A stretch of DNA of 64,000 nt from Actinomyces sp. zg-332. GTDB lineage: Bacteria; Actinomycetota; Actinomycetes; Actinomycetales; Actinomycetaceae. The stretch spans positions 372,001-436,000 of the forward strand of contig NZ_CP064951.1 of assembly GCF_011751945.2 (NCBI RefSeq), given 5' to 3'. Positions 1 through 64,000 of the stretch are shown piece after piece. Every line of letters starts with the position of its first letter. The stretch's first letter is position 1. The translations under genes and the position numbers were made by a program. The notes below the pieces were generated by a model. The model made no database searches, had not been told where the DNA came from, and saw only the letters and a list, made by a program, of their open reading frames with translations.

Positions 1-854
1 TTATCATGTATATCTTTTGCTTCTTGTTTTAGAACGTTTTCTAGCTGTTTACCGCAGGTTAGTATTGAAGCAGAATCGCCACTATCATAAGCATCTATTA
101 AGTTAGAATAGGTATCACCGGGAAACTTTGAATCTATAGGCAAATAAATAAACTTGTCGTCATCTGCTGGTAGTTTTACAGCAAATTCAACTCTTTCACG
201 ACTTCCTTTTTTCATCGGTATATTAGTGTCATACTGTTCAGGAGATAAAATTTCCTCAAGAATAGCACCTAGCTGAAATTCCCCTAAAATACCTCTTGTT
301 TTTACATTAGATAAAACTTTCTTCAAATCTCCAACACCAGTTGCTAGAGTTTGCATTTCACCTAAACCTTTGTAAACTTTTTCTAAGTTTTCACTCACAT
401 TAGCGAAAGATTTAGCTATGCGATCTTCGAGGGTTTTTTGTAGCTTTTCATCAACTGTTTGACGCATTTCATCAAGTTTTTTAACATTAGTGTTTTGGAT
501 TTTCTCTAGGCGCTCTTCTAGTGTTTGTCTAACTTTTTCTAGGCTTTCATTAGTATTAACTGAAGATTTTCCAATATTAGTAGAAATATTATCCAAATTG
601 TCTTTAACAGTTTTATAAAGCAAATTCTGATTCGAATTTAATGTTTGCTGTAAATTATTAAAGCTAGAATTTTGAGATTGCACATATACTTCTAAAAGTT
701 GACTAATAGTTTCACGGTCACGTTTTTGTTCTATTTGTATTGTTTCTTCAATTTGTTTCACAATACTTTGATCTTGTCTTTTTGTAATCTTTAAAGCAAT
801 AAATCCCAGTATCACAAGGTTTATAATCAGAAGTATAAGTAGTGCAAATTCCAT
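1..854 (-). CDS. rmuC: DNA recombination protein RmuC (C-terminus cut by window edge)
   Basis: The gene reads leftward from an ATG at 854 and is still open at base 1, so only the first 284 residues are visible. An N-terminal hydrophobic segment (about residues 3-21, starting MEFALLILLI) is followed by a long Gln/Glu/Lys-rich coiled coil (about 25-180). The start of the RmuC domain follows (GVGDLKKVLSNVKTRGILGE), with the conserved stretch IYLPIDSKFPGD. RmuC proteins are membrane-tethered, nuclease-like proteins that limit inverted-repeat recombination. Their exact activity is not settled. An AGGA ribosome site lies just upstream of the start. The downstream part of the gene is outside the window, so its intactness cannot be judged. 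Confidence 0.9.
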   Translation of the reverse strand, partial: MEFALLILLIINLVILGFIALKITKRQDQSIVKQIEETIQIEQKRDRETISQLLEVYVQSQNSSFNNLQQTLNSNQNLLYKTVKDNLDNISTNIGKSSVNTNESLEKVRQTLEERLEKIQNTNVKKLDEMRQTVDEKLQKTLEDRIAKSFANVSENLEKVYKGLGEMQTLATGVGDLKKVLSNVKTRGILGEFQLGAILEEILSPEQYDTNIPMKKGSRERVEFAVKLPADDDKFIYLPIDSKFPGDTYSNLIDAYDSGDSASILTCGKQLENVLKQEAKDIHD

Positions 855-1063
855 TTTATTCCTAGCTTTTATAGTCTTTTAGTATAGTTTAGCTTGTTTT
901 CTTGTCATATTTTTTCAAAAATCAAAAAATGTGGAAAATTAATAAAACTGAAGCTCTTACATAAAGAAACACAGTAAAATATTCACGGTATTCAATGTTG
1001 CAAACAAATCTTTACATTTTAGCAACAAAATTGAATGAAAAGCATAAAGTAACTGTTTATAAA

Positions 1064-2056
1064 TCACTCTTTGGTTTCTAAAATACGGCGTAAAGACTCT
1101 ATACGCAGTTGTGTATTTTCATCAGTTTCCAAGTGTAGCTCGCAAGCTAAATCATCCTTAGAGTGTTTGCACCCTTTAGGACAATTTTGTATTAAATCTG
1201 ATAAATCATCGAAAGCATTTATAACATTTTCGACACTTAAATGTGCTAGCCCAAATGCTCGAACCCCTGGGGTGTCGACTACCCATCCGCCTTTTGGGAG
1301 TTGCAATGCTACGGCAGAAGTAGAAGTATGTCTGCCTTTGCCTGTAACTATATTTACGTGGCCAGTATCTCTATTTGCTTCAGGAATAAGTTCATTAATT
1401 AACGTAGATTTACCGACTCCAGAATGACCTACAAACACACTAAATTCATTTTCTAAACGTTTTTCTAAAGCAGTAGTTCCAATAACGCCGTTTTCGTTTA
1501 TTTCTGTTACAAAAGATTCAATACCTAAAGGAGTATAAAAATTCATGAATTCCTCAGGTGAAGCTAAGTCAGATTTAGTTAGACACAATATTGGTTTCAT
1601 ATTAGCGTTGTAAGCAGCAACTAAACATCTGTCAATCATTCCCATACGTGGAGTAGGATTAGCAAGTGCTACTACTATTACCATAGTGGAAGCATTGGCA
1701 ACAATTAGCTTTTCTCGACTAGTTTCATCACTACTACGCATTAATTCAGTTTTGCGTTCATTTACCTTTACTATTCGAGCAAGAGTGTCTTTCTTACCAG
1801 ACAAATCGCCTACAACTGCAACGCTATCTCCAATTACTATAGAACCTTTTGGCAGTTCTCTAGCTTTTATAGCAACAATATTTGGAACAGAAGAGTCGCT
1901 AAGATTAGTTAAGTGGTAGCGACCTCTATCTACACCTATTACAGTATAGTTAACAGCATCGTCATGTTTAGGACGTATTTTTGTTCTAGGACGTGAAGTT
2001 TTTTTGGGCCTAGTTTTTATTCTCAAATTATCAGTATCTATATTTGTATATCTCAT
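1064..2056 (-). CDS. rsgA: Ribosome small-subunit-dependent GTPase A (RsgA)
   Basis: Circularly permuted GTPase that checks late 30S subunit assembly. The motifs come in the permuted order typical of the family: G4 TKSD at residues 160-163, P-loop GHSGVGKS at 210-217, switch GRHTST at 241-246 and DTPG at 261-264. A C-terminal zinc site follows (C292, C296, H298, C305). An N-terminal OB-like domain covers roughly residues 35-105, preceded by a basic tail of about 30 residues common in actinobacterial members. The 330-residue length is normal. Its ATG overlaps the stop of the upstream DoxX-like gene by 4 bases, so the two are probably co-transcribed. In many actinobacteria aroA sits between these two genes. 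It is absent here. Confidence 0.95.
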   Translation of the reverse strand: MRYTNIDTDNLRIKTRPKKTSRPRTKIRPKHDDAVNYTVIGVDRGRYHLTNLSDSSVPNIVAIKARELPKGSIVIGDSVAVVGDLSGKKDTLARIVKVNERKTELMRSSDETSREKLIVANASTMVIVVALANPTPRMGMIDRCLVAAYNANMKPILCLTKSDLASPEEFMNFYTPLGIESFVTEINENGVIGTTALEKRLENEFSVFVGHSGVGKSTLINELIPEANRDTGHVNIVTGKGRHTSTSAVALQLPKGGWVVDTPGVRAFGLAHLSVENVINAFDDLSDLIQNCPKGCKHSKDDLACELHLETDENTQLRIESLRRILETKE

Positions 2057-2505
2057 TTTGTAATAGTTTTTGTTTTCTGATTGTAGTATTTACGCCACTT
2101 ATGATTAGGGATACCATGTGTGATTAGCAAGGAAACAGATGTAAATAATGTACTATCATAAATCAATTTATTCAATAACTTAAACTTACCTGAAAAGTTC
2201 TTTTCTAGCCAAAAAGGATTTTTCAAAAGTACATTCATAAAAGAAACAGACGTTAGAAATATGGCGTTTAACCGTGAATTTTTGCCTTTCAATAAGCAAA
2301 ATGATGAGAAAATCGTTATAACAGCTAATCCCTTAGATAAAATCTCTAAAATAAACCTATTTTTCTGAATATTTACTTTAGAAGCGACGAACTGTACATT
2401 TTCAACACGTTCAATATGCTTTTCAGTATTGCGTAGAGCATCAATAGACTCTTGGATTAAAACTATGCTAGTTAGTATTCTTGCTAATATTTGAAAAATT
2501 CCCAT
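2053..2505 (-). CDS. DoxX-like small membrane protein
   Basis: A 150-residue protein with an N-terminal hydrophobic helix (ILARILTSIVLIQESIDALRN) that matches the opening of actinobacterial DoxX proteins, including a DALR.xEKHIERV pattern. Two further hydrophobic segments follow (about residues 58-75 and 77-93), then the family-like stretch NPFWLEKN and a fourth hydrophobic segment near 122-133. DoxX proteins are small membrane proteins linked to thiol and oxidative stress. Their position beside sigR/rsrA and rsgA is a recurrent actinobacterial arrangement, and that context supports the call as much as the sequence does. The protein is divergent. The ATG is preceded directly by AAGGA, which is closer than usual for a ribosome site. 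Confidence 0.7.
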   Translation of the reverse strand: MGIFQILARILTSIVLIQESIDALRNTEKHIERVENVQFVASKVNIQKNRFILEILSKGLAVITIFSSFCLLKGKNSRLNAIFLTSVSFMNVLLKNPFWLEKNFSGKFKLLNKLIYDSTLFTSVSLLITHGIPNHKWRKYYNQKTKTITK

Positions 2506-2732
2506 TCCTTAATGCTGACTTATTTTTCCTGAAAATTCAAAATTTTTCTCCCAAAAGTTTGTAAAAGTTATAAGAAAGAATAAATACCTGAAATTTTATG
2601 TGCAACGGAATATACAATAGTTTTCAGTAAAACATTGCATTAAGTTACATAAACGTGGCGATAAGTAGTGAGTTAAAGTATTAGTTATACTTTAATGATA
2701 TTTAACAGGAATAATATATAATTAATATTGTT

Positions 2733-3302
2733 ATGGATATTATAGAAACCGAGAAAGTAGTCGAGTTCGAAGAGCTAGCGATACCATATATCGACCAGCT
2801 GTATTCGGTGGCTTTAAAAATGACTATGAATTCTCAAGATGCACAAGACTTAGTGCAAGAGACATATATGAAAGCATATCGTTCTTTTCACCAGTTTAGA
2901 AAAGACACGAATATGAAGGCATGGCTATACACTATCCTTACAAATACTTTCATAAATATGTATAGAAAAAAGCAAAAAGCTCCACAAATTATTGATAGTG
3001 AAGATATAAACGATTGGCAACTTAACAGTAGCCATTCAGCTAATACTATCGGACTGCGGTCAGCTGAAACTGAGGTTTTGGAATCTTTATCTGATGAAAA
3101 AATCAAAGAGGCAATGGCTGGTTTATCAAAAGACTATCAATTAGTAGTATATTTCGCTGATATTGAAGGATACTCTTACAAGGAAATATCTGACTTATTG
3201 GATATCCCTGTAGGAACTGTAATGTCTCGTCTGCATAGAGCAAGGCTAAAATTACGTAAAACATTATCCGAATATGCACATGAAATGGGAATAATAAAAT
3301 GA
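2733..3302 (+). CDS. sigR: ECF sigma factor, SigR/SigH type
   Basis: A 189-residue group 4 sigma factor. Region 2 is clear ([22 protein letters not shown], with [19 protein letters not shown] after it). Region 4 ends in a helix-turn-helix ([20 protein letters not shown]). The opening closely follows the SigR/SigH pattern ([16 protein letters not shown]). It is the thiol-stress sigma factor held inactive by RsrA until disulfide stress. Its stop overlaps the start of the rsrA gene by 4 bases, so the two are translationally coupled. No good ribosome site precedes the ATG at 2733. It is the start that matches the family length, but a site a few codons away is possible. The partner anti-sigma factor next door makes the subfamily call firm. 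Confidence 0.93.
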
Positions 3303-3574
3303 GCTGTGAAGGTAAAGATAAATCAACTTGTGAAGAATTGATTGAAAACTTGTTTCAATACGTTGATAACGAGTTAGATGAGAAGATGGATGAACGTTTC
3401 CAAATACATATTCAAAAATGTGGACATTGTAAAGACTACGCTGAAGCTGAAAGACACGTTAGATATATCTTAAAAAAGAAATGTTGTGATAAAGCACCTA
3501 CTGAACTCAAAGATAAAATTCACTCGCAACTTATAGTATTAAACAAAATAATTAATGATGAATATAAAATGTAA
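3299..3574 (+). CDS. rsrA: Zinc-containing anti-sigma factor RsrA
   Basis: A 91-residue ZAS-family anti-sigma factor. The zinc ligands fall at C11, H37, C41 and C44 (H-x3-C-x2-C), the same numbering as in the Streptomyces RsrA paradigm. An extra Cys pair lies at C62-C63 and another Cys at C3. In the family, oxidation forms a disulfide that expels zinc and frees the sigma factor. All the residues needed for that switch are present, so redox control is very likely. The start overlaps the sigR stop (ATGA), giving a two-gene operon. The bL37 gene begins 75 bases downstream. Confidence 0.93.
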
Positions 3575-3649
3575 ACTTTCAAATAAAGTTTATAAAACAG
3601 CGTAAACGTGGTAATCTAATCAAGTATTAATATAAAAGGAGTTTCTAAA

Positions 3650-3724
3650 ATGAGCAAACGCGGACGTAAACGTCGTAGTCGCAAGGGAAATGCTGCAAAC
3701 CATGGAAAGCGCCCAAACGCATAA
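3650..3724 (+). CDS. 50S ribosomal protein bL37 (24 residues)
   Basis: A tiny very basic protein of 24 codons, starting MSKRGRKRRSRKGN and ending ANHGKRPNA. It matches the actinobacterial ribosomal protein bL37 pattern (K-R-G-R-K-K-R...ANHGKRPN) known from mycobacterial 50S subunits. An AAAGGAG ribosome site lies 8 bases before the ATG, and a rho-independent terminator begins 16 bases after the stop. A gene this short is easily missed. Placement just after rsrA links a ribosome component to the thiol-stress operon by position, though it may have its own promoter in the 75-base gap. Confidence 0.85.
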   Translation: MSKRGRKRRSRKGNAANHGKRPNA

Positions 3725-3740
3725 TGTTTGAATTTGTTTA

Positions 3741-3771
3741 AATTGTGGAGCTTTTGGCTCCGCAATTTTTA
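3741..3771 (+). terminator. Rho-independent terminator after bL37
   Basis: An 11-bp stem (AATTGTGGAGC pairing with GCTCCGCAATT, one G-U pair) with a 5-base TTTTG loop is followed directly by a T run. It closes the sigR-rsrA-bL37 unit. Confidence 0.9.
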
Positions 3772-4311
3772 TTTAAACTATTTTTCCTATTTTTGCTAAT
3801 TTTATAGCTAAATGTGGCTGTTTATTGCCTTATACTTTCATTAGATTTATCTATTAGAGCTATCTAAGCTCTAAATGTTTTTATTAGCATTTCCTAGTGT
3901 TATTAGATGTCAAATAGCTCAGTATCTCTACTGAATTTGCCCAGCAATCAACAATAAGTGTACTTTATCTTAGCTCTTAGTTCTTAGCTTTAGCAGTATT
4001 TTCTCTAAAACTTCTATCTAAATATTGCTGGCTTTCACTTTTGCTCCCATTTTTTAGTTTTCGTGAAGTTTAATAAACGGTTATTAACTTACAAAATGTT
4101 TATAAGAGCTTATTAATTGTTAATACAATTTGCTCATTTTATAAAAGCTGAGTAGCAAATTGATGTGAATAATCAAGGCAAAGCTAATAAATAGGATAGT
4201 CAGATAAACTTATTAAGACACAACATATTTACTAAGCGAATCAGAACGTAATATGCAAGCTACACTTTCAAAATTAACGAGCGAGCAGGTAACAGAGGAA
4301 TAACTAAAAAC
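3772..4311. other. Gene-free interval between bL37 and the SGNH gene
   Basis: No open frame with a ribosome site was found. A second hairpin at 3854-3874 (TTAGAGCT, 5-base loop, AGCTCTAA) is followed by ATGTTTTTATT and may be a weak back-up terminator. The remainder is AT-rich with no recognisable RNA gene. Confidence 0.5.
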
Positions 4312-4914
4312 CTAAATATTTTCTATAGAGGTTTCAGACCCCATCCACTCGCACCATCCATAGTGTAATACCAGCCAAGCCAGCAATCCATACCCAGTTT
4401 GACCTGGATGCAAGCCGTCACCAACATTAAAATCAGTCAACCACTGATCATGCTCACGCAAAGGGGTAAAAGTATCCACGTATTTTATACTTCTGCGTTC
4501 GCATACGTTTTGATAGCCAGCAGAAAGTTCTTGTAAAGCATGCTGATCAATATAAGGCAAAGCACAAGGACCCACTACGAAAATATCTATATCATAGGCA
4601 CTAACACTATCAAGTATATTAGCCAAATTAAGTCTAGAACGAGTTGAAGATATCCCTTGAGTAATATCTCCAACACCTAAATTAATCACTAGCTTGTTCT
4701 CAGAAGTATTTGAAAAACGTGGAAAACATTCTTTTTCCCAGCGATCTAGCAAAGTAGATGAAGTATCGCCTGGTAACCCTAAAGGCATAACATATATAGG
4801 TACATTTCTTTGAACACGTGACATCACGCGACCAAGCCATCCAAGACTACGTTCATCTCCGGCGCCTAATGTTATTTCATCGCCTAGAACACATAATCGA
4901 ACACTTTGAGCCAT
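4312..4914 (-). CDS. SGNH/GDSL-type hydrolase-like protein lacking the usual Ser nucleophile
   Basis: A 200-residue SGNH-fold protein. Block I reads GDEIT at residues 11-15, where active esterases have GDS. Block III reads NLGVGD (79-83), where the Asn of GxND is missing. Block V, DGLHP (166-170), keeps Asp and His. The residues around block I (GDERSLGWLGRVMSR) fit an actinobacterial subfamily that I recall as also having GDE at this place, so the change may be a family trait rather than a local mutation. Its function is unknown and classical Ser hydrolysis looks unlikely. There is no signal peptide, so it is cytoplasmic. A GAGGGAA ribosome site precedes the ATG. It is divergent from the phosphatase gene to its right. 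Confidence 0.8.
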   Translation of the reverse strand: MAQSVRLCVLGDEITLGAGDERSLGWLGRVMSRVQRNVPIYVMPLGLPGDTSSTLLDRWEKECFPRFSNTSENKLVINLGVGDITQGISSTRSRLNLANILDSVSAYDIDIFVVGPCALPYIDQHALQELSAGYQNVCERRSIKYVDTFTPLREHDQWLTDFNVGDGLHPGQTGYGLLAWLVLHYGWCEWMGSETSIENI

Positions 4915-5176
4915 TATTCCCTCTTAAATAACTTTAGTACTATATATTATGTTACATCATATGCTTAATAGATGATATGTTGTTTTTAAAGTTAGTTCTA
5001 TTATTGTAATGATAATGTAAAAAATAAGTATATTTCTATACAATGTAACATTTTATTACTAGTAAGTAGTTAATTTTATAAAGACTAGCTAAAGGACAAA
5101 AGCCAATTTTCAGGTAATATTAAAATAGGGTTTCAAAACAGTTATTTTGGTTTCATATTTATAAATTGGAGTTGCG

Positions 5177-5626
5177 ATGATAAAAGTATTATTTGTATGT
5201 CATGGGAATATATGTAGAAGTACTATGGCTGAGTCTGTTTTCAACTACATGATTAGACAAAAGGGAATAGAAGATGACTTCATTGTTTCATCAGCTGCAA
5301 CAAGTACTGAAGAAATAGGAAATCCTGTACACCACGGCACTGTTAAGAAACTAAAGGAAAAGAACATTCCAGTTACACCTCATAAAGCTATTCAGATAAC
5401 CAAAACTGATTTTGATAAATACGATTACATCATTGGGATGGACAGCGCTAATATAAGGAATTTAAATAGGATAGCTGGGGATAAAGCTGAAAAAGTTTAT
5501 AAGCTATTAACTTTTGCTAGTCAAAGTCGAGATATAGCTGATCCATGGTATACAGGAGACTTTGAAGAAACTTATCAAGACGTTTGTAAAGGCTTAGAAG
5601 GATTTTTGCAAACTTTAGGGAAATAG
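5177..5626 (+). CDS. Low-molecular-weight protein tyrosine phosphatase
   Basis: A 149-residue cytoplasmic phosphatase. The P-loop CHGNICRS begins at the nucleophile C8, with C13 and R14 in the family positions. The general acid is the Asp of DPWY (D122). Length and order match the LMW-PTP family. GGAG lies 8 bases before the ATG at 5177. The substrate is not evident: no tyrosine kinase or capsule genes are adjacent, so it could be a general or arginine/tyrosine phosphatase. A YbaK-type gene follows after about 155 bases. Confidence 0.93.
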   Translation: MIKVLFVCHGNICRSTMAESVFNYMIRQKGIEDDFIVSSAATSTEEIGNPVHHGTVKKLKEKNIPVTPHKAIQITKTDFDKYDYIIGMDSANIRNLNRIAGDKAEKVYKLLTFASQSRDIADPWYTGDFEETYQDVCKGLEGFLQTLGK

Positions 5627-5782
5627 TATTGAGATTTCGTGTAGTGACGTGAGGTTTTAGCTTGAGAATACTTATAATGTAAAAATTACGAATAGATACG
5701 CAAATACTACTATTGGTTTTTATAAAGTATCTTTAGCGTGGTATGAGTGTCAGAAATTCAATGCTTAAGGGAGCAAGAAACT

Positions 5783-6256
5783 GTGATTAATCTAGAAGAA
5801 AAATTTAAAGACGCCAATATTGATTTTGAGCTATACAACCATCGAGCTATTTATACTAATGAAGATGCATTGGTTGTGAAAGAGGAACAAGGTTTTAAAG
5901 GCACAGAAACAAAAAGTTTATATTTAAAGGATAAACAGGATAACAACTACGTCTTTCTAACATTTACTACCAAAAGAAGTGATTTTAAGAAAATAAGTAA
6001 TCTTGTAGGAAAAAGGCTTTCTGTGGTATCTACAGAAGTTATGGAGGAAACAACTGGTCAAAAATCAGGAGCTGTATCTCCTTTCGGCTATGAAACACGT
6101 GTGCCTGTAATTATTGATGAAGAATTACTTTCCCATGAAAAACTTGTATTTGCACCTGGTCGTCCGGACCAAACTATGGTTATAAAAGTTGCTGATTTGG
6201 ACAAAATTATCAAAGTGCTTGATTTGGAAACTTATTTACTACCAAGCGGCGAATAA
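5783..6256 (+). CDS. YbaK/EbsC-family aminoacyl-tRNA deacylase (ProXp-like)
   Basis: A single YbaK domain of about 157 residues. The N-terminal pattern FKDANIDFELYNHRAIYTNEDA is typical, and the core KSLYLKD...GAVSPFGYETRVPVIIDEEL matches the family (G-x-VSPFG). These proteins hydrolyse mischarged tRNA, usually Ala- or Cys-tRNA(Pro), in trans. I place the start at the GTG at 5783 because AAGGGAG lies 9 bases upstream and the protein then begins like its relatives. An in-frame GTG at 5747 would add 12 residues but has no ribosome site. Confidence 0.85.
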   Translation: MINLEEKFKDANIDFELYNHRAIYTNEDALVVKEEQGFKGTETKSLYLKDKQDNNYVFLTFTTKRSDFKKISNLVGKRLSVVSTEVMEETTGQKSGAVSPFGYETRVPVIIDEELLSHEKLVFAPGRPDQTMVIKVADLDKIIKVLDLETYLLPSGE

Positions 6257-7239
6257 AAACATTCGAAATTTTACACGAGGCTGATGTGGTTTTACGAATA
6301 CTAGTTTAAGTCACGAGTACGAATTTTAAGGATATCCGTAATTACTGAGCAACAATATTAATGTGGGCTTATTGTAAAAGAATCTCCTAGTATTATTGGG
6401 GTTTTACTTGAGCTAGGCAAAGTAGGTTGTATTACGTTTAGAGGTAATTTCTAGGCTTTAGAAAGAAAACTCGGTAAAAAACTAATAAAACGTGTACCTT
6501 AATAAGAAAAATGTAGATTATGCACACCTGATAAGGCAAAAAAGCTTATGACTATTTAAAAACGAGAAGAACTATACTCAAAAAAGGCTATTTTGATAGA
6601 ACTATCTCTTAGAAAGAAATATATTGTTACTACTTTTAAAATAAAGTGAGTAAGAACGTTGATGATGAATGACACTTTGTGAGAAAAGTAGAGCCAAAGG
6701 ATTAGAAAATAAAGTAACAGCAAGACTTAAAGTAACAAATAACTAAGTACACTCTAAAAGTAAAACACGATTGCTAGAATTGAAAATGTTTATTCGTGGA
6801 AAGTAAAATCAGTCAAGTTGTATAAGATACGATTTTACGACTTTTAACTAAACAAAATGAGCATGAATAGTAAAAATATTTTACCTAAAAGTAAAAAATG
6901 CTTACTCGCAAATATATTCATGATTTAACAGGTAATTCACGGAAATATTTACAAACTTTAGGGAAAGTGCGTGAATTTGTATACATGAAATACATAGTAA
7001 AGTACACAAAGGATATCGCGACAAAATGTATCGCAAGCTGAAACGAATCCCAGCTTGCGATGACACTGTCTAGATACTGCAATCAGAGTAACCTATAAGC
7101 GACTACTTAGAATTATGGTAGGTGGCTAAAGCTACTAAAGTTTTAACAATAAACTAAAATCTTACTTAGTTGCCTTCTTAATTACTTATTTAGTTATCTA
7201 TCTGCCTAGTAACTAAGTAACTAACTTCTAACTAAAATC
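6257..7239. other. Gene-free interval of about 1 kb, possibly with decayed coding DNA
   Basis: No intact gene was found. A short open stretch at 6362-6454 (CGLIVKESPSIIGVLLELG and on to a stop) looks protein-like and is weakly reminiscent of a transposase core, but it is broken by stops and frame changes on both sides. A strong inverted repeat lies at 7030-7061. Near 7161-7220 the decamer TTACTTAGTT and its complement AACTAAGTAA occur about 40 bases apart. The interval lies between the YbaK gene and the 3' end of kgd. Confidence 0.45.
7029..7062 (-). terminator. Inverted repeat, possible kgd terminator
   Basis: ATCGCAAGCTG (7030-7040) pairs perfectly over 11 bp with CAGCTTGCGAT (7051-7061) around a 10-base loop. 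Read on the minus strand the stem is followed by ACATTTTGT, a weak T run. It lies about 180 bases beyond the kgd stop, so it could terminate kgd. It could also be an unrelated palindrome. Confidence 0.45.
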
Positions 7240-10200
7240 TCAGTAATCGAATACCTCACTTAGTAGCTTCTCATTTTCAGCTTTATGTAGCCATACAGTT
7301 CCAGCTGCAGGAGAGGCTGCTGCGTTACGTGAAATCAATTTGACAGGTTTACCTAGTTTATTGAAAACATTCAAAGCTAGATGAGAGTAAGGTCCAAAGT
7401 TAGCCGGTTCATCTTGTACCCAACAAATATGGGCATTTGAGTACTTGCTAATCACATTTGTAAGGTCTTTATCAGACAAAGGATAGAGCTGTTCTACACG
7501 AACTAAGGCTATATCGGTCTTTTGTAATTCTTCACGTTTTGCTAGTAAATCATAGTATATACGACCAGAACATAGCACTAGACGACGTACGTTAGCTGGG
7601 TTTGACTTTATTTCACTAACAGACTCATCCAGTATTTTCTGGAAAGCACCACTTGTGAACTCTTCAGGGCTACTACTTGCAGCTTTTAACCTCAACAACT
7701 GTTTAGGAGTGAAAGCTATAAGTGGTTTTTTATTCTTTCTATAAGCTTGTTCACGTAACAAATGGAAGTAATTAGCAGGAGTAGATGGCTGACAGACAAT
7801 CATATTGTCTTGAGCACACAGTTGCAAGAACCTTTCTATACGAGCGCTAGAATGATCAGGGCCTTGTCCTTCATATCCATGTGGCAGTAAAACTACAAGT
7901 CCAGATGTCTGTCCCCATTTTTGTTCACTAGAAGATATAAATTCATCTACGACTGTTTGAGCTCCATTTACGAAGTCACCAAATTGTGCTTCCCAAAGAG
8001 TCAATCCATTTGGAGTTTCAACACTGTATCCATACTCGAAAGCTAAAGGAGCGTATTCACTTAACGATGAATCGTATATTTCAAAAGAAGCTTGATCTTG
8101 AGTTAACGAGTGAATAGGAGTCCATTCTTTACCGGTTACAATATCATGTACAACTGCTTGTCTTTGTACAAATGTTGCTCGTCTAGCGTCTTGTCCAGTT
8201 ATTCTAACAGGCTTTCCTTCAATTAGTAGGGAACCGAAAGCTAGAATTTCAGCAAAACCCCAGTCAATATTGCCATTTTCATAAGAAGCAGCTCTATTTT
8301 CAAATAGTTTCTTTACTTTAGGGTGCAAAGTCATGCCAACAGGCGTATTTACGTGAGATTGGCAAATACGTTTGAAGAATGCTTCACTTATTGTGCTTGA
8401 GTAGTCAATAGAGTCTTCAATGTCGCTTGTATCGTCAGAAATAAAGTTAGAAACAATTTGAGCATATGTTGTTTCACTCTCTTGTTTCTTTTCTTTTGTT
8501 TCTTGGAAGATTTTTTCTAAAACTTGGTTGTATTCATCAATATACTCTTTGTATTCTTCTTCTGATATATCTTTTCTGTCAATCAAAATTTTTGCATATA
8601 TCTCACGCGTTGAAGGTTTCTTGTCAATTAGTGAATACATTATTGGTTGAGTCATTGATGGATCATCACCTTCATTGTGTCCACGTTTTCTGTAGCACAC
8701 TAAGTCAATGATTACATCTTTGTTGAAAGCTTGACGGTATAAAGTTGCAAGTTTTCCAACGTAAGTTACGGCTTCAATATCATCAGCATTTATATGGAAG
8801 ATAGGTACTTGTAAGCCCTTTGCTAAATCTGTACAATAATTCGTTGATCTGGCAGAAGTAGCACCAGTTGTGAATCCAATCTGGTTATTTACGATGATAT
8901 GGATTGTGCCACCTGTTCCATATGCTTTTAGCTGAGACATATTAAATGTTTCGTAGACTACACCTTGGCCAGCAAAAGCTGAATCTCCATGTATTAGTAT
9001 CGGTACTACAGTATTTTTAGAGTCCTCGGCATTTAGTTTATCTTGTTTTGCTCTAGTGATGCCTTCTACTACACCATCAACTGCCTCTAGATGGGAAGGG
9101 TTTGCTGCTAGGTAAACTTTTACATCCTTGCCATCGTAACCTTTGTAAATTCCTTGTGTTCCCAAGTGATATTTTACGTCACCTGATCCTTGTAGATTAT
9201 AAGGGTTTTGGTATCCTTCAAATTCAGAAAAAATCTGTTCATAAGATTTACCAGCTATATTTGTGAGAACGTTCAAACGTCCACGGTGAGGCATACCAAT
9301 TACGACCTCTTCAACACCATTCTTTGAACTATTATTCAAAATGCTATCAAGTAGAGGAATTAAGCTTTCCCCACCTTCTAGAGAAAAGCGTTTTTGTCCC
9401 ACGTATTTTGTCTGTAAGAACTGTTCAAAAGCTTCAGCTTTATTCAAAATACGCAAGTTGTGTTTTTGTTCATCTATACTTGGTTTGGTATGAGGTTGTT
9501 CAATATATTCTTGAATCCATTCACGTTGCACAGGATCTTGAATATGCATATACTCAAAGCCAATACTACGTGTATAAGTGCTACGCAGATAGTTAATAAT
9601 ATTTCTTAGAACTAGAGTAGGCTCATTCGTATATCCTGCTGTAGGGAACTGTCTGTCTAAGTCCCACAATGTTAACCCGTAGCTCTTAAAATCTAAGTCA
9701 GGGTGTACACGTAACCTATATGACAATGGATCAGTGTCGGCAACTAAATGTCCACGAGACCTATAAGCATGGATTAACTGTGCAATACGAGCAGGCTTAC
9801 CCATCTCATGTTCAGGATCATAGTCAACATCAGTTTGCCACTGTACAGGTTCATAAGGAATCTGCATAGAAGCAAAGACTCTGTTATAAAATCCGTCCAA
9901 GCCTAGTAGCTTTTTCTCGAGTAATGCTAGAAATTCTCCAGATGTTGCACCTTGAATGACTCTGTGGTCGTAAGTAGAAGTAATAGTTATTGCTTTACCT
10001 ATACCTATTTTTGAAAGATTTATATCACTTGTTCCAGCAAACTGTGCAGGATAAGCCATAGAACCGATGCCAATGATTGCGGCTTGGTTCTTCATCAATC
10101 TTGGAACAGAATGAGATGTACCTATCGTACCAGGATTGGTAAGAGTTATAGTTGTGTCCATGTAGTCTTTAGGTTCTAGTTTGCCAGTTCTAGCCTTTTT

Positions 10201-10944
10201 AACTAAGGTATTGTACTCTTCAAACCAACTAGCAAAGTCACAAGTATCAGCCTTATGAATTACTGGAACAACTAGTATTCTTGTCTCATTTTGTGTTGGG
10301 ATATCAATTGCTAAACCAAAATTTACATGGGGAAGTACGTGCATATGAGGTTTGGAATCTATTAGTTCGTATCTAACGTTCATATTAGGCATGGATACCA
10401 GAGCCTCAACTATAGCAAATCCTATTATGTGAGTATAAGATACTTTTTTAGTAGAGATATGTGATAAGTGTCTGTTTATAATCTCGCGATTTTCAATCAT
10501 TACTTTCGCAGGTATATCTCTAACTGAAGTTGCAGTTGGAACGTCCAAAGACTCTTCCATGTTTTTGCTTATAGCATTAGCGATTCCTTTTAAAGGAACT
10601 AATTTATCTTCATTAGTAGCTACTTTTTTACTTTCTTTGAGTTGATTTATTCTAGCTACATATGGGGAAGTAGGTTGAGTTATTTTAGATGTAGGAGCTG
10701 GAGGTAAATCTGATCTAGTTACATCATATAGATTGAAACTTTTAGGTTTTGTAGTTTTAACTTCAGGTATAGCTCTAGCATTTGTATTTGTAATAGAATC
10801 AAAATTTTTGTGGTTCTTTTCAAAATATTCACACCAAGAATGTGAAACAGTGGATGGGTCTTTCAAATATGCTTGATATAAATCTTGTACTAACCACTCG
10901 TTTGCACCGAAAATGTTATCTGAATTCAGAAAAGAGTCATTCAT
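7240..10944 (-). CDS. kgd: Multifunctional 2-oxoglutarate decarboxylase/dehydrogenase (Kgd/SucA)
   Basis: A 1234-residue actinobacterial E2o-E1o fusion, nearly the same length as mycobacterial Kgd. Residues 1-45 carry the E1-type opening (NEWLVQDLYQAYLKDPSTVSHSWCEYF). A variable linker is followed by a lipoyl-free acyltransferase domain (about 112-350) with the catalytic His in DHRVIQG (H327). The rest is the thiamine-diphosphate E1 part, with GDSAFAGQGVVYETFN, a MPHRGRLNVL motif and VQDEPANFGPYSHL near the end. It acts in the TCA cycle, decarboxylating 2-oxoglutarate or feeding succinyl-CoA synthesis with a lipoylated E2 and Lpd encoded elsewhere. GGCGGGTGA precedes the ATG. It stands alone, with no other TCA gene nearby. 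Confidence 0.96.
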   Translation of the reverse strand: MNDSFLNSDNIFGANEWLVQDLYQAYLKDPSTVSHSWCEYFEKNHKNFDSITNTNARAIPEVKTTKPKSFNLYDVTRSDLPPAPTSKITQPTSPYVARINQLKESKKVATNEDKLVPLKGIANAISKNMEESLDVPTATSVRDIPAKVMIENREIINRHLSHISTKKVSYTHIIGFAIVEALVSMPNMNVRYELIDSKPHMHVLPHVNFGLAIDIPTQNETRILVVPVIHKADTCDFASWFEEYNTLVKKARTGKLEPKDYMDTTITLTNPGTIGTSHSVPRLMKNQAAIIGIGSMAYPAQFAGTSDINLSKIGIGKAITITSTYDHRVIQGATSGEFLALLEKKLLGLDGFYNRVFASMQIPYEPVQWQTDVDYDPEHEMGKPARIAQLIHAYRSRGHLVADTDPLSYRLRVHPDLDFKSYGLTLWDLDRQFPTAGYTNEPTLVLRNIINYLRSTYTRSIGFEYMHIQDPVQREWIQEYIEQPHTKPSIDEQKHNLRILNKAEAFEQFLQTKYVGQKRFSLEGGESLIPLLDSILNNSSKNGVEEVVIGMPHRGRLNVLTNIAGKSYEQIFSEFEGYQNPYNLQGSGDVKYHLGTQGIYKGYDGKDVKVYLAANPSHLEAVDGVVEGITRAKQDKLNAEDSKNTVVPILIHGDSAFAGQGVVYETFNMSQLKAYGTGGTIHIIVNNQIGFTTGATSARSTNYCTDLAKGLQVPIFHINADDIEAVTYVGKLATLYRQAFNKDVIIDLVCYRKRGHNEGDDPSMTQPIMYSLIDKKPSTREIYAKILIDRKDISEEEYKEYIDEYNQVLEKIFQETKEKKQESETTYAQIVSNFISDDTSDIEDSIDYSSTISEAFFKRICQSHVNTPVGMTLHPKVKKLFENRAASYENGNIDWGFAEILAFGSLLIEGKPVRITGQDARRATFVQRQAVVHDIVTGKEWTPIHSLTQDQASFEIYDSSLSEYAPLAFEYGYSVETPNGLTLWEAQFGDFVNGAQTVVDEFISSSEQKWGQTSGLVVLLPHGYEGQGPDHSSARIERFLQLCAQDNMIVCQPSTPANYFHLLREQAYRKNKKPLIAFTPKQLLRLKAASSSPEEFTSGAFQKILDESVSEIKSNPANVRRLVLCSGRIYYDLLAKREELQKTDIALVRVEQLYPLSDKDLTNVISKYSNAHICWVQDEPANFGPYSHLALNVFNKLGKPVKLISRNAAASPAAGTVWLHKAENEKLLSEVFDY

Positions 10945-11266
10945 TATTTGTCACCCGCCATTGGATAAAAAATTATTGTTCTAATACATTACCATTTTTG
11001 TTTAAAAAAAGAGAGAGGAATTATGTAAAAATTTTAGACTTTTATGTTATATAAATTTCTCCTAAAATTTATTTATTTTAAAAACGGAAAATGTAAGTAT
11101 TTGAAAAGTATTTTGATACGATATTTAAATAAAGTCAGAGGAATTTTGTATTTGTTGCTAGTTATTAACGTAATTTATAGTATTTTCAATTCATAGTAAG
11201 TATTATTATCATATACGTTGTAAATTTAGAGTTCGTAAGCAAAGGGAGTTACTTAAAGAAAATAAT
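10945..11266. other. Divergent promoter region between kgd and the first CNNM/CorC gene
   Basis: 322 bases, very AT-rich. It must hold the promoters of both divergent transcription units. No operator or RNA element could be singled out by eye. Confidence 0.4.
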
Positions 11267-12577
11267 ATGGAAACTATTTTTATGATTCTTACAGGTATTA
11301 TATTGACTTTAGGTACGGCTTTGTTTGTCGCTGCTGAGTTTTCGTTAGTGGCTTTGGATATTTCAAAGGTTGAACAAGAAGATTTACAGGATGTTAAAAA
11401 TAAAAGAGTATTACATGCTCTAAAGAATTTATCTACGGGTTTGTCTTCAGCCCAAATAGGTATTACAATCACTACTATTTTATTAGGTTATACTGCTCAG
11501 ACTGCCTTAGGTGATTTATTTCTAAAATGGTTTAATAATGTAGGTTTATCTTATGCGTTAAGCCTTACTATAGGGCTTATAGTAGCTGGTGCAATAGTAA
11601 ACTTATTTTCAATGATTTTTGGCGAATTAGTACCTAAAAATATTGCTATATCCTTACCAATGGCAACTGCTAGAGCTGTAATAACTTTTCATAGCGTTTT
11701 TACTTTCATATTCTTACCTGTAATAAAAACACTCAACTTTGTTGCTAACAGTATACTGAAGATTTTTAAAATTGAGCCAGTTGAACATTTATCCATGAGC
11801 CGTAGCGCCTCAGAACTATCTTCAATGGTTGAAATTAGCGCAGAAGAAGGAATAATTGATAAATCTACTGCAAATATAGTGTCAAATAGCCTGAAAATAA
11901 CTCATTTACAAGCCAGTGACATTATGACAGACAGAGGTAGAGTTATTTGGTTGCATGAAAAAGATAATGCTCAAAAAATATTTGACTTAGCTTATAAAAC
12001 TGGGCATTCTCGTTTTCCTGTTTTTGGGCAAAATCACGATGATGTTTTAGGGTTAGTGAACTTACGTAAAGCATTTGCTATTGACTACGAGAAAAGACAA
12101 GATGTTTTAGTAAACTCTGCGGAACTAATATCTGAAATACACAGAGTTCCTGAAACCATGGATATTAGGGCATTGCTCGTTGAACTACGTGCTTTGGGAC
12201 AACAAATGGCTCTTGTTGTGGACGAATATGGTGGTACGTCTGGAATTGTTACCTTGGAAGATGCAGTTGAAGAAATAGTCGGAGAAGTAGCTGACGAATC
12301 AGATTCCAGAAGACTAGGTATCCAAAAAGGTGTTGAAAATACTTGGTTAGTGCCAGGATACGTTAGACCCGATGAACTAGAGAAAAAGATACCTTCAATT
12401 GTTTTACCAGAAGGTCCATTTGAAACTATTGCAGGTTTATTCTTATATGAGTATGGTAATATCCCAAATGTAGACGACAAAGTTAATGTAAATAACGTCG
12501 TTTTGAAAGTTGAATCCATGCAAAATAGGCGTATTGAATGTCTACGTATATGGTATGAAGGTGATGACAATGAGTAG
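11267..12577 (+). CDS. CNNM/CorC-family (hemolysin-like) membrane transporter
   Basis: A 436-residue member of the DUF21-CBS-CorC_HlyC family. Four hydrophobic segments span about residues 2-170, including the family motif SAQIGITITTILLGYTA and GELVPKNIAIS. A paired CBS domain covers about 210-330 (DIMTDRGRVIWL, GHSRFPVFG, LVVDEYGGTSGIVTLEDAVEEIVGEV). A C-terminal CorC_HlyC domain covers about 345-430. Bacterial members export or sense Mg2+/Co2+. The old hemolysin label has no support here. Its end overlaps the paralogous gene downstream by 8 bases, so both are translated from one message. Confidence 0.93.
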   Translation: METIFMILTGIILTLGTALFVAAEFSLVALDISKVEQEDLQDVKNKRVLHALKNLSTGLSSAQIGITITTILLGYTAQTALGDLFLKWFNNVGLSYALSLTIGLIVAGAIVNLFSMIFGELVPKNIAISLPMATARAVITFHSVFTFIFLPVIKTLNFVANSILKIFKIEPVEHLSMSRSASELSSMVEISAEEGIIDKSTANIVSNSLKITHLQASDIMTDRGRVIWLHEKDNAQKIFDLAYKTGHSRFPVFGQNHDDVLGLVNLRKAFAIDYEKRQDVLVNSAELISEIHRVPETMDIRALLVELRALGQQMALVVDEYGGTSGIVTLEDAVEEIVGEVADESDSRRLGIQKGVENTWLVPGYVRPDELEKKIPSIVLPEGPFETIAGLFLYEYGNIPNVDDKVNVNNVVLKVESMQNRRIECLRIWYEGDDNE

Positions 12578-13616
12578 TTCGCTGGCTGTTTCTATAGCTA
12601 TACTCCTATTAGTTATCAATGCTTTCTTTGTAGCAAGTGAGTTTGCTGTTATTTCTGTGCGGCGTGAACAAATAACTGTTTTTGAAGGTAAATTCGGTTA
12701 TAAACAAGTAATGTATACGCTCAATAATGCTTCAGTTATGCTTGCTTGCACTCAGCTGGGAATTACCTTAGCCTCTACTGGGCTTGGCGTAATTGCTGAA
12801 CCAGCTATAGCTAATTTACTAATAGCTCCCTTTGAATACATCGGCTTATCTGAAGAATATGCTCATGGTATATCTTTTGCTATAGCATTACTATTCGTAG
12901 TATTTATGCATGTGATTTTTGGTGAAATAATACCTAAAAACATATCAGTTACGATGCCTGAAAAAGTCGTCTTTTGGCTGGCTCCACCTCTTGTTTTTAT
13001 ATCTAAAGTGCTAGCTCCAATTGTGAAAGTGCTGGATAGGTTTTCTAATAGTTTTATTAGAATATTTAAAGTTCAGCCTAAAACTGAAGTATCAAACACT
13101 TATAACATAGAGGAATTTTCAAAGATTGTGGCTGAAAGCAAAGTCCAAGGTACTCTTATTGATGAAGATAACCTTATATCTGGAGTATTAGAATTTTCTT
13201 CTCGCACGGCCAAAGAAGTAATGGTAAGTACTCAGGACGTTTATACATTATCACTACCAATTACAGTTGTGGACGTTGAGCAAGCAGTTAAAGAAACAGG
13301 ATTTTCACGATTTATATTATTAGATAGTCGTAGAGAGTTTCATTCATATATTCACGTAAAAGATATATTGTTCGCTAAAGAAAAAGACAGAATGGAAAAC
13401 TTGTCTAATTGGCGTTTGCGTTTGTTAGATACTGTAAATGCTGAGGATGAAATTGAACATGTTTTAGGGGAAATGCAAAAATCGGGCTCTCATATAGCTA
13501 AAGTTGTTGAAGAAGATAAAACTATTGGTATTTTGTTTCTAGAAGACATAATTGAAGAAATAATTGGTGAAGTCAAAGACATTATGCAGATAGAAGAAGA
13601 GCTTGAAAAAGCATAG
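12570..13616 (+). CDS. Second CNNM/CorC-family membrane protein, lacking the CorC_HlyC domain
   Basis: A paralogue of the preceding gene, of 348 residues from the chosen start. It keeps the DUF21 membrane domain (VASEFAVISVRREQI, CTQLGITLASTGLG, GEIIPKNISVTMPE) and a CBS pair (VMVSTQDVYTLSLP, GFSRFILLD, ILFLEDIIEEIIGEV), but stops soon after the CBS pair. The start was chosen at ATG 12570 because GAAGG lies 8 bases before it. ATG 12564 is in frame but too close. The overlap with the upstream paralogue suggests co-translation and perhaps a heteromeric transporter, which is an inference from pairing seen in many actinobacteria. Confidence 0.9.
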   Translation: MSSSLAVSIAILLLVINAFFVASEFAVISVRREQITVFEGKFGYKQVMYTLNNASVMLACTQLGITLASTGLGVIAEPAIANLLIAPFEYIGLSEEYAHGISFAIALLFVVFMHVIFGEIIPKNISVTMPEKVVFWLAPPLVFISKVLAPIVKVLDRFSNSFIRIFKVQPKTEVSNTYNIEEFSKIVAESKVQGTLIDEDNLISGVLEFSSRTAKEVMVSTQDVYTLSLPITVVDVEQAVKETGFSRFILLDSRREFHSYIHVKDILFAKEKDRMENLSNWRLRLLDTVNAEDEIEHVLGEMQKSGSHIAKVVEEDKTIGILFLEDIIEEIIGEVKDIMQIEEELEKA

Positions 13617-13863
13617 CTTATGGGCTGTGTATTGTTGTGAAATTGTAGACTGCTTGCAGGAACTTTAACTAAAATTATGCGTAGCTACCTATAAAAATAT
13701 TATCAGCACAATGGATAGACATTATATGTTTTATAAAAATTTTAGTTAGTGTCTGAAAATACATTAGTGCTTGTTAGGTATTTTGAGGAAGAAGGCTCAT
13801 CTGAGTATTTTTGTAGACTCTATTTTTCTTTAATGATATTGTCATTAACTGATAAAGATATAT

Positions 13864-14727
13864 GTGAGTTTTGGAGAATTTTTGTCAGATAGCCAAAATA
13901 AGAAAAAACTTCCGTCACGTAGAGAGCTGATAGAGGCTGAAAAAAAGCGAAATGCTAGTCGTGACGGTGTGGTTTCTGATACCGTTTTTCACTCACAAAC
14001 TCATACTAAATTCAAAATTGCGAAACCGTTTATAACTTTAGTCCAAATTTTAGCTGTAATTGTTATTCCTGTTACAGGAGCTTTGAATATTCCTTTGTCT
14101 TCCTTGGGAGCAACTGAAACTTACGAATCTATGCTTACTAAACTTGAAAGTGAAAAAATAGATTCGAATTCTAATTTCAACAAAGTGGTCTCTCCTAATT
14201 CACGTTATAAAGTTATAGCTGGTAGTGACGTTAAATGTACTCCGAGTAATAGTGCTAATGGAGATACATTAGCTAATAAAAACTTTGAATTACAATGGCC
14301 ATTGCGTGAAGGAACTTTCACTCAAACTTCGCCATTTGGATATAGAAGCGATCCCTTATCAGGACGTAATGTTTTACACTCAGGAGCAGACTTAGCAGGA
14401 CCAGTAAATACCCCGATTATGAGTATTGCTGATGGTAAAGTGAAAACAGTTGATGTGTATGGTGGAGCTGGAAGAGTGATTATTGTCCATAACATAAAAG
14501 GGGTAGAAATACATTCATGGTATTTGCATATGTATCCTAATGGTATTTATGTTAAAGAGGGACAAGAAGTAAAAATGGGAGACATAATAGCAGGGATAGG
14601 TTCTTCAGGATATTCGACTGGCCCACACTTGCATATAGAGATTCATCCTAATGGAGATGACGATGCCGTAGATCCAATCAGATGGTTAAAAGAAAATAAA
14701 GCCGTGTTGTTAAGTAAAGACTGCTAA
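13864..14727 (+). CDS. M23 (LytM-type) metallopeptidase, membrane anchored
   Basis: A 287-residue protein with a cytoplasmic Lys/Arg-rich N-terminus containing PSRRELIEAEKKR. One transmembrane segment spans about residues 55-75 and an extracellular M23 domain about 145-280. The zinc and catalytic pattern is complete: H172 and D176 in HSGADLAG, H222, and the HLH motif with H255 and H257. M23 enzymes cut peptidoglycan cross-bridges. With a full motif set this one should be active rather than an activator-type degenerate LytM protein. The start is uncertain: GTG 13864 gives the stated length, while TTG 13882 has GGAG 5 bases upstream and would remove six residues. It stands as a single gene before the GDPD gene. 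Confidence 0.88.
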   Translation: MSFGEFLSDSQNKKKLPSRRELIEAEKKRNASRDGVVSDTVFHSQTHTKFKIAKPFITLVQILAVIVIPVTGALNIPLSSLGATETYESMLTKLESEKIDSNSNFNKVVSPNSRYKVIAGSDVKCTPSNSANGDTLANKNFELQWPLREGTFTQTSPFGYRSDPLSGRNVLHSGADLAGPVNTPIMSIADGKVKTVDVYGGAGRVIIVHNIKGVEIHSWYLHMYPNGIYVKEGQEVKMGDIIAGIGSSGYSTGPHLHIEIHPNGDDDAVDPIRWLKENKAVLLSKDC

Positions 14728-14755
14728 AATATTACTTATGGTATAACATAGTCTT

Positions 14756-15514
14756 ATGTATGAAGTAATAGTTATCCCCCACAGAGGTGGATGTAATGAA
14801 GCTATCGAGAATTCTTGGGTAGCTTTGGAACATGCTCATAGCTTGGGTTACAAGTATTTTGAGACTGATGTTCGAGCAACTAAAGATAATGTTGTTGTTA
14901 TTTATCATGATGATACTTTGGAACGCGTAAATAACCATACTGGTAGAGTTGAAGATATGACTTGGGAAGAGCTTTCCCAGATTAGTTATAGTGATGGAAG
15001 TCAAATCGTTCGCCTTGAAGATGCTTTGAAAAAGTATTCTGACCTTCACTTCAATATCGATTTGAAAAATGATCGTGTTGTTCAACCTATGATTGACCTT
15101 TTGAGTGAGATGCCTGAAGTTGAAGACAGGATTTTAATTGCCTCTTTTTCCTCTACTAGGTTAAGAAGAATTCGCAAGGCTTTTAATGGCAGAATTAAAA
15201 CTAGTTTGAGTATGGCTGAAGTTATAAAAATGAAACTTGCTTCTACATTGACGATTTCCCCGAGGCTTTTTGGTGTTCCATATCCTAGGCAAGGTGTAGT
15301 TGCTGTACAAGTGCCTGTGAAGTTTGGGTTTATAAAAGTTGTCACTAAGCGTTTTATATCAGCTTGCCATCGTAGAGGTATGGCTGTGCAAGTTTGGGTT
15401 GTTGACGATCCTTCTGAAATGGAATACTTAATCGATTTAGGAGTTGATGGGCTGTTTACTGATAGTCCTAGCGTTGCTAAGCAATTACTTATCGATAAAG
15501 GGCTTTGGAAGTAA
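14756..15514 (+). CDS. Glycerophosphodiester phosphodiesterase
   Basis: A 252-residue GDPD-family TIM barrel. The active site is plain: PHRGG near residue 8 and the E-x-D pair in FETDVRATKDNVVVIYHDDTL, with the second His in YHDD. C-terminal motifs VQVWVVDDPSEMEYLIDLGVDGLFTDSP are classical. It hydrolyses glycerophosphodiesters from phospholipids to glycerol-3-phosphate and an alcohol. There is no signal peptide, so it acts in the cytoplasm. No strong ribosome site is visible before the ATG. It starts 28 bases after the M23 gene, so the two may be co-transcribed. Confidence 0.93.
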   Translation: MYEVIVIPHRGGCNEAIENSWVALEHAHSLGYKYFETDVRATKDNVVVIYHDDTLERVNNHTGRVEDMTWEELSQISYSDGSQIVRLEDALKKYSDLHFNIDLKNDRVVQPMIDLLSEMPEVEDRILIASFSSTRLRRIRKAFNGRIKTSLSMAEVIKMKLASTLTISPRLFGVPYPRQGVVAVQVPVKFGFIKVVTKRFISACHRRGMAVQVWVVDDPSEMEYLIDLGVDGLFTDSPSVAKQLLIDKGLWK

Positions 15515-15890
15515 CCGTAAAACTTGTGGAATAAAGTATACCTGTTAGGTAAGTAAGATACTTTTATAAATTGTTATTTACTTGATAAATTTTTGGGATA
15601 AGTGCCTAGTTTTTATTTTTTTACTTAGCTCAATTACTTACTGACTATGCTTATAATTCGTAGGGATTGTTTTTTATACGTAAAGTGTAAAAGTTATACG
15701 TATAGCAATAATTTAATAAAAATACTAAAAGTAAGTAAAATTTATACTAAATTTCTTTGATATATCCTTGTGTTTTCAAGGTTTAGCAAAAGTTATAGTT
15801 CAGAGTATTAAATCTTTACTTTTACTTTACCTTTTTTGTAAGTGTTGTTATACTACATATTGGAAATGTTGTCTCCAGCTAGGATTTATA
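15515..15890. other. Gene-free interval before rpiB
   Basis: 376 AT-rich bases. A long open frame upstream of rpiB runs in its frame from 15768, but it has no ribosome site and its peptide is not protein-like. No terminator with a clear T run could be identified. Confidence 0.4.
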
Positions 15891-16334
15891 ATGCGTATTC
15901 ATATTGCAACAGACCATGCAGGTTACGAAGAAAAAAATGCAATTGTTAAATATTTGCAAGAAAATGGGCATGACGTAGTTGATCATGGTGCACATGAATA
16001 CGACGCACAAGACGATTATCCAACCATGTGTATCGCTTGCGGACAAGCAGTTGCACAAGAAGCAGGTTCACTGGGTATCGTAATTGGTGGTAGCGGAAAT
16101 GGTGAACAAATCGCAGCTAATAAAGTAAAAGGTGTACGTGCGGCATTAGTGTGGAATAAAGAAATCGCAGAGTTGGCTCGTCAGCACAACAACGCTAACG
16201 TTATTTCACTAGGTGCTCGTCAACACACAATTGAAGAATGTATCAGCTTTGTGCAGACATTCATTGATACTCCTTTTAGTGAGGGAGAACGTCACCAACG
16301 TCGTATAGACCTAATTTCAGATTACGAAAGCTAG
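15891..16334 (+). CDS. rpiB: Ribose-5-phosphate isomerase B
   Basis: A 147-residue RpiB/LacA-family isomerase interconverting ribose-5-phosphate and ribulose-5-phosphate in the pentose phosphate pathway. The start MRIHIATDHAGYE is diagnostic. The active-site loop reads GGSGNGEQIAANKVKGVRA: the Cys used as base in E. coli-type enzymes is absent and E72 takes the place described for mycobacterial RpiB. That variant is itself an actinobacterial signature. I set the start at ATG 15891, preceded by AGGA. The 41 residues of open frame upstream have no homology-like character. Confidence 0.94.
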   Translation: MRIHIATDHAGYEEKNAIVKYLQENGHDVVDHGAHEYDAQDDYPTMCIACGQAVAQEAGSLGIVIGGSGNGEQIAANKVKGVRAALVWNKEIAELARQHNNANVISLGARQHTIEECISFVQTFIDTPFSEGERHQRRIDLISDYES

Positions 16335-16409
16335 TAATCTGTATTCAATAATATTTTCATACTTATAAATCTAGCTTAGTTTAGTGTACATCGATTGGAG
16401 GAAAAGACT

Positions 16410-16508
16410 ATGATTTCTAAATCTTTAAAAATCTCAGATAAGAATAAAGGTGTTCTATCAATGTATGAGATGAACTTTTTCCTCAATATGTATATGAATT
16501 ATATGTAA
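16410..16508 (+). CDS. Candidate 32-residue small protein
   Basis: An ATG at 16410 is preceded 8 bases upstream by a strong GGAGG ribosome site, one of the best in the neighbourhood. The frame is open for 32 codons: a Lys/Ser-rich first half (MISKSLKISDKNKG) and a Met/Tyr/Phe-rich second half with six Met. It matches nothing I know. It lies 75 bases after rpiB and about 340 bases before the NCS1 permease. It could be a leader peptide, a small membrane-associated protein or the stub of a decayed gene. The ribosome site is the only strong evidence. Confidence 0.4.
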   Translation: MISKSLKISDKNKGVLSMYEMNFFLNMYMNYM

Positions 16509-16846
16509 ATTCGAGTATAAAACGATTCATACTTTAAATATTACTCTTATCGTTTGTATATGTAATTTACTGTGATTTTCTTTGGTATTGGGAAAGTTAC
16601 ATTAAACATAGTGCTTTTTACAATTCATATTATTTATCAAAGTATACGTACTCATATGTATCACATACAGATTTTACCTATACAAATATTAGTGTAATTA
16701 CTTTTAAAGTTATTCAAACCTTCACAAGGGAAACTTATATACCCAAAATACTTATACCTGAATTATATAAGTGTTATTGAGCTACCTAAATCATAATTTA
16801 GTTTAGATTTTCTACGAAGTTTATTAAGGGAGTTAAGGAGAAATAT
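16509..16846. other. Leader/promoter region of the NCS1 permease locus
   Basis: 338 AT-rich bases with no gene. I checked for a purine-type riboswitch and saw no conserved core. AAGGAG lies 9 bases before the permease ATG. Confidence 0.4.
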
Positions 16847-18298
16847 ATGTCAAATCAAATACAAGGATTTAAAATTCAAGAGAATGAAAGGCAAAGCTGG
16901 ATTAGCTTAGCATCTGTGTGGATTGGAGCAATGGTGTGCGTTCCATCCTTAATGATTGGTGGATTTTTAAGCCAAGGTTTCTCTATATCCAGCATTTTGT
17001 TATGTGTTCTAATTGGTTACGGAATTATTTGTTTTTATATGTCACTAATAGGTATCCAAGGAAGTGATACGGGGCTACCAACTAGTGTAATGGCAACAAA
17101 TGCTCTAGGTGAAAAAGGATCACGGTATGTAATTAGTTCAATCTTAGCTGTTGCATGTATAGGGTGGTTTGGAGTCCAATCTGCTGTATGTGGTGTTTCA
17201 TTTAGTGGCATGATTCTAGCTATTACAGGTGTACATATTCCAGAAGCAATAAGCGTAATTTTCTGGGGAATAATAATGCTACTTACTGCTTGCTTTGGAT
17301 ATAATGCGGTCAAATATTTGAACTATATAGCAGTACCAGCACTTATTTTGGTATTAGGATATGCAGCATATGCAGCGTTGTTTGTAAATGACGGGATAAA
17401 TGTAGTACTATCTCATCAGCCAGCTCAGCCTATGAGCTTTGTAAGTGGTATAAACCTAGTCGTAGCAACTTTTGCTTTAGGTGGGGTAGTTAGTGCGGAC
17501 TATTCACGATATGCAAAAAATCGTGCAGATGTAATTAAATCTAGTGTCGTAGGTGTATTACCATCTGGGTTGATAGTAATTTTCTTAGGTGCAGCATGTA
17601 GTATAGTTGCCAATGAATACGATATTTCAAAAGTTCTATCAATATTAGGATTGCCAGCTATTGGGTTAGTAGCTTTGATATTAGCAACATGGACAACAAA
17701 TGTTACTAACGCTTACAGTGGCGGTATTGCTCTAACTAACTTACTAGGATTTGACGAAAGTAAGTTCCGTATAACTACTGGTATAGCTGGAATAATTGGT
17801 ACTTTGCTAGGTGCAGTAGGTATTATTGAGCGTTTCCAAGACTTTTTAGGAATACTTACATCCTTCATACCACCAGTTGCAGGTGTAATAATTGCTGCTT
17901 ATTGGATAGTGGGTAAGGGTAATAAAGAAAACTTCAAAGTCGTGAAAGGTATAAATATAGCAGGTATTACTTCGTTCATAATAGGAGCTGGTGTTGCTTA
18001 CATTACAGCAAATGTCTATGTCTTCTTTATTGGTCCTATTAATGGAATTATCATTTCTGCCATAGCATATACTCTTTTGATAAAGGTATTTCCTATAGAT
18101 TCACAAGTTGTGGAAATTAGTAGTTTTGACAATAATTCCGGTGACGGTGTCAGTAACGGTGTCAGCAACGGTGGGGTTGAAGACGATAATAGCATTAGTG
18201 GATTTGATAGTGATGCTAGTAGCTGTTGTTCTGAAGGAATTTGTGCAGATAATGTCACTGTTTCTGAAGGTAAAACTGGTACCAAGGACAGCGATTAA
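16847..18298 (+). CDS. NCS1-family cytosine/purine-type permease with acidic C-terminal tail
   Basis: A 483-residue transporter. The first 420 residues hold about 12 hydrophobic segments and NCS1/CodB-like signatures (SVWIGAMVCVPSLMIGGFLSQGFS, GSDTGLPTSVMATNALG, WFGVQSAVCG, GGVVSADYSRYAKNRAD, WTTNVTNAYSGGIALTNLLG). Such permeases import cytosine, hydantoins or related bases with a cation. The last 65 residues are a Ser/Asp/Gly/Asn-rich tail with four Cys (SCCSEGIC) and a small repeat (VSNGVSNGG), not typical of the family. It precedes a DUF917 and a hydantoinase-family gene, which suggests that a cyclic amide or thiohydantoin-type compound is imported. The exact substrate is unknown. Confidence 0.87.
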   Translation: MSNQIQGFKIQENERQSWISLASVWIGAMVCVPSLMIGGFLSQGFSISSILLCVLIGYGIICFYMSLIGIQGSDTGLPTSVMATNALGEKGSRYVISSILAVACIGWFGVQSAVCGVSFSGMILAITGVHIPEAISVIFWGIIMLLTACFGYNAVKYLNYIAVPALILVLGYAAYAALFVNDGINVVLSHQPAQPMSFVSGINLVVATFALGGVVSADYSRYAKNRADVIKSSVVGVLPSGLIVIFLGAACSIVANEYDISKVLSILGLPAIGLVALILATWTTNVTNAYSGGIALTNLLGFDESKFRITTGIAGIIGTLLGAVGIIERFQDFLGILTSFIPPVAGVIIAAYWIVGKGNKENFKVVKGINIAGITSFIIGAGVAYITANVYVFFIGPINGIIISAIAYTLLIKVFPIDSQVVEISSFDNNSGDGVSNGVSNGGVEDDNSISGFDSDASSCCSEGICADNVTVSEGKTGTKDSD

Positions 18299-18327
18299 TC
18301 CACTAGAGTAGTTTCTGAACAATCCGA

Positions 18328-18466
18328 TGTATTAAACAAAAATTAGATGAGCGTAATCTAAATGATATATCTGAAGATGAAATTAGTGTTTTAGAGGGAA
18401 TAGGTTGAAAAAATTGCAAAAACTATTGTTGATATAACTCTAATAAACAGTAGTAGTGCTATTTAG
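18328..18466 (+). pseudogene. Possible decayed gene fragment with two frame changes
   Basis: One frame reads CIKQKLDERNLNDISEDEIS then VLEGIG and stops at 18406. The frame one base over continues VEKIAKTIVDITLINSSSAI to a stop at 18464. Together they read as one helical, protein-like sequence, like the C-terminal helices of a MarR-type regulator, broken by a frameshift. Upstream the trail can be followed a little further in the permease frame (VVSEQSDVLNK) with a shift in a run of A. Identification as a regulator remnant is a guess. That it is decayed coding DNA is more likely than not. Confidence 0.3.
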
Positions 18467-18500
18467 AGAACAATCTTTAGATTATGTAATAGATTTTATA

Positions 18501-18579
18501 ATGCTTGGTGCTTGGTATTTGGTGCCTGATGCTTAGTACTTGGTGGTTGGTGCCTGATGCTTAGTATTTGGTGTTTGGT
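18501..18579. repeat. 28-bp-period G/T-rich tandem repeat
   Basis: Two 27-base copies at 18519-18545 and 18547-18573 differ at one position. Their core is TGCCTGATGCTTAGTA followed by YTTGGTG. Truncated versions of the same words (TGCTTGGTG, TATTTGGTG, TTTGGTA) flank them on both sides. Confidence 0.85.
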
Positions 18580-18818
18580 AAAAGTAAAATTTATTATAAA
18601 CGCTTGTGAATCTAATAATAAAAACTTATTTTATTGAGTTCGCATAGTAATAAACTATCTGTATTCGTTGCTATGTGAACTCATAAAATGTGACATCTGG
18701 TTTAAGTTATATCGTAAGAATTTGTTTCAGTTTTTATGAATTATTAATGAAAGTGAAATTTTCTTTCGTAACAATTATTACTTTTATATATAGTATTTGC
18801 TCATTTTAAAGGAGAAAA

Positions 18819-19910
18819 ATGCGAAAAATAGGTTTAGAAGAAATTGATGATATTGCCATGGGAGCAGCTTTGTTAGGTGCCGGTGGTGGTGGAGACCCGT
18901 ATGTTGGAAAACTAATAGCTTATGGAGCTATTAAAGAAAATGGTCCAGTTACATTATTATCCGTTGATGAGATTCCTGATGATGCTTTTATTGTACCTAT
19001 AGCTATGATGGGTGCTCCAACTGTATTACTAGAAAAAGGTATAAATGGTGATGAATACAAACGCTTGTATGACATGATAAGCAAATACTATGGTAAAGAA
19101 ATTTTTGCTTTCATGCCAATTGAAGCTGGTGGAGTAAATAGTATGTTGCCTTTTGCTGCTGCTGCCAAGTTGGGTTTACCATTAGTAGATGTTGATGCTA
19201 TGGGACGTGCTTTCCCGGAACTACAAATGGTCACTTTTTCAATTGCAGGCGTGAGTGCTACACCTATGGGACTAGTAGATGAAAAAGGTAACTCTGTAAT
19301 TTTTGACACTATAACAAATAAATGGACTGAAGAATTAGCTAGAGCTGTCACGATGAGTTGTGGAGGTTCTGTCTCTGTAAGCTTGTACTGCGTAGATGGT
19401 AAAACAGTCAAGGAATATGGTGTACGGGATATCGTTACTAGAAGTGAAAATCTAGGAAAAGCAATAAAACAAGTAAAGTATGGTGAGAAAACTCCAGAGG
19501 AAAATTTCTTGGAAGCAAGTGAAGGGTACAAGATTTTCAAAGGTAAAATTACGGATGTTTTACGTGAGACTAGAGGTGCTTTTAACTTTGGGAAAGTTCT
19601 TTTTGAAGGAATCGGCGAAGACAAAGGGCGAGAGGCATACGTTGAATTTCAAAATGAAAATCTAATTGCTTCTGTTGAAGGTGAGATAGTTTGTACTACT
19701 CCTGATTTAATATGCATAGTTGATAGTGAAACTTTTATTCCTATTCCTACGGATGCATTGAAGTATGGCAAGCGAGTCCTAGTAGTTGCTTTGAAATGTT
19801 TTGAAGCTTGGAGAACTCCTGAAGGTATAGAACTTGTAGGGCCTAGGTATTTTGGATGTGATACTGATTATATACCTGTTGAAGATCGTATTAGAGGGGA
19901 AGTGGCGTAA
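18819..19910 (+). CDS. DUF917 family protein (S-methyl-thiohydantoin desulfurase-like)
   Basis: A 363-residue DUF917 protein. The N-terminal signature GAALLGAGGGGDPYVGKL is characteristic, as are PIAMMGAPTVLLEKG, PIEAGGVNS, LPLVDVDAMGRAFPELQM and the C-terminal PDLICIVDSETFIPIPTDALKYGKRV, which I split here only for description. Pfam groups the family with hydantoinase-like proteins, and one name in use is S-methyl thiohydantoin desulfurase. The gene ends 2 bases before the hydantoinase-family gene and both run on one message. The biochemical role here is inferred from that partnership and from the upstream permease. Confidence 0.88.
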   Translation: MRKIGLEEIDDIAMGAALLGAGGGGDPYVGKLIAYGAIKENGPVTLLSVDEIPDDAFIVPIAMMGAPTVLLEKGINGDEYKRLYDMISKYYGKEIFAFMPIEAGGVNSMLPFAAAAKLGLPLVDVDAMGRAFPELQMVTFSIAGVSATPMGLVDEKGNSVIFDTITNKWTEELARAVTMSCGGSVSVSLYCVDGKTVKEYGVRDIVTRSENLGKAIKQVKYGEKTPEENFLEASEGYKIFKGKITDVLRETRGAFNFGKVLFEGIGEDKGREAYVEFQNENLIASVEGEIVCTTPDLICIVDSETFIPIPTDALKYGKRVLVVALKCFEAWRTPEGIELVGPRYFGCDTDYIPVEDRIRGEVA

Positions 19911-19912
19911 AT

Positions 19913-21463
19913 ATGTACAGATTGGGTGTTGATGTTGGTGGTACTAATACCGATGCTGTCTTAATAGATGATGATTTAAAAGTAATAGCTAGTTGCAAAA
20001 CCCCTACTACTAGTGATATTTACACTGGTATTTTATCTGCAATCGATACTGTTCTTAGTAACTCTCAAATAGACACAAAGAAAATTAAACAGGCAATGCT
20101 AGGAACTACTCAGTGTACAAATGCTATTGTTGAACGTAAAAACTTGGCTGATATTGGTATATTGCGTATAGGTGCTCCTGCTTCAAATGCTATTGAACCT
20201 ATGCTTGATTGGCCGGAAGATTTGAAATCTATTGCTAAGGAAGTGTCAACTATCAGTGGTGGTTTTGAATATGATGGTAAGCTGTTGAATTCATTTGACC
20301 GACAAGCTGCTATTGATTTTTTTGAGCGTTGCAAAGCACAGGGGATAAAATCAGTAGCAATTAGTTGTGTATTTTCAAGCGTACGTGATGATCATGAAGT
20401 TGAAGCTGCTGAATTGGCTAGCGAAATTCTTGGAGAGAATGCGCATATTTCCCTTTCTAGTAAAATTGGCAGTATGGGGTTAATAGAACGTGAAAACGCC
20501 ACGATTTTAAACGCTAGTTTATACAAAGTTTCTGCAAGTTTTACTACTGGTTTTGCTGACAGTTTAGCTGAGTTTGGAATAGACAATGCTGAAATCTATT
20601 TTTCTCAAAATGATGGCACCTTGATGAATGCTAGTTTGGCTCGTAAGTATCCTATTTTGACTATTGCTTGTGGACCTACTAACAGTATTCGAGGAGCTAG
20701 TTATTTGTCTAACTTGAACAATGCTATTGTTGTTGATGTTGGTGGTACTACAGCTGATATTGGTGTTTTGCAAAATGGTTTCCCTAGAGAAAGTGGTGTT
20801 GCAGTTACAGTCGGAGGAATACGTACTAATTTCCGTATGCCTGACGTTATTTCTTTTGGCCTTGGTGGAGGCAGTATCGTGAGAGAAAAAAACGGAGTTG
20901 TAACTGTAGGCCCGGATAGCGTTGGTTATCAAATATCTGAAAAAGCATTAGTATTTGGTGGGGATACTATAACAGCCACAGATATTGCAGTCCGATTAGG
21001 TTTAGCTGATATAGGCGATAAATCTAGAGTTGCACATATAGATGAAAAATTTGCTAGAGATGCTATGGAATGTATGGTGCAAAAAGTAGAAGATGGCATT
21101 GACAGTATGAAAGTCAACAACAACGATATAGATGTTGTAATTGTTGGTGGTGGCTCTGTTATATTGCCTAGAAATATCAAAGGTGCAACTAATATTTTCA
21201 AACCAGGAAATTTTTCCGTTGCTAACGCCATAGGTTCTGCCATATCTAAAGTTAGTGGATCTTGCGAGAAAATTGTTTCTTACGATGAAATTCCTCGTGA
21301 AGAGGCGATAGAAAAGGCTAAGAGTGAAGCTATTGAGTTGGCTGTTGCGTCTGGAGCTATTCGTGAAAGCGTGGAGATCATTGATGTTGAAGATATTCCT
21401 TTGCAATATCATTCAAATAATACCTGTAGGGTAAAGGTTAAAGCTGCCGGGAACTTAGGATAA
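19913..21463 (+). CDS. Hydantoinase/oxoprolinase-family protein (HyuA-like)
   Basis: A 516-residue ATP-grasping protein of the ASKHA-like hydantoinase A/oxoprolinase family. The N-terminal GVDVGGTNTDAVLID and the second phosphate motif VVDVGGTTADIGVLQNG (about residue 278) are both intact. ATP-dependent opening of cyclic amides (hydantoins, 5-oxoproline) is the family activity. It is shorter than full-length HyuA (about 690 residues), as is common for members paired with DUF917 proteins. No HyuB-type partner is present, so DUF917 may fill that role. Its ATG lies just after the DUF917 stop, with GAGGGGAAG upstream. Confidence 0.9.
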   Translation: MYRLGVDVGGTNTDAVLIDDDLKVIASCKTPTTSDIYTGILSAIDTVLSNSQIDTKKIKQAMLGTTQCTNAIVERKNLADIGILRIGAPASNAIEPMLDWPEDLKSIAKEVSTISGGFEYDGKLLNSFDRQAAIDFFERCKAQGIKSVAISCVFSSVRDDHEVEAAELASEILGENAHISLSSKIGSMGLIERENATILNASLYKVSASFTTGFADSLAEFGIDNAEIYFSQNDGTLMNASLARKYPILTIACGPTNSIRGASYLSNLNNAIVVDVGGTTADIGVLQNGFPRESGVAVTVGGIRTNFRMPDVISFGLGGGSIVREKNGVVTVGPDSVGYQISEKALVFGGDTITATDIAVRLGLADIGDKSRVAHIDEKFARDAMECMVQKVEDGIDSMKVNNNDIDVVIVGGGSVILPRNIKGATNIFKPGNFSVANAIGSAISKVSGSCEKIVSYDEIPREEAIEKAKSEAIELAVASGAIRESVEIIDVEDIPLQYHSNNTCRVKVKAAGNLG

Positions 21464-22478
21464 GTTACATGTAAGTTTTAGAGATAAATAACATTTTGCA
21501 TTGTATTTTTTCCTTTCTATTTTTAGGTGGTTAGTAATAAATACACAAGCAGAAATAGAATATCTAAGCTTATTGAATTTTCTATATTCCATCATATCGA
21601 GTTTATATTTGTAAGGTAATCTACATATTAGATTATCGAGTAGATATAGAATGTCAGTATGTATATGAATAATAGTTATAAGTGGATATAGAGCATTAGG
21701 GTATACCTAGGCTTTTAGTATAAAATTCACTTCTGTTATCATAAAATACTTATAAGTTTAGATATCGTTTATGTAACTTTAATGCTATTCGGCTATCTGA
21801 GTAGTTAGCTATTTAGATAGCTGGATAGTTTATTTAATTGGTAAATAACTTTAAATGTCATTTGACTATGGCTTGATAACTATTTATTTTGTATCTAACT
21901 GGAAATATCGTATACAGTTATGCATATTCTTATATCCATCATACTGCGTAGTCTCTATAAATTATCTTATGAATTTAGTATTTTTACTTTTGTCTCTACA
22001 ACCTTCAGCTATAAGGATATCTCTATTTATCTATATATAATAAATATATGATACTGCTTATACAGATAATAGACTTACTATATCGAGTTTTCTTTTGTTA
22101 TCTTACTTTTTAAGATAATGATAGTAACGCAACGCATTGTAATATGTCATATACGATGTGTGTAACTTATATAAATATGTGGTTGGATTTTTATCTGTAT
22201 ATCGAGAATGTAGTATTACTTTTGAATAAAGTTTATAAAGTTATCTATGTAATGTGTTATTTTAATAAGTTACTTTTAAAGTAATCTCCTTAATATGAAT
22301 ACTTGGGTTGTGAATTTACATGGTGTAGTGATATAAATAATACGAAAATAGGATATCTTTGAGCTACATAATTGAGCATTAATATATTTAGTATAAACTG
22401 TGGCGTATTGAATATGATTTATATTGCATGTCTTGAAATTTTTAGATTTTAATTACTATTCTTTATAATTATCCTATT
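21464..22478. other. Gene-free interval of about 1 kb between the hydantoinase and lexA genes
   Basis: Very AT-rich. No frame has both a ribosome site and a protein-like composition. A 12-bp hairpin with three G-U pairs lies at 21791-21822 (GGCTATCTGAGT with ATTTAGATAGCT, 8-base loop) and may end the permease/DUF917/hydantoinase message. The word ATATCGAG recurs three times in the interval, without obvious order. Confidence 0.45.
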
Positions 22479-23213
22479 TTATAGTGTTCTCAATACAGTA
22501 ACTACTTTTCCTAGTATGAGTGCTTCATCTCCAGGGATAGGGGTATAATTCTCATTTCGAGGGAGTAACCATCTATGACCATCTACATGAGATAAAACTT
22601 TGACTGTTGCTTCGTCCTCTAATAAAGCTACAACTATTTCTCCGTCATTTGCTGTATTTTGTTTTCTTACAACTAGCTTGTCTCCAGGACATATTGCTGC
22701 ATCTATCATTGATTCTCCTACAACCGTTAACATGAAAAATTCTCCAAATCCTGTCAACTGGCGAGGTAAAGATAATACATCTTCTACAGTGTCATCAGCT
22801 AATATAGGTTGTCCAGCTGCGATATTTCCTAGTAGAGGAACTGGGGTAGTGTCTTCATCTGTGTCTGCTCCTACAGGTAAAGTTATCACCTTAGATAAAG
22901 ATAATTTATCTTCTTTGCTAGAAGTATTTTCCGTTAAAGGGGTTTCTTTACCTATTGTTTTTAGTGCTGTTTCTGTGGGAATAAGTGTTCTGGATTTATT
23001 ATTTTCTTGAGATAAATATCCCAATTTTATTAGATTAGTTATTTGATATTTAGTTGAAGAAGTGCTTGATAGTCCTGCGGCTTTTGAAATTTCTCGCATA
23101 GATGGAGAATAGTTATTTTCCTCTATATATTTAACTAAAAATTCAAATATTGCTCGTTGTCTTTCTGACAATGGTTCTAAAGCATTATTTGATGGTTCTA
23201 TGTTTTCTGTCAT
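22479..23213 (-). CDS. lexA: LexA repressor
   Basis: A 244-residue SOS repressor and self-cleaving protease. The N-terminal winged helix (SPSMREISKAAGLSSTSSTKYQI, residues 36-58) binds the SOS box. The cleavage bond is A133-G134 (GNIAAGQPI). The catalytic Ser is S168 in VGESMID and the general base is K205 in EATVKVL. A linker of about 45 residues separates the domains, as in other actinobacterial LexA proteins. The gene diverges from a LysM gene, and the 156-base gap holds three GAAC-N4-GTTC-like sites, so autoregulation is expected. No strong ribosome site precedes the ATG. Confidence 0.96.
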   Translation of the reverse strand: MTENIEPSNNALEPLSERQRAIFEFLVKYIEENNYSPSMREISKAAGLSSTSSTKYQITNLIKLGYLSQENNKSRTLIPTETALKTIGKETPLTENTSSKEDKLSLSKVITLPVGADTDEDTTPVPLLGNIAAGQPILADDTVEDVLSLPRQLTGFGEFFMLTVVGESMIDAAICPGDKLVVRKQNTANDGEIVVALLEDEATVKVLSHVDGHRWLLPRNENYTPIPGDEALILGKVVTVLRTL

Positions 23214-23271
23214 TTTTGTTGCTTTCTAATTGTTGGTATTCATAATCATACAATGAACGAACTAAAAATTC

Positions 23272-23283
23272 AAACATTTGTTC
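23272..23283. promoter_or_regulatory. LexA (SOS) box, lexA side
   Basis: AAACATTTGTTC, one mismatch from GAAC-N4-GTTC, about 60 bases upstream of the lexA start. Likely operator for lexA autoregulation. Confidence 0.65.
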
Positions 23284-23325
23284 GATTTTAAGTTTACATG
23301 AGTATTTTTTTCTGATAAATTATTC

Positions 23326-23337
23326 GTACAAACGTTC
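23326..23337. promoter_or_regulatory. Degenerate LexA (SOS) box
   Basis: GTACAAACGTTC, one mismatch from the GAAC-N4-GTTC palindrome. It lies 3 bases before the perfect box and may be a second half of a tandem operator. Confidence 0.45.
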
Positions 23338-23340
23338 TAA

Positions 23341-23352
23341 GAACAAATGTTC
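23341..23352. promoter_or_regulatory. Perfect LexA (SOS) box before the LysM gene
   Basis: GAACAAATGTTC is an exact GAAC-N4-GTTC palindrome of the actinobacterial/Gram-positive SOS type. It ends 17 bases before the LysM gene start, where bound LexA would block transcription. Confidence 0.88.
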
Positions 23353-23369
23353 TAAAGATTGGAGTTGTT

Positions 23370-23825
23370 ATGCAAAATATAAAAAAGATACATAACAGGC
23401 AGAATTCTCAAAGTTATATTGCTGAAAAATATGTAGTAGGTTCTAACGCGTTAAAGATTGCGGAGAATGTATACCAGAATGATTGTAGTATAGTAGACTT
23501 TAGAGATCATTATTTTGATAAAACTCATAACTCCCCTGAACTAAAACACTCAAGAAAAGTTATGAGTAAGAGTAAAATATTTGTCTATGTTTTATTTGCA
23601 GTATTTGGAATTACATTTGGTAGTGTAGTCGCATATGCAACGACTCCAACTACTTATAAAACTGTAGAATATCAGATTCAAGCTGGTGATAGTTTATGGG
23701 ATATTGCGTCTGAAAGTAACTATGGTGCAGATATCGAAGAAACTATTTACGAAATAAAAAAGATAAATAATTTGAATAGTGAAAATATACGTGCTGGACA
23801 GACAATACTTGTTCCTTCCAAGTAA
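23370..23825 (+). CDS. LysM-domain membrane protein, probable SOS-induced division inhibitor (YneA/ChiZ/DivS-like)
   Basis: A 151-residue protein. The cytoplasmic N-terminus has about 65 residues, one transmembrane segment spans about 70-90, and an extracellular LysM domain spans about 99-149 (VEYQIQAGDSLWDIASESNYG, INNLNSENIRAGQTILVPS). Genes divergent from lexA with this build encode the SOS cell-division suppressors YneA (Bacillus), ChiZ (mycobacteria) and DivS (Corynebacterium). The sequences are poorly conserved, so position, architecture and the SOS box carry the call. GGAG lies 5 bases before the ATG. The unusually long N-terminal region contains no domain I recognise. nrdR follows. 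Confidence 0.85.
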   Translation: MQNIKKIHNRQNSQSYIAEKYVVGSNALKIAENVYQNDCSIVDFRDHYFDKTHNSPELKHSRKVMSKSKIFVYVLFAVFGITFGSVVAYATTPTTYKTVEYQIQAGDSLWDIASESNYGADIEETIYEIKKINNLNSENIRAGQTILVPSK

Positions 23826-23912
23826 ATAAATATTATATTAATTCCATTGTATTTTTTAGAATTTTTAAGATATCTTTGTAGAAAGAAAATAATGAAAAAT
23901 AGTGGAGAAATT

Positions 23913-24359
23913 ATGCAGTGTCCTTTTTGTAAAAAAGGGAGTTCGAAGGTCGTTGATTCTAGAACTTCTGATGACGGAACTTCTATACGTCGACGTAGAG
24001 AATGCGAAACATGTTTTAAACGATTTACCACTATGGAAACTTCTTCTTTGACTGTAAAAAAGAAGAATGGAGTTGTTGAACCATTCAATAGAGATAAAAT
24101 TATTCAGGGAGTCCAGAAATCTTGTCATGGCAGGCCCGTAGAAAAAGATGAATTAAAGTTATTAGCTCATGAAGTAGAAGATAAGATTCGAAGCTTAGGT
24201 GTAGCACAAGTGGATGCGCACGATATTGGTAGAGCTATACTGGAACCACTAATGAAGCTTGATGTTGTTGCTTATTTGCGTTTTGCATCTGTATACTCAC
24301 AGTTTAATTCTATAGAAGATTTTGAAGAGGAAATAGCTCGTTTAAAGGAAAGCATTTAA
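23913..24359 (+). CDS. nrdR: Transcriptional repressor NrdR
   Basis: A 148-residue regulator of ribonucleotide reductase genes. The N-terminal zinc ribbon is MQCPFC with C3 and C6 and C31/C34 ([11 protein letters not shown]). The conserved linker [17 protein letters not shown] follows, and then an ATP-cone domain (about 48-140) which senses ATP/dATP. I take ATG 23913, preceded by GTGGAG, because the zinc ribbon normally opens the protein. The frame is open 22 codons further up with no ribosome site. Linkage to lexA and the LysM gene is common in Gram-positive bacteria and ties nucleotide supply to DNA repair. No nrd operon is in the window. Confidence 0.96.
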
Positions 24360-24539
24360 GTTACTCTTGGTATAGTTTTACAATATTTGAGAGATTATAT
24401 ATTGAATGTAAAACTGAGTTAAGTAGTGATATGGCAAAGTTACTACTTGTATTTGATTTATTGCTGATAGTGTTTATTTACAGTCGTTCAATAGAGTAAT
24501 AAAGTATTATATTTGAAATATGTAAAATCCTGGTGATTA

Positions 24540-24572
24540 CTTTTAAAAATGGGGGACCAAAAGAGTCCCCCA
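24540..24572 (-). terminator. Rho-independent terminator of the HelD-synthetase operon
   Basis: TGGGGGAC (24550-24557) pairs with GTCCCCCA (24565-24572) around a 7-base loop. Read on the minus strand the stem is followed by TTTTT, just past the acyl-CoA synthetase stop. Confidence 0.92.
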
Positions 24573-24580
24573 GAGTATAA

Positions 24581-26446
24581 TTAATTATTATCGTTCGTAT
24601 CAGGTTCTAATTTTTCTGTTTTCTCTTTATCTTCTTCTTTTATATTAGAGGTAGGTTTTTGAGAGTCATCAGTATTTTTTGAACCTAGTGAGATAATATG
24701 CTTGACAGTCGCACTTGCTACTTCAGAAACATTGTCTTTTACATGCTGAAGTTGTTCGCCTGCTTGTTCAGAAGCGCTTAATAGCTCAGCTTGAACTTTT
24801 TTACGAATAACTTTTCCTAGATGAGAGTAAGGAATTTCTGACAAAATAGCAATTTGTCTAGGTAATGCATAGTGAGAAAGTGATTTTTCAGCCCATTTTC
24901 TGACACTTTCTAAATCTACTTTCATACCTTTTTTCAAAACTATTGCAGCCACGACACTTTCGCCACGCTCTTCTTCTGGTAAACCTACAACGGCTACATC
25001 AGCAATACCGGGCATAGTGCGTACAGCAGCTTCTACTTGGGAAGGATATACGTTAAAACCACCAGTAATAATAATTTCTTTTCGACGGTCTGCCATTATA
25101 ATGAACCCGTCGTCTTCGTATACAAGATCACCTGTGCGAAGCCAACCGTCTTGTAGTACATTATCTGTTTCTTTCTGATTGTTGTAATATCCTTTGAATA
25201 CCTGAGGTCCTTTGACAAGTAATTCTCCTACTTCGCCTATAGGTACTTCAACAGATATATCTTCAGGATCAACAATTTTTACTTCAGTACTAGGGAAAGG
25301 AATACCTAGTGCGCCAGGGCGTCTACTTGAAGATAGAGGATTACCTACTGCAATAGGCGAACTTTCACTCATCCCGTATCCCTCAATAATATATCCGGAA
25401 GTAAGTTTTTCCCAGCTTTCAGCTATTTCTTTATTTAGAGACATTGCGCCAGAAACTGCGTAGCGGATACTCGGAAGTGAATCAATTTTTCTACTATTAG
25501 CAGCTTTTACTATGCGAGAAAACATTGGTGGTACACCTGGTAAAAATGTACAAGGCATTCGTTTCATAGTATCTAGAAACAAATTTTCATCAAATTTAGG
25601 AAGGATAACTTGTGTAGCTACCATACGTATAGCAGCTAAACAACATAGAGTTAAACCAAATGCGTGAAAGAACGGCAATACTGAATAAAAAACTTCAGCA
25701 CCTTCATGCAAGTCTTTGACCCACGCTGCAGACTGTTCAGCATTAGATAGGAGGTTTTTATGAGTTAGGATAACAGATTTTGGTTCACCTGTAGTTCCAC
25801 CTGTATGTAATAGTGCAGCGGTAGAATCACTAGGTATATCAGACGGGAATACAGTCATTTGTCGAGCTTGAGCTACCATAGAGTCCCAATTTGGTATAGA
25901 ACTAGGTAACTTACTACGCATTTTCTTTCGTTCCGCTCGAGCTTTTGGAACTGGAAGACTTAAAAGAACCCTACTGCTGACAGGAAGAGCAGCGGTTAAG
26001 TTAACTGCATAGACTTTATAATTACTGTTAAAACCTGTTAGAACTTTCTCTACAGATTTTTCCCAAGCTATGACTAACTTAGGTGTGCATCGTTTTAACT
26101 GAGATTGTATTTCAGATGTTGGAGCTAGAGGATTATGCTCAGTGGCTACAGCCCCTAATCGGAATATAGCGTATAAAGCTATGATATGCTGTGGGCAGTT
26201 TGGCAGAATCAAAGCAACGTGATCACCACGTCTAATACCAGCAGCGCGTAGAACAGAAGCAGCCTTACCAACTTGTTCATTAAGTTGTTTATAGGTTAAT
26301 TGTTTGCCAAGAAAATCAGTTGCAATTTTATTAGGATAAAATCGCACAGCTTGATCCAGAACGTGAGGAATGGTCACGTCTGGAATGGTAATATCGACTG
26401 GAACACCCTTGACATAATTTTTGTAGTAGCGTTCATTTACAATCAT
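24581..26446 (-). CDS. Long-chain acyl-CoA synthetase-like AMP-binding protein
   Basis: A 621-residue ANL-superfamily adenylate-forming enzyme. The phosphate loop HTGGTTGEPKS is at residues 214-224, the A5 motif GYGMSESSP follows, and GWLRTGDLVYEDDGF and the hinge and C-terminal Lys region (HLGKVIRKKV) are intact. It activates a carboxylic acid with ATP and CoA, most likely a fatty acid. About 65 extra residues follow the catalytic core, ending in a charged Lys/Glu/Asp tail (KEEDKEKTEKLEPDTNDNN). I chose ATG 26446, because TAGGAGT lies 6 bases upstream. ATG 26464 is in frame but has no site. It starts 18 bases after the HelD gene and is co-transcribed with it. Confidence 0.9.
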   Translation of the reverse strand: MIVNERYYKNYVKGVPVDITIPDVTIPHVLDQAVRFYPNKIATDFLGKQLTYKQLNEQVGKAASVLRAAGIRRGDHVALILPNCPQHIIALYAIFRLGAVATEHNPLAPTSEIQSQLKRCTPKLVIAWEKSVEKVLTGFNSNYKVYAVNLTAALPVSSRVLLSLPVPKARAERKKMRSKLPSSIPNWDSMVAQARQMTVFPSDIPSDSTAALLHTGGTTGEPKSVILTHKNLLSNAEQSAAWVKDLHEGAEVFYSVLPFFHAFGLTLCCLAAIRMVATQVILPKFDENLFLDTMKRMPCTFLPGVPPMFSRIVKAANSRKIDSLPSIRYAVSGAMSLNKEIAESWEKLTSGYIIEGYGMSESSPIAVGNPLSSSRRPGALGIPFPSTEVKIVDPEDISVEVPIGEVGELLVKGPQVFKGYYNNQKETDNVLQDGWLRTGDLVYEDDGFIIMADRRKEIIITGGFNVYPSQVEAAVRTMPGIADVAVVGLPEEERGESVVAAIVLKKGMKVDLESVRKWAEKSLSHYALPRQIAILSEIPYSHLGKVIRKKVQAELLSASEQAGEQLQHVKDNVSEVASATVKHIISLGSKNTDDSQKPTSNIKEEDKEKTEKLEPDTNDNN

Positions 26447-26464
26447 ATTAACTCCTAAGAACAT

Positions 26465-28771
26465 TTAAAGAGGCAACTTAGAATTTTTACACGAAACCAC
26501 GTGCAACTTCTTAGTCGCTCTAGTCAAACCGACATATAAATCCCCCAAGCTTTCTTGGGCAATATTGTCAGGGTTGACAAGCATAACGTAGTCATACTCA
26601 AGACCCTTAGTATGACTAGCTTCAATAATAACTATACGATTTTTTGGGAAAATAGCCATTTTATTATGTAAAAAGTCTAATAATAAGTTTTTATAAGTAG
26701 AAAAATCTCTACTACTAAAAACGACCGCTAGTTTGCCTGAATTAGTATCATATTCCTTATCCATATCAGATGAAAGGGTGATAATACCTTGAGAAAGATT
26801 CGTAATAACTTCATTAGTGTCAATGAAGTTCAGACTTGAGTGTTGGTATGAGTTTTCGATTTCTCGTACGCAAGAAACAGGATAATTTACTTTTTTACCT
26901 AAGGAGGACATAATTTCAGTTGCCTTATCCATTATTTGTTTAGGGGTACGATAAGAAATAGTTAGAACTTTTTCAACAATATTCGTCTTAAATATAGGGC
27001 TTAGTAAATCAATCCAACTAGAAAAGGTATTGCTATTGTTGCGACTTTGATCTAAGTCTCCAACTATGGTAAAAGAATGGGAAGGACAACGAGACATCAA
27101 CATTTGCCACTGCATAGGGGAAAGTTCTTGAGCTTCGTCAACAATTACGTGACCAAACTTCCAATTTGGATCGATTAACATAGTTTCTTGTAAATCAAAA
27201 GACTCTCTAAAATTCTGCTCGCTATTTTCTAATAGAGTAGTGGCGTTAACAATTCCGCCACCTAGGTTTTGTGAACTTATAGCTTGTTTTATCTTTGTGA
27301 GTTTTTGTTTCTGTTTAGAATCTTCTTTAGAAGTAGTGTTGCTTTGGATAGGTCCGAGTAATTTGTCTAAATAATCGATAATTGCAACGTCGTTATTTGA
27401 AAAAGATTTTTCTTTGTAGAATAGCAAATCACGAGTAGATTTACTTAGTTTAGGTGCACATTTTTCCAAGAAAGACGGATGCTTATATAACCAATGTAAT
27501 AGTGTATGAGGATCGCATGGTAACCAGCATAAGTTTATAGTGCGTTGAATTTCTGGGTTTGAACGTATAGTTTCACGTATCCAGCTGTCTTCACCGAAGT
27601 CGTTAAACGTATTATTAAAAGTTGATTCATAACGAGATTTCAGCTTATCTAAAATACTCTGTACAAATACTGTACGTGATTCGTTATGAGTTGAATAGCT
27701 ATTTAAAGCCTTATCCATAGACTTTTTGATATCGTTTGGAGAAATTACTAGGTCAACGCTATCTACACGAATGATTCGTGAAGATACAGGGATTTTTCGT
27801 AAGTGCTTTACTGCATTTTCACAAATTTCTTTCCAATACAAATCACCTTTAATGGATGCTAATTTTAAGCTATCTACACGAGAAGGAACAGTGTCTACTC
27901 GTAAATTGGTTATAGTGGAATTTACTACGCCAGTTTCACCTAAAGAAGGGAGTACATTATCGACATAGTTTAGAAAAGTCTTCGAAGGACCTATGACTAG
28001 TACGCCATTGTTTTTTAAACGTTTGCGTTCTTCATATAGGATGAATGCACCTCTATGTAAAGCAACTGCTGTTTTCCCAGTACCAGGTCCACCTTGTACA
28101 AGTAAAATTTCTGAACAACTAGATCGAATTATATCATCTTGCTCTTTCTGTATCGTTGATACAATATCACTCATTTTACTTGTGCGAGCGGTAGATAAAG
28201 CATTTAGTAGGGAATTTTTTCCCACTAATACAGAATTTTCGGTATTTATGCTTTTATCTGTATGAAGTAGAATATCTTGGATTTCCTTAGAGTCAATAGA
28301 TTTATTTAATGAGTCATCTAGAATTTCGTCATCAAATTTTGTCACTTTTCTGGCTGAAGTACTTATGTGTCTACGTAAAATAGTCTTTTTAGGATCTATA
28401 GTGGTTGCTTGGTAAAAAGGCATAGCTGCTTTTGAACGCCAATCTAATAAAATTTGTTCGTTAGTTTTATTAGAGCGTAAACCAACTCTACCTATATAGT
28501 GAATACTACCGTCATTCATATATAGTTTGCCAAATACAAGCTTGTCTTGAATTTGTTCTAGTCTGGTAGCTTCGTCTCCGTAGTGGCTGGAGAAAGCATC
28601 TCTTTCAGTTCTTTCTTGGTGAGTACCTTTAGCACCTTTTTTTTGGATTAACTGCTGTTGACGACGATATTCTGTTTTTAAGAAATCTAATAGATTATAA
28701 GCAGTATTTACAAAGAGCTGTTCTTTGGATAATTCTTTTTCTATATAGTGGTGGTAGCTAGTATTAGTCAA
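26465..28771 (-). CDS. HelD-type RNA polymerase-associated ATPase/helicase (UvrD superfamily)
   Basis: A 768-residue superfamily 1 motor. A coiled-coil N-terminal arm (about 1-100) with QERTERDAFSSHYGDEA is followed by the family motif YIGRVGL and LLDWRSKAAMPFYQAT. Walker A reads QGGPGTGKTAVALHR, Walker B VIVDEAQELSPMQWQML, motif IV SYRTPKQI, and the C-terminal motifs HTKGLEYDYVMLV and LYVGLTRATKKLHV. HelD proteins bind RNA polymerase and release stalled or rifampicin-bound complexes. Actinobacterial HelR has that role. A UvrD-like DNA helicase is the alternative, but the N-terminal motifs favour HelD. The start is TTG 28771 with GAGAG upstream. Confidence 0.9.
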   Translation of the reverse strand: MTNTSYHHYIEKELSKEQLFVNTAYNLLDFLKTEYRRQQQLIQKKGAKGTHQERTERDAFSSHYGDEATRLEQIQDKLVFGKLYMNDGSIHYIGRVGLRSNKTNEQILLDWRSKAAMPFYQATTIDPKKTILRRHISTSARKVTKFDDEILDDSLNKSIDSKEIQDILLHTDKSINTENSVLVGKNSLLNALSTARTSKMSDIVSTIQKEQDDIIRSSCSEILLVQGGPGTGKTAVALHRGAFILYEERKRLKNNGVLVIGPSKTFLNYVDNVLPSLGETGVVNSTITNLRVDTVPSRVDSLKLASIKGDLYWKEICENAVKHLRKIPVSSRIIRVDSVDLVISPNDIKKSMDKALNSYSTHNESRTVFVQSILDKLKSRYESTFNNTFNDFGEDSWIRETIRSNPEIQRTINLCWLPCDPHTLLHWLYKHPSFLEKCAPKLSKSTRDLLFYKEKSFSNNDVAIIDYLDKLLGPIQSNTTSKEDSKQKQKLTKIKQAISSQNLGGGIVNATTLLENSEQNFRESFDLQETMLIDPNWKFGHVIVDEAQELSPMQWQMLMSRCPSHSFTIVGDLDQSRNNSNTFSSWIDLLSPIFKTNIVEKVLTISYRTPKQIMDKATEIMSSLGKKVNYPVSCVREIENSYQHSSLNFIDTNEVITNLSQGIITLSSDMDKEYDTNSGKLAVVFSSRDFSTYKNLLLDFLHNKMAIFPKNRIVIIEASHTKGLEYDYVMLVNPDNIAQESLGDLYVGLTRATKKLHVVSCKNSKLPL

Positions 28772-29185
28772 AGTACTCTCATCTTCGTCTTGATAGTTGC
28801 AATACTATTGTAACTTTTATCAATTATTGCTCAATTTTGAATAGATTTTATCAATAATGGTTAATCAAGTATACATTATTATTTATCTGAAAGGATTCAT
28901 ATTGAAAGTATTTTTATAGTTTGTTTCAAAATAACTATGTACTTATTACTGTTTTTACAAATATGTAAATACACAAATATAACGAATGTATTAAGAACAC
29001 AATCCAATAAATATGTGATTAATATATTCAGAACTAAAAAATACTAGATGAATATAAACATAATAATTGATAGACTAGTAGACTATACTTTAAAGTGTTT
29101 ATGGAATAATTAAAATAATACTTGCGTTTACTATTTGTAGAGTTGATAACTAGACATTTATGGGTATGATAACGAGGAGGGTGTA
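28772..29185. other. Divergent intergenic region, HelD gene to PAC2 gene
   Basis: 414 very AT-rich bases with promoters for both directions expected. No SOS box, RNA gene or convincing small frame was seen. CGAGGAGGG lies before the PAC2 ATG. Confidence 0.4.
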
Positions 29186-30157
29186 ATGGATTCTTTGTAT
29201 GAAGTAGATAATGTAGTTGATGTTAAAACTCCAATCCTCTTGCATAATCTTGAAGGTAACTTAGGAGCTGGGCATGCTAGCTTTATGGTTACTAGGCATC
29301 TATTTAATACTTTGAAGTCTGTTAGGATTGCTACTTTCAAGACTGATGAACTAGTAGATATGAAAGCTTATAGGCCGCTTGCTACTTTTGATGACTGGTG
29401 TCTTGAAGAAGTTAACTTTGTAAACATCACTCTTGACTTGTTATATGATGATAAGGGAACTTCTTTCTTAATGCTGTCTGGTCCGGAGCCATCTCGTTGT
29501 TGGGGAAAATTTGCTAAGTCTATAATTGAGTTAATAAAACCGTATGGAGTTGAAAAAGCTTATACACTTGCTGGTATTTCTACGTATATACCTCACACTC
29601 GTAAAGGTAATGTGGATGTTACCATTACTAATAGAAAATATGATAAAGAACGCAAACAAAGTAATGAGCGTATAAGAGTATTAGCTACTATGGATGTGTT
29701 TTTGCAGTATGAGATGTCTAAAGCAAATATTGACTGTTTCGGGTTGGTTGTTCCCGTTCCTTTTTATCTTGCTGACTCTGATTTTCCTCAAGGTGCTTAT
29801 ATGCTACTAGAGAAATTTACTGCAATGACTAATTTAGTTTTGCCTCTGGGAGATTTAGCTGTGGCTTGTGAACTAGCAGACGGTATGATGAGTAATAGTC
29901 AAGAAATAGCTGAGAACGAGGGCTTGATAAGAGGACTAGAAGAACAATTCGACAGCGGTAATTCTGTAACTTCTAATATTGGTGTTTCTGAAAAACAAAA
30001 TGTTTCTGCTGAGAATTTTCCATCAGGCGATGAATTGGCTGAAAGTATAGAAGCATTTTTGAAGTCTCAAAGTGAGACAGATAATGACATACAAAAAAGT
30101 GTTAAAAGCCAAAATGATAGTTACGGATTTTTAAAGCGTCTATTCGGTAAGAAGTAA
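29186..30157 (+). CDS. PAC2 family protein (proteasome-assembly-chaperone-like)
   Basis: A 323-residue PAC2-domain protein. The opening ILLHNLEGNLGAGHASFMVTRHL, the middle TSFLMLSGPEPSRCWGKFAKSIIELI and the nucleoside-phosphorylase-like core ITNRKYDKER...GLVVPVPFYLADSDFPQGAYMLLEKF, given here as separate landmarks, are typical of the actinobacterial family. In eukaryotes the fold helps assemble proteasomes. The actinobacterial function is not established. The last 90 residues are low-complexity, Ser/Glu/Asn-rich and acidic, ending in a basic GFLKRLFGKK. The ribosome site is strong. It appears monocistronic, with a hairpin about 12 bases after its stop. Confidence 0.88.
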   Translation: MDSLYEVDNVVDVKTPILLHNLEGNLGAGHASFMVTRHLFNTLKSVRIATFKTDELVDMKAYRPLATFDDWCLEEVNFVNITLDLLYDDKGTSFLMLSGPEPSRCWGKFAKSIIELIKPYGVEKAYTLAGISTYIPHTRKGNVDVTITNRKYDKERKQSNERIRVLATMDVFLQYEMSKANIDCFGLVVPVPFYLADSDFPQGAYMLLEKFTAMTNLVLPLGDLAVACELADGMMSNSQEIAENEGLIRGLEEQFDSGNSVTSNIGVSEKQNVSAENFPSGDELAESIEAFLKSQSETDNDIQKSVKSQNDSYGFLKRLFGKK

Positions 30158-30169
30158 GATAATTGGGTG

Positions 30170-30209
30170 TTTAGGCGAGTAGTGAACCTTATATAGTTAC
30201 TCGTCTAAA
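30170..30209 (+). terminator. Stem-loop after the PAC2 gene
   Basis: TTTAGGCGAGTA pairs with TACTCGTCTAAA over 12 bp (one G-U) around a 16-base loop, starting 13 bases after the stop. No T run follows, so it may be a Rho-assisted or processing site rather than an intrinsic terminator. Confidence 0.45.
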
Positions 30210-30652
30210 GTTCCATGTCTGTCTTAGGCTGTTTATGGGCATATAGTCGTTTTTATTGTTATAGTTATTTTACTTACAGAGGCATTGCTTATGTTCAGAA
30301 ACCTATTCATAACACAAGCTAAGCTTTGCAATAAAACTCATTTGTAGAAAAACTATTATCAATTTTGTCATTATAAAATCAAATGCTCGAGAAAAAGTAA
30401 ACACAATACTTATATCTTACATATTAAATATGTTGACTTTGTGCTGATTTCACAGAATGGTCACTCAGGAGTATTACTTGCAAAGTTTCGTTAAATTCTA
30501 TTTATTACTTACGCTTTATTCTTTTTTACGCCTCTTGGAGTGGTGAGTTTCTTACTTAACTTTTACATTCGTGTAAAGATTTATATTTTGTTAGGAAGAA
30601 AGAGATATGAAAGTGGTGTATCAAGTTATAGAAGGAAGTAATGATATGTTTA

Positions 30653-30684
30653 CACTACAGCAATACAGCAATACAGCACTACAG
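30653..30684. repeat. Octamer tandem repeat, four copies
   Basis: CACTACAG, CAATACAG, CAATACAG, CACTACAG run head to tail with no spacer. The two middle copies are identical and the two outer copies differ from them at one base. Confidence 0.9.
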
Positions 30685-30944
30685 CTAAGGCTTATATTTA
30701 TGTGTGGAAGTAAGACATGCTTATATTTAAAAAGGTTACATTAGAGATAACCAGTAATACCGTAGCTGAGCATACATAACTTACAGGTAACAACATGAAA
30801 TTCACTCTTACAGATGAGTAAGTTATAAGCTGTATTCACAATAAAATATTCAAATATGAATAGTTGATTTTTGAGTTATTACAGGGTTTTTCTTCAATAA
30901 ATAGATAGCTCAATTTGTCACTAATACTTCTATATACTTGCAAG

Positions 30945-31235
30945 ACTTATCTCATAAATTTTAGCTTATAAACTTAACCTTATAAATTCAATTTTGTGCT
31001 CCTAAGTCTATGAAATCAAGCTTACAAATTCGAACTTATAAATTCAGCTTTGTAATCCAAAACTTATAACTCCCAAACTTGTAAGCCAAAGTTTATAAAA
31101 CTAAACCTTGTAGCCTCAAAATCTTAGAAGAGCAAGCTTTATGACAATAACCGTATAAACCAAGTTTATAGCTTCAGCTTTCTACAAAGCTCATCCACGT
31201 AAAATAAACTTTATAAATCAAAGCTTACGAATACT
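30945..31235. repeat. Degenerate short-period array of CTTATAAATTCA-like words
   Basis: Some fourteen imperfect copies of CTTATAAA/CTTGTAA/CTTACAAA, mostly followed by TTCA or CCAA, occur at intervals of about 12-17 bases or twice that. Examples are CTTATAAATTCAA (near 30979), CTTACAAATTCGAA (31021) and CTTATAAATTCAG (31035). Decay is too strong for an exact unit to be fixed by eye. Confidence 0.6.
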
Positions 31236-31621
31236 TATTTTAATTACTTGTTTACTTACCGCTATAGATATTTACGAATGCTTATCCTTATAGAAACTTA
31301 CCCCATCAATATAACTATGATACTTTTACAAAAACAGAACAAAGAAATGAGAGTATATAAATTACAAATAACGAGAGTATAAAATAAAATTGCTACTTTA
31401 CCGAAGACGAAAATTTCTAAAAATTAAATCTCACCTACAAGTGGTTTTATACTCACGATATGATATACATCTGTGTGCTTAAAATGATGTAATATTAAAG
31501 AGGGATTTGTTATTTAGATTCCTTTAGAACAATCACTTATATTTTGTGCAGTTTTCTTTGTGTTGCTTGTACGAAGCTGTATTGCTTGTATTAGTGGAAA
31601 TGAAGCAGTGGAGTTTAGAAT

Positions 31622-32851
31622 ATGGTAGTAGATAATCTGAAGCCTCGCTTTGATGATACAGACTGCAATATTCTGCATATTGATATGGATTGCTTCTTTG
31701 CTGCTTGTGAGGAAAAATTTAACCCTCAATTATCTGGAAAGCCTATTATTGTAGGTGGGGTATCTGTAAGGGGAGTTGTTTCAACTGCTAATTACGAAGC
31801 TAGAAAGTTTGGTGTTCATTCAGCTATGGCAACTAAACAAGCACAGGCTAGGTGCCCTAAAGGTGTATTCTTGCGTCCTCGCATGAGCTTATACAAAAAG
31901 ATGAGTAGTGAAATTTTCAAAATTTTTGCGAGGTATACCGACAAAATAGAGCCTATATCTATCGATGAGGCTTTTCTTGATGTATCGTCTCAAACTAGGG
32001 TTTTTGGTTCTCCTGTTGATATAGCTAAGAAAATTAAGAAAGATATTTTTGAAGAACTAGGAATAGTAGCCTCCATAGGCATTGCTCAAAATATGTTTTT
32101 AGCTAAGATTGCTTCAAGCAAATCTAAGCCAGACGGTTTATTAGTAATTCCAAAGAAAGACTCTATGAAGTTTTTATCTCCCATGCCGATATCGGTAATT
32201 TGGGGACTAGGAAAGAAAAGCCAACAACTTTTGCATGCTAAAGGCTATGAAATTGTATCTGATTTATATAAGTTATCAGATCAGGAACTACAGAAAATAC
32301 TAGGTAATTCGCTAGGAACTAAAGTTTTTGATTTAATACGATGTGTTGATCGTAGAAAAGTTGGACAAACAAGTGTAGATAAGTCTTTTTCTAACGAGAG
32401 GACTTTTTCTAACGATATATATGATTATAAAATATTGCGTACCGAAGCTTTATATTTAGTGAAGAAATGCGGGTTTAGTTTGCGAACCCATGAATTTTTA
32501 GCTAAAACAATTTCCTTAAAACTTAAATTTACAGATTTTTCATCTGTCACTCGTGATAAAACTTTATATATTCCAACGGTTGATGATGAGGTTATTTTTG
32601 ATACGATTATGAACTTACTTGAGAGCGTTGATATAAGCAAAGGAGTAAGGTTACTAGGAGTCAAAGTTACTAACCTTATTGATTCAACACATGGTATACC
32701 GCAAGCATTGTTTGATGATTTTTCTGATGCTGTAACTGAAAATTTATCAATTCGTAGAGAAAACGTTTTAAAAGTAAGTGATGAATTGAAAAGTAAGTAT
32801 GGAGAGAGTGTTATTTTTCCTGCTTCTTTGTTGAAACATGAGCATAAATAA
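31622..32851 (+). CDS. dinB: DNA polymerase IV (Y family)
   Basis: A 409-residue translesion polymerase. The metal-binding residues are D21 in ILHIDMDCFFA and D115/E116 in PISIDEAFLDVS. The steric and fingers motif VGGVSVRGVVSTANYEARKFGVHSAM follows the first. A helix-hairpin-helix thumb (ISVIWGLGKKSQQLLHAKG) and a little-finger domain (about 245-360) complete the protein. No GAAC-N4-GTTC box was seen upstream, so there is no visible sign of LexA control. The ATG at 31622 lacks a strong ribosome site. A later start is unlikely, because the first catalytic Asp is already at residue 21. Confidence 0.94.
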   Translation: MVVDNLKPRFDDTDCNILHIDMDCFFAACEEKFNPQLSGKPIIVGGVSVRGVVSTANYEARKFGVHSAMATKQAQARCPKGVFLRPRMSLYKKMSSEIFKIFARYTDKIEPISIDEAFLDVSSQTRVFGSPVDIAKKIKKDIFEELGIVASIGIAQNMFLAKIASSKSKPDGLLVIPKKDSMKFLSPMPISVIWGLGKKSQQLLHAKGYEIVSDLYKLSDQELQKILGNSLGTKVFDLIRCVDRRKVGQTSVDKSFSNERTFSNDIYDYKILRTEALYLVKKCGFSLRTHEFLAKTISLKLKFTDFSSVTRDKTLYIPTVDDEVIFDTIMNLLESVDISKGVRLLGVKVTNLIDSTHGIPQALFDDFSDAVTENLSIRRENVLKVSDELKSKYGESVIFPASLLKHEHK

Positions 32852-32934
32852 TTCTTAATCAAATTTATGCAGAATAATAATTCGAATACGTGTGTTATAT
32901 TATTTATATATTCTTTTTGTTGAGGTGATTACAA

Positions 32935-33249
32935 ATGGCTTTGTCTGAGTATGAAGAAAATATTCTAGCTGAGTTAGAAAATGATTTGAAAGGCGTAGGT
33001 GAGTCTTTCGATGATCATTTTAACGACTCTGACTCTACTGTGAATAAAAATGGTGGACTATTTACATCTTTTAATCCCAGAAAAGCTGTTCTAGGATTTT
33101 TCGGTTTACTTCTTGGTCTAATATTGATTTTATTTGCTGTTTATTCTTACTCTGCTTTTGGTGTTTGGGTCACTGTTTTAGTTGCGATTTTGGGATTTAC
33201 TTCGATGGTGTTTTCGATATCAAAAATATTACAGAGTTTTTCTCTATAG
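32935..33249 (+). CDS. DUF3040 family membrane protein
   Basis: A 104-residue protein starting MALSEYEENILAELENDL, the DUF3040 signature. An acidic stretch follows (about 15-45), then two hydrophobic segments (about 52-73 and 76-97). This family commonly sits just ahead of mraZ and the division cluster in actinobacteria, as it does here. Its function is unknown. The ribosome site is moderate (GAGGTG before the ATG). Confidence 0.88.
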   Translation: MALSEYEENILAELENDLKGVGESFDDHFNDSDSTVNKNGGLFTSFNPRKAVLGFFGLLLGLILILFAVYSYSAFGVWVTVLVAILGFTSMVFSISKILQSFSL

Positions 33250-33708
33250 TTATTTGATTATCGTTTCATAAAAATTGTAGAAATAGCTTAATAATATTTG
33301 TATTATTTGCGTTTTTTTGTATTTACTTGAGTGTACTAAGTGTCTTGTTTCGTGTGCCTTAAAACATTACGGAATTTCTATTAATTAGCCTACATAAATA
33401 GTTCTTATAAAAGTTACCATATTGCTTTAATAGCCTTGGTTACAGATTTATCAGTTTTATAGTTTTTCCAGTGACTCTCGTATTACTTCATTTATTTACA
33501 TCTCTGTTTAACAAATAAAAGAGATTTTCTATATATTTATACTTTTGCGAAAATTTGTAAAATTTTACTCCACTTTATTAAAACCTGTAAAAGCTGATTA
33601 TTTGATAATAAATTATCTATCTTTTGTAACAATTTTTGTGTTTTATATAGAAAAGTGGGGCAAAGTGGGGTATTGTGGTGTGAGCTGGAAAATATAGGAG
33701 GAGGTGTA
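33250..33708. promoter_or_regulatory. mraZ promoter region with MraZ-type operator boxes
   Basis: 459 bases. TGGGG occurs at 33656 and 33666, TGGTG at 33676 and TGGAA at 33686, exactly 10 bases apart. Direct TGGGG-like repeats with helical spacing are the known MraZ binding pattern. The rest is AT-rich. A promoter would be expected just upstream of 33650. Confidence 0.8.
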
Positions 33709-34140
33709 ATGTTTTTAGGTACTTATGAACCGAAGTTGGACGAAAAATTTAGACTTATTTTGCCTGCTAAATATCGTGAACAACTTGAAAATGGTTTGGT
33801 AATTACTAAAGGACAAGAACACTGCCTTTACGTTTTTCCTGTTTCAGAATTCGAAAGTATGTATTCCGAGCTTAAAAAAGCGCCTCTTACTTCCAAACAA
33901 GCTAGGGATTACATACGTGTGATACTTTCTGGGGCAAATAACGAGATTCCTGACAAACAAGGTAGAATCACTATCCCTCAGCAACTACGCTCTTATGCTA
34001 ACTTACACAGAGAAGTCACAGTAATTGGGGCAGGATCTAGAGTTGAAATATGGGATAGACAGACTTGGAATGAATATATAGAAAAACAAGAGAGCGGATT
34101 TGCTGACACTGAGGAAGAAATTATTCCAGGAATATTCTAA
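33709..34140 (+). CDS. mraZ: Transcriptional regulator MraZ
   Basis: A 143-residue protein made of two SpoVT-AbrB-like halves ([23 protein letters not shown] and [22 protein letters not shown], cited as landmarks). MraZ represses its own operon by binding TGGGG repeats, and such repeats lie directly upstream. I start at ATG 33709 because GGAGGAGG precedes it by 4 bases. The in-frame GTG at 33655 would place the operator inside the coding region and has no ribosome site. First gene of the dcw cluster, with rsmH 42 bases downstream. Confidence 0.95.
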
Positions 34141-34182
34141 CCACTAACTACCTGAAGACGCTGTATATAGAAAGGAGGAGAA

Positions 34183-35208
34183 ATGACCAGCACCTTCAAT
34201 GCTGATTCAATAGATTTGGCTGATAACCAGATTAATCAAATACATAAACCAGTATTGTTAAACGAATGCTTGGATTTTTTGGCTCCTGCTTTTGAAAACA
34301 CAGATGTTGCTTATATGATTGATGCCACCTTAGGTATGGGTGGACACACTTTAGCTGCTTTGGAAAGATTTCCTAATCTTCACGTAATAGGTATTGATAG
34401 AGACGAACAAGCAATACAGATAGCTACTAAACGTACTGAAAAATATGCTGATAGGTTCACGGCTGTACATACAACTTACGATAATGTCGACCATGTTGTA
34501 AGGCAGTACTGTCCAGCAGGTAAAGTCAATGCTATTTTAATGGACTTAGGTGTTTCTTCGTTGCAGCTAGATCAAGATGATAGAGGTTTTTCATACGCTC
34601 GTGATGTTGAGCTAGATATGAGAATGGATAAAACTTCGGATCTTGATGCTAAAAAAATTATTCAAACTTATAGTGCTGAAGAGCTAGCTAAAATTCTTTA
34701 TATATATGGCGAGGAAAAATTTTCCAGAAGAATCGCTAATGAGATAGTGGAAGAACGGGGAAAAAAGCCAATATTGACTAGTTCTCATCTAAACGAAGTA
34801 ATACGAAAAGCTTTACCAGCTGTTGCTAAACGCAGTGGTAAGAACCCTTGTAAAAAGACTTTCCAAGCTTTGCGAATTGAAGTAAATCGTGAACTTGAAA
34901 TTTTGAAAAAAGCTTTACCTAATGCTTTGTCGTCCTTGGCTGTGGACGGAATTATTGCTATAGAATCGTACCACTCCTTAGAAGATCGAATGGTTAAAAC
35001 TATTTTTAATCAAGGTAGCACAAGTACTGCTCCTATAGATATACCAGTGATTCCTGAGGATGATAAACCATATTTGAAACTTCTAACTCGTAAAGCAATA
35101 AAAGCAAACGAAGAAGAAGTTGAATCAAACTCACGCTCTCAGTCAGTTCGATTGAGAGTAGCTAAAAAAATACGCCCCAAAGATAATGTTGTATGGAGAC
35201 TAAAATGA
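34183..35208 (+). CDS. rsmH: 16S rRNA (cytosine(1402)-N4)-methyltransferase
   Basis: A 341-residue SAM-dependent methyltransferase (MraW). It has HKPVLLNECLDFL, the SAM loop MIDATLGMGGHTLAAL, DRDEQAI, ILMDLGVSSLQLDQDDRGFSY and the C-terminal FQALRIEVNRELE, all diagnostic. It modifies the decoding site of the small ribosomal subunit. AAAGGAGGAG lies directly before the ATG. Its stop overlaps the start of the ftsL-like gene by 4 bases. Confidence 0.97.
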   Translation: MTSTFNADSIDLADNQINQIHKPVLLNECLDFLAPAFENTDVAYMIDATLGMGGHTLAALERFPNLHVIGIDRDEQAIQIATKRTEKYADRFTAVHTTYDNVDHVVRQYCPAGKVNAILMDLGVSSLQLDQDDRGFSYARDVELDMRMDKTSDLDAKKIIQTYSAEELAKILYIYGEEKFSRRIANEIVEERGKKPILTSSHLNEVIRKALPAVAKRSGKNPCKKTFQALRIEVNRELEILKKALPNALSSLAVDGIIAIESYHSLEDRMVKTIFNQGSTSTAPIDIPVIPEDDKPYLKLLTRKAIKANEEEVESNSRSQSVRLRVAKKIRPKDNVVWRLK

Positions 35209-35594
35209 GTCACAACTTAGCATCAATAAAGTATTCAAAGTTTGACAGACCGTCAAATTCTACAAAGCTGAAGAAAGTTGATCTTAAGGTTCGTAAAACT
35301 GCTAAGAAACCAACATTATCTGTTGCTTTTAAAATGTCTGCGTGTTTACTAATACTTGTTGTACTACTACAAATAACGATGTATGCGTATATGGCTCAAA
35401 GGTCTTACACTATGCACCAAAGACAAATTGAGCTAGTAAAAATGCGTGAGGAAACACAGTTATTGCAGTCTAAAATTGATGAGTTGAACTCACCTAAGAA
35501 CATCAACGATGCTGCTAGAGGTCAATCAATGGTTCCTTCAGAGCAGATCGGGTACATAAATTTGAAAGACGCTACAATTACTGGCACAAATTAG
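35205..35594 (+). CDS. ftsL: FtsL-like bitopic cell-division protein
   Basis: A 129-residue protein in the FtsL position. The basic cytoplasmic N-terminus has about 45 residues, one transmembrane segment follows (about 48-68, FKMSACLLILVVLLQITMYAY), and then a short extracellular coiled coil (RQIELVKMREETQLLQSKI) ending near residue 129. FtsL forms a complex with FtsB/FtsQ that activates septal synthesis. Sequence identity within this family is low, so the call rests on topology and location. I begin at ATG 35205 (ATGA overlap with rsmH, GGAG 7 bases upstream) rather than at 35193. Confidence 0.82.
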   Translation: MSHNLASIKYSKFDRPSNSTKLKKVDLKVRKTAKKPTLSVAFKMSACLLILVVLLQITMYAYMAQRSYTMHQRQIELVKMREETQLLQSKIDELNSPKNINDAARGQSMVPSEQIGYINLKDATITGTN

Positions 35595-35598
35595 GATC

Positions 35599-37395
35599 AT
35601 GGACCATTTTAACGACTTTGTTTTTAAGAGTAGAGCTAAAAGTGTATTCATAGTATTTTTAGTTCTGTTTATGGTATGTGCTTTAAGATTAGTACAAGTA
35701 CAAGTAATACAAAGTGATAGTTATTCTGAACAAGCTTTAAAGTTCCGTACGGATATTTATAATATTCAAGCTAAACGTGGAAGTATTGTAGATTACAATG
35801 GCAGAATTTTAGCTAATTCAGTAGAACGATACAATATTGGCGTAAACCAAAAGGTTATTGCTGAATATAAACATTACGAGAAGATTAAAAATCCGGTAAC
35901 GGGGGCAGAAGAGCTAAAACTTGTAGGCAAAGGTCCTGAAGAGGCAGCAAAACAGCTGAGCAAAATATTAGAGGTTGATGAGGCACAGCTGGGTGGCAAA
36001 ATGATAGGGGACTCAAGTTTTACTTACCTCGTGAAAGATGTTTCTCCTCAGACTTGGCGTAAAATAAAAGCCTTGGGAATATATGGTATCGAACCTGAAA
36101 AAGTTTCTAAACGAGAATATCCTAACAAAAATACTGCTGGTAATATTATTGGTTTTGTTGGTTCAGAAAATAAAGGTTTAGCTGGACTAGAACTTACACA
36201 AAACAAGCTCCTTACAGGTAAAGCAGGAAAGGGCATGGTAGAAATTGGTCCTACTGGCGAAGTTATTCCTGATGGGCTTGAAAAAGTTGTTGAAGATGTA
36301 CCTGGCAAAAATATAAGGACAACTGTTCGAATAGATTTACAGCATCAAGCTGAGGAAGCTATAAATGAGGCTGTTAAAAGTACTGGAGCTGAGTGGGGAA
36401 GCGCCATTGTAATGGAAGTAGGTACAGGATCTGTGTTAGCAATGGCTGATTCAAATGCTGTTGATCCCGAGCACCCTGGTCGTACTCCAGCAAAAGATCG
36501 TGGCTCTAGAATTGTTCAAGATGCTTATGAACCAGGGTCCACTATGAAACTTGTTACTGCTTCAGGTGTTATAGAGGAAAAGAAAGCTACTCCTTTAAAT
36601 ACCGTTTCTGTTCCAGATAACTTTACTGTACGTAATGGTCAAAAGTTTAAAGACGCTTTTCCTCATCCTTCTTGGACTTTAACTTTGGCAGGTGTTATTG
36701 CTTACTCATCTAACGTGGGTACTATCCAATTTGGTGATTATTTACAAGATGAATATCGTTATAAGCTACTACGTCAATTTGGTTTTGGATCAGCAACGGG
36801 TATTGAGTTACCTGGTGAAACTAGCGGTATATTAACGCCTAGCAATAAGTGGGACGGTCGTCAGCGTTATACCACGATGTTTGGTCAAGGTTTAGCTACA
36901 ACTACGCTACAAGTTGCTTCTATGGTAGAGACTATAGCAAATAACGGTGTTCGTTCGCCTGTACATTTAATTGACGGCTATGAACGCCACGATGGAAAAT
37001 ATGAAAAAGCTAAGTTAAAAGAACCAGTTAAGGTTTTATCCAAGGATACTGCTGAACAGATGCGCAAAGTTATGGCTACTGTTTTTGATGGTAAACACAA
37101 TGGTTTAGAAAAAGCTAAAGTCTCAGGTTACCGTTTGGGTGGTAAAACAGGTACTGCTGAAATTTATAACTCTGCTGGACAAAATACGGGTTATATTTCT
37201 TCATTGGTAGCTGCTGTGCCTATTGAAAATCCTAAGGTAATAGTTAGCGTTGTTCTTTATAAGCCAAATAGTACTTGGTCAGGAAATACTACTGCACCTC
37301 CTTTTACAAAGATTGTTAAGGCTGCTGTTAGGGAGATGAAGATACCTCCATCAACAACTCCTCCAGATGTATATCCTTTGAGGCCAGGTGAGTAA
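35599..37395 (+). CDS. ftsI: Penicillin-binding protein, septal transpeptidase (FtsI/PBP3)
   Basis: A 598-residue class B PBP. A transmembrane anchor (about 15-33) is followed by a dimerisation/pedestal domain (about 50-230, with AKRGSIVDYNGRILA). In the transpeptidase domain the Ser nucleophile is S314 in EPGSTMK, the SxN motif is S370-S371-N372 and the KTG motif is at 516-518. All three catalytic boxes are intact. It cross-links septal peptidoglycan as the partner of FtsW, encoded seven genes away in the same cluster. The C-terminal end is Pro-rich and PASTA domains are absent. The gene starts 4 bases after ftsL. Confidence 0.95.
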   Translation: MDHFNDFVFKSRAKSVFIVFLVLFMVCALRLVQVQVIQSDSYSEQALKFRTDIYNIQAKRGSIVDYNGRILANSVERYNIGVNQKVIAEYKHYEKIKNPVTGAEELKLVGKGPEEAAKQLSKILEVDEAQLGGKMIGDSSFTYLVKDVSPQTWRKIKALGIYGIEPEKVSKREYPNKNTAGNIIGFVGSENKGLAGLELTQNKLLTGKAGKGMVEIGPTGEVIPDGLEKVVEDVPGKNIRTTVRIDLQHQAEEAINEAVKSTGAEWGSAIVMEVGTGSVLAMADSNAVDPEHPGRTPAKDRGSRIVQDAYEPGSTMKLVTASGVIEEKKATPLNTVSVPDNFTVRNGQKFKDAFPHPSWTLTLAGVIAYSSNVGTIQFGDYLQDEYRYKLLRQFGFGSATGIELPGETSGILTPSNKWDGRQRYTTMFGQGLATTTLQVASMVETIANNGVRSPVHLIDGYERHDGKYEKAKLKEPVKVLSKDTAEQMRKVMATVFDGKHNGLEKAKVSGYRLGGKTGTAEIYNSAGQNTGYISSLVAAVPIENPKVIVSVVLYKPNSTWSGNTTAPPFTKIVKAAVREMKIPPSTTPPDVYPLRPGE

Positions 37396-37400
37396 TACTG

Positions 37401-39023
37401 ATGAGCATGAAGTTAGGGAAAATTGTAGAACAGTTTGAGATTTTGCCTTTCTATATTCCTGAAAAATGGGAAGACTATGAAATTGATGGCATTATTGATG
37501 ACAACCGATTAATGCGTCAAAACTACATTTTTTTGGCTAGCAAAGGTGAAAAAGTTCATCCTATAGTTTTTGCTGATAAAGCTATTTCAATGGGAATGAA
37601 AGCTATCTTTACTGATAAGTTTGCTTTGGAAGAGTACTTAAATAACCGTACTTTTGTGCCAGTATTAACCCTGTTAAAAAATAACAATATACCTATTTTT
37701 ATAGTTGATAACTTATATGAAAAGCAAGCTAGTATTGCGAAGTTTATTTTTGATAACCCTAGCTCAGGTTTTAAAAAATTTGCTGTAACAGGTACTAATG
37801 GGAAAACTACAACTAGCTATATTTATACATATCTTTTGAAATTACTAGGGTATAAGACTGGGCTAATTGGAACTATTGAAATAGATGACGGTGAAAAAAC
37901 TGTTCCTTCAACTCTTACCACTCCTCAAGGAGCAAGGCTGCAGCAACTATTTTCAGATATGAAAAACAACAATGTTGACTACTTATCCATGGAAGTTTCA
38001 TCTCACGCTATTACTTTAGGTCGTGTTGATGGGGTTAAATATGATGTAGGTGCTTTTACTAACCTTACTCAAGATCACCTTGATTTTCACTCAACAATGG
38101 ATGAGTATTTTGCTACAAAGGAAAAATTATTCACCGAAGAACATTGTTCTAAAGCTGTAATTTGTATAGATGATGAATATGGTCTGAAATTATATACTAA
38201 TCAAAAACGTGACGGGGTTTATAGTTTTTCTACTTGCTCAGACAAAGATATAAAAGCAGATTTTTACATAGATAATATTTCTTATAAGAAGTCAGATTTG
38301 GGCTTGGCATACACACTATTTGACTTATACTTACCAGCATTTTTGACTGAAAACTTGGGTGAGAAAATAACTATTACAACTGATATGCAAGGCGATTTTA
38401 ATGTCTCAAACATAGGTCTTGCCGTATCTAGTGTCTTTGTAAGTGATGTTGATGTCAAAGCCTTTGCTCAGTTACTGAAAACTATAGTTATAAGCCCTGC
38501 AGTTCCAGGACGTATGGAAAAAATTTCAGATAATCCTCTAGTTATCGTTGATTTTGCTCATAATCCTGGCAGTATGCAGACACTTTTTGAAAGTTTTGCC
38601 GCTAGGTTTTTGCTACCTGAAGCTGAAAAAGACATACTAGGAGAAAAGGCTTCTAAACTAATTTGTGTCTTTGGTGCCGATGGTAAACGTGATATTGGTA
38701 AGCGTCCAATAATGGCTGAACTATCAGTTAAATACTGTGATAAAACAATTTTAACTAATGGTGAGTTATATGGAGAAGATCAGCATAATATTTTGAAAGA
38801 TACCTTGCAGACTTTATCTAAGGAAATAGTTGACTCTAAAATTATTGTTGAATTAGATAGAGAAAAAGCCATATTCCGAGCGATTAGGGAAGCTAAAGAT
38901 AACGACATTGTGCTAATTTTAGGACGAGGTCATGAGATAGAATTTGAGCTACCTGATGGAAGCGTAATAGATTTAGATGATAGGCAAGTTGCAAGAAATG
39001 CTTTGGAGGAAAGAAATGTTTAG
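37401..39023 (+). CDS. murE: UDP-MurNAc-tripeptide synthetase MurE, unusual diamino-acid site
   Basis: A 540-residue Mur ligase that adds the third residue to the stem peptide. The ATP loop GTNGKTTT is at 131-138. Conserved SMEVSSHAI, NLTQDHLDFH and VDFAHNPGSM are present, together with FGADGKRDIGKRP. The C-terminal site that reads DNPR in diaminopimelate enzymes reads TNGELYGED here (about 452-460), which argues against meso-DAP and points to Lys, Orn or another diamino acid. The N-terminal UDP-binding domain is divergent. The gene follows ftsI after 5 bases and overlaps murF by 8. Confidence 0.93.
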   Translation: MSMKLGKIVEQFEILPFYIPEKWEDYEIDGIIDDNRLMRQNYIFLASKGEKVHPIVFADKAISMGMKAIFTDKFALEEYLNNRTFVPVLTLLKNNNIPIFIVDNLYEKQASIAKFIFDNPSSGFKKFAVTGTNGKTTTSYIYTYLLKLLGYKTGLIGTIEIDDGEKTVPSTLTTPQGARLQQLFSDMKNNNVDYLSMEVSSHAITLGRVDGVKYDVGAFTNLTQDHLDFHSTMDEYFATKEKLFTEEHCSKAVICIDDEYGLKLYTNQKRDGVYSFSTCSDKDIKADFYIDNISYKKSDLGLAYTLFDLYLPAFLTENLGEKITITTDMQGDFNVSNIGLAVSSVFVSDVDVKAFAQLLKTIVISPAVPGRMEKISDNPLVIVDFAHNPGSMQTLFESFAARFLLPEAEKDILGEKASKLICVFGADGKRDIGKRPIMAELSVKYCDKTILTNGELYGEDQHNILKDTLQTLSKEIVDSKIIVELDREKAIFRAIREAKDNDIVLILGRGHEIEFELPDGSVIDLDDRQVARNALEERNV

Positions 39024-40464
39024 TTTGGAAAAAATAACTGAGATAGTGCAAGGGCAGTTATTTCCTAAGAAAGTATCTTGTAGCTGCACAAATACAAGTA
39101 CAGACTCATCTAGTACTATTACAGACAAAGCTTATCCTCTGAATGTTTGCATAGATTCACGAAAAGCTGATAATAACAGTATTTTTATCGCAATTATTGG
39201 TGAAAATAACGATGGTCATAAATATGTGAGTGATGTAATTTCTAAGAATGTAGAGCTTATAATCGTATCTGATGAAAATGTAATTACAGGTGAGTCTAAC
39301 TTTATATTAGTTGAAGATACTGTTTTAGCTCTAGGTAAAATCGCTAAAGCACATTTGCAAACTTTGAATGTCAAAACTATTGGTATTACAGGTTCCTCAG
39401 GTAAAACTACTACCAAGGACATTTTGGCTCAGCTCCTTTCTAAAGCTTATGGTAAAGAATGTGTCGTTTATCCTGAGAAATCTTTTAATAATGAAATCGG
39501 TATGCCACTTACAGTTTTGAAAGCAAACTCTGACACTAAAATTTTATTGCTTGAAATGGGAGCCTCAGGACTTGGACATTTGCAGTATTTGACTGAAATC
39601 GCACCTTTAGATTACGCGATTGTTCTATTTGTTGGAACAGCACATCTTGGTGGTTTTGGAAGTTTTGAGTCAATTGTTAAAGCTAAAACAGAACTTGTTC
39701 AAGGGCTAAAACCTAATGGTGTTGCTATTTTGAATTTAGATGATAGTAGTGTTGCAAATATGCAAACTGAGGTTAAAGGGCGTAGCATTTTCTATTCAGC
39801 TCAAGGAGAGTTTTGCGATATATGGGCTGAAAACATAGTATTAGATGACGATCAACATCCAAGTTTTGAGCTTTGCTCACCAGCCACTCGTTCAACTGTA
39901 AATTTGCCTCTTATTGGTAAGCACAATGTTGTAAATGCTTTAGCTGCTTGTGCTTTAATGAGTGACTTGGGACATGAGTTAGCCGATATAGCTGAAAATA
40001 TAAGTGAAATTACTTTGCTAAGCGAACATAGATTGAGTGTTCAGCGTATTTCAAGTGGAGCTTTAGTTATAGATGATGCTTATAATGCTAACCCTGATTC
40101 AATGAAAGCAGGTATTACTTGTCTGGTAAACATAGCTAATGCTTATAAGAAACAAGGTGAATATAGAGCAATAGCTGTTTTAGGTCAGATGCTTGAACTT
40201 GGTGATGAATCAGATGAAATCCATGCAGATATTGCTAGATACATTAATAATTTACAGGTCGATGTTGTTATTACAGTTGGCGAATTTGCGAAATCTTTGG
40301 CAGATAACATTCTAATATCAAAAGTTCATCAATGTAGTGATATATTAGATGTCGAAAAACTTTTGGGCGAGTACTTACAACCTAATGACATAGTTTTGTT
40401 TAAAGGGTCGAATGGATCTAGGGTTTGGGAACTGGCTGATAAAGCAGTAAAAGGAGAAATCTAA
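39016..40464 (+). CDS. murF: UDP-MurNAc-tripeptide:D-Ala-D-Ala ligase
   Basis: A 482-residue Mur ligase completing the pentapeptide with D-Ala-D-Ala. The ATP motif GITGSSGKTTTK is at 123-134. Further markers are KSFNNEIGMPLTVL, EMGASGLGHL, the carbamoyl-Lys region and IDDAYNANPDSMKAG. A Ser/Thr-rich insertion lies near residues 20-40 (SCSCTNTSTDSSSTI), unlike most MurF proteins. The ATG at 39016 is preceded by GGAGGAAAG, and it overlaps the murE stop. The upstream in-frame ATG at 38977 lies deep inside murE and was not used. mraY starts on the last base of its stop codon. Confidence 0.95.
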   Translation: MFSLEKITEIVQGQLFPKKVSCSCTNTSTDSSSTITDKAYPLNVCIDSRKADNNSIFIAIIGENNDGHKYVSDVISKNVELIIVSDENVITGESNFILVEDTVLALGKIAKAHLQTLNVKTIGITGSSGKTTTKDILAQLLSKAYGKECVVYPEKSFNNEIGMPLTVLKANSDTKILLLEMGASGLGHLQYLTEIAPLDYAIVLFVGTAHLGGFGSFESIVKAKTELVQGLKPNGVAILNLDDSSVANMQTEVKGRSIFYSAQGEFCDIWAENIVLDDDQHPSFELCSPATRSTVNLPLIGKHNVVNALAACALMSDLGHELADIAENISEITLLSEHRLSVQRISSGALVIDDAYNANPDSMKAGITCLVNIANAYKKQGEYRAIAVLGQMLELGDESDEIHADIARYINNLQVDVVITVGEFAKSLADNILISKVHQCSDILDVEKLLGEYLQPNDIVLFKGSNGSRVWELADKAVKGEI

Positions 40465-41546
40465 TGCTCGCAATACTTGTTGCATTAGCATCGTCATTGT
40501 TGATAACTTTAGTATTTACACCTTTTTTCATTCGCTTTAGTATACGCAAACAAATGGGGCAGTTTATACGAAAAGACGGTCCTACTTCGCATGAAACTAA
40601 ACGTGGCACACCTACTATGGGTGGTGTTGTCATTATCGTTGCTACTATTTGTGGTTGGCTTATTAGTGCTTTACTAGAGATGCGTCTACCTCGTGCTAGT
40701 GCCTGGATAGTTGCTTTCTTATTTGTTGGTTTAGGATTGATTGGTTTCTTAGACGACTATATTAAGATTTCAAAGCAACGATCTTTAGGTTTAAACCCTC
40801 GTGGAAAAATTATAGGACAGTTAGCTGTTGGAGTAATATTTGCTTGTCTGGCTTTAAGTTTTCCTAATACTTTTGGAATAACTCCTGCTAAAACAAGTAT
40901 TTCTTTGTTCTGGGGATACGAGATAGATTTCCTTTTAGCTGGAGTAACAGTAGCTATCGTATGCTTCATCTTGTGGGCTAATTTCTTAATAACAGCTTGG
41001 TCTAATGCTGTAAATTTGACTGATGGGCTTGACGGGCTAGCAACCGGTGTGTCAGCCATAGTCTTTGCGGCTTATACATTTATTACTCTTTGGGAAACTT
41101 ATCAGTCATGTCTATATCCATCTGGTGCTGGTAATTTCTGTTACTATGTTCGAGATCCTAGGGATTTAGCTATTTTCTGTGCTGCTTTGGTAGGTTCTTG
41201 TGTAGGTTTCTTGTGGTGGAATGCTTCACCAGCACAAATTTTTATGGGAGATACTGGTTCTCTTGCTTTAGGTGGAGCTCTTGCTGGTGTATCTATTTTC
41301 TCGCATACAGAAGTTTTAGCTTTGATAATTGGCGGTGTGTTCGTCGCAGAAGTTTTCTCAGTTGTAGTTCAAGTTTCTTCTTTCAAACTTACAGGTAAAC
41401 GTGTATTCAAGATGACTCCTTTACATCATCATTTTGAGTTAAACCAATGGAAAGAAGTAACTATTGTTATACGTTTTTGGATTATAGCTAGTTTATGTGC
41501 TGGACTTGGTGTTGGTTTATTCTATGGACAGTGGTTGTTACGATGA
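40464..41546 (+). CDS. mraY: Phospho-N-acetylmuramoyl-pentapeptide transferase
   Basis: A 360-residue polytopic membrane enzyme with about ten helices, which makes lipid I from UDP-MurNAc-pentapeptide and undecaprenyl phosphate. Landmarks are KRGTPTMGGVVII, FLDDYIKI, the NLTDGLDGLATG loop with the catalytic Asp pair, FMGDTGSLALGG and MTPLHHHFEL. All are intact. The gene overlaps murF by one base and murD by four. Confidence 0.97.
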   Translation: MLAILVALASSLLITLVFTPFFIRFSIRKQMGQFIRKDGPTSHETKRGTPTMGGVVIIVATICGWLISALLEMRLPRASAWIVAFLFVGLGLIGFLDDYIKISKQRSLGLNPRGKIIGQLAVGVIFACLALSFPNTFGITPAKTSISLFWGYEIDFLLAGVTVAIVCFILWANFLITAWSNAVNLTDGLDGLATGVSAIVFAAYTFITLWETYQSCLYPSGAGNFCYYVRDPRDLAIFCAALVGSCVGFLWWNASPAQIFMGDTGSLALGGALAGVSIFSHTEVLALIIGGVFVAEVFSVVVQVSSFKLTGKRVFKMTPLHHHFELNQWKEVTIVIRFWIIASLCAGLGVGLFYGQWLLR

Positions 41547-42994
41547 TTAAAGATTATATTTATGCTGTTATAGGTACAGGTAGTTCAGGTATTGCTGTAT
41601 GTGAAGTTCTTAGCGAACTAGGAGCTAGAGTTTTAGCTTTTGACTCTAATGATAAGAATGCTAATGCTTTGAAAGCGTTAGATAACATTGAGTTTATTCA
41701 CTGCGATAGTAATGAAGATATAGTTACAAAATTATCTGATAGACACTACGATAAAGTAGTTATCTCACCAGGTGTTGCTTCTACTGGAGTGATTTGGCAA
41801 TATCTACATTCATCTGGGAAAGAAGTCTTTTCTGATGTTGAACTTGCTTGGAGATATGGCTTAGAGTTGCAAAGCAATGGACAATTAGCTCCTACTTGGC
41901 TTTGTATAACTGGTACAAATGGTAAAACTACGACTACTGGAATGCTTACGAGCATATTGAAAGCTGCTGGTATTAAAGCTTGTAGTGCTGGCAATATCGG
42001 CACACCTCTTATTAGCGTTATACATGAAAAAAAGTACGAAGTTTTAGCTGTTGAGTTATCTTCATTCAATTTGCATTCGTCTTTAAGTATTTCACCTGTT
42101 GCTGCCTGTTGTTTGAATGTGCATGAAGATCACATTGATTGGCATGGTAGTTTTGAAAATTATGTTGATGATAAGGCTCGTGTTTTTCATAATGCTCAAG
42201 TTGCTTGTATATATAATTGCGAAGATAGCTTGACAATGAAAATGGTTGAAGAAGCTGATGTTATTGATGGGTGTAGAGCTGTTGGCATAACTATGTCTGC
42301 TCCTAGTGTCAGCCAAATTGGTGTAGTTGAAGATTTAATCGTTGACAGAGCTTTTATAACTAACCGTCATACACATGGCCAAGTTTTGGCTAGTTTTGAT
42401 GATTTGAAACACCTATCTCCTAATGCTGAGAAAATACCTGAAACTATATTGCAGGACGCTATGTTTGCCAGCGCTTTGGCTCGTAGCATAAACGTTGATT
42501 CTTCTTTTGTTTCTAAAGGACTTAAGAACTTTGAAATAGATAATCACCGATTTGCTTTTGTAGATACTATTGATGAAATTACTTTTATAGATGATTCAAA
42601 GGCAACTAATCCTCATGCTATGGAAGCTGCTTTAAGCATGCTGGACGATGGGAAAGTTGTGTTGTTATGTGGTGGTGACGCAAAAGGTGCTGATTTAATT
42701 CCAGTATTTACTAATGTTGGTAGTAAAATTAAAGGATTAGTAATACTGGGGGCTGACCATTTCGATGTTTTGAGAGGTATCAGCGAAAGCGGTATCAACA
42801 CTAATGCTGTAATCGTAGAACATAACGATGACATATATGAATATATGCTAGATGCTGTAAAACTCGCTAGAGGATTTGCTAATGCTGGCGACACTATTCT
42901 GCTTTCACCGGGTTGTGCTTCTATAGATCAATTTGATTCTTATAAGCATAGAGGTGAGTTATTTGTTGAAGCTGTAAAATCCCTGAAAGGATGA
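41543..42994 (+). CDS. murD: UDP-MurNAc-L-alanine:D-glutamate ligase
   Basis: A 483-residue Mur ligase adding D-Glu. The N-terminal Rossmann part begins AVIGTGSSGIAV, the ATP loop GTNGKTTT is at 124-131, and NVHEDHIDWHGS, NHRFAFV..IDEITFIDDSKATNP and the C-terminal LLSPGCASIDQFDSYKHRG are typical. The start is the ATG overlapping the mraY stop (ATGA), which removes 16 residues of open frame lying inside mraY. ftsW starts 4 bases beyond the stop. Confidence 0.95.
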   Translation: MIKDYIYAVIGTGSSGIAVCEVLSELGARVLAFDSNDKNANALKALDNIEFIHCDSNEDIVTKLSDRHYDKVVISPGVASTGVIWQYLHSSGKEVFSDVELAWRYGLELQSNGQLAPTWLCITGTNGKTTTTGMLTSILKAAGIKACSAGNIGTPLISVIHEKKYEVLAVELSSFNLHSSLSISPVAACCLNVHEDHIDWHGSFENYVDDKARVFHNAQVACIYNCEDSLTMKMVEEADVIDGCRAVGITMSAPSVSQIGVVEDLIVDRAFITNRHTHGQVLASFDDLKHLSPNAEKIPETILQDAMFASALARSINVDSSFVSKGLKNFEIDNHRFAFVDTIDEITFIDDSKATNPHAMEAALSMLDDGKVVLLCGGDAKGADLIPVFTNVGSKIKGLVILGADHFDVLRGISESGINTNAVIVEHNDDIYEYMLDAVKLARGFANAGDTILLSPGCASIDQFDSYKHRGELFVEAVKSLKG

Positions 42995-42998
42995 TTGT

Positions 42999-44444
42999 AT
43001 GTCTCCTTCAAAGAAAGTAAATTCTGGTTTTTCGACTTCTAGCAATGCTGATGATAAGAAGGCTTATAAAAGGAAAAATAAAAAAAGTAAATCTGGTGAG
43101 AAGAAAACGATTTCAAAGCGTAAGTTTAGGAATTTTCTACGTGCTTTTGTTCAGAAATTAACTAACTTTGAAGCCGTATCTCCCAGCTACAACAGTGGTT
43201 TTTTGATTTCTATCCCAACTATTATCCTAGTTAGCATAGGCACTATTTCTGTTATATCAGCTACTTCTGTTCTATCGGTCGGAGCTGGTAGTGGCGTGCT
43301 AAGTGTTTTTATTAAACCGGGAATATTTTTCCTAGCAGCTATGTTTGTCTATTACGTAGCTAAAATGTTTAGTATAGAGTTTTATAAGCAGCTATCTAAA
43401 TACATTGTTTGGCTCTTCGTGATTCTGCAGGTTTTTACTGTCTTTGTAGGAACAGCTATCTCTGGTAACACTAACTGGATTACAGTCTTGGGTTTTACCT
43501 TTCAGCCCTCTGAATTCTTGAAATTTGCTATTATTTTATTTTTAGCTTTGCAATTTAGCGATAGTTCCTTTGAAAGCGTTGAGCTAGAGGAAATACTTCG
43601 TTCTGGCTGGGAAAATACTTTACAGTTTTTTGTTAAAATGTTTATAAACTATTCCCCAGCAATTTTAGGTGGTGCCTTTGTTATGGTTGGTCGTGACATG
43701 GGTACCTTCATGATTATTGCAGTTTTTGTGTTCATCATGATGATTGTTGCAGGTGTTCGTACGAGGTACTTATCGTATATTACTTTGCTGGGGGTTCTCG
43801 GTGCTGTATTTGCTGTTATTACTAGTACATCTAGGCGTACTCGTGTGCTTGCCTTTATTTTTGGAGATGCAACTGTCTCTGAACGAGATTCTCAAAGTTT
43901 ACAAAGTTTATGGGGGCTTGCATCAGGCGGACTTACAGGTTTAGGTGCTGGTGCTAGCCGCGAAAAATGGGGATATTTGCCAGCTGCTAAGACTGACTTT
44001 ATTTATGCTGTTATAGGTGAAGAATTTGGATTACTTGGAACTTTGCTTATCTTAGCCCTATTTATAATGCTTGCTTACGGACTATTTGCTTTGATGTTTT
44101 CTCATAAAGATCCGTATGTGAAGTTAGCTGTTGCTGGTATAGCTAGTTGGATAACTGTTCAAGCAATCGTAAATATTCTAGTTGTGATTGGTTTTGCTCC
44201 TGTTCTAGGGGTACCTTTGCCACTTATTTCTTCAGGTGGTTCTTCTCTTATGAGTGCTATTGCGGCTTTAGGCTTTTGTGTTCGAGCGGCTCAGGAGCAA
44301 GCTGGTTTAGCTAAAAAAGACAGAAAGTTTGTCAAAAAGGGTAAAGCTATACCTGTTTACCAATCTAAGAAAGTAAATAGTGCTAAGCTAAAGAGTGATT
44401 TTAAGCGTCCAAATAAACCTAGAATTATAAGGGATGACAAATAA
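42999..44444 (+). CDS. ftsW: Septal peptidoglycan polymerase FtsW (SEDS family)
   Basis: A 481-residue SEDS protein. A basic Ser/Lys-rich cytoplasmic N-terminus of about 55 residues precedes the ten membrane helices. Characteristic stretches are FQPSEFLKFAIILFLA, QSLQSLWGLASGGLTGLGAGASREKWGYLPAAKTDFIYAVIGEEFG (quoted by its parts QSLWGLASGGL and TDFIYAVIGEE) and GVPLPLISSGGSSL. It polymerises glycan strands with FtsI at the septum. A basic tail of about 40 residues follows the last helix. murG starts on the last base of the stop codon. Confidence 0.93.
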   Translation: MSPSKKVNSGFSTSSNADDKKAYKRKNKKSKSGEKKTISKRKFRNFLRAFVQKLTNFEAVSPSYNSGFLISIPTIILVSIGTISVISATSVLSVGAGSGVLSVFIKPGIFFLAAMFVYYVAKMFSIEFYKQLSKYIVWLFVILQVFTVFVGTAISGNTNWITVLGFTFQPSEFLKFAIILFLALQFSDSSFESVELEEILRSGWENTLQFFVKMFINYSPAILGGAFVMVGRDMGTFMIIAVFVFIMMIVAGVRTRYLSYITLLGVLGAVFAVITSTSRRTRVLAFIFGDATVSERDSQSLQSLWGLASGGLTGLGAGASREKWGYLPAAKTDFIYAVIGEEFGLLGTLLILALFIMLAYGLFALMFSHKDPYVKLAVAGIASWITVQAIVNILVVIGFAPVLGVPLPLISSGGSSLMSAIAALGFCVRAAQEQAGLAKKDRKFVKKGKAIPVYQSKKVNSAKLKSDFKRPNKPRIIRDDK

Positions 44445-45556
44445 TGCGAGTTTTACTAGCTGGTGCAGGTACAGCAGGACACGTAAACCCACTGCTATCA
44501 ACTGCGAAAGTATTACGAGATAAAGGTATTCAAGTATTTGTTTTAGGTACTGAAACTGGCATTGAAACTACGCTAGTTCCTCAGAATGGCTTTGAACTTT
44601 TAACTATAGAAAAACTTGTTTTTCCTCGTAGTAATCCGATGAGGCTTTTTTCATTGCCCTTCAAGCTAAAAGCTTTAGTAAATCAAGTGTGTGCTTATAT
44701 ACGTGAAAAACAAATTGATGTTGTGTGTGGCTTTGGTGGATACGTTAGCGCGCCAGCTTATTTAGCTGCTCACAAGCTTAACATACCAATTGTTATACAT
44801 GAACAGAATGCTAAAGCTGGTATGGCTAACAAGCTTGGAGCTAGATTTGCTAATACTGTAGCACTTACTTTTGAAACTGACTTAAAGGCTCGTAAAGGTA
44901 AGACTTTTATTTGTGGTATGCCTCTTCGTGAAGATATAGTGACTTTACATAAAGCTCTAGAAAAAGATTCTTCTTTACGTATGCAAGCATTTAAATTTTT
45001 TGGCTTAGATGAAAATCGTAAAACTATGCTTGTAACAGGGGGAAGCTTGGGGGCTCTGAGTATTAACTCTGCTTTTACTCAAGGTATGAAGTTTATCCCT
45101 GATGAAGTGCAAGTTATTCACTTAGCTGGGCGAGGTAAAGCTGAAAAAGTTTTAGAAGCTGTAAAAGAACACGATTTAGAAGATAGATATAAGGTTTTTG
45201 AGTACTTAAATGATATGCACTATGCTTATGCTTGTGCAGATTTAATAGTGTGTCGTTGCGGTGCTACAACTGTTGCTGAAATTAGTGCTTTAGGAATACC
45301 AGCAATATATGTTCCTTTACCTATTGGTAACGGTGAACAGAGTCTGAATGCTCGTGGTGCAGTTGAAAAAGGAGCTGCAATTATGATTTTAGATAAGCAT
45401 TTTAATGATTTGGCTGTTAAAGATTGTGTTGAAATACTACTTGATTATAAAGGTGACAGGTCTCTTGAAAAAATGAGAGTATCAAATACTAATGCAGTAA
45501 TTGATGCTGCACAGCGTTTGGCTGAAGAAATTTGTTTAGCAGGTGGTAAACGATGA
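44444..45556 (+). CDS. murG: UDP-GlcNAc:undecaprenyl-PP-MurNAc-pentapeptide GlcNAc transferase
   Basis: A 370-residue GT28 glycosyltransferase that converts lipid I to lipid II on the cytoplasmic face of the membrane. The N-terminal glycine loop LLAGAGTAGHVNPLL and the second one, VTGGSLGALSIN, are conserved. So are the HEQNAKAG segment and the UDP-binding part CRCGATTVAEISALGIPAIYVPLP (landmark CRCGATTVAEIS). Its end overlaps murC by 4 bases. Confidence 0.96.
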   Translation: MRVLLAGAGTAGHVNPLLSTAKVLRDKGIQVFVLGTETGIETTLVPQNGFELLTIEKLVFPRSNPMRLFSLPFKLKALVNQVCAYIREKQIDVVCGFGGYVSAPAYLAAHKLNIPIVIHEQNAKAGMANKLGARFANTVALTFETDLKARKGKTFICGMPLREDIVTLHKALEKDSSLRMQAFKFFGLDENRKTMLVTGGSLGALSINSAFTQGMKFIPDEVQVIHLAGRGKAEKVLEAVKEHDLEDRYKVFEYLNDMHYAYACADLIVCRCGATTVAEISALGIPAIYVPLPIGNGEQSLNARGAVEKGAAIMILDKHFNDLAVKDCVEILLDYKGDRSLEKMRVSNTNAVIDAAQRLAEEICLAGGKR

Positions 45557-46944
45557 ATTTTCATTTGATAGGAATAGGTGGAGCAGGAATGAGTGTCATA
45601 GCTCACCTTCTAAATGAGCAAGGACACGTTGTTTCTGGTAGTGATAAGAATGAATCTTTAACTCTGGAAAATTTGCGTGAAAAGGGAGTTAAAGTATTCG
45701 TTGGACATGATGAGACAAATGTTCCTAATGACTGCGTAGTCGTTGTATCTACTGCTATTACTAAGGTTAATCCTGAATATGCTTATGCTAAAGATAAAGG
45801 TTTAGAAATTTGGCATAGATCTCAGGCTTTGGATTTTGTTGCCAGATCTAAGAAAATGATTGCTGTTGCTGGAGCACACGGCAAAACTACTACTTCAGGT
45901 ATGTTTGCTTTTGTATTGAATTCTATGGGGCTAGATCCTTCCTATGCCGTGGGTTCTACTATTAAAGGCTTAGGAAAAGGTGGTTATGCAGGGAAAGGTG
46001 ACTTTTTCGTTGCAGAAGCTGATGAATCAGATAAGTCGTTTTTGAACTATTCACCTCGTTTATCCATCGTCACCAATGTTGAAGCTGATCATTTAGATAA
46101 TTATGCTAATGAACAAGAGTTTCGTGATATTTTTGTTGAGTTTGCTAATAAAATACTTCCAAATGGCGCTTTGGTTGTATGTAGAGATGATGAAGGGGCA
46201 TTAGAACTAGCTCGTACTATGTCTAATAAGCTAAGAGTCATAACCTATGGTAAGTCAACTAGTGTAGTTGAGGGTGAATACGCCAGGGTTAGGATAACTG
46301 AGGAAGAGTTAAATTCTAATGGTGCTAAAGCTGTTTTTGAATTGGAGCATAAAGGTGAAAAATTAAAACAGCATATTGAATTACAAGTTAGTGGTGCACA
46401 TAATATTTTGAACGCTGCAGGTGTTTTTGCTGCTTGTTTTGACTTAGGGCTAGATTTAGAAAAAGTTGCTTTTGGGTTGAAAGGTTTTTCTGGTACTGGT
46501 AGGCGTTTTGAACTGCGTGGAGAGTGTGCGGGCGTTCGTATTTTTGATGACTATGCTCACCATCCTACAGAAGTACTTGCCGCTTTGAAACAAGCGCGTA
46601 TTTATGCTGGAGAAGGTAGAGTAGCTGTAATTTTTCAGCCACATTTGTATTCACGTACAATAAATTTTGCTCAAGATTTCGCTAAAAGTTTATCTTTGGC
46701 TGATTTAGCCATTGTTGTAGATATTTTTGCTGCCAGAGAAGAACCTGTTGAGGGTATTGATTCTTCTATAATCACTAACTATATGGACAGTGAAATAGGA
46801 CATTATATTCCTGACAAACAAGAGGCTGCTTTTTTTGTATCTAATTGGGTTTGTGAAAGTGATATTATTGTTACTGTAGGTGCTGGTGATATTACTTACC
46901 TAGGTGATACTATTATCGAATTTTTGCAGGGTGAACTATTTTGA
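45553..46944 (+). CDS. murC: UDP-N-acetylmuramate:L-alanine ligase
   Basis: A 463-residue Mur ligase adding the first L-Ala. It opens with FHLIGIGGAGMSVIAHLL, carries the ATP motif AGAHGKTTT at 106-114, and has VEADHLDNY, the GTGRRFELRG loop and DDYAHHPTEV, the MurC-specific set. It initiates the cytoplasmic stem-peptide pathway continued by MurD, MurE and MurF of this cluster. The stop TGA overlaps the TTG start of ftsQ. Confidence 0.97.
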   Translation: MNFHLIGIGGAGMSVIAHLLNEQGHVVSGSDKNESLTLENLREKGVKVFVGHDETNVPNDCVVVVSTAITKVNPEYAYAKDKGLEIWHRSQALDFVARSKKMIAVAGAHGKTTTSGMFAFVLNSMGLDPSYAVGSTIKGLGKGGYAGKGDFFVAEADESDKSFLNYSPRLSIVTNVEADHLDNYANEQEFRDIFVEFANKILPNGALVVCRDDEGALELARTMSNKLRVITYGKSTSVVEGEYARVRITEEELNSNGAKAVFELEHKGEKLKQHIELQVSGAHNILNAAGVFAACFDLGLDLEKVAFGLKGFSGTGRRFELRGECAGVRIFDDYAHHPTEVLAALKQARIYAGEGRVAVIFQPHLYSRTINFAQDFAKSLSLADLAIVVDIFAAREEPVEGIDSSIITNYMDSEIGHYIPDKQEAAFFVSNWVCESDIIVTVGAGDITYLGDTIIEFLQGELF

Positions 46945-48572
46945 AACAACCTAAGTTGCCAAAAGATGGACAAAATAATACTCCTAAAGTTACTAGTAGT
47001 AGTTTTAGGAGGAAGAGTACAGATAACGTTTCTGATAATTCTGTGCGCAAAAATTCAGATAGGGTAAATAGTAAAAATAGGTATGTAAGTAATACGTCTA
47101 GAAGTAATGCTGGCAATATAGATTCCACAAATTTAAAAGGTAAATCTACTGAGAGTTTTACTAGTGATAAACCGAGTATAAAAGATAAATTTAGCAAGGT
47201 ATCTAAAAAGTTTTCCTCAAATACGCCGAAAAAAGAACGCGTTAGAGCTGATAAAATATCAAAATCTTCTCGCGAGAAAAATGCTCTTAAAACTAATGTC
47301 TCAAAAGTAAATTCTAGGGAAAATGCTGATAGGTTTTATTCTCGTTTATCTGGCTTTTCATTTAAAACTTTTTATGAAAACTTCACCTACCATCCACATA
47401 TGGAAAATATAGACTCTCTAGGTGAAACTTTTAGTTCAAATACTTCTGATAACACTAAAAGTAAGCGTAGAATCTTTAAAACAAATTCTGATTATAAACG
47501 TGATAATGCTAAAAGGGAATTAAAAGATTTTGGGCGTAGTAAAGTTAAATCTCTCAAATCAGAGTTTTTCCCTGAGATAAATCAAGAGGATAAGAATATT
47601 AAGTTCGATATTCCTATCACGGATACTAAAATTTTAAAAAATTCTTCTGTTAGCGGTTTAGAAGATAGTCATACTATTTTAATAGATAATTCTGAGGATA
47701 CGACAGAAGATAATGCTAAAGCTTCAGTTGAAGAAGTGACGTCTTTTCAAAAATATGTTGAGTATAGGAAAGATAAGATTACGCCTAATTTGTCATTTCC
47801 TAATTCGATAAAGTATATTTCTAAACCTATTAATAACGTTACTCATAGTTTACGTGATCGTTTAGTAGATAATAAGAAAAAGTTACGTATAACTAACCTC
47901 AAGAAATTTAGCTTGTGGGGTTTGGGTGCTTTGAGTATATGTATTTTAGGGTACTTGGTGTATGGCTCTAGTTTATTCTCCCTAGATAAATCTGAGATTG
48001 CACTGCTATCTAAACCAATACACGTACAAGAAAAAGATTTACGAACAGCTTTAAATGACTATGTTGATGCTCCTTTGCCTAGTTTATCTTCTGCTGCTTT
48101 AGAATCTGAAATTGAGCGCAAGTTTGTTTGGGTAAAAAAAGCGAAAGTGTCTAAACAGTGGCCTAATGGTTTAGCTGTCAGTTTAGTGGAACGTGAGGGC
48201 GTGGCTGTGGCAAAGAATGGGAATTCTTTTGTACTGCTTGACCCTACAGGCAGACAGCTAGAAACTTTAGATAAGCCTCAAGAGGGTATCCCGCTGGTTG
48301 ATATTCCTTTGAATAACAAAAAAACTAAAGAGTCTTTAAATGCCGTTTTGAATGTTCTAGGAGCTGTGCCTGCTAAAGAAAGGGCTGTCGTGGTGCAGGC
48401 TAAGGCATCTGATAAGGACAATGTTGAGTTCGAACTACAAGGCGGAATTAAGGTTATTTGGGGATCTAATTCTGATAATAAGTTGAAAGCTAAAGTTTTA
48501 GAAATTTTACGTGGAAAACAAGCTAAAATAATTGATGTTTCAACTCCTTCAAAGCCAGTTACTATTTTGTGA
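46941..48572 (+). CDS. ftsQ: Cell division protein FtsQ with very long basic N-terminal arm
   Basis: A 543-residue protein. The first 320 residues are predicted cytoplasmic, low-complexity and rich in Lys, Ser, Asn, Asp and Arg. One transmembrane segment follows at about 323-345. A POTRA domain (about 347-417, with VWVKKAKVSKQWPNGLAVSLVEREGVA quoted by its part WPNGLAVSLVERE) and an FtsQ C-terminal domain (about 420-543) complete it. Usual FtsQ arms are tens to about 150 residues. It links FtsL/FtsB to the divisome. The start is TTG 46941 overlapping the murC stop (TTGA), and no in-frame ATG lies near it. Confidence 0.88.
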   Translation: MKQPKLPKDGQNNTPKVTSSSFRRKSTDNVSDNSVRKNSDRVNSKNRYVSNTSRSNAGNIDSTNLKGKSTESFTSDKPSIKDKFSKVSKKFSSNTPKKERVRADKISKSSREKNALKTNVSKVNSRENADRFYSRLSGFSFKTFYENFTYHPHMENIDSLGETFSSNTSDNTKSKRRIFKTNSDYKRDNAKRELKDFGRSKVKSLKSEFFPEINQEDKNIKFDIPITDTKILKNSSVSGLEDSHTILIDNSEDTTEDNAKASVEEVTSFQKYVEYRKDKITPNLSFPNSIKYISKPINNVTHSLRDRLVDNKKKLRITNLKKFSLWGLGALSICILGYLVYGSSLFSLDKSEIALLSKPIHVQEKDLRTALNDYVDAPLPSLSSAALESEIERKFVWVKKAKVSKQWPNGLAVSLVEREGVAVAKNGNSFVLLDPTGRQLETLDKPQEGIPLVDIPLNNKKTKESLNAVLNVLGAVPAKERAVVVQAKASDKDNVEFELQGGIKVIWGSNSDNKLKAKVLEILRGKQAKIIDVSTPSKPVTIL

Positions 48573-48761
48573 GTTTTTCTTAGTTTTCCTTGACTTTTAT
48601 GTTTGTATTTACTTTTAAAATTTATTTTTAAAAACTTAAATGACACGCAGTGAATCAACTTGAAAATACACGCTTGTAACTCTATATTCTTTGGGACTTA
48701 AATACTGCAGAACTTTAACCTTTGAGTTTAACTTGAAAGTTAAAGGTATAAGGAGGGGAAA

Positions 48762-50105
48762 GTGACATACTCAGATAGCAATTATGGAGATAATCTTCTT
48801 GGGGGATACGAAGAAGAACCTTTTGCTCCACCTGCTGATGCTGTTATCAAGGTAGTTGGTGTTGGTGGCGGTGGAACAAACGCTATCAATAGAATGGTTG
48901 AAGATGGAGTTAAAGGTGTTGAATTTGTAGCAATTAACACCGATACTAAAGCTTTGACAATTTCTAATGCTGACGCAAAGATTGACATTGGACAAAAAAG
49001 CACACGTGGACTAGGTGCTGGTGCAGATCCAGCAGTTGGTCGCAAGGCCGCTGAAGAGGACGTAAAGTACATTCAGGACGCTTTGCAGGGTGCAGACATG
49101 ATTTTCATCACTGTTGGTGAAGGTGGCGGTACAGGTACAGGTGCTGCTCCAATAGTAGCTAAAGTGGCAAAAGAATCTGGTGCTTTGACAGTTGGTGTTG
49201 TAACTCGTCCATTCAACTTTGAAGGTAAGCGTCGTGCAGAACAAGCTCAGCAAGGTATCGAAAACTTGATGAAGGAAGTTGACTCTTTGATTGTCATTCC
49301 TAACGAACGCTTATTACAAATGGATCAAGACGACATGTCTGTTGTTGAAGCTTTCAAATGTGCTGACGGTATTTTGCGTGCGGGTGTTCAAGGTATAACT
49401 GACTTGATTAAGAACACTGGTGTTATTAACTTAGACTTTGCTGATGTTAGAAGCATTTTATCTAACTCAGGCACAGCAATTATGGGTATTGGGTCAGCAG
49501 CTGGTGAAAACCGTACAACACGTGCTACTGAATTAGCTATGTCGTCCCCTATTCTGGAGCGCTCAATAACAGGGGCAATGGGTGTACTAATTAACATTCA
49601 ATCTGGTACAGATTTAGGTATTAAAGAAACTGAAAATGCTGTAAAGATGGTAAAGAACGAAGCAGCAGCTGACGCCAACATTATTTACGGACATGATATT
49701 GATGACCGTTTTGGCGATGAAGTAACTGTAACCATTATTGCTGCTGGATTTAAAGACGTTGACCCTACAGCAGAACAGAAAACAAAGCTAGCTATTCCAA
49801 CTCAAGCTCCAGCTATCGCAGTGCCTAAGCGACAGATTCCTGAAGCTGACCGCACAGTTGAAGAGCCTAAGGAAGAACCAATTCCAGTTCCTCTAGATGT
49901 AGTTGAGCAGACTTACGTTGCTCGTCCTTTACGTACTAGCACACCAGAATACACTGAAGAAGCAGTACCTTCTTCAAAGTATGCTGAGGGTGTTTCATCT
50001 TACACTACTGGTGAAAATCCATATCAGCACCCTTCACTAGAAGTTCCTTCTTTTGAAGAAGAGTCACAGTCTGCTGACTTGGATATTCCTGATTTCCTAC
50101 GCTAA
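48762..50105 (+). CDS. ftsZ: Cell division GTPase FtsZ
   Basis: A 447-residue tubulin homologue forming the Z ring. The GTP-binding signature [10 protein letters not shown] is at 121-130. The T7 loop region [11 protein letters not shown] and the globular core to about residue 330 are conserved. A flexible linker (about 335-430) precedes the C-terminal peptide LDIPDFLR, the docking site for SepF. The GTG at 48762 follows AAGGAGGGG closely. The 189-base gap upstream is the longest in the cluster, so ftsZ likely has its own promoter. Confidence 0.98.
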
Positions 50106-50114
50106 TAGGTAATT

Positions 50115-50882
50115 ATGAGTAATATGCAGTTTCTATATGCTCCTTTAGGGCCTAATTCTAAAGCTGTTTTTACCACTAATCTTGGGGGAGTTTCTCTGGG
50201 ATCTTACGCTGGTAAAGACGATGGAGGTTTGAACCTTGGAAAGCATGTGGGTGACGATAGTGAAAAGGTAGAGTTAAACCGTAGGCAAGTTGCTGACTTT
50301 TTCGAAGTAGAATTTGCTTTCATGGACCAAACTCACACTGATATTGTTCAAATATGTGAAGATGAATATTCTTTATGTAATGCCGATAGCATTGTTGTCA
50401 TACATAAAAATAGAATGTCCGAAAGAGTGTTAGTACCAACTGTAATGGTAGCTGACTGCGTACCTGTGCTTTTATCTAATCGCAAAGGCGACATTAGTGC
50501 AGCTGTTCATGTTGGTAGACAAGGAATGGTCAATCAGATTTTACCTAAGACTTTGAATAAGCTGTTTGAAATGGGAATAAAATCTGAAGAGCTGTATGCT
50601 GCAATAGGACCTTCTATCTGCGGAAACTGCTATGAAGTTGATGAAAAAGTTTACGTTGATTGTGTTAGTGTTGAACCAAATTCTGCTTGGTTGACCCCTC
50701 AAAAAACTGACGCAATCAACGTGTACAATGCAGTTTTAGATCAGCTGTCAAGAAATAATATAGTAAATATTGAAACTGTCGATGTATGTACTTTTGAAGA
50801 TGATAGGTTTTACTCATATCGTCGTTCTAAAGTATGCGGACGTCAAATAGGCTTTGTTTTACCTATGAATAATGAGGAGTAG
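50115..50882 (+). CDS. pgeF: Peptidoglycan editing factor PgeF (YlmD/YfiH, laccase-like fold)
   Basis: A 255-residue protein of the family once called polyphenol oxidase. The metal-site residues appear in order: the His of MDQTHT, the Cys of VADCVPVLL and the His of AAVHVGRQG. The C-terminal pattern [14 protein letters not shown] is also typical. The family removes misincorporated amino acids from UDP-MurNAc peptides. It lies between ftsZ and sepF, the usual place, and is separated by only a few bases from each. Confidence 0.92.
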
Positions 50883-50884
50883 CG

Positions 50885-51271
50885 ATGGTGTTTAAAGGCT
50901 TTTTTGGGTCTAATGATGAAGTTAGACAAGATGATGAATTTGATATGGATTTCATTGATTCATACGATGAAGATAGAATGTCTGAAGTATATGAAATGCC
51001 AGAGTCTGAAGTTGGAGATATCTCTCGTATAGTGACTATACATCCAAATAATTATGCTGATGCTAGGAAAGTGGGAGAAGCATTTCGTGAAAATGTTCCT
51101 GTGATAATGAATTTATCCCACATGAATGATGCTGATGCTAAACGAATGGTAGATTTTTCTTCAGGTTTAATTTTTGGTTTGCGTGGTAGTATCGAACGTA
51201 TAACTAATAGAGTCTTCTTACTATCTCCAGCTTATATTGAGATATCTAGGAGTGAAGACGAGGATATGTAA
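50885..51271 (+). CDS. sepF: Cell division protein SepF
   Basis: A 128-residue protein. The N-terminal amphipathic membrane-binding helix (MVFKGFFGS) leads into an acidic linker and the SepF/DUF552 domain (about 50-120, [25 protein letters not shown] quoted by its part [11 protein letters not shown], then [18 protein letters not shown]). SepF anchors FtsZ to the membrane in actinobacteria, which lack FtsA. It is shorter than many homologues because the linker is reduced. It is co-transcribed with pgeF and yggT. Confidence 0.94.
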
Positions 51272-51273
51272 TA

Positions 51274-51597
51274 ATGTTTTATTTCTTTTATATATTACGT
51301 AAAATATTGCAAGCGTATATGTTTTTACTTTTAGCAACTGTAATTTTAAGCTGGGTTGATTTGATACCAATGAAATACGAAACACGTCTAAAAGTGTATA
51401 AAGTGAAGTCGTTTTTAGATAAGTTTGTTATACCAATAACTGGTAAAATTGATAAAGTAGTTAAGCCAATTGAAATTGGTGAGATTAGGTTGTCTCTTTC
51501 CACTGTTATTTTGTTTTTCATGGTAATGCTATTGGATAGCTTTGTTATATATTTAGTAGGTTTGTACGCTAGCTGGAGATATGGTGTTTCTTTCTAG
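51274..51597 (+). CDS. YggT family membrane protein
   Basis: A 107-residue protein with two hydrophobic segments (about 8-27 and 74-98). Between them lies the YggT loop, with the family-like stretch KVKSFLDKFVIPITGKIDKVVKPIEIGEIRLSLS (parts: FLDKFVIPI, GEIRLSLS). Genes of this family routinely sit between sepF and divIVA. The role is not defined, though a link to division or osmotic protection has been suggested elsewhere. It starts 2 bases after sepF. Confidence 0.9.
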   Translation: MFYFFYILRKILQAYMFLLLATVILSWVDLIPMKYETRLKVYKVKSFLDKFVIPITGKIDKVVKPIEIGEIRLSLSTVILFFMVMLLDSFVIYLVGLYASWRYGVSF

Positions 51598-51634
51598 CTC
51601 AAAAAATTAAATATGCTATTGAAGATTTTAGGTA

Positions 51635-51640
51635 TATAAT
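51635..51640 (+). promoter_or_regulatory. Possible -10 box of the divIVA promoter
   Basis: TATAAT within GGTATATAATTAG, about 64 bases before the divIVA ATG. No matching -35 box at standard spacing was seen, so this is tentative. Confidence 0.4.
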
Positions 51641-51703
51641 TAGATTAGATTTCCGTGTCCTGCGGAAGTTAATGTAGGTATAGAAATAATTGAGGTGACT
51701 AGT

Positions 51704-52276
51704 ATGGCATTGCTTAGCACTGATGATGTGTTGAATAAGCGCTTTAGTATTACTAAGTTCCGTGAAGGATACGATCAGGATGAAGTTGACGATTTTCTAG
51801 ATGAAATCGTAGAAACACTTGGTAGACTTCAAGATGAAAAAGAAGAATTGCTTGCAAAGATTGAAGAGTTGAGCAATGGAGCTGCACCACAAGCACAAGC
51901 ACCTGTTGAAGAAGAAACAGAAGCTGAAGAAGTAGAAGAAGCTCCTGCACAGCCACAGGTACCTGTTGTTTCAAACGAAGAGCCAGCTGCAGCAACAAGC
52001 GTTCTAGTACTAGCTCAGAAGGTACATGATGAGTACGTAAATAATGCTCGTCAAGAAGCTGACCGCATTGTGGGCGATGCTCGTGAATCAGCAACAAAGA
52101 TTATTAAGGACGCTGAGAGCGCATCAGCACAGACAATGGAGAAGTTGTCAGCTGATCGTGCTGAAGTAGAAAAGACAATTTCACGTCTTGAAAAGTTCGA
52201 ATCTGATTACCGTACACAAATGCGTGGTCATTTGGAAGGTTTGTTGAAGGACTTGAACTCTCCAATCGAAATGTAG
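51704..52276 (+). CDS. divIVA: DivIVA/Wag31 polar growth protein
   Basis: A 190-residue coiled-coil protein that marks curved membranes and recruits polar cell-wall synthesis. It has the conserved N-terminal lipid-binding domain (LLSTDDVLNKRFSITKFREGYDQDEVDDFLDEI, part: FREGYDQDEVDDFLD), a Gln/Pro/Ala/Glu-rich low-complexity linker (about 60-100) and a long C-terminal coiled coil. I start at ATG 51704 with GAGGTG 6 bases before it. The GTG at 51695 falls within that ribosome site. A strong terminator follows, marking the end of the dcw cluster. Confidence 0.95.
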   Translation: MALLSTDDVLNKRFSITKFREGYDQDEVDDFLDEIVETLGRLQDEKEELLAKIEELSNGAAPQAQAPVEEETEAEEVEEAPAQPQVPVVSNEEPAAATSVLVLAQKVHDEYVNNARQEADRIVGDARESATKIIKDAESASAQTMEKLSADRAEVEKTISRLEKFESDYRTQMRGHLEGLLKDLNSPIEM

Positions 52277-52289
52277 TTTGTTTTTTGTG

Positions 52290-52330
52290 AAAGAGGACGC
52301 AAGTATCTACTTGTTGTCCTCTTTTATTTT
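52290..52330 (+). terminator. Rho-independent terminator after divIVA
   Basis: AAAGAGGAC (52290-52298) pairs with GTCCTCTTT (52316-52324), with an inner CAAGTA/TACTTG stem, followed by TATTTT. Confidence 0.93.
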
Positions 52331-52751
52331 ATGTTCACTACCTTAAAATATTATTTGTTATTTATTTAAAATCTTCACACAATATATTTGATGTTATCTG
52401 TATTTGATTATGGAAATACTATATTGTTTTTGATGAATAAATTTTAACTTTATCTTGTGTCCATGTATTTATAAGTATTTTTAGATTTATATCCCGATTA
52501 TTAAAATAGGCAGTGTAGATAGTAAATGAAATAGTGGGTAGGTATAAATTATTTTATTGCCGAAAGTAAATAAGTCTCAAAATAAGGTATAAGAAGTTAT
52601 TTATCAGTAGTTATTTCTTTATGTTTTTGAATGCTTTAGACAAGCATTTTACTAAGATACTTACAATATACTATATAAATACTAGTTTGTGATACGTGTA
52701 TTGATGGTAGTATAAATATATAGTGGAGTGGATATTTATATTCAATGGTGA
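52331..52751. other. Gene-free interval before lspA
   Basis: 421 AT-rich bases after the divIVA terminator. No protein-like frame or RNA gene was recognised. The lspA promoter must lie here. Confidence 0.4.
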
Positions 52752-53369
52752 ATGGAGAGCAAATTGATAACTTGGATATTATCAGGCTTATTGGTACTTA
52801 TTGTGTATCAAGTTGCAACTATTATGTTGAATAAAGGTAAAATTAAAATTAATAAAAAAGTTGTTGCCTTATTTTACATTATTGCGATTATAAGTTTTGC
52901 TTTAGACTATTTGACGAAATATTTAGCTGAATCTAATTTATCTACAAGTAAAGTACCTCTTTTAGGTAACTTTTTGTATTTGAAACTCACCTATAATGAT
53001 GGTGCTGCTTTTTCAATATTGTCTGGTAATGCTTGGGTATTTACTGTTGTTGCTATAGTTTTCACTCTATTCATATCTTATGTTGCGCCTAAAATAAATT
53101 CTTCGCTTTGGGCGTTGACGTTGGGAATGCTATTTGGTGGATTACTTGGGAATTTGTTTGACAGGTTATTTAGAGCTCCATATTACGGTCAAGGTAGTGT
53201 AGTTGACTTTATTGGATATGGTAATTGGTTTGTAGGTAACGTTGCTGATATTTTCATTGTAGTATCTATTATTGGTTTAATACTGCTAGAAATTTTTGAT
53301 ATAGAATGTATCTATTCTCAAAGTGATACTGATAGCTCTGAGAACGATAATCTTGTACAAGAGAAGTAG
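52752..53369 (+). CDS. lspA: Lipoprotein signal peptidase (signal peptidase II)
   Basis: A 205-residue membrane aspartyl protease that cleaves prolipoproteins. The family motifs are DYLTK, LTYNDGAAFSIL, the catalytic Asp of VVDFIG and the second in GNVADIFI, with GGLLGNLFDRLF between. It is longer than many LspA proteins because of an extra hydrophobic N-terminal segment (about 7-25). A TTG at 52764 preceded by GGAGAG is an alternative start that would remove four residues. The tail after the last helix is short and acidic. Confidence 0.93.
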   Translation: MESKLITWILSGLLVLIVYQVATIMLNKGKIKINKKVVALFYIIAIISFALDYLTKYLAESNLSTSKVPLLGNFLYLKLTYNDGAAFSILSGNAWVFTVVAIVFTLFISYVAPKINSSLWALTLGMLFGGLLGNLFDRLFRAPYYGQGSVVDFIGYGNWFVGNVADIFIVVSIIGLILLEIFDIECIYSQSDTDSSENDNLVQEK

Positions 53370-53508
53370 CTGAATTGAGCTACTAACCTAACTCGTTTTA
53401 GCAAATCGTTGTAATACAATTAATGCTTGATGAAATAATAGAACTTGAAGAGCTATAAAATATTATGTTTAATTAATGTTTGATATTCGTTATATTTGAA
53501 AGGTATAA

Positions 53509-54432
53509 GTGGCTACTAAAATTCTTCCTTTGCCAGATGGGCTAGATAATGAGCGTGTAGATGTCGCTGTATCTAGGCTATTTGGATTTTCACGTTCGGT
53601 TTCAGCAAATATGATTGAAGATGGCAAGGTTAGTGCTAATTTTCAACCAGTTTTAAAGACTTCTCAAAAATTAAAAGCTGGCGTCATATTGGAAGTTGAA
53701 ATTGAGGAAGAAAAACCTTATGAAACTGAGATAACTCCAGTTGAGGGCATGGATATTGTTTATGACGATGAAGATATTGTCGTTGTGAATAAGCCTGCAG
53801 GGGTAGCTGCTCATACAGGAGTTGGTTGGGATGGGCCGACCGTTATAGGTGCTTTGGCTTCTAGTGGGTATCGTATTTCTACTTCTGGTCCTGTAGAACG
53901 TAAGGGGATTGTACATCGTCTTGATGCTGGTACATCTGGGCTGATGGTTGTTGCTAAGTCAGAGCTTGCTTATACGAAAATGAAATGGGCTTTTAAAGAT
54001 CGCAAAGTTAAGAAAATATATCATGCTTTAGTTCAAGGGCAGATTGAGCCTCATAGTGCGACCATTGACGCACCTATTGGCAGACATCCAGGTCGTGAGT
54101 GGAAAATGGCAGTTATGTCTAATGGTAAAGAAGCTATAACGCACTATGATTTACTTGAAATGATGAGCAATGCTTCTTTGCTTAAGATTAACTTACAGAC
54201 TGGGCGCACACATCAGATTAGGGTACATATGCAAGCTATTGGTCACCCTTGCGTTGGTGATCCTACTTATGGTGCTGATACTGCTCTGGTTCAAAAACTT
54301 GGGCTTGTGCGTCAATGGTTACATGCTAAAGAGTTAAGTTTTGAGCATCCTAGAACTAATGAAAAGCTACATTTTACTTGTGAATATCCACAAGACTTAC
54401 AAAACGTATTAGATAGCTTTAGACAAACATAA
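53509..54432 (+). CDS. rluD: RluA-family 23S rRNA pseudouridine synthase
   Basis: A 307-residue enzyme with an N-terminal S4 domain (ERVDVAVSRLFGFSRSVSANMIEDGKV, part: RVDVAVSRLFGFSRS) and a catalytic domain with the HRLD motif, in which D139 is the catalytic Asp (GIVHRLDAGTSGLMVVAK). GRTHQIRVHMQAIGHPCVGDPTYG near the end is typical. Its usual targets are uridines of helix 69 in 23S rRNA. The start is GTG 53509 with AAAGG upstream. The gene commonly follows lspA, as it does here. Confidence 0.93.
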   Translation: MATKILPLPDGLDNERVDVAVSRLFGFSRSVSANMIEDGKVSANFQPVLKTSQKLKAGVILEVEIEEEKPYETEITPVEGMDIVYDDEDIVVVNKPAGVAAHTGVGWDGPTVIGALASSGYRISTSGPVERKGIVHRLDAGTSGLMVVAKSELAYTKMKWAFKDRKVKKIYHALVQGQIEPHSATIDAPIGRHPGREWKMAVMSNGKEAITHYDLLEMMSNASLLKINLQTGRTHQIRVHMQAIGHPCVGDPTYGADTALVQKLGLVRQWLHAKELSFEHPRTNEKLHFTCEYPQDLQNVLDSFRQT

Positions 54433-54606
54433 ACGAAAGCTACAGCTTATATCAAATTGTTATATTGGTTGAAAGTGTATTTTCTCAGGTAAATGTGTGG
54501 GAGGAATACTCCTTGCTTACGTGAAAAGTTTCTATTGTGTTTATTAGTTCAACTTTATAGCTAAAACGCCCTTGCTATTATATTGATTGGAAACTAATAT
54601 TTTTAC

Positions 54607-57600
54607 ATGGCTTCAAATAATTTTACACATCTTCACGTTCATACTGACTATTCTATGCTTGATGGCGCTGCTAAAATTAGTGCGTTAGTTTCAGAAGTTG
54701 ATCGCCTAGGACAAAAAGCAGTTGCAATCACTGACCACGGTTATGTATTTGGTGCTTATGAACTTTATTCAGAGTGTAAAAAACGTGATATTAAGCCAAT
54801 AATTGGTATAGAAGCTTATTTGACCCCTGGTACTTCTCGTTTTGATACTGAAAGACAGCTATGGGGCAGCCCAGAACAGCAAAAAGCTGGAGATGACGTT
54901 TCAGCTCGTGGAGCTTATACGCATATGACCTTATTAGCTCGAAATAATGAGGGTATGCACAATCTTTTCCGTCTAGCTTCGTACGCCTCTTTGGAAGGAC
55001 AATTTGGTAAATGGCCTCGTATGGATAGGGAATTACTACAAACCTATTCAAAAGGATTAATTGGTTCTACTGGATGTCCGTCGGGAGAAATACAAACACG
55101 TATCAGATTGGGACAATTTGACAAAGCACTTGAAGTTGCTGGGGAACTTCAAGATATGTTCGGTAAAGACTACTTCTACGTGGAAGTAATGAACCACGGT
55201 ATTGATATTGAAAAAAGAGTAATTCCGAGCCTAATTGACTTGTCTCAAAAGATTAACGCTCCTTTAATTGCTACTAATGACTCGCACTACGTTAAAAAGG
55301 AAGATTATTCTTTCCAAGACGCACTTTTATGTATAAACTCTGGTTCTATTCTTTCTGACCCTAATCGTTTTAAATTTGATGGTATTGACTACTATCTGAA
55401 GCCTGCTGAAGAAATGCGTCATATTTGGCGTGATTTCCCTGAAGCTTGTGATAATACTTTGCTTGTTGCAGAGCAATGTAATGTTTCTTTTTATACTGCT
55501 GACGAGGGTGCTAACTTTATGCCTCGTTTCCCAGTGCCGCCTGGCGAAGATGAACATTCTTGGTTCGTTAAAGAGGTAGAAAAAGGATTACATGCTCGTT
55601 TCCCTAACGGAATAAGTGAACAAGTTCGTCGTCAAACTGACTACGAAGTTTCAGTTATAACAAAAATGGGCTTTCCAGGGTATTTTTTGGTCGTTGCTGA
55701 CTTTATTAACTGGGCAAAGTCTAAAGGGATACGAGTTGGTCCGGGACGTGGTTCTGGTGCTGGGTCGATGGTTGCTTATGCTCTACGCATTACTGAGCTG
55801 AATCCTTTGCAACACGGTTTGATTTTCGAGCGTTTCCTAAATCCTGAGCGTGTGTCTATGCCTGACTTTGACGTTGATTTTGACGAACGTCGTCGTGGGG
55901 AAGTCATAGAGTATGTGACGAATAAATATGGTGATGACCGTGTTGCTCAGGTTATTACTTATGGCAAGATAAAAGCAAAACAGGCTTTGAAAGACTCTGC
56001 TAGAGTTCTTGGTTATCCTTACATTATGGGTGAAAAGCTTACAAAAGCTATGCCACCAGCAGTTATGGGTAAAGATATACCTGTATCTGAAATATATAAC
56101 TCTGAGCATAAACGATATAAGGAAGCTGAAGAATTCAGGAAACTTGTCGATAATGATCAAGATGCTAAGAAAATTTTTGACTTATCTAAAGGTATAGAGG
56201 GACTTACTAGGCAGTGGGGTGTACATGCTTGCGCCGTAATCATGAGTTCCAAACCTTTGGTTGACATTATTCCTTTGATGAAGCGTCTACAAGATGGTGC
56301 TATAATCACGCAGTTTGACTATCCTACTTGTGAAAAACTCGGTCTGCTGAAGATGGATTTTTTGGGTTTGCGTAACTTGACTGTCATATCTGATGCTTTG
56401 GAAAATATCGTTCATAACAATAAGGATACTGTTGATTTAGATAATATTTCTTTGCATGATGATAAAACCTTCAATTTGTTATCGCAAGGGGATACTTTGG
56501 GGGTATTCCAGCTAGAAGGTGCTGGTATGCGTTCTTTGTTACGTTTGATGCGTCCAGATAATTTCGAAGATATTTCAGCTGTGGGTGCTTTATACCGTCC
56601 AGGACCTATGGGTGCTGACTCACACACGAATTATGCTTTGCGTAAGAATGGATTACAGAAAATAACTCCTATTCATCCTGAGCTTGAAGAACCTCTTAAA
56701 GATATTCTGGGTGGAACTTATGGTTTGATCGTCTATCAAGAACAAGTTATGGCGATTGCTCAGAAACTAGCGGGTTACTCTCTAGGTCAAGCAGATTTGC
56801 TGCGTAGAGCTATGGGTAAGAAAAAGAAAGCTGAGCTAGATAAACAGTACAGTACTTTCTTACAAGGTATGCTTGATAGAGGATATAGTGAAGCAGCAGT
56901 TACGACTTTGTGGGAAATATTATTGCCGTTCTCTGACTATGCGTTCAATAAGGCGCATTCAGCTGCTTATGCTTTAGTATCTTATTGGACAGCTTATCTG
57001 AAAGCTAATTACCCTGTGGAATATATGGCAGCTTTGCTTACATCTCAAAAGGATAATAAGGATAAGTTAGCTACTTATTTGGGTGAATGTCGCCGTATGG
57101 GGATTACTGTTTTACCTCCTGATGTCAATTACTCTCAAGCATCGTTTACACCTGTAGGTGAAGACATTCGTTTTGGTCTTGGTGCTATACGTAATGTGGG
57201 CGAAGGAATTGTGAAAGACATCATTGCTACTCGTGAAGCAGAAGAAGGCTTTACCTCTTTTGAAGATTTCTTGTCTAAATGTCCAGGTAGTGCGTGTTCT
57301 AAGCGAAGTGTTGAATCACTCATTAAAGCTGGGGCTTTTGATTCACTTGGTTATACACGTCGTGCTTTATATGCAATTTTTGAAGAGGCAGTAGATGCTG
57401 CATTAGTGCTTAAAAAGAATGAAGCAGTTGGGCAGTTTGATTTATTTGCTGCTTTTGATGTTTCTGACTCCAGTTTAGGGTTATCCATACCAGATATACC
57501 GGAATGGTCTAAAAAGGAAAAACTAGACTACGAAAGACATATGCTAGGGCTTTATGTTTCAGATCATCCTTTGAATGGATTGGAACCGCTTTTGAACGCT

Positions 57601-58152
57601 AACCGTGATGTTTCTTTAATTGATTTCTTAGAAGACTCAGATAAATATAGAGATAACATGATCGTTAAAGTTTGCGGTTTAGTTACTTCTATGCAAAAAA
57701 AGACTACAAAACAGGGTAATTTGTGGACGATTGTAACTTTAGAAGATTTAGTTGCTTCTATAAATGTGCTGTTTTTCCCTCAAACCTATCAGACAGTTTC
57801 TACTATATTGGAAGAAAACATACTTATATCAGTTACTGGGCGTCTAAAGAAAAATGAAGATGATTCTTTTTCTATTTATGCTACTGAGATGACTCTGCTA
57901 GATGCGAACACACAGATTAGTGACTTACCTTTTTATGTAAATGTATCAGAATCTTTATGTACACAAGAAAATATTCTAGCTTTGAAAGAAACACTTTCGC
58001 ATTATCCTGGTGACACACCTGTGAAGTTACGAGTGCGAACACAAGATAATGAAGTTATATTAGCGCTAGGCAAGGAATATAGTGTTAATAGCTCATCTAG
58101 TTTGATTGCAGATTTGAAACAAATATTTGGGTATAGCTGTATACAAATATGA
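54607..58152 (+). CDS. dnaE: DNA polymerase III alpha subunit
   Basis: A 1181-residue replicative polymerase of the DnaE1 type. The N-terminal PHP domain opens FTHLHVHTDYSMLDG. The palm aspartates are in MPDFDVDFDERRR (D420, D422) and D584 of KMDFLGLRNL. FQLEGAGMRSLL, GPMGADSH, the fingers motif and FNKAHSAAYALVSYWTAYLKANYP (part: FNKAHSAAYALV) are intact. A helix-hairpin-helix and an OB-fold (about 1005-1080) close the protein. No ribosome site is obvious before the ATG, but the family start matches it. It converges on the S4-domain gene, with only 2 bases between the stops. Confidence 0.97.
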   Translation: MASNNFTHLHVHTDYSMLDGAAKISALVSEVDRLGQKAVAITDHGYVFGAYELYSECKKRDIKPIIGIEAYLTPGTSRFDTERQLWGSPEQQKAGDDVSARGAYTHMTLLARNNEGMHNLFRLASYASLEGQFGKWPRMDRELLQTYSKGLIGSTGCPSGEIQTRIRLGQFDKALEVAGELQDMFGKDYFYVEVMNHGIDIEKRVIPSLIDLSQKINAPLIATNDSHYVKKEDYSFQDALLCINSGSILSDPNRFKFDGIDYYLKPAEEMRHIWRDFPEACDNTLLVAEQCNVSFYTADEGANFMPRFPVPPGEDEHSWFVKEVEKGLHARFPNGISEQVRRQTDYEVSVITKMGFPGYFLVVADFINWAKSKGIRVGPGRGSGAGSMVAYALRITELNPLQHGLIFERFLNPERVSMPDFDVDFDERRRGEVIEYVTNKYGDDRVAQVITYGKIKAKQALKDSARVLGYPYIMGEKLTKAMPPAVMGKDIPVSEIYNSEHKRYKEAEEFRKLVDNDQDAKKIFDLSKGIEGLTRQWGVHACAVIMSSKPLVDIIPLMKRLQDGAIITQFDYPTCEKLGLLKMDFLGLRNLTVISDALENIVHNNKDTVDLDNISLHDDKTFNLLSQGDTLGVFQLEGAGMRSLLRLMRPDNFEDISAVGALYRPGPMGADSHTNYALRKNGLQKITPIHPELEEPLKDILGGTYGLIVYQEQVMAIAQKLAGYSLGQADLLRRAMGKKKKAELDKQYSTFLQGMLDRGYSEAAVTTLWEILLPFSDYAFNKAHSAAYALVSYWTAYLKANYPVEYMAALLTSQKDNKDKLATYLGECRRMGITVLPPDVNYSQASFTPVGEDIRFGLGAIRNVGEGIVKDIIATREAEEGFTSFEDFLSKCPGSACSKRSVESLIKAGAFDSLGYTRRALYAIFEEAVDAALVLKKNEAVGQFDLFAAFDVSDSSLGLSIPDIPEWSKKEKLDYERHMLGLYVSDHPLNGLEPLLNANRDVSLIDFLEDSDKYRDNMIVKVCGLVTSMQKKTTKQGNLWTIVTLEDLVASINVLFFPQTYQTVSTILEENILISVTGRLKKNEDDSFSIYATEMTLLDANTQISDLPFYVNVSESLCTQENILALKETLSHYPGDTPVKLRVRTQDNEVILALGKEYSVNSSSSLIADLKQIFGYSCIQI

Positions 58153-58154
58153 TT

Positions 58155-58391
58155 TTAGTCACTTATTTGTTCAACTTTTGCACATAAAGTTTGATTGTAA
58201 ACATTTACGCAAACGACATCTCCATCTTTTAGTTGAAGACCTCTTTGTGTTGTTTCTACTCCATTCACGCTTACAAAACCATCTTGTATTAATTCCTTGG
58301 CATCTATGCCATTTTCTGCCATATTTGTAAGTTTGAGGAATTGTCCCAAACGTATTATTCCTTTTATTTTAAAAATTTCTATTTTATTCAT
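58155..58391 (-). CDS. Small S4-domain RNA-binding protein
   Basis: A 78-residue single S4 domain. GIIRLGQFLKLTNMAENGIDAKELIQDGFVSVNGVE (parts: IRLGQFLKL, DAKELIQDG, VSVNGVE) and LQLKDGDVV match the YaaA/RlbA-type small S4 proteins. Such proteins bind structured RNA, and members in actinobacteria are single-gene units of unknown target. I take the start at ATG 58391, matching the family length. The frame is open 13 codons further upstream without a ribosome site. It is convergent with dnaE. Confidence 0.88.
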   Translation of the reverse strand: MNKIEIFKIKGIIRLGQFLKLTNMAENGIDAKELIQDGFVSVNGVETTQRGLQLKDGDVVCVNVYNQTLCAKVEQISD

Positions 58392-58617
58392 GACATAATG
58401 ATACTCTATTCTGAATATATATAATGTCATATTTTTACGTTTCGGTATTTCATGAATTGCCCTGTTGTTTATTTTTTTAGTAACAGGTAGGATATAGATA
58501 ATATAAGTTCGCGACTTACAACTTGTTTTGGTCGTACTTATTAATAGGGAGATAACAAATATTAATTATTTCAAATTGAAGTGATTATATTAGTTGTGAT
58601 TGTAAGGTGAGTGTCTA

Positions 58618-59049
58618 ATGGGATCAAATATGGATTATTCTTCTTTGCTGAGACAAGCAGGAATGCGTGTTACCTCGCCCAGGATAGCTATCTTGGGTGT
58701 TTTGGAGGAATTTCCACATTCTGATGCTGAATTTATCAAAGATGAAGTGATGAATCGTTTGGGTACAGTTTCTACTCAAGCTGTTTATGATACTTTGAAT
58801 TCTTTGACAGCTTCGGAACTTTTACGTCGTGTAGAGCCTAGAGGTATACGTGCAGTTTACGAAATAAACAATGGAGATAATCATCATCATTTCGTATGCC
58901 GTTCATGTAGCGTGCTTCTAAACGTAAAATGTGCAAAAGGTAAAAAACCTTGTATTGACCCAATAATGGATTCTGATTGCATCATTGATGAAGCAGAAGT
59001 AATTTATTGGGGATACTGCGAAAATTGCAAAGATAAGCTAAATGACTAA
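58618..59049 (+). CDS. furA: Fur-family regulator, FurA/CatR (peroxide-sensing) type
   Basis: A 143-residue regulator. The winged helix has RVTSPRIAILGVLEEFPHSDA and VSTQAVYDTLNSLT. The metal region has DNHHHFVCRSC (H89-H91, C94, C97) and the C-terminal pair C134/C137 in WGYCENC. The pattern DEAEVIYWG is typical of actinobacterial FurA, which controls the catalase-peroxidase gene beside it. Here no katG or other catalase follows. AGGTGAG lies before the ATG. Autoregulation is likely from family knowledge, but I could not point to a clear operator. Confidence 0.92.
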   Translation: MGSNMDYSSLLRQAGMRVTSPRIAILGVLEEFPHSDAEFIKDEVMNRLGTVSTQAVYDTLNSLTASELLRRVEPRGIRAVYEINNGDNHHHFVCRSCSVLLNVKCAKGKKPCIDPIMDSDCIIDEAEVIYWGYCENCKDKLND

Positions 59050-59572
59050 AGGGTACAGATATTCTGAAGGTGAATTACTCAACAAAGAATAGCTTTAGTT
59101 GTAGCTATCAAGCTTGTAAAGAACAAGCTCAATAAAAATCTTATTACCTACTCACTTACTCTTATTTTCTTATTATTCGTTTATACTGGCTGTGAGTGTA
59201 GGAAAATAATACTTTTTCTACACTCATTCGGCTTTTAAAAGATATTAGAAGATACTTTGACTTATAGAGGTACTTTTGGGTAGTAGTTAAAGTACTGCAA
59301 ACGTATTTATATTGCGAGTGGGGGTAATTCTTATAAATATGAAAGAACGCTATTTTACTGCTTTTACCACTAATGTAAGACTAGTAGTCTTATTAGATTT
59401 ATTTTACTTTACACTTATTAATTGTGTGCAAACTATAACAAAGTATGAATACCATTTTTGTGTAAAGAATAACTTGATCCACATTTTCTAAATATTTAAT
59501 ATTTTCTAAATAAATATCAAAATGTTGTTTAGACTTTTTATTAGCAGAAGGTATTTCCAGTAAAACCAAGAA
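59050..59572. other. Gene-free interval after furA with a strong hairpin
   Basis: 523 bases without a gene. A 14-bp stem-loop lies at 59193-59225 (TGAGTGTAGGAAAA with TTTTTCTACACTCA, one G-U, 6-base loop), about 145 bases after furA, without a following T run. A smaller AGCTTGT/ACAAGCT hairpin lies near 59110. The position where katG would be expected holds no coding remnant that I could read. Confidence 0.5.
59193..59225. other. Perfect 14-bp stem-loop
   Basis: Left arm 59193-59206, loop TAATAC, right arm 59213-59225 plus its T run. All positions pair, one of them as G-U. It has no terminator-like tail in either direction, so its role is open: an RNA structure, a protein site or the relic of a terminator. 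Confidence 0.5.
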
Positions 59573-60484
59573 TTATAACTGGTTTTTAATAGAAGCTGCT
59601 TTGAAAGTTATTTCGTCTATTATTGCTTGAACTGCTGGAGTTGGATCTACGTTTGATCTGTGTCGTATGACTAACTGTCTAAATCCTAGTCCCGGAAGTG
59701 AAACAATATTTACATTCTCAGGAATGTTCCCTTGTAAAGCTAGTTGAGGTAAAACTGTACATCCTAAACCGCTAGCTACCATTTGTATTCCTACAGCAAA
59801 GTCTAAGAAACGGTGATTTACTTTGTGTATTTCTTCAATAGTTGCTGAAATACGTTCCATAGCTTCAGATGCTGCTGTAGATGGTTCTATATCTAGCCAA
59901 GTTCTACTTGACATATCAGCCAAAGAATTTGGTATTGGCTCATGTTCTGGCAATACGATTAACCATGGTTCATCGAAGAAAGGTATATCTCTCATTCCTC
60001 GTGGAGCAGATTTTACGCTACCGTCAGTAATATCGCGCTCCATAATTAACAAGTCAATTCCTCCAGAGCGCAAAAGTGAGCGCCCTTGTTGTTCAGTTAC
60101 TTCTTGTATAACTATTTCAACTCCTGGTAAGGAAAGTTCAATATCTTTTACTAAAGGAATAAGAATTGCTTGTATCGGAGTAGGAGCTGCACCTATTATT
60201 ACTGTACCTGTTATTTCTCCGTCTAGCTGTAGTAAGTTTTTGTATGTTTCGGCAAGTTCAGCTTCTACACGTTCAGCAGATTCTGCAAGTAATTTTCCCG
60301 CAGGAGTTAAAGTTGCCCCAGTAGGAGTGCGATTTATTAATATTGTGCCAATTTCTGTTTCTAATTTGTTAATTTGTTGAGAAACAGCAGAAGGACTAAT
60401 GTTTAACGTTTTAGCAGCGGATACTATACCGCCATCTCTTTGTACTTCTAGCAACGTTGCTAATCTGCGTGGGTCTAACTTCAT
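59573..60484 (-). CDS. LysR-family transcriptional regulator
   Basis: A 303-residue LTTR. The N-terminal helix-turn-helix (RRLATLLEVQRDGGIVSAAKTLNISPSAVSQQI, part: VSAAKTLNISPSAVSQQI) is intact. The effector domain spans about 90-300. Its closest style is that of actinobacterial regulators of amino-acid or metabolite exporters, but no specific ligand can be inferred. It is divergent from the LGFP-GH25 lysozyme gene, 363 bases away, and may or may not regulate it. Immediately downstream, on the right-to-left reading, lies the furA interval. Confidence 0.92.
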   Translation of the reverse strand: MKLDPRRLATLLEVQRDGGIVSAAKTLNISPSAVSQQINKLETEIGTILINRTPTGATLTPAGKLLAESAERVEAELAETYKNLLQLDGEITGTVIIGAAPTPIQAILIPLVKDIELSLPGVEIVIQEVTEQQGRSLLRSGGIDLLIMERDITDGSVKSAPRGMRDIPFFDEPWLIVLPEHEPIPNSLADMSSRTWLDIEPSTAASEAMERISATIEEIHKVNHRFLDFAVGIQMVASGLGCTVLPQLALQGNIPENVNIVSLPGLGFRQLVIRHRSNVDPTPAVQAIIDEITFKAASIKNQL

Positions 60485-60847
60485 ATTAGAACTTTACCAC
60501 ATTTTTAAAATTCTAAATACGTCATGTAAGAAAAACTTAAGTAAATAGTGTGAATATAACTATCCTTAATATGTTGTTGTTATTCTATGATATTGTATCT
60601 ATAGTATGTTTTTTTACTACTTTTGAACTCTTAAAACTTAGTCTTATTTTTGCCAGAAAAGTATAAAATTTTGATATCTATTGATTAAAATAAATACCAT
60701 TAATAATAAATATGGTTGATTTTTAAAATAAAGTGGTAATGATATAAAAGAATAAAATTATTTTGATGTCTATATAAGTAGCCATCGCTGTTAATCGGAT
60801 GCAAGATATTGCTTTGCGCTAATGTGGATTAACTAGGAAGAAGGATA
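60485..60847. promoter_or_regulatory. Divergent promoter region and leader of the lysozyme gene
   Basis: 363 AT-rich bases. Just before the lysozyme gene GTTAATC (60790-60796) and GATTAAC (60827-60833) form an inverted pair enclosing a GC-richer core that contains GCAAGATATTGC. This could fold into a leader structure. It does not show the conserved core of the cyclic-di-AMP riboswitch often found before actinobacterial cell-wall hydrolases. AGGAAGAAGG precedes the ATG. Confidence 0.4.
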
Positions 60848-63712
60848 ATGAAGGTAATAAAAGGTAAGAACATTTTAAGGAATATAGTTACTATAGGTAT
60901 AGCAGTTACTTTATTTTCTACTACTGTTGTTAGCGGGTATGCTGAAGAAATAAATACAAATGTATCCGAAGAATCTAATACAAAGGTTCAAAATACACAG
61001 GAAAAACAAGTAGAAAATAAAGATGAGGAAAATGCTGAAAAAGTAAAAGAAAATCCACAGAGGGAAGAATTAGATTTTACAGCTAATTCTCAGTTGAAGT
61101 TGGAAAGCGATAAGATCGAGCAGTACCATAGAATGCACCCTGAATTGGGTAGAGCAATATCTCCTGTTAAAAGTAACTTGAAAGATAACGGCTCTGTTCA
61201 AAGTTTTAGTAACGGTCGAACCACTTTTGCTGTTTATTATTCTCCTAGAACTAATACTGTCACACATATTAATATAAATGGTGGTATTGCTAATTTCTGG
61301 ATTAATAGTGGTTGGGAGAACTCAAGGCTAGGTTATCCGGTTACTCCTGAGGAAAAAATTAGTAATAATCACTGGATTCAGCGTTTTGAAAATGGAACTA
61401 TTTCATATCGTAACGGAGCGTTTGTTACATATAATGGGAATCCTATAGCAAATTATTACTTGCGAAACTATGTAGGTATTGGACATCCTGTGTCTAATGA
61501 AAAATGTGGTTTGAAAGATGGCGGTTGTGTTCAGACTTTCAGTGATGGTGTATTGACTAATGCTGTTTATTACTCTCCTGTAACTAAGGTTGCTACACAC
61601 GTTAATCTAGACAGCTCATTAGCTAAAATTTGGATTAATAGCGGTTGGGAGAACTCAAGGCTAGGCTATCCGATAGCTTCTGAAGAAAAAGTAGATAGAA
61701 ACCATTCAGTTCAGCGTTTTGAAAACGGAACTCTTTCTGTAAAAGGTAACGGCTCTGCTATTGCTTATAATAATCGCCCTATAACTAACTATTATTTGAA
61801 TCACTCCGAACTTATTGGACATCCTGTGTCTAATGAAAAATGTGGTTTGAAAGATGGTGGTTGTGTTCAGACTTTCGCTAAGTACAATAACTTGTATGCT
61901 GTTTACTCATCAAAAAATGGTATTTATCATTTAGATTTGAATCATCCTATTACTAAATATTGGATAAATAAAGGCTGGGAAAACTCTTCTTTAGGTTATC
62001 CAATCTCTGATATTGTTCGAACAGAGATCGGTTTTAAACAATCATTTGAAAAAGGTACACTTTTATATGAGTTTGGAAAGGTATCTGAAAGACTGTCATT
62101 TGAGGGTGTTTTGAAAAACTATATTAGAGAAAACGCTGCTCATATAGGACGCGCTGTAAATAATGTGCGTTGTGGCTTGAAAGATAATGGTTGTGTTCAG
62201 ACTTTCAGTAAAAATAATCAGTCAATAGCTGTTTATGTCAGTTCAGTAACTCCACCTGCATATATTAATTTAGAAACTCCTATTGCAAAGGAATTTATTA
62301 AATCTGGTTGGGAAAACGGAAAATATGGATATCCTGTAAATATAGAAAGAACAATTATTTCCAATAAGAAAATGCAAGAATTCGAGCATTTGATTGCTTT
62401 CTATAATGGAAATGATGTAATAGAAAATCCTAAGTCGAATCCAATAACTAAACATTACTTGCGAAATAGTAGCAGACTTATCTATCCTACAAACAATATT
62501 AAATGTGGTTTGAGTAATAATGGTTGTGTTCAGACTTTTATGTCTAACCAAAATGAAAAAGTTGCAGTATATTCCTATGCAGGAAAAATTGGTGAAATAA
62601 AACTTGATAAGCCTTATACGAAAGTTTGGGCTAAACAAGGTTGGGAAGAATCACCATTAGGATATCCAACTTATGAGTCCAACAATAAGCAGTATTTTGA
62701 AAATGGCTACATTCAAGATGAAAATACTTATATTACGGACAAACAAGCTGCTTTTACTAGGTATTACAATGCTAATAAAGGTATTTATGGTTCAAAAATA
62801 GTTAGTAATTTGCGTTGTGGTTTAAAAAATGGTGGGTGTGTAGCTACATTAGAAAAAAATAATGGAACTCAAACAGCTATATACATAACTCCTAAAAACG
62901 GTATAGTGCCAATTCAGATAGATGGACCAGTCACAAAGCTTTGGATTAAAGCAGGCTGGGAAAACTCTAAACAAGGTTACCCAATTTCTACTGTATATTG
63001 TGATCCTGTTAGATGTGAACAGCAATTTGAAAACGGTAGAATAATAGCTGAGAAAAAAGCTTACCCGAATAACTCATCACGTATGAGTGGTATTGATATT
63101 GCATCATGGCAACGCACACTGAAAATTAAAAATGTGCCAGAAGCTCAATTTATAATTGTTAAGGCTACTGGTGGTACAGGATATGTAAATCCTTTCCATA
63201 AGACTCATGCCGATCAAGTAATACAGCTTGGTAAGAAGATTGGATTTTACCACTTTGCCCATGAAATTGGATATCAAGGAAGTCCAGAAGCAGAAGCTAG
63301 ACACTTTGTAAATACTGTGCGTCCGTACCTTCGCTATGGACCAATGCTTGTTTTGGATAATGAATCTGACAATAGAACAGATGTTGCGTGGAACAAGAAA
63401 TGGTTAGATGAAGTTTATAGATTGACTGGAGTTAAGCCAGTGATTTATATGTCACAAAGTGTCGTAAACGAAGCTAACTGGTCATCTGTTGCTCAAAGCG
63501 ATTATCCTCTATGGGTTGCATATTATCCTAGAAATGCTTCAACTGGCGTTGCTATAGGTAGCACTCCATATTTCCCTATTAAATGGTGGGAAAAAGCTAT
63601 TATGTGGCAGTACACAAGTAATTTGCGTTTACCGGGGTACGGTAGCGATTTAGATGGTAACGTATTTTATGGTGACGCTGGTATCTGGGCATATTATGCA
63701 CTACCAAGGTAA
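60848..63712 (+). CDS. Secreted LGFP-repeat protein with C-terminal GH25 lysozyme domain
   Basis: A 954-residue exported protein. A signal peptide spans about residues 1-32 (cleavage near SGYA-EE), followed by a charged linker to about 90. Roughly twelve LGFP-type half-repeats span about 95-735, alternating GHPVSNEKCGLKDGGCVQTF-like and WENSRLGYP-like units. Five of the six first-type units carry a Cys pair (C-G-L-x3-G-C). The GH25 muramidase domain spans 746-954, starting MSGIDIASWQ (D749) with the acid pair in VLDNE (D837, E839). LGFP repeats bind cell wall in actinobacteria. The protein likely sits on and cleaves peptidoglycan. There is no LPXTG motif or other anchor. Confidence 0.92.
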   Translation: MKVIKGKNILRNIVTIGIAVTLFSTTVVSGYAEEINTNVSEESNTKVQNTQEKQVENKDEENAEKVKENPQREELDFTANSQLKLESDKIEQYHRMHPELGRAISPVKSNLKDNGSVQSFSNGRTTFAVYYSPRTNTVTHININGGIANFWINSGWENSRLGYPVTPEEKISNNHWIQRFENGTISYRNGAFVTYNGNPIANYYLRNYVGIGHPVSNEKCGLKDGGCVQTFSDGVLTNAVYYSPVTKVATHVNLDSSLAKIWINSGWENSRLGYPIASEEKVDRNHSVQRFENGTLSVKGNGSAIAYNNRPITNYYLNHSELIGHPVSNEKCGLKDGGCVQTFAKYNNLYAVYSSKNGIYHLDLNHPITKYWINKGWENSSLGYPISDIVRTEIGFKQSFEKGTLLYEFGKVSERLSFEGVLKNYIRENAAHIGRAVNNVRCGLKDNGCVQTFSKNNQSIAVYVSSVTPPAYINLETPIAKEFIKSGWENGKYGYPVNIERTIISNKKMQEFEHLIAFYNGNDVIENPKSNPITKHYLRNSSRLIYPTNNIKCGLSNNGCVQTFMSNQNEKVAVYSYAGKIGEIKLDKPYTKVWAKQGWEESPLGYPTYESNNKQYFENGYIQDENTYITDKQAAFTRYYNANKGIYGSKIVSNLRCGLKNGGCVATLEKNNGTQTAIYITPKNGIVPIQIDGPVTKLWIKAGWENSKQGYPISTVYCDPVRCEQQFENGRIIAEKKAYPNNSSRMSGIDIASWQRTLKIKNVPEAQFIIVKATGGTGYVNPFHKTHADQVIQLGKKIGFYHFAHEIGYQGSPEAEARHFVNTVRPYLRYGPMLVLDNESDNRTDVAWNKKWLDEVYRLTGVKPVIYMSQSVVNEANWSSVAQSDYPLWVAYYPRNASTGVAIGSTPYFPIKWWEKAIMWQYTSNLRLPGYGSDLDGNVFYGDAGIWAYYALPR
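61478..61875 (+). repeat. Near-identical 63-base duplication inside the LGFP region
   Basis: Bases 61478-61540 and 61813-61875 match at 62 of 63 positions. A second pair of close matches (GGTTGGGAGAACTCAAGG and neighbours) lies near 61310 and 61633. The repeat units are therefore recent copies at the DNA level, not only at protein level. Confidence 0.9.
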
Positions 63713-63770
63713 CTTATAAAACTAATTTCACAAAGACAATACTTGTATGTCTTGCTTTGAGTTTTATAAA

Positions 63771-63812
63771 AATCTTTAGAGGGGAGAAAATTCTCCCCTC
63801 TAAAGATTTTAA
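63771..63812. terminator. 18-bp perfect hairpin, bidirectional terminator
   Basis: AATCTTTAGAGGGGAGAA (63771-63788) pairs with its exact complement at 63791-63808 and has T-rich tails on both strands. It closes the lysozyme gene and could serve a leftward gene outside the window. Confidence 0.95.
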
Positions 63813-64000
63813 TCCTGTTTAAAATTTACGGTTTATTTGTATGTCTATAAAATATCTTTTATTATTAGCATAACTGTTGTCTTTGTTATAGGCTTTTCTT
63901 TTGTTCTGATTATTCTCTCTTAGCCTTTATACAAAGATTTAAATATTACTTACTCTCATTTCTAAACTGGCAAAGATACACTATATGCTTTTATAAATAT
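63813..64000. other. AT-rich right end, no gene seen
   Basis: No start with a ribosome site and no RNA gene were recognised up to the window edge. Confidence 0.4.

Follow-up and report, generated by a model that had tools for sequence, protein, structure and literature searches.

FtsQ arms and the ftsQ locus of Actinomyces sp. zg-332

FtsQ is mainly viewed as a hub that acts outside the membrane. According to PMC10036325, its cytoplasmic region comprises 27 residues in Escherichia coli, and the same paper describes the 99-residue cytoplasmic arm of Mycobacterium tuberculosis FtsQ as disordered with a 29-residue helix, rich in Arg and Ala, that binds acidic membrane and the GTPase domain of FtsZ. 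PMC4389566 reports that Thr24 of FtsQ is phosphorylated in M. bovis BCG, and PMC9846249 describes an extended disordered cytoplasmic region in M. ulcerans FtsQ, so a disordered FtsQ arm per se is already in print.

The DNA analysed here (the window) is a stretch of 64,000 nucleotides from Actinomyces sp. zg-332, whose genome (1.54 Mb, 99.4% complete) forms a single contig. It carries a complete division cluster (mraZ, rsmH, ftsL, ftsI, murE, murF, mraY, murD, ftsW, murG, murC, ftsQ, ftsZ, a YfiH-like gene, sepF, yggT and divIVA); FtsQ, FtsW, FtsZ, DivIVA, FtsL, SepF and YggT were compared with protein families, murC was matched across relatives, and the remaining gene names are those we presume from sequence. 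The ftsQ gene sits between murC and ftsZ, the expected place of FtsQ/DivIB. It spans 46941..48572 on the forward strand (the strand of all ftsQ features below) and has 543 codons, with a TTG start and a 4-nt overlap with the murC stop; about 320–327 cytoplasmic residues precede the membrane helix. A preliminary description of this DNA had proposed an FtsQ with a ~320-residue basic cytoplasmic arm and otherwise ordinary domains, and both parts hold: the arm is a 327-residue stretch rich in Lys, Ser and Asn, a membrane helix is present, and POTRA_1 (PF08478; residues 360–418, 48018..48194; 46.7 bits, cut-off 23) and FtsQ_DivIB_C (PF03799; residues 423–525, 48207..48515; 26.6 bits, cut-off 21; the sole copy in the genome) both score above their cut-offs. 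Scores against the NCBIfam equivalogs PRK05529 (102.4 bits, cut-off 353) and PRK10775 (26.9 bits, cut-off 366) show clear similarity but fall short of these cut-offs, which are strict annotation thresholds and do not define an FtsQ. FtsQ chains in the PDB, some of which we take to be from E. coli, match residues 345–523 or parts of that range, and the POTRA and FtsQ domains are what the protein shares with E. coli FtsQ. The single membrane helix ahead of the POTRA domain has its core at residues 328–346 (47922..47978; the best 19-residue segment starts at 328) and a mean hydropathy of 1.74. AlphaFold2 models the membrane, POTRA and C-terminal parts confidently (pLDDT blocks mostly 83–96). The hydropathy of the membrane helix is the lowest in our family table (others 2.06–3.11), and the Phe-Ser-Pro that is common after this helix in relatives is Gly-Ser-Ser here. 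The protein is an ordinary FtsQ of the Actinomycetales divisome with the longest arm of the sampled family.

By the description in PMC10036325, M. tuberculosis FtsQ shares with this protein the single membrane helix, the POTRA-FtsQ part, and a long, mostly disordered cytoplasmic arm with one charged helix of ~28–29 residues (disorder and helix both being predictions in the window); both organisms also have SepF and lack FtsA (no FtsA match was obtained in the window genome). The arms nonetheless differ in length (99 against ~320 residues) and in charge order, since the mycobacterial arm is acidic and then Arg/Ala-rich and the window arm is basic, slightly acidic and again basic, and rich in Lys, Ser and Asn. 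The acidic N-terminal tail of the M. tuberculosis protein has no counterpart here (residues 1–110 have a net charge of +17), and its helix is rich in Arg and Ala where the predicted helix at 182–209 is Lys-rich and Ala-poor. Because the charge order differs and the helix is not Ala-rich, we do not file the window arm as mycobacterial in type; the K-x-P-x-x-P tip described below is also missing from the three mycobacterial arms that were aligned. The FtsQs of other Actinomycetaceae, such as that of Boudabousia marimammalium (L034), share with it the gene position after murC, the N-terminal tip, a variable basic arm and the juxtamembrane helix.

TTG is a weak start codon, murC and ftsQ overlap and an internal start is conceivable, so the start or the frame might be misassigned and the true protein be short-armed. 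We reject this error, which the preliminary description had raised, as scarcely credible. The arm frame is free of stops over 327 codons while the other five frames contain 8–76, and it stayed open in 0 of 20,000 base shuffles. Compared with that of neighbouring genes, synonymous codon use scores 0.086 bits per codon in the ftsQ frame, the remaining frames ranging from −0.04 to −0.26, so that the single open, coding-like frame is that of ftsQ; the first third of the arm alone is neutral (−0.004), yet still the top score among the three forward frames. The 4-nt overlap occurs at 59 of the 69 family loci where murC was found (window included), and the first eight residues fit the tip motif of the family, which supports the TTG start. 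Frame and start are sound.

Arm length and composition among relatives

FtsQ was read in 70 Actinomycetaceae loci drawn from 189 matching genomes of 200 searched (the 30 best-scoring plus 40 picked to spread over genera), a set in which the window is the only species of its genus. Length was counted without G010 (whose membrane helix has no start ahead of it), G082 and G106, which have no usable start near murC. The arms of the 66 other members have a median length of 128.5 residues (quartiles 92–166; top three 208, 214 and 243), and that of the window, at 327, is the longest of the 67 measured; where the start lies near murC, the other arms range from 26 to 243 residues. From the other families of the order 65 loci were read, 63 of which give a median of 108; one arm among them (L224, G265) reaches 314 residues. 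Outside the order, 50 of 60 genomes matched; of the 29 best-scoring loci taken from them, 28 give a median of only 31.5, seven of the starts being uncertain. Long arms thus characterise the order, with the window as its extreme. The arm had been called far longer than usual for the family; this holds by comparison with the family median, yet in family and order alike a long arm is nothing rare, which weakens the case for a special long-armed protein. The window arm is an extreme of length and not a new kind, long basic arms being normal in Actinomycetales.

The 327 residues of the arm include 49 Ser, 47 Lys, 33 Asn, 24 Thr, 24 Asp, 21 Arg and 17 Glu (68 Lys plus Arg, 41 Asp plus Glu), giving a net charge of +27. 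Arms are net positive in 65 of the 67 family members. Composition tracks genome GC, with Lys and Asn here and Arg, Ala and Pro in high-GC relatives (GC 34.9% in the window, 41–76% in the family loci first fetched).

Conserved ends and a variable middle

The N-terminal tip of the window protein (residues 1–8, MKQPKLPK; 46941..46964) matches a family motif, [KR]-x-P-x-x-P-[KR]. Counted strictly, as one or two residues followed by [KR]-x-P-x-x-P at loci whose start lies at most 6 nt from the murC stop, the tip is found in 53 of the 64 family FtsQs, that of the window among them, and is missing in 11; in 200 shuffles of residues 2–60 the mean count was 0.66 and the maximum 4. By genus the figure is 26 of 31. 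These genomes are related, so such conservation counts do not represent independent events. Six of the 70 loci were dropped from this count for their start position, one of which (G076) bears the tip, and among three further uncounted family loci G016 has it and G036 and G001 do not. In the rest of the order, 30 of 63 FtsQs have a looser form of the tip (shuffle mean 4.2, maximum 11). It clusters in certain families (7 of 7 in f7, 5 of 5 in f8, 6 of 7 in f11, 3 of 3 in f14) and is absent from others (0 of 5 in f3, 0 of 4 in f15, 0 of 4 in f19), and the arms of several families are long but have no tip; outside the order it was seen in 2 of 28 FtsQs.

We considered whether the tip has a cause at the DNA level, such as the murC overlap or ribosome binding, and ruled this out: each of the four Pro codons turns up at both Pro positions, and this free choice indicates that the constraint acts on the protein. 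The Lys or Arg at position 2 is partly dictated by the overlap with the murC stop, but the two prolines are not. The tip pattern is found at six DNA sites in the window genome, in a search confined to unshifted tips with an ARR codon at position 2; ftsQ alone among them opens a long frame, the other five giving 2, 8, 17, 18 and 87 codons. No description of such an FtsQ tip was found in the open-licence PMC literature searched. Judged from these sequences, a conserved tip on a tether of free length, common to much of the order, appears to be both new and of more interest than the length of any one arm. Two families without the tip have near-membrane motifs of their own: [RK]PKV[VIL][DN]F in f3 (L200, L206, L214, L219 and L229) and L[AED]FP[ET]P in f5 (L211, L218, L227, L228 and L238), and clade-specific motifs may thus be general in FtsQ arms.

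The other end of the arm is a conserved basic juxtamembrane helix (residues 303–322; 47847..47906), recognised by alignment to 68 relatives and predicted as helical in both structure runs. Four columns are nearly fixed (Leu in 55, Arg in 58, Glu in 61 and Arg in 55 of the 68), and the window is in register with L304, D306, R307, L308, D310 (in place of Glu) and R316. In short-armed relatives outside the family a similar basic stretch makes up nearly the whole arm. AlphaFold2 extends a helix over residues 298–342, into the membrane. The amphipathicity of the base helix is not notable, 67% of shuffles being as high.

Between these ends lies a variable linker rich in Lys, Ser and Asn (residues 9–297; 46965..47831), mostly predicted to be disordered and with no sequence relatives found. 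When the arm alone was searched against 59 genomes at E values up to 1, the only two matches were the window's own genome and one at E 0.71, so the arm as a whole is not conserved; a Pfam search of the arm gave nothing above cut-off and one weak match (E 0.026) below its cut-off. The disorder proposed in the preliminary description is upheld by prediction: a FoldIndex-negative run at residues 1–139 is the longest among 47 non-overlapping ORFs of the window, and AlphaFold2 confidence is low across most of the arm. Structures were predicted for the full protein with an alignment of 19 sequences, which placed helices at 125–137, 141–147, 182–209 and 256–279, and for the arm alone from its single sequence, which placed them at 182–209, 259–279 and 301–326. 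In a charged disordered arm, such predicted helices may form no more than transiently.

The charged helix predicted at residues 182–209 (47484..47567) appears in both runs with moderate confidence (mean pLDDT blocks 72–82 with the alignment and 75–87 without). It has 6 Lys, 3 Arg and 1 Ala among its 28 residues, its amphipathicity is not notable (16% of shuffles are as high), and it may resemble the M. tuberculosis FtsQ helix. Near the end of the linker, an aromatic island at residues 268–281 (YVEYRK; 47742..47783) resembles YSEYREWRKK, YQEWRRK and YESWRRE in three relatives (G080, G058 and G018). The pattern YxE[WY]R occurs in 4 of 64 arms against a shuffle mean of 0.21, but it was drawn after the cases had been seen and is kept as a lead only.

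Possible uses of the arm

Conserved ends around a free middle usually point to a tethered short linear motif, and we propose such a plan of tip, tether and base for this arm, perhaps reaching the Z-ring, with a probability that we put at roughly 0.45. The tip (residues 1–8) would be a short linear motif that most family members share, and the base (residues ~303–322) a basic helix that runs on into the membrane helix and lies on the inner face of the membrane; the tether between them, free in sequence and length and longest in this organism, would let the tip keep a division protein of the cytoplasm close to the membrane, perhaps assisted by the charged helix at 182–209. The likeliest partner zone would be the Z-ring, either FtsZ or SepF on it. 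Scaled as an unfolded chain, an arm of 327 residues would span ~15 nm on average and one of 126 residues ~8.5 nm. If the Z-ring layer lies 13–16 nm from the membrane, it would be within reach of the window arm. The window genome has SepF and no FtsA match, and residues 1–330 of its FtsZ carry a net charge of −18, which together make a contact like that of M. tuberculosis possible. The binding of FtsZ by the M. tuberculosis FtsQ arm (PMC10036325) is a precedent for contact with the Z-ring, and with the conservation of both arm ends the binding of FtsZ and acidic lipid described there favours a cytoplasmic binding role, from which we infer membrane contact, a partner and a tethering use of the arm. 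A conserved cytoplasmic tip in one order thus points to a contact on the inside of the membrane. Tentatively, and as a wider claim that we would hold more doubtful than probable, Actinomycetales FtsQs may carry the previously undescribed [KR]-x-P-x-x-P-[KR] motif on a tether whose length is free (26–327 residues of arm in the family sample); the motif would anchor FtsQ to a cytoplasmic division protein and thereby recruit or restrain the FtsQ-FtsB-FtsL complex from inside.

A strong rival, and one that is quite possible, is neutral drift in length, in which tip and base matter and the extra 100–200 residues are an unselected expansion in an AT-rich genome. The lack of sequence relatives for the arm among the 59 genomes (itself and the E 0.71 match apart), the 26 to 243 residue spread of the other family arms with a start near murC and the tracking of genome GC by composition would all be expected from it; the arm is, however, the longest disordered stretch among the 47 local ORFs, so there is no general expansion nearby, and the predicted helix and the aromatic island stand out in its middle. 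The preliminary description had suggested binding to DNA, binding to FtsZ or SepF, or phosphorylation. We think it unlikely that the arm is chiefly a phosphorylation platform, on which its 73 Ser and Thr residues (49 and 24) would be targets of PknB-like kinases that tune divisome assembly. Four strong Ser/Thr kinase genes are present in the genome, and PMC4389566 reports a phosphorylated Thr24 in the FtsQ of M. bovis BCG, but the middle that holds most of these residues is not conserved. Disordered arms in low-GC organisms are, moreover, commonly rich in Ser and Thr. Contact with DNA or the nucleoid through the basic arm is very unlikely: a net charge of +27 is in its favour, but per residue this is 0.08, under the family median of 0.11, residues 201–300 are net negative, and no DNA-binding family was matched in the Pfam search of the protein. 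The suggested cytoplasmic binding thus survives as the favoured use, and DNA binding found no specific support.

A trend of basic N-termini common to the neighbouring FtsW and FtsL, as had also been suggested, is not borne out, both arms being ordinary: that of FtsW, at 64 residues, falls within the 30–71 seen at 13 other loci (15 were read, two of them discounted for misread starts), and that of FtsL has ~38 residues. At its other end FtsW has a Lys-rich tail of ~45 residues past the last membrane segment (44306–44441). Farther along the window, at 60848–63712, lies a gene for a protein of 954 residues that combines LGFP repeats with a lysozyme-type glycosyl hydrolase 25 domain.
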